A DNA stretch of 15,361 nucleotides from positions 717 through 16,077 of the forward strand of contig JADHYX010000465.1 in NCBI GenBank assembly GCA_027604685.1. Direction: 5' to 3'. Positions within the stretch are counted from its first letter, which is position 1, and each line of letters starts with the position of its first letter. The notes beneath the pieces were generated by a model. It saw only the letters and a list, made by a program, of their open reading frames with translations. It was not told where the DNA came from and did not search any database. Source of the DNA: Lobulomyces angularis. Its lineage: Eukaryota; Chytridiomycota; Chytridiomycetes; Lobulomycetales; Lobulomycetaceae. Positions 1 to 15,361 of the stretch are shown here, in pieces. Position numbers and translations under genes: made by a program.

Positions 1-239
1 TTTTTTTTTTTATTTAATGACTATATTTTTGTAATCAGACTTTAAAGTTGCAGTAATACATTTGAAACAGCTTGGTTGGATTAAGCATTTTCACAAAAGG
101 TATATTTTTTGATAACATAGTGAGGTTGCCTTTTTTTTTGTGTTAAAGTTAATTGATCTCATCATATAGAACTACAGTTAAAAATTTCTAGAATTCATTA
201 TTTATTTATTTTAAACCTTAGACTTACTTGAACATTGTC

Positions 240-1251
240 ATGATGAAAAAATGTGAGAATTGTAGAAAGCCATGTAATGAAATTTTGACATTAGATACTA
301 CTAAAAAGCAGTTAAAGCGATGCTCCGAGTGTAAAAGTTACTATTGTAGCAAGGAATGCCAAAAGCTAGATTGGAAAAAACACAAGCACATATGTCAGCA
401 GTTAAAAAAGCAGTTTGAGTTAGATAAACTTCAAGAAGAACTGTTAGAAAAGGAAAATTTAAAATTTCAAGAAGAATTAAATTACTTTATTTGCAACAAA
501 TGTGTTTTTTTTAATAAAACACTGATATTCGATAAAAATTACATTTTAATTGAAAGCGATAAGCAAAAAAGTATAAAATCAAATCAACATTTTGACAGCA
601 CATTTAATAAAAATTCTTTTTTTCAAAATTTTGATAACTTTATACAGGAATACCAGACTGATTTCTTTACTATTGGTTATTCATAACAAATATTTATTGT
701 TTTAAACCAAATTATTTTTTAGCTAGTTCAATTTTAAACTTTAAACATGACGAAGCAATTATAATTTTGACTTGTGATATAAAGGAAGATAAATTTAGCA
801 TAATTAATGTCGATTTTCTCGACAAATTAAAATTAGGTTTGTGATTGTTGACAGGAACTTATTTTTATTCAATTTTTTGTGAAATTTAGAATATGATGAT
901 CAAAAGTCAGTTACACAGCTAGAAGAAACGGATTCTAATTCAAAATTTCTTTACATATACTTCAAGATACCTAAATTACACCCTTCGGATTCCACATGTG
1001 AATGCAATTTTCAGAATTTAATAGCTTTTCAAATTCCAGAAAAATTTAATTTTGAAGACGAAAAATTTATTAACAACTTTAGTGGTTTGGATTTGGAAAG
1101 TTTTAGTTCCGATTTAATTCAAAATTTCAACAACGGATCATTACTTGTATTTTTTAAAGATTTCTACAAGATAGGTTTCAGAAGAGGAAAAATATCTTAT
1201 TTTGGTATTTTCTATAGTTTTTTTATTTTATTGAAAGAGAGTTCTGTTTAA
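240..1251 (+). CDS. MYND zinc-finger protein, unknown function
   Basis: Exons 240-675, 723-836 and 890-1251 give about 303 residues. MYND fingers bind zinc and usually mediate protein-protein contacts. The finger is at the N-terminus: CENC at residues 5-8, a second CxxC at 28-31, then C36, C40, H48 and C52, the C-x3-C-x7-H-x3-C spacing of the family. A Lys/Glu-rich helix follows (about 53-80), and the remainder matches nothing I recognise; no SET domain is visible, so it is not a SMYD. The start is the ATGATG at 240; the upstream in-frame TTG at 228 is not a plausible start. Introns of 47 and 53 nt (GTTATT and GTTTGT donors) keep the frame. The 3' end is uncertain: an alternative 43-nt intron (1175-1217) would move the stop to 1265-1267, and a 78-nt intron (1175-1252) would fuse the gene in frame to the next one. 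Confidence 0.72.
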
Positions 1252-1254
1252 GGA

Positions 1255-2032
1255 ATGACAATATCTAATTGGTATTGGTTATGCTTTTGGATTTACATGA
1301 TTTTTTGTGGATATTTAAAAACTCTGTGGGTGATCCAAAGTTTATTTTTTTTTTTTGGATCCGATGGGAAATTTTTTACAATTAACAGTCATTATTTATT
1401 AATTGGTAATTTACTTTGTGGAATAATTTATTTTGGTGAGTTGAACCTAATTTTTGATTTTTTTTTAACAATTTTTTTAGGTTATTTTCAGGTTTTCTGG
1501 CTAATGTTGTTGTATTATTTTTACGATTCAAACTATAGCATCAACTTAAAATTTATCACAATTAGTTGGTTTAGTATTGTTAATTTAATTGGCACATACT
1601 ATTGGAGCTACTGGATTCTTTACGTTTGTAAGAAAATGAGTTTTGTAATTTTGTTATTAATTTAAAAAATCTTTTTGATTTTTATTATTAGGTTACTATT
1701 GCTATGTAGTTCACTCCTACAAATACGAAGAAGTAAACGATGAAAAAGATAGGGCAGCAGTAAAGGCTCTATCTAATTTTTTAATTTTTGTTGTCTTAAT
1801 TTTAACTTTTACCTACTTTGGATACTTCAAAGTCATTTTAATATTATTTATCGGCATATTATTGTTTTTTGGACGAGTCAACATAGGCATTTTAATAGGT
1901 TCCTCATTTTTATTATGGTATGGATACAGTTGGTACTATATTCCGTTCTTCGCCATAGGCATTTTTAGCTTGGAAAAAGTTATGAAAGTTATTGTTGACT
2001 ATTTGGAAAGATTAGTGTCTGAAGAAAAATAA
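1255..2032 (+). CDS. polytopic membrane protein, unknown family
   Basis: Exons 1255-1435, 1481-1627 and 1692-2032 give about 222 residues, dominated by long hydrophobic stretches rich in Phe, Tyr, Trp, Ile and Leu. I count roughly six to seven possible membrane segments, separated by a short charged loop (YKYEEVNDEKDRAA) and closed by a charged C-terminal helix ending in SEEK. I do not recognise the family. The first intron (45 nt, GTGAGT donor) has no stop and is a multiple of three, so retention would add 15 residues. The second (64 nt, GTAAGA donor) is needed to pass a stop at 1663-1665. The ATG lies 3 nt after the stop of the MYND gene and in the same frame, so the true start, or even separate-gene status, is uncertain; ATG 1297 is an alternative start. 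An AATAAA-like signal follows at about 2041. Confidence 0.6.
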
Positions 2033-2285
2033 GTGTACTAAAATAAATATATATTTTTATTTATCCACATCAGATAACCTTAGTGTTATTTTCATTATTA
2101 TACTAGATCCTAGAATGTAAAAACCGAAATAAAAATAAAAATTCATTTTTAAAAATCGAAATATTTAATAATAAAAAGTATAACTTTTAGACTGCTTTAA
2201 CAATTTTTTACAAAAAATTTATTATCTTCAAAAATAAAAATTGAAGTCAATAGTTAAGCTAAAAGAACGTTAAAACAATAAAAAT
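2033..2285. other. short convergent intergenic spacer
   Basis: This AT-rich spacer lies between the 3' ends of the membrane-protein gene (+) and the FKBP gene (-). It contains AATAAA-type sequences compatible with polyadenylation on the plus strand. I see no open frame with coding character and no RNA gene. Confidence 0.6.
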
Positions 2286-3174
2286 TCAATTGATTTTTAA
2301 CAATTCAACATCAAAAATCAAATCAGCTTTTGGACTAAAAAATACAACATTTATTTAAATTCAATATTAAACCTTGGCATCTTACGGAATGGCACCAGGA
2401 TAACCTCTCTCCCCATAGGCATAGTCGTAAGTTATATGTAAAGTGGCTATTTGACCTAAAGACATTTGAGGTACACCTTCATCCCAACCTTTTATAACTT
2501 GTCCGACTCCAATTTTGCAATCAAAAGGTTTTCCGCGATCTCTTGAGGAGTCAAATTTAGAACCATCTGATTTAAGCTATAATTTTAGAATTAGAATTTG
2601 TATTTAAATTTGAAAAATTCATTATTAAATTTTAACTTACAGTTCCAGTATCTTGAAATGATTTTATTTTTAGTTTTTTATAAAAAAAAAAATAAATTAA
2701 AATATGTCAAAATTTTTTGTTTTTTATCTTACAATGCTAAATTTTTTTTTATTTAAAAAAAAAAAGAAATTAAAAAAAAAATAAAAAAAAATTGCAGTGA
2801 AAAATATAAACAAGAAAAATCACAAGATTTTCATTTCTTTTCAAACATTCTTACCATAGTAACTTTGTCTCCCTGGAGATTTCAGTCAATTTGAAAAAAA
2901 ATAAAAAACGTTAGATCAGTATTAATTTAAGAATGACAAAAATTTAATCAGAAGAGATTTCCTTGAGAATAAGATGACAGAATACAACTAACAATAAAAA
3001 CGCCAAAAAATACAAACCTTTTTAGGAAAATTAACACCATCTCCAGGTTTAGTGGTAACAACTTCAACTAAAAGAAAATTAAAAAATTATACTTAGTATT
3101 TAGAATAAAAGATGACATTAATATTTATTAAACATAATAAAAAAATAGATTAAAGTTTCAAACCAACCTCCCAT
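2286..3174 (-). CDS. FKBP12-type peptidyl-prolyl cis-trans isomerase
   Basis: Seven coding exons on the minus strand: 3168-3174, 3018-3067, 2855-2872, 2733-2736, 2641-2651, 2386-2576 and 2286-2334, totalling 330 nt and 109 residues. It is a single-domain cytosolic FK506-binding protein that isomerises peptidyl-prolyl bonds. The length matches FKBP12 (about 108). The residues lining the active site are all present: Y27, F38, D39, F48, V57, I58, W61, Y84 and F101. Recognisable motifs are [26 protein letters not shown] and FDVELLK. One residue is inserted relative to human FKBP12 just before SDGSKFDSS. Exon 4 is only 4 nt and exon 5 only 11 nt; both are needed for frame and for the Y27 codon. 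An in-frame TAA lies just upstream of ATG 3174-3172. Introns are 51, 64, 81, 118, 145 and 100 nt, longer than in most neighbours. Confidence 0.93.
2733..2736 (-). other. 4-nt microexon of the FKBP gene
   Basis: On the minus strand the order is TTTAG, then CATT, then GTAAGAT. The four bases supply His26 and the first base of Tyr27 (active site), joining GDKVTM to YTGTL. The preceding exon (18 nt) ends at phase 0 and the following exon (11 nt) starts with two bases of a codon, so skipping this exon shifts the frame. Confidence 0.85.
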
Positions 3175-3844
3175 TGTTTAAAATTATTAAAGATCTATTT
3201 TGTAACACAAAATAAATAAAACACAAAAAATGATTTGAGAAAAATACAACATTTTTAAAATAAAGAAAAAAAAAGTTATAACAAATAATTTGAATGATAA
3301 AACTTACACAATACAGCTGTTTACATTTTGCTTTATGCAATCTTGAATCACCAGTCACTGAAAAACTACTTTGAAATCAAAGAAATGGTCAACTCTTTCT
3401 TAAAACTGTTTCATAGTTAAAAATGTCTTATTAATAAAGAAAAATCTTGAATATTTTAAAGTGAAAATTACTTACCGCTAATTATGGAAATTGGGGAATA
3501 CACTCATAAGGATAACAAACTATAGCTTTTTTTAGCGTAAATGACACTGAGTTTGTGATGAATTTGAATAAATATAGAATTGATACTTTAAATAATTCAA
3601 TAATAGTGAATGAAGAAAAATGCAAAAAATCCTCACTAAAATGTTAGTGATCTCTAGCAAATGTACACCTACGGAGGAATTTTGTGTAAAATTTTTTTTT
3701 CCTACACTATTTAAAATAATGTGCATTTGAGATGTCAACTTCACATAGTCGCAGCACTTTTATAACCAACTTCTTTTTTTCGAACTTACTGTTTTAAAGT
3801 CCGATCAACCCAGGGTTTTTAAAAAAAATTAACTTGTTATCATC
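3175..3844. promoter_or_regulatory. divergent promoter region with possible FKBP leader exons
   Basis: This spacer separates the starts of the FKBP gene (-) and the small plus-strand gene. I see no convincing coding frame. On the minus strand there are three near-consensus splice donors: GTAAGT after 3790, after 3477 and after 3308. A 50-nt block, 3308-3357, is bounded by a TTTTTCAG acceptor and a GTAAGT donor. The simplest reading is a spliced 5' leader for FKBP, but a separate non-coding transcript is possible. A perfect 7-bp inverted repeat (TCACTAA/TTAGTGA, 4-nt loop) lies at 3633-3650. Confidence 0.35.
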
Positions 3845-4315
3845 ATGCATCAAACAACTATTCAATTCAAAAATTCAAAACCTAATAAGAAAATTGATAC
3901 CAGTAATAAATTTTTAACTCAACCCGGAAGAAATATTAGCATGATCACCCCTGACCGTCCAACAATCTTGCTGAACTGCAATAAGTCTGTTGGAGCTAAA
4001 GTCAAATTAGAGTTTATATCCACGCACATACTAGATGAAATAAAACATGATAGTAAAGAAGAGCCCGTCAATCCGTTTTTATAATATTTATTGTGCAAAA
4101 ATTATTACGTAGATTTACGTTATTTTATAGAATGATAGTCTGTATTGTTATGCAAACATAATAGATTAAAAAAAATTGAATATTACATCTTTTTGCATTA
4201 TGAAGAAGCTTTGTACAACAATTTGCTTCAGACTGTCGTTGTTAAGGACCCAAATTTATTTTTTAATTTCTTACTTTTCTTGTCAAGATTGACAATGTTA
4301 TTGCCAGATAAATAA
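3845..4315 (+). CDS. small hypothetical protein, possibly two exons
   Basis: An ATG at 3845 opens 79 codons ending at 4084 (TAA). The frame has mixed, charged composition with Pro, Gly and Cys, unlike random AT-rich frames here, so I think it is coding. A second open segment at 4165-4315 looks coding too (HYEEALYNNLLQTVVVKDPN) and joins in frame if an intron 4075-4164 (GTTTTT donor, AACATAATAG acceptor, 90 nt) is removed, giving 126 residues. GTT-type donors are used elsewhere in this window, which makes this reasonable. I recognise no family; there is no signal peptide, and the candidate second exon ends in a hydrophobic stretch (NFLLFLSRLTMLLPDK). It is divergent from FKBP and convergent with the F-box gene. 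If the second exon is wrong, the gene stops at 4084. Confidence 0.45.
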
Positions 4316-4517
4316 AGAAAAAAATATATTCCAAACAAAGTTAAATAAGGTATGAACTGTAGAATCTTAAAGAAAAAAATTAAACAATGAAAATGCCTTC
4401 TTTGATCGTATTATAAATAATGCTCGAAAAGTAAGTAACTATTTAACTTCTAAAATTTTATATATATTTATGTACATTTTTTCCATTCTTTCCGTTTTGA
4501 ATAGTGTCACTGAAATT

Positions 4518-6152
4518 TTAGTGACCATTGAATTTAATGTGATATCTTAAAAATACTGATTTTAAATCTTCTGTCATGTATAAAATAAAGGATTTTAGAT
4601 TTTTCAAGGTTAAAAAAAATTTTTCCAAATCCTCAGTTGTAATGCAGTTACAAAATTTGTTATAGTATCCATCAAAATTAACAAGATTCGGGCAGTGAAT
4701 TTTAACAAAATCGAGATGCGAATTGTTCAAACTGTGATTAAAATTTACTTTCATTGCAGTTAAGATTTTGTTTTTTCTTAATATCGGCTTAAAATCATCA
4801 AAATCGACAAATTCTACAATTTCTATGCATTTCAGATTCGTAAATCGAGTTGCTACAACAGGTAAAGAATCATTTTTTAAGGAATGCTTTAAAAAAAGAG
4901 TCTTATATTAATAACAATAAGATTCACTTACTCCAAGATATAGATTTGTCGCAAGCAGCGGGGCATCTCCTAACAAAAGCTTGAGCTGTTCTGCGCTGTC
5001 TTGTACAGAATACTTTCGATTACAGGCGACTAATAAATTTGTTAAAAATGGTAGGTAAGGTTTCCAAATAGTAACATGTTCAATCGCACAAATTGCTATA
5101 TTTAATATTTTCAAATCTCCAAATTTTACTACCTTGAGAAAATCATTAAAATTGTTATTATCAACGAAGTTTATCAATCCAAAAGACAAAAGCTTTTTAA
5201 AAACTTCAATGCACTTTGGAGTTATCATGGAATAGTTAAATTCGGTGCAATCAATTGTACAAAGTCGTAATCTTCTGAGATTCGGACAATTTGTGGTTAA
5301 CGTAATTACACTGGAAATACTTAATACGGCTTCTACAGAAATTGAAATTAGTGACGGAATATATGAAGACATGCAGGATATAACGGCAGAATATTGTAAG
5401 TCGTCAAGTTTAACATTATAGAAACATATCGAAGAGGTTGAAGTTTTGGGCCATTGATTGTTTTTGGTTTTGTTTTTAAAGTGTGCATTCATCCTTATGC
5501 TCAAGTAATATTTAAGCAACTTCTCGTTTACAATATAAACATCATTAAATAAAACTATTCGTGACACTGCATTCCATCTCCAGTTAACTAAAGAAAAATT
5601 TACCAAATCAGATAGCTGAAATTTAAAAAAATTTAAAATTTTTTTTATAATGTCGCAATGCAAGTATTGTTCAATTGAAATCTTTGGTTTTTTGATAACA
5701 AAGAAATCTTCCCTTTCATTTATTTTCAAATGTTGGAAGGTTGGCAATGCCTCTTCAATTTCCTCTATTTTCAAGTATTGAGGTGTTGACGGTTCATTTT
5801 CACCTTTGTTTAAATCATCATAAAGTTTTACCGAATTTAAAATTTTTGCACCTTTGGAAATATGCGACCTATATTGAATCCCTCCCACATTTACTTTACT
5901 CATAAGATTTATAATATCCTGTATTATTGTTAAAAAAAGGAAGTTTGAATGCTTTAAGTATGAAATAAAATCTATTTGAATAACAAAGGTATAAATTATT
6001 TTATAGAACTTTTCTTCTAATTCTGCTACTTGGTTGATAACTAGTTGGTTAACATTTGGGCGAAATTTTAGATTTTTTAACAACATAAAAGCATCCAAAA
6101 TATAGGTGGTCAATATAAAAAGCTTACTTTCATCCGAATAGTAGTTAAGCAT
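4518..6152 (-). CDS. F-box and leucine-rich-repeat protein
   Basis: Exons 4932-6152 and 4518-4886, with a 45-nt intron (GTAAGT donor, TTTAAAG acceptor), give 529 residues. F-box/LRR proteins are substrate receptors of SCF ubiquitin ligases; the F-box binds Skp1 and the LRRs hold the substrate. A divergent F-box is at about residues 158-205: ISIEQYLHCDIIKKILNFF, then LSDLVNFSLVNWRWNAVSR. The C-terminal half has irregular leucine-rich repeats: CPNLRRLRL, DLKILNIAI, NLKCIEIVEF, CPNLVNFDGYY and LKNLKSFILYM. The 150 N-terminal residues are hydrophobic then acidic, with no family I know. An in-frame TGA lies just before the ATG, which fixes the start. Without the intron the protein would end five codons after the donor (stop at 4908-4910) and lose the last repeats. 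It is divergent from the WGR gene. Confidence 0.82.
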
Positions 6153-6562
6153 TATCTGTCATTAGTAGTTTGAAAATTGAAGAAAAATTTAAAAATATGG
6201 TTTTCGGTGGCTCATGCCTGGACCAAGTTCCTTAACCTTTGAAGAAAAATAATGAAATATATTATTTAAATCTATAATATTTTCTTTCTTTTTTATATTT
6301 TTTAAAAAAAAAAAAATTGTTCAAATTTTAATTTATAAAAAATGCATCAAATTATTTTTTTTTTAATTAACTGTTATAACCATTAAACTTATGAAACAAA
6401 TTAAATACTTGATTTTATTAAAAAGTACATACAGTATTAACATTGTAATCCAGAAAGCCTTAAAAAATTAAGTCAACTCAATTGTTAATAAATAAAATTC
6501 ACCTAAGCGTGGGAGTACTTCTAAACAATCTATTGAAGTGATCTTGTACCACATCAACAATT
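6153..6562. promoter_or_regulatory. divergent intergenic region between F-box and WGR-WWE genes
   Basis: This 410-bp spacer must hold both promoters. Most of it is A/T runs. One island of about 40 bp (6198-6238) stands out for G+C content and contains GGTGGCTCATGCCTG; I found no fold, tRNA or open gene there. The last 80 bp before the WGR start are also less AT-rich. Confidence 0.4.
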
Positions 6563-7625
6563 ATGAAGCTCAGAGAGAGGAAGGAAGTAGATTACACTAA
6601 CAAAAGGAAACCTGCATCAAGTGCCACAGCGTCTAGCGTTACAGCTACTTCAGCAAAAACTGCAAATCCAAAGAGAAAGAAGGGAAAAAGTGCTAAAATC
6701 AGATCTTCAACGAAGAGTAAGTTAGCGCAAGTAGATGATTTCATTGGTATTCATAATATCATTTCTTAATTGTGTATATTTTAAATAATGCTTTAGAATT
6801 AAACGGCAAAATAGTTGAATCCAACAATGTTACATATGACATTATGATGTGCTACGTTGATGAAAAAAGTGACAAATTTTATATTACTCAGGTAATATTA
6901 ATATTCCTATAAATTTTTTTAAGAGACAGTTTAGGTTCTAGAAATGGAACTTGAAAATGATTTTTATTGTTTTTGCAAGTGGGGAAGAACTGGACAAAAG
7001 GGTCAAAAGCAACTTTTTGGGCCATATAAAGAAGTTGATAAGGCAATTGAACAGTTTCAATTGAAATTTAAGGATAAAACGGGAAATGAGCACAGCGACT
7101 ACATCAGTGGAAATTATTCTCAGGTAATATTAATGTTTTTCAAAACTATAAAGAAAGTATTTTTGGTATGGTTTTAATTAAAGTTATCATTTTTCAAGAT
7201 AACTGGAAAATATGCAGTATTAAATAAGAATACAGATTCTTTAGTGAATGAGTCTAAAGGTCGAGGTGTAATATGGCAATACTATGTAGGTGATGGTGTT
7301 GATGGTAAAAGTGATGGATGGTTCGTTTTTGAAATAGTTTTTTTTTTAATAACTTTTCTACTAGGTATAACTATGACGAAGATGCTTCCGACATTGTAGA
7401 AGGAATATATCAAGCTTATTCTTTAAATACTGAAATGCAAGGTATTTTACTTACAATTTCTACTAAATAGACAATTTTTAATATTTTTGATAAGATTACC
7501 TTACCAATCGTATAGTAGAAAGTGGAAATTTTTCTTATGCAGTAGATCTTTTACAAAAAAAACAACGTAACCTTAGTACGAGCACCATTCGAACTATTAG
7601 AAGATATGACCCATCAGAACAATGA
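6563..7625 (+). CDS. WGR and WWE domain protein without PARP catalytic domain
   Basis: Exons 6563-6746, 6797-6891, 6935-7123, 7199-7320, 7365-7441 and 7495-7625 give 265 residues. Residues 1-54 are basic and Ser/Thr/Ala-rich with KRKKGK-type stretches, like the nuclear, DNA-binding N-terminus of PARP2. Residues of about 60-160 are a WGR domain: NKFYxxQ-like KFYITQVLE, then W109-G110-R111 in CKWGRTGQKGQ, then AIEQFQLKFKDKTGN. Residues of about 178-260 are a WWE domain: VIWQYY with W182, W197 in DGWYNYDEDASDIVEG, then FSYAVDLL and TIRTIRR near the end. In known families WGR senses DNA ends in PARPs and WWE binds poly-ADP-ribose. The protein ends directly after WWE, so no ADP-ribosyltransferase fold is present. 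A second in-frame donor (GTAAGT at 6717) would shorten the linker by 10 residues. Confidence 0.88.
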
Positions 7626-7799
7626 TTTTGATGCAAAAGATAATGAATATAGAAAACCATAGAAAATTTAAAAAATAAAAAAAATAATAAATTTGACTTT
7701 GAAAAGCCAAAACTCTAATTCTTAAGGAGCGAGTAATCGATACTTTAATTTTGTAAAATAAAACTCAATATGGATTATAGATTATTACAGTAACTAGCT

Positions 7800-8270
7800 A
7801 AAAATTGATTGGTTAAACTGTACGACAAAAAATTGTAATATCCAAATCAACTATTTGGATAACGCACAATTTCTCTTTCATAGCCTTCTTTTTTATATAT
7901 TTATTTCTTATAGAAAAGTTTGCAGATGAATGCTGCTATTATTCAGAAGTAAAAAAAAATTGGAGAAACAGCTAATTTGATACTGGTGAGACTAATCCGC
8001 TTTAGCTTAAGCTCACTTTAATGAGGAACTATTGCAGGCTCTCAGAATTGTGAAATAATCTACACCTGGCGCGAACACGGATATTTAAGGTGGAAAATAA
8101 ACAAATGTTGTGAAGTATTTGTGAATATTAAAAAACTTCAAAGTATATCCTATTTCGTTCTCATCGTGACAATAGATCTTATGGAATAAAAATATGGATG
8201 GTATAGTACTTTTCTATTAACTATGCTAATTTTTCTTGCCAAATATTTAAGTGTTTTAAGTGCCTATTTC
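7800..8270 (+). pseudogene. possible decayed ISXO2/Merlin-like transposase
   Basis: No intact frame exists, but short coding-like pieces appear in one order on the plus strand, in different frames: RQKIVISKSTIW (7823-7858), KFADECCYYSEVKK (7916-7957), a frame-shifted IGETANLIL after a nine-A run (7959-7985), then HGYLRWKINKCCEVFVN (8076-8126) and YGWYSTF (8193-8213). This order resembles the helix-turn-helix, F-x-R-x-V-C, KIGG..VEIDE, GG.xR.T.KCF.VPV and SD.W.AY blocks of ISXO2/IS1595-like (Merlin) transposases as I know them. Stops and frameshifts separate the pieces. I found no terminal inverted repeats or target duplication. The alignment is by eye and may be wrong; the 8052-8186 frame could instead be a leftover exon of something else. 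Confidence 0.4.
7840..7860. repeat. 8-bp inverted repeat
   Basis: ATCCAAAT, a 5-nt loop, then ATTTGGAT. It is a perfect short hairpin inside the suspected transposase relic. It is not followed by a T run, so it does not look like a terminator, and it may be chance. Confidence 0.4.
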
Positions 8271-8585
8271 TAAAAGCATTAACCTAATTAAGTTAACTAT
8301 TTTTCTACTTTTTTGTTTTCTTTTTCTTTTCTTTTTACTGTCACACCAGTTTTGGACATTTTTAGCCAAAAAAAATTTTTTTGTTCATTCTCATTTTGAA
8401 TAAAAACAATTCAGTTGAAAAGATTTTAAATTTTAATTTTTATTTTTTTTTTTAATTTTTTTTATTTTATTTTGTGAAAAGTTATTAAGATTAACAAACG
8501 GCACCAAAATATTTCTTCCTTTTATTTTACTTTTAAAATAACAAAAATCATACCAAATTAAAAAAAAATATTGATTAAAAAAAAC
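8271..8585. other. AT-rich spacer upstream of the Atos-like gene
   Basis: Long pyrimidine tracts (8301-8338) and T runs (8430-8470) dominate. There is no gene that I can support; an open frame on the minus strand over 8433-8681 is antisense to the first Atos exon and looks non-coding. Confidence 0.5.
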
Positions 8586-9706
8586 ATGGTTGAAACTCAA
8601 ATAATTAAAACTACTCCATATCCTTCTCCAATAATGACGAGAAAACAAAGTATAGCGCAAAATTGTGCATCTGACAAACAATTTGTTGGTTCATATGAAG
8701 TAAGTAGTTTTTACTTTTACGAAAATTGTGAAATTTATTTTCTTTAGGAATCATTGCTTAAATCAAGGATGTCCACTTCACCTTCTAAGCCAGTTTTGTT
8801 TACTATGGAGATAGGTTGTAGTGGAATTGGAAAAAATTTGCCTTTGAAGTTAAGATTACCGAAACATAAATTTTATCTCTTTGAAGCTTGCAGTTTTGAC
8901 TTAATTGATAATAGGTAACAAAAACAAAATAGAAAAAAATTTTTATTACTTTACTAGTGTACAAGATAAGAACTGTAGTTTAAATGATAGAATTACCGTT
9001 ACTCCATTTTGTGGTAGCTTGACTATGGATGAAAGATATAGAATACCAACTAAAGGGCAGCTACAAATTGTAACTATTTACTAGTTTAACATTTTATTGA
9101 AAGAATGAAATTTTTCATTAAGATTATAAAAAATCCATCGTCTACTGCTATTAAAGTATTTTTAATTCCTTATGATCATACAAATGTAAATTTTAGTATA
9201 TTATATTTTTTTTTTAATTTCAAAAAAAAAAAAATCACTAGATGCCAAGTGACACCAAAGCTATCTCAAGACAAAAAACATACTCCAACTGTAATAAAAA
9301 AAAAACCAAAACACTTCTCTCAGCAATTCACTTGCAATACATTAAAATCAACAAGCGGCTATACATTGATAAAAAAATGAGATTGGTTTTTAGTAGTAGA
9401 AGTTTTCCGGAATTCAAAGATGAAGTTTTCAATGTTTTAAACCAGACTAAATTCGAGTATGTAAAAATATATAAATTTGACAATGTCGCCGAAGATTTAT
9501 TTGGAGTTAATAAAAACTTGGTAGAAAGGAGTTTGGAATTCAATAAAGAAGGGGTTGATTTTAATAAAAACGAACAAGAAAATAGAGATAATGATAATAG
9601 GGATGAGGGGCACATAAGTGAAGTTGCGCATATAAATAAAAACCTTAATGACGATGAAGATTTATCTTTTAATAATGAAATGGAGGGTTTAGATTTAAAT
9701 AGATGA
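8586..9706 (+). CDS. Atos/FAM214-like protein
   Basis: Exons 8586-8699, 8748-8914, 8958-9069, 9123-9185 and 9242-9706 give 306 residues. Atos proteins (FAM214A/B, Drosophila Atossa) are conserved nuclear regulators carrying a DUF4210 region and a 'chromosome segregation during meiosis' domain. Residues 35-47 read GSYEESLLKSRMS, close to the family's GSFEESLL block. Then come PTKGQLQI, IKNPSSTAIKVFLIPYD (about 133-149), MPSDTKAISRQKTYS (from 153), LLSAIHLQYI and KRLYIDKKMRLVFSSRS, matching the NP.KT.VK.F.V.YD, MP....FLRQ, L.YLIHL.F and IYLH.D.R..FS blocks in order. The tail after about residue 206 is long, acidic and Asn-rich with no domain. Four introns of 43-56 nt all keep frame. The protein lacks the long N-terminus of animal FAM214A. 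Confidence 0.82.
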
Positions 9707-10170
9707 TTAAGCTTCGATATCAGTGACTAGCATGTTGGAAGAAAAGAATTTATCATATATACTTCGCAGTTCTTTGCTCCTTCTTCATTATCTCTCTTTT
9801 TTTTTTTTCATTTTACATAACAACCTTAGAACAACAATTAATATAATAGAATTCACCAATTTACATATTATTAAAAAAAAGAAATATACTTTCTGAAAAG
9901 CCATTTAGCTAACAGTAATTGTTTAACTTACAGCTAACTAAGTAGTTGTGTTAAAACTATTTTATGCCTGAATTAAAAAAAGCAGACTCTGTAAACTTGA
10001 ATAGAATCAAAAAAAAAAAAAACAAGAATCTATTTTCTTTTTATAAGAATTTTTATATTATGGAAACACCAAAAGTAAAGATTGAAGTAAAAAAATTTTT
10101 ATTGTTAGGTGTTACAATAATTTTTTTTGTTTGAAATAAATAGTCATAAAATTAATAAAATAAAAAAAAA
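9707..10170. other. intergenic region between Atos-like gene and MPC1
   Basis: It holds the 3' end of the Atos-like gene and the MPC1 promoter. The only open stretch I noted is a 24-codon frame at 10060-10134 (see its own entry). The rest is A/T runs without recognisable RNA genes. Confidence 0.5.
10060..10134 (+). other. short upstream open reading frame ahead of MPC1
   Basis: ATG at 10060 opens 24 codons beginning METPKVKIEVKK and continuing into a hydrophobic stretch (FLLLGVTIIFFV) up to TGA 10132-10134, 36 nt before the MPC1 start. It could be a translated upstream ORF, a tiny single-span membrane peptide, or chance in AT-rich DNA. There is no homology that I recognise. Confidence 0.22.
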
Positions 10171-11022
10171 ATGAGTAAAGCAAGTACAATTTTACAAAAA
10201 TTAACGAGTAAAGAAACAAAAGATTATTTCATGAGCACTGTATGAAAAAAACATTAAAAAAAAAAAGGAAAAAATGAAAAAAAAACTAATCTCTATACTC
10301 ATTCTTACTCTATTAAATTTTTTTTTTTTTAATTTTTTTTTTTTAATTTTTTTTTTTAATTAATTTTTTTTTATTCTAGCATTTCTGGGGGCCAGTTGCA
10401 AGTAACTAATTAATACATAATTTTTTTTGTTTAATAATTAAAAAAAATTTTTTTGTTTTAGATTGGTAATTTGATAAAAAAAAAAAATTTCGAAATTAAC
10501 TCTTTATCACTTTAAATGCTGAAAAATTAAAAAAGAAATGCATCCATTAACATCGAATTTTTAATTTTTTATTTAATAGCAAATTTCTTTTTTAATCTTC
10601 TTTTTTTTTTTTTTGCAATTGGAAGGGGACTTCCTTTAGCAGCTATTGGGGATATGAGTAAGTCGCCTGAATTAATAAGTGGAAAAATGACCACTGCTTT
10701 ATCAATTTATTCCATATTATTCATGAGGTAATTGGAAAAAAAATATAAAAATTAAATTTAAAAAAATTAAAAGTTAATATTTTAATGGAGTGCAATTACA
10801 TAACTAAATTTTTTTTTCCTTTTTTTCTGCCTTTTTTTATAGGTTTGCTTGGTGTGTCCAACCTAGAAATTATCTACTGTTAGCCTGCCACACAACTAAT
10901 GAAGCTTGCCAGTTAGTACAAGGTTATAGGTTCATCAAATATTATACTCAGCAGTAAGTAAAAAAAATTTTAATTCTTTTTAAAAAAAATTGTCCCATTT
11001 TAGGAATCCAGAAAAAAAATAA
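10171..11022 (+). CDS. MPC1: mitochondrial pyruvate carrier 1
   Basis: Exons 10171-10239, 10380-10401, 10462-10465, 10626-10727, 10843-10953 and 11004-11022 total 327 nt and 108 residues, against 109 in human MPC1. MPC1 pairs with MPC2 in the inner mitochondrial membrane to import pyruvate. The family's core is complete: [20 protein letters not shown] (residues 19-37 and on), a variable stretch, [45 protein letters not shown]. An N-terminal amphipathic helix precedes it. Exon 3 is just four bases (ATTG) and completes the Asn31 and Trp32 codons of the invariant ANWG; without it the frame is lost. Exon 2 is 22 nt and the last coding exon 19 nt. Introns are 140, 60, 160, 115 and 50 nt with long T runs. 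The partner gene MPC2 is not in this window. Confidence 0.94.
10462..10465 (+). other. 4-nt microexon of MPC1
   Basis: The plus strand reads GTTTTAG, ATTG, GTAATTT. The previous exon ends with one base (A) of a codon and the next begins with G completing another, so the four bases build AAT-TGG (Asn31-Trp32) in the conserved VANWG motif. No other nearby splice choice restores both residues and frame. Confidence 0.87.
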
Positions 11023-11322
11023 GTTTTTCTTTTATTTATTTCTTTTTGTCAAATGTTATAAATTAATTTAGCATATAAAATAGACGATTTTTTTTTTTTT
11101 TGTATAAACTTTATTTTTATGTTAAAACCTTTTTTTTTTTTTTGGTTTATAAACTAAAAAAAATAAATTGTTAAAAAACAGAACTGTTTTTTTTACAATT
11201 TTAATATTTTTGTTATTTTTTTACAAAAATATAGAAAAATTAATTAATTCATTAAGTATCTATTTTTAATTTTTTCCCTTGGTTATCGTTTACTGAAGTT
11301 AAAGCATAGATGCATTCCATTT
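11023..11322. other. convergent 3' spacer between MPC1 and CWF19-like gene
   Basis: This is a 300-bp stretch of T and A runs between two 3' ends. I see no open frame, RNA gene or clear terminator; poly(A) signals for both strands presumably lie here. Confidence 0.5.
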
Positions 11323-13664
11323 TCAAATTAACTGACTAGTCCAATCAAATGGTTTGAATTTTGATTTAAATTTCGTCAATCTTGCATCAATTTCAGATTT
11401 GTTATTTAAATATTTTGGTTTTCTCCATAATTCAGTTCCTAAATCCAACATTCCACCAATAATTTCCTTTAAAAAAATTAATATGTAAGATTAGTTTTTA
11501 AATCATTTTTTAAGTATTTAATACCTTCCCAAACCACTGAGGCCAACTGTCAGGTTCCTCAATAACTTGACCAAAACCATTATTTGGATCAAACCAAACA
11601 TGAAAGTATGGCAAATTTTTTACTAAACTTTTTCTAAAGCCTTAATAAAAAAACGCAAAAAAAAAAAAAAAAAGAAAGTGGTAAATTTAACATATTTTTT
11701 TCTTACAGTATACCTCTTTTTGATGTATCTATAATTTTTCTATATTGACTCCATTCCTCTCCGGCTCCTTTCAGGGCTTCTTTAAAAAACTGTGGTGCAA
11801 CTTCAAAATGTTCCGCAGGAACTGATAAAAAAATTATGTTTTTAATTTAATAGAATATTTTTAAATTTACATTTTTTATGTATTACGTGGTATGCATTCA
11901 ATAAAAGTGTGTTTTTCCCACTTTAAATTTACTACTTGTTCCATAAAAACGACCCCCTTGTTTTCAGCTGCAAACATTCTTATTAGACATTTTTTAAAAT
12001 TTCTAATTTCGTCCCAAACATCATCCTCTAATTCCAAACTAGATATGCAGTGGTTTGTTGGAATAATGTAACAGTGTCCTGGCACAAGATCTGTAATCTG
12101 AGGTAATGCCAAATAAGTTCTAACACCTACGGCGACAACCTTAGATTTTTTTTGGATTTTTTTAAGAAATATGTTTTTAATAAATAGAAAAAAAAGAAAA
12201 TAAAAAGTAACTACCGAAAAATTTGAACTTTTCTCATCTTCAAAACAAAACTGGCATTGACTTTTTGGATTAATTTTTGATTTGTTATTTAGCGCTAATT
12301 AATAGATAAAAAAAAAAAAAATTTTCAAAATTTATTTTGTTTTATTTGATTGTTTGAGTTACCATTTAATGAATTAAGGCGATCGTTCTTTTTGTCTTTA
12401 AAGTTCCTTGTCAAATTATCTGCTTGATCTTCAATATAATCTAAATTATTGTCGAATCTAGCGTCACGAGAAATAGAATTGGCAAAGTTTTTATCATACT
12501 CGCCGTTACTTTGATTCACTTTTTCTTGCATAACCATTTCTTCAAGAGTAATTTCATCATTTTCATCGGCATATTTAATTCTCTTTCCAAAATTGTCAAA
12601 CTCTTCAACCTAATGTTAATTTTTATATTTGAATCAACAATATTTTTTTTTAAGAATGTACCTTTTGTTTTTTTTTTTTATCATATTTTGAAATTTTTTT
12701 ATTTTTTTCATCAACAACTATAACTTTTTCCTCTTCCTCCGCTCTAGCAACTTCATATTCGTAATTTTTTTCCAGCTCCTTCGCATTTTTTGCTCCTAAA
12801 ATAAAGTAAATTTCAAAAAAAAAAAAAAAAAGTACCCATCAACTTTGCTTTTAGAACAGAACTTTTTAATTTATTTAATTCGTCAGGTGTTAAGCAATGA
12901 GAATGACTCCTCTTCAAGCTTTCAGTAGATGGAATATTAATAGTGGTGTTTTTTAAATTTTTTTTTTCCTTATTGAATTTTATTATGTTTTCTACCCTAT
13001 CAATTTCTTGCTGATCTGGATTTAAAAAATTCAAACCAAATTTTTTGTTTGATCTCATTTTATCCAGATTGGTTTTAGTTCCGGATATTAAATCTTTTTC
13101 TTTCAAGTCTGCTTCAAATTCCTCAATACTCTGATTAATAGAAAAAATTAAAAATATATTAATAATTCTTTATTTTTTTACCAAATATCTTTCTAAAATT
13201 ACTTCATTTAAAGGTCTGTTAGTTTTTTCACTAATTTCAAAAACTTTGTTCACTTTCATGATCTTCCAAGAGTTTGCCTCTCTTTTTCGATTTTCTATAA
13301 TCCTTGGTAATGCAGTGGATTTTACATTAGTCACATAAGTTTCAGGATTTATTTCATGCTTTGAAAACTATATTATTTTTTTTTTTGTTTGAAACTAAGA
13401 GATTCTGTATATTAAAATAACCTTTTTAGTTTCACTTTCGGCTTCATTAATAGTGTTATTTACTACTTCAACATCTTCTTTCTTTTTTTCTGGTTTTAAC
13501 ATCCAACTTTCACGTAAAATTTCAGGTTGAGAAACTTTTTCTTCTATTTTTGAATCGCTTACTTCAGCCCATTCATCCTCTTCTTCATTCTCTTCTTCTT
13601 TATCTCTCTTACTTTTCTTTTTTTTTTCTTCCTTTTTTTTTTTTTTAGTTGACTCTTTTCCCAT
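11323..13664 (-). CDS. CWF19-like pre-mRNA splicing factor
   Basis: Ten minus-strand exons: 13422-13664, 13182-13367, 12836-13130, 12662-12795, 12363-12609, 12215-12294, 11887-12139, 11714-11821, 11525-11640 and 11323-11466 (1806 nt, 601 residues). CWF19 (human CWF19L2) acts with the spliceosome and the debranching/intron-lariat stage. The N-terminus is Lys/Glu-rich (MGKESTKKKKKEE), then ESWML and HEINP. The middle has a CWF19-type helix (SSVLKAKLMGAKNAKEL) and ITLEEMVMQEK. The CwfJ_C_1 HIT-like domain spans about 372-485: CQFCFED (382-388), TYLALP, GHCYIIPTNH (416-425), FIECIP. The CwfJ_C_2 domain spans about 490-600: FFKEALKGAGEEWSQYRK, LPYFHVWFDPNNGFGQVIE, WPQWFGKEIIGGML, KPFDW near the end. 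Nine introns of 40-75 nt all keep frame; 12796-12835 is only 40 nt. It is convergent with MPC1. Confidence 0.92.
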
Positions 13665-13925
13665 ATTTAATAAAAAAGAAAATTAAAAAACTAAAATTTT
13701 TACAAAATGAAAAACTTTAAAATTGAGAAATACTGATTTTTGAAGAATAAAAAATATCATCTACTTCCGTTTTTATAAGTATACAACAATTTATAATTAT
13801 AATTTTGATTAGGCATTGAAAATAATACAATAAACACAAAAATAACTAAACTTTATCAAATGCATTAATTTGAAAACAAAAAAAAAAAAATAAGTAAAAG
13901 AATATTAATTAATTTTAGAATAAAA
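13665..13925. promoter_or_regulatory. spacer holding the CWF19-like promoter
   Basis: This 261-bp AT-rich gap runs between the stop of the phosducin-like gene and the ATG of the CWF19-like gene on the same strand. No promoter motif stands out, and the two genes are probably transcribed separately. Confidence 0.4.
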
Positions 13926-15050
13926 TCAACTCCAGTCAAGGTCATCATCATCGAACTTACTGGAATTCGTCTCATTTTGAAATTTTTTATTAATTTTATT
14001 ATTAAGGTTAAACATGTTGGCAGATGAATTATTTCTATTTCTGTAATTTTCTTCCTCTTCCTCATCTTTAAAGAGTTTTTCCTTTTTTATTTCAAAAGTT
14101 CCATAGGAACTAATTAAAAATTCTAGTGTTTCAAAATTCGTTTGAGTTCCTCCTTTTCAACCATAATGAATTAATATAAACATTATTTGATGAAATTATT
14201 TACCTAATTTATTTATTCCAATTAAATTTGCCAAAAGTTCACCTCTACCGTAAATTAAAAGAGTTGGTACATTTGTATCAGGATAATTTTCAATACACTA
14301 GTTAAAAAAAAAATTATATTTTAAAATGAAATTTCATAAATAAAAATAAAAAAAATTTTTTTTATTTTTTACTTGATCTGCAACAATTTTTAAAAATTTT
14401 ACAGTTGGATACTTTTTTGCGATAGAAGTTAAGTAAGCACTTACTAACCTACTTTCTACAAAAAAAATTTTTAATGAAAGAAAGTTTAATTTTCATAATA
14501 ATACCAGGTAAAGAATTATTAAATAGGAACAAGACAACATATTCTGGATTTAAATTTTTACTTGCTTCGGTAACTTCTTTTTGATAATCAGGCTTGCTTA
14601 TTTGAGTAATAGTGCCATACTTTGCTTTACTTTGATAATCTTTAATTTCTTGCATTCTTTTACGACGATATGATCTAAATTGTTTTTTTTTTTTTATTTA
14701 AAAAATTAAAATATAATGGAAAAAGTTAAAAAAACAAATATACTCTAGAACTCTATCATCTTCTAAATCCTCAAATTCATCCAACTCATCTAAATCCTTA
14801 TTATCTAAAGATTCTTTTTCTTGAATTACTTTTTCTACAATTTCTTCAATTTCTTCTTTAGTTATTTCTGGAATTATTCCTTTTTCTCTTAAGATTTGAT
14901 TCCACTTTATTTTTTTTATTATTAAGTTGAAAATTGAAATTATTTTTCTTACCTCAGTATCTCTATTTTTTTTATTAATAACAAGAAAGAATTTAAAATA
15001 TTTTATAAAATTGTTTTTATTTATTTGTTATACTCTTCATAATTTGCCAT
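13926..15050 (-). CDS. phosducin-like protein 2/3 (CCT co-chaperone)
   Basis: Seven minus-strand exons: 15034-15050, 14953-14962, 14744-14904, 14505-14674, 14373-14455, 14204-14297 and 13926-14152 (762 nt, 253 residues; human PDCL3 is 239). PhLP2/3 proteins bind the cytosolic chaperonin CCT and help fold actin and tubulin. The conserved N-terminal block DTEWNQILREKGIIP starts at residue 7, followed by an acidic helix and DDRVLESYRRKRMQEIK. A thioredoxin-like domain without catalytic cysteines runs about 75-200: YGTITQISKPDYQKEVTEAS, VVLFLFNN, AKKYPTVKFLKIVADQC, IENYPDTNVPTLLIYGRGEL, LIGINKLGG. The C-terminus is Asn-rich and ends FDDDDLDWS, the family's acidic end. Exon 1 codes 17 nt and exon 2 only 10 nt, yet both are needed to build MANYEEDTEW. 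Six introns of 48-75 nt. Confidence 0.92.
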
Positions 15051-15316
15051 AATTGAATATTAAGAAATAATTTTTTTTGAGTAAAAAGTTTTTTCTTTCC
15101 TGCTGAATTTTTTTTTATCTAAAACCAAGTTTTCCACCTTTTATAAAAACTATAATATTATAGCTTTTACATAATAAAACCTTCATTTTAAAAAAAAGGT
15201 TTCACGTTTAAGGTACTCAGAAAGAAAACACCAAATTGTTAGTAATTCCAGAATAATTCTGTGATAAGATTGATGCTAACACAATGATTATTTTCTTTAA
15301 ATTTAATTTTTTACAG
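15051..15316. promoter_or_regulatory. divergent promoter and intron end upstream of a right-edge gene
   Basis: This region lies between the phosducin-like start (-) and the exon at the right edge (+). Its last part looks like an intron 3' end: a TGCTAAC branch-point-like sequence near 15272-15278, a pyrimidine tract and TTTTTTACAG ending at 15316. A possible 5' exon donor is GTACTC at about 15212. Confidence 0.4.
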
Positions 15317-15361
15317 GGAAAGAAGAGGATCAGATTGCATGGTCCAAGTTCTGAGATTTAT
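15317..15361 (+). CDS. first visible exon of a gene leaving the window
   Basis: After a strong TTTTTTACAG acceptor the sequence becomes richer in G and C and stays open to the edge in two frames: one reads KKRIRLHGPSSEIY, the other contains an ATG at about 15339 reading MVQVLRF. Either it is an internal coding exon, or a 5' leader intron is followed by the start codon. It is too short to name. Confidence 0.35.

Follow-up and report, generated by a model that had tools for sequence, protein, structure and literature searches.

A predicted four-nucleotide exon in MPC1 of the chytrid Lobulomyces angularis and very short exons in other conserved genes

The MPC1 gene and its four-base exon

The DNA analysed here, referred to as the window, is a stretch of 15,361 nucleotides (positions 717-16077 of contig C455) from the Lobulomyces angularis genome, which is assembled as 20.76 Mb in 533 contigs and has a GC content of 24% in the 196 kb sample that was fetched. 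The window contains an MPC1 gene on the plus strand and an FKBP gene on the minus strand, each with a predicted internal coding exon of only four nucleotides. The coding exons of MPC1, and the two introns that flank the shortest of them, are listed below.

10171..10239, plus strand: coding exon 1, 69 nt from the ATG, found by the unforced spliced aligner and aligned from human residue 15 on
10380..10401, plus strand: exon 2, 22 nt, encoding HFWGPVA and the first base of Asn31; 0 of 200 shuffles reach its score
10402..10461, plus strand: intron 2, 60 nt, GTAACT...TTTTAG
10462..10465, plus strand: microexon ATTG, 4 nt, supplying the second and third bases of the Asn31 codon and the first and second of the Trp32 codon
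10466..10625, plus strand: intron 3, 160 nt, GTAATT...GGAAG
10626..10727, plus strand: exon 4, 102 nt, from the spliced aligner
10843..10953, plus strand: exon 5, 111 nt, from the spliced aligner
11004..11022, plus strand: last coding exon, ending in the stop codon TAA

The last exon was missed by the aligner, which placed a false 4-nt end exon farther downstream. All five introns (140, 60, 160, 115 and 50 nt) have GT-AG ends, and the four bases lie between canonical splice sites (TTTTAG, ATTG, GTAATT) exactly where the original prediction had put them. Exon 2 is a short exon in its own right. Intron 2 has a branch-like TTAAT motif whose A lies 27 nt before the intron end, which is weak evidence, and the acceptor of intron 3 is the first AG past the long T tract; the A at -3 in its GGAAG end is shared with 16 of the 118 acceptors sampled. 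Minor (U12-type) introns carry the donor motif RTATCCTT and were rejected by inspection of the donors, GTAACT and GTAATT.

With ATTG included, the gene encodes a protein of 108 amino acids that matches human MPC1 with an E value of 3.8e-41, aligns to it without gaps over residues 11-100, and scores 117.9 bits against the Pfam MPC model. When ATTG is left out, the frame is lost and a stop follows after four codons (GPVARDFL-stop). The VANWG motif had been described as invariant and is very nearly so, with NWG in 119 and VANWG in 110 of the best 120 of 1233 MPC1 homologs. Spliced alignment to human MPC1 recovered the exon unforced with a score of 334.9, compared to 299.1 when the splice sites of the exon were blanked, and none of 500 runs with shuffled introns reached the real score (best 327.5).

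To be counted as a single-intron parse, an intron with any end dinucleotides had to lie inside 10380-10727 and keep the frame to the protein end. VANWGLP was produced by none of the 1841 such parses but by one of the 43 parses in which two GT/GC-AG introns enclose an exon of at most 30 nt, which upholds the claim that the four bases are required for Asn31-Trp32 and for the frame. The same enumeration covered other acceptors for exon 4, none of which restored VANWGLP without the microexon.

It is very improbable that one larger intron is removed instead, leaving an MPC1 that lacks or replaces Asn-Trp, with ATTG lying between AG and GT by coincidence. In-frame parses with GT/GC-AG ends do exist (9 of 1841, for example 10402-10579), and a single parse, with AA...AA ends, contains NWG as VASNWGLP with one extra residue. 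However, all nine GT/GC-AG parses insert or delete residues in the nearly invariant motif, and the three products scored (95.1, 89.6 and 92.5 bits against Pfam MPC) lose 23-28 bits. Seventeen single-intron parses preserve length, HFWG and LPLAAIGDM, and VANWGLP is found in none of them. Among 200,000 Markov introns matched in composition, AG-A(T/C)TG-GT occurred by chance in just 147, and in 4 when YAG and GTAR were specified.

Directly upstream of exon 4, the sequence GCAATTGGAAG at 10615-10625 holds a near copy of the missing codons (AATTGG). None of the 1841 single-intron parses can use it for VANWGLP.

Small indels from assembly or sequencing could also create a false need for the exon, and there are many homopolymer runs around MPC1. 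Against this, proper AG and GT ends enclose the four bases, the same architecture occurs in FKBP and in its paralog on another contig, and the aligner permits no frameshifts yet aligns all 430 residues of beta-tubulin and residues 9-309 of PP2A. We regard an error of this kind as exceedingly improbable, and by the available sequence tests ATTG is confirmed as a genuine MPC1 exon.

The genome search returned MPC1 and MPC2 alone and no second copy of MPC1, so conservation of this microexon cannot be compared between copies. No MPC1 named as Clydaea appeared among the best 120 of 1233 matches and the 21 matches of two protein searches, in which many names are shortened or missing. MPC2 (L029, contig C233) has 16- and 19-nt exons that cover the same protein region as the 22- and 4-nt exons of MPC1. 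Shared intron positions between the two genes were considered and rejected, as positions and phases differ.

Very short exons in FKBP and other conserved genes

The FKBP gene occupies 2286-3174 on the minus strand and has seven coding exons, as follows.

3168..3174, minus strand: coding exon 1, 7 nt, ATGGGAG, of the same length in the paralog L033
3018..3067, minus strand: exon 2, 50 nt, from the spliced aligner
2855..2872, minus strand: exon 3, 18 nt, from the spliced aligner
2733..2736, minus strand: exon 4, microexon CATT, 4 nt, encoding His and the first base of Tyr in the HYTG motif
2641..2651, minus strand: exon 5, 11 nt, ATACTGGAACT, from the spliced aligner
2386..2576, minus strand: exon 6, 191 nt, from the spliced aligner
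2286..2334, minus strand: last coding exon with stop TGA, of which 43 nt were aligned and the last residue and stop were read from the sequence

A second FKBP gene (L033, contig C290) has the same lengths in all seven aligned exons. The six introns of the two genes show no more similarity than shuffled sequence does (60 shuffles for each intron) and 15 of 43 fourfold sites differ, but CATT is identical; the 4-nt exon has thus outlasted the full divergence of its surroundings. The introns flanking CATT measure 53 and 72 nt in the paralog; those of the window gene measure 118 and 81 nt. The exons of a third FKBP (C516), a more distant one, are ordinary, and an FKBP-like sequence on C47 was not among the modelled loci. 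The 4-nt exon of MPC1 is independent of that of FKBP, as first proposed.

Other paralog pairs also combine very similar proteins with diverged introns (L035/L036, L057/L058, L063/L064, L061/L062, L065/L066 and L049/L019, besides the window FKBP and L033). In the three pairs measured, 35-49% of fourfold sites differ: 88 of 179 for beta-tubulin, where 430 of 430 amino acids are identical, 40 of 85 for 14-3-3 (213 of 215 identical), and the FKBP sites given above (95 of 108 amino acids identical). These housekeeping gene pairs may derive from an old genome duplication or a hybrid origin.

The frequency of microexons, defined here as internal coding exons of about 27 nt or less, was estimated from 36 genes modelled with a home-made spliced aligner, using human proteins as queries. 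Five of the genes were reached through the finding itself (MPC1, MPC2 and three FKBP) and 31 are other conserved genes. The set of queries was settled before gene structures were known, and the loci were chosen after seeing the hit tables. The sample of 31 is small and consists of short, highly conserved genes, six of them second copies of paralog pairs. Actin (one nearly unbroken match of 372 residues), CDK-like and CK2-like matches (30-53% identity) and many others were left out, so the sample may lean towards split genes. The proteasome loci L041-L046 lie outside the 36 genes, and RPS15A had no match.

Introns are present in all 36 genes. Among their 128 internal exons, 23 are of 27 nt or less, 10 of 15 nt or less and 5 of 9 nt or less; the corresponding numbers for the 31 other conserved genes are 13, 5 and 2 of 108 internal exons, or 12 of 27 nt or less if a UBE2N-like exon is discounted. 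Beyond MPC1 and the two FKBP genes, 12 modelled genes have such exons (11 without the UBE2N-like case, which failed the test below), and the genes concerned are housekeeping genes such as MPC1, FKBP, RAN, ARF1, UBE2D2 and PCNA. The PCNA model (contig C75), which includes a 26-nt exon, is identical to the annotated PCNA of Clydaea vesicula (100% over 260 amino acids). The original prediction took two such genes in one window to indicate a lineage-wide ability; in this one species, tiny exons do extend beyond the two genes and are widespread in the genes sampled.

On shuffled introns, 294 of 780 aligner runs yielded at least one tiny exon, and because of this and the false end exon in MPC1, raw calls were rejected and only score-tested internal exons were counted. 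In the per-exon test, 0 of 200 shuffles reached the real score for 18 of the 23 tiny exons. Weaker passes were the 18-nt exon of FKBP-B (3/200), the 7-nt exon of RPS18 (2/200) and the 12-nt exon of 14-3-3 in L058 (1/200). The 16-nt UBE2N-like exon (14/200) and the 12-nt 14-3-3 exon in L057 (15/200, and 31/500 in another run) failed at 5%; both the 20- and the 12-nt exon of 14-3-3 are kept in the two copies despite diverged introns.

Eight ribosomal protein genes (L060, L061, L063-L068) open with an aligned start piece of 2 to 13 nt, and their first intron, at 103-395 nt, exceeds the usual 40-60 nt; the RPS16 start piece in L061 is not ATG and is doubtful. An open reading frame at L024:6712-7626 resembles, by eye, a fungal Zn2Cys6 transcription factor.

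Flanking introns and the probable route of splicing

The 164 introns sampled have a median length of 55.5 nt (quartiles 48-78), with 102 of 60 nt or less and 14 of 160 nt or more. The introns flanking ATTG had both been counted among the longest in the window. Against this median the 60-nt intron is ordinary, and only the 160-nt intron is long. Eight introns preceding an aligned last exon of less than 12 nt were excluded from the length comparison, leaving 156. Introns adjoining exons of 27 nt or less were longer than the others (medians 71 vs 53 nt, 37 vs 119 introns, P 4e-5), and so were introns 2-3 taken alone (65.5 vs 52 nt, P 8e-4). Other tiny exons also have neighbouring introns of 45-60 nt. 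The impression that such exons have longer flanking introns is therefore correct as an average tendency, but long introns are not required, as the 53 and 72 nt of the FKBP paralog demonstrate. The longer introns could reflect some special requirement.

Splice sites at tiny exons were not detectably stronger by our home-made scores, which averaged 3.25 vs 2.15 for donors (20 sites, P 0.19) and 1.55 vs 1.90 for acceptors (21 sites, P 0.80). This gives no sign of the two spliceosomes once envisaged as assembling around the four bases. The motif YTRAY was weakly enriched 8-45 nt from the intron end (100 of 156 introns vs 77 expected).

Exon definition through strong intronic signals, as proposed for exon 2 of human MPC1, is an unlikely explanation. 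The longer average length of introns adjoining tiny exons would agree with it, and in human cells 67 nt upstream and 6 nt downstream are reported to suffice (PMC9929638), but the splice sites of tiny exons do not score detectably higher, and the FKBP paralog keeps its exon between introns of just 53 and 72 nt whose similarity to the window copy is at shuffle level.

A regulated switch is improbable as well. It would have skipping of ATTG destroy the mRNA or protein, with inclusion setting pyruvate uptake. The premature stop on skipping fits such a role, and Trichoderma is described as having a glucose-dependent switch based on a 20-nt microexon (PMC11121469, available text). On the other side, the tiny exons of this chytrid lie in housekeeping genes without an excess of multiples of three, and for the 4-bp exon of human MPC1 the available part of PMC9929638 reports no detectable skipped transcript even with a decay inhibitor. 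By length modulo three the 23 tiny exons divide 8, 8 and 7, as expected for constitutive exons. A regulated cassette microexon of the neuronal type was rejected on this even split and on the length of four, which is not a multiple of three.

We consider it highly probable that ATTG is a genuine constitutive exon of MPC1, one of many very short ones; the likely route of its splicing is intron definition. The exon, its frame, its residues and the intron sizes are read from the DNA itself, as are the lack of a detectable gain in splice-site strength and the conservation of the FKBP exon in its paralog; that ATTG enters the mRNA, which of its introns goes first and that splicing works by intron definition are inferred. 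Intron definition calls for flanking introns that are short and complete. Those beside ATTG are each complete GT-AG introns inside the size range of the genome (60 nt typical, 160 nt in the upper tail), and those of the FKBP paralog measure 53 and 72 nt. Each donor would pair with the acceptor of its own intron, one intron after another. Removal of the first would fuse the four bases to the adjoining exon, leaving an ordinary splice site for normal removal of the second and making a cross-exon complex on four bases unnecessary. Under intron definition, splicing efficiency is described as set by intron length and not exon length (PMC8624252, available text), and consecutive removal of the introns on either side of a microexon is described as likely in plants (PMC8831610, available text). 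Given these two reports, stepwise removal appears to be the most economical reading.

Known microexons and significance

Exon 2 of human MPC1 is a constitutive 4-bp microexon, TACG, that lies between long introns and is explained by exon definition in the available part of PMC9929638. It thus occurs in the same gene as the chytrid exon and shares its length, which is not a multiple of three. We take TACG to encode Tyr12 and the first base of Val13, which places it 21 residues upstream of the Asn33-Trp34 that match chytrid Asn31-Trp32. The chytrid residues matching human Tyr12/Val13 fall inside exon 1 of MPC1. Homology of the two exons was rejected on this difference in protein position, and judged from the sequences the shared gene and length are a coincidence rather than the same exon.

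In plants, microexons of 1-15 nt number 2,398 in 10 species, and APC11 and VPS55 have exons of 1 nt (PMC8831610, available text). Like the chytrid exons, these coding exons are described as tiny and frequently overlooked in annotation, with consecutive removal of the flanking introns proposed, but they occur in plants and in different genes and positions. The 20-nt microexon of Xlr2 in Trichoderma virens, described as the first functional microexon of filamentous fungi in the available part of PMC11121469, resembles ATTG in being fungal and overlooked by annotation, and differs in being glucose-regulated, confined to a single gene and from the Ascomycota. The same text calls knowledge of fungal microexons limited and places experimental tests in Schizosaccharomyces pombe only. 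That species has short introns and likely uses intron definition, as does this chytrid. Microexon splicing by intron definition in S. pombe was reportedly described by Romfo et al. in 2000. About 45% of its genes have introns, as given in the available part of PMC8624252, compared to 36 of 36 modelled here. Among the papers listed by searches of an open full-text library, which subscription papers mostly fall outside, no account of chytrid microexons was seen. The kind of exon is known; within the reach of these searches, this member and the apparent density of such exons are new.

How the spliceosome copes with exons too short to hold binding sites is a standing problem that has been investigated in brain genes, in plants and elsewhere. 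A chytrid with a small genome and many tiny exons, placed in conserved genes in every phase and often beside introns of 45-75 nt, would allow a direct test of intron definition. Automatic annotation can lose conserved genes, and may have done so with MPC1. The chances appear about even that in this chytrid, and perhaps in the Lobulomycetales as a whole, the spliceosome is largely indifferent to exon size: approximately 1 in 8 internal exons would measure 27 nt or less, the smallest 4 nt, and such exons would occur in essential genes irrespective of phase. If true, no other known fungal genome would be as dense in microexons, and this chytrid would offer a natural setting for studying splicing that does not depend on exon size.
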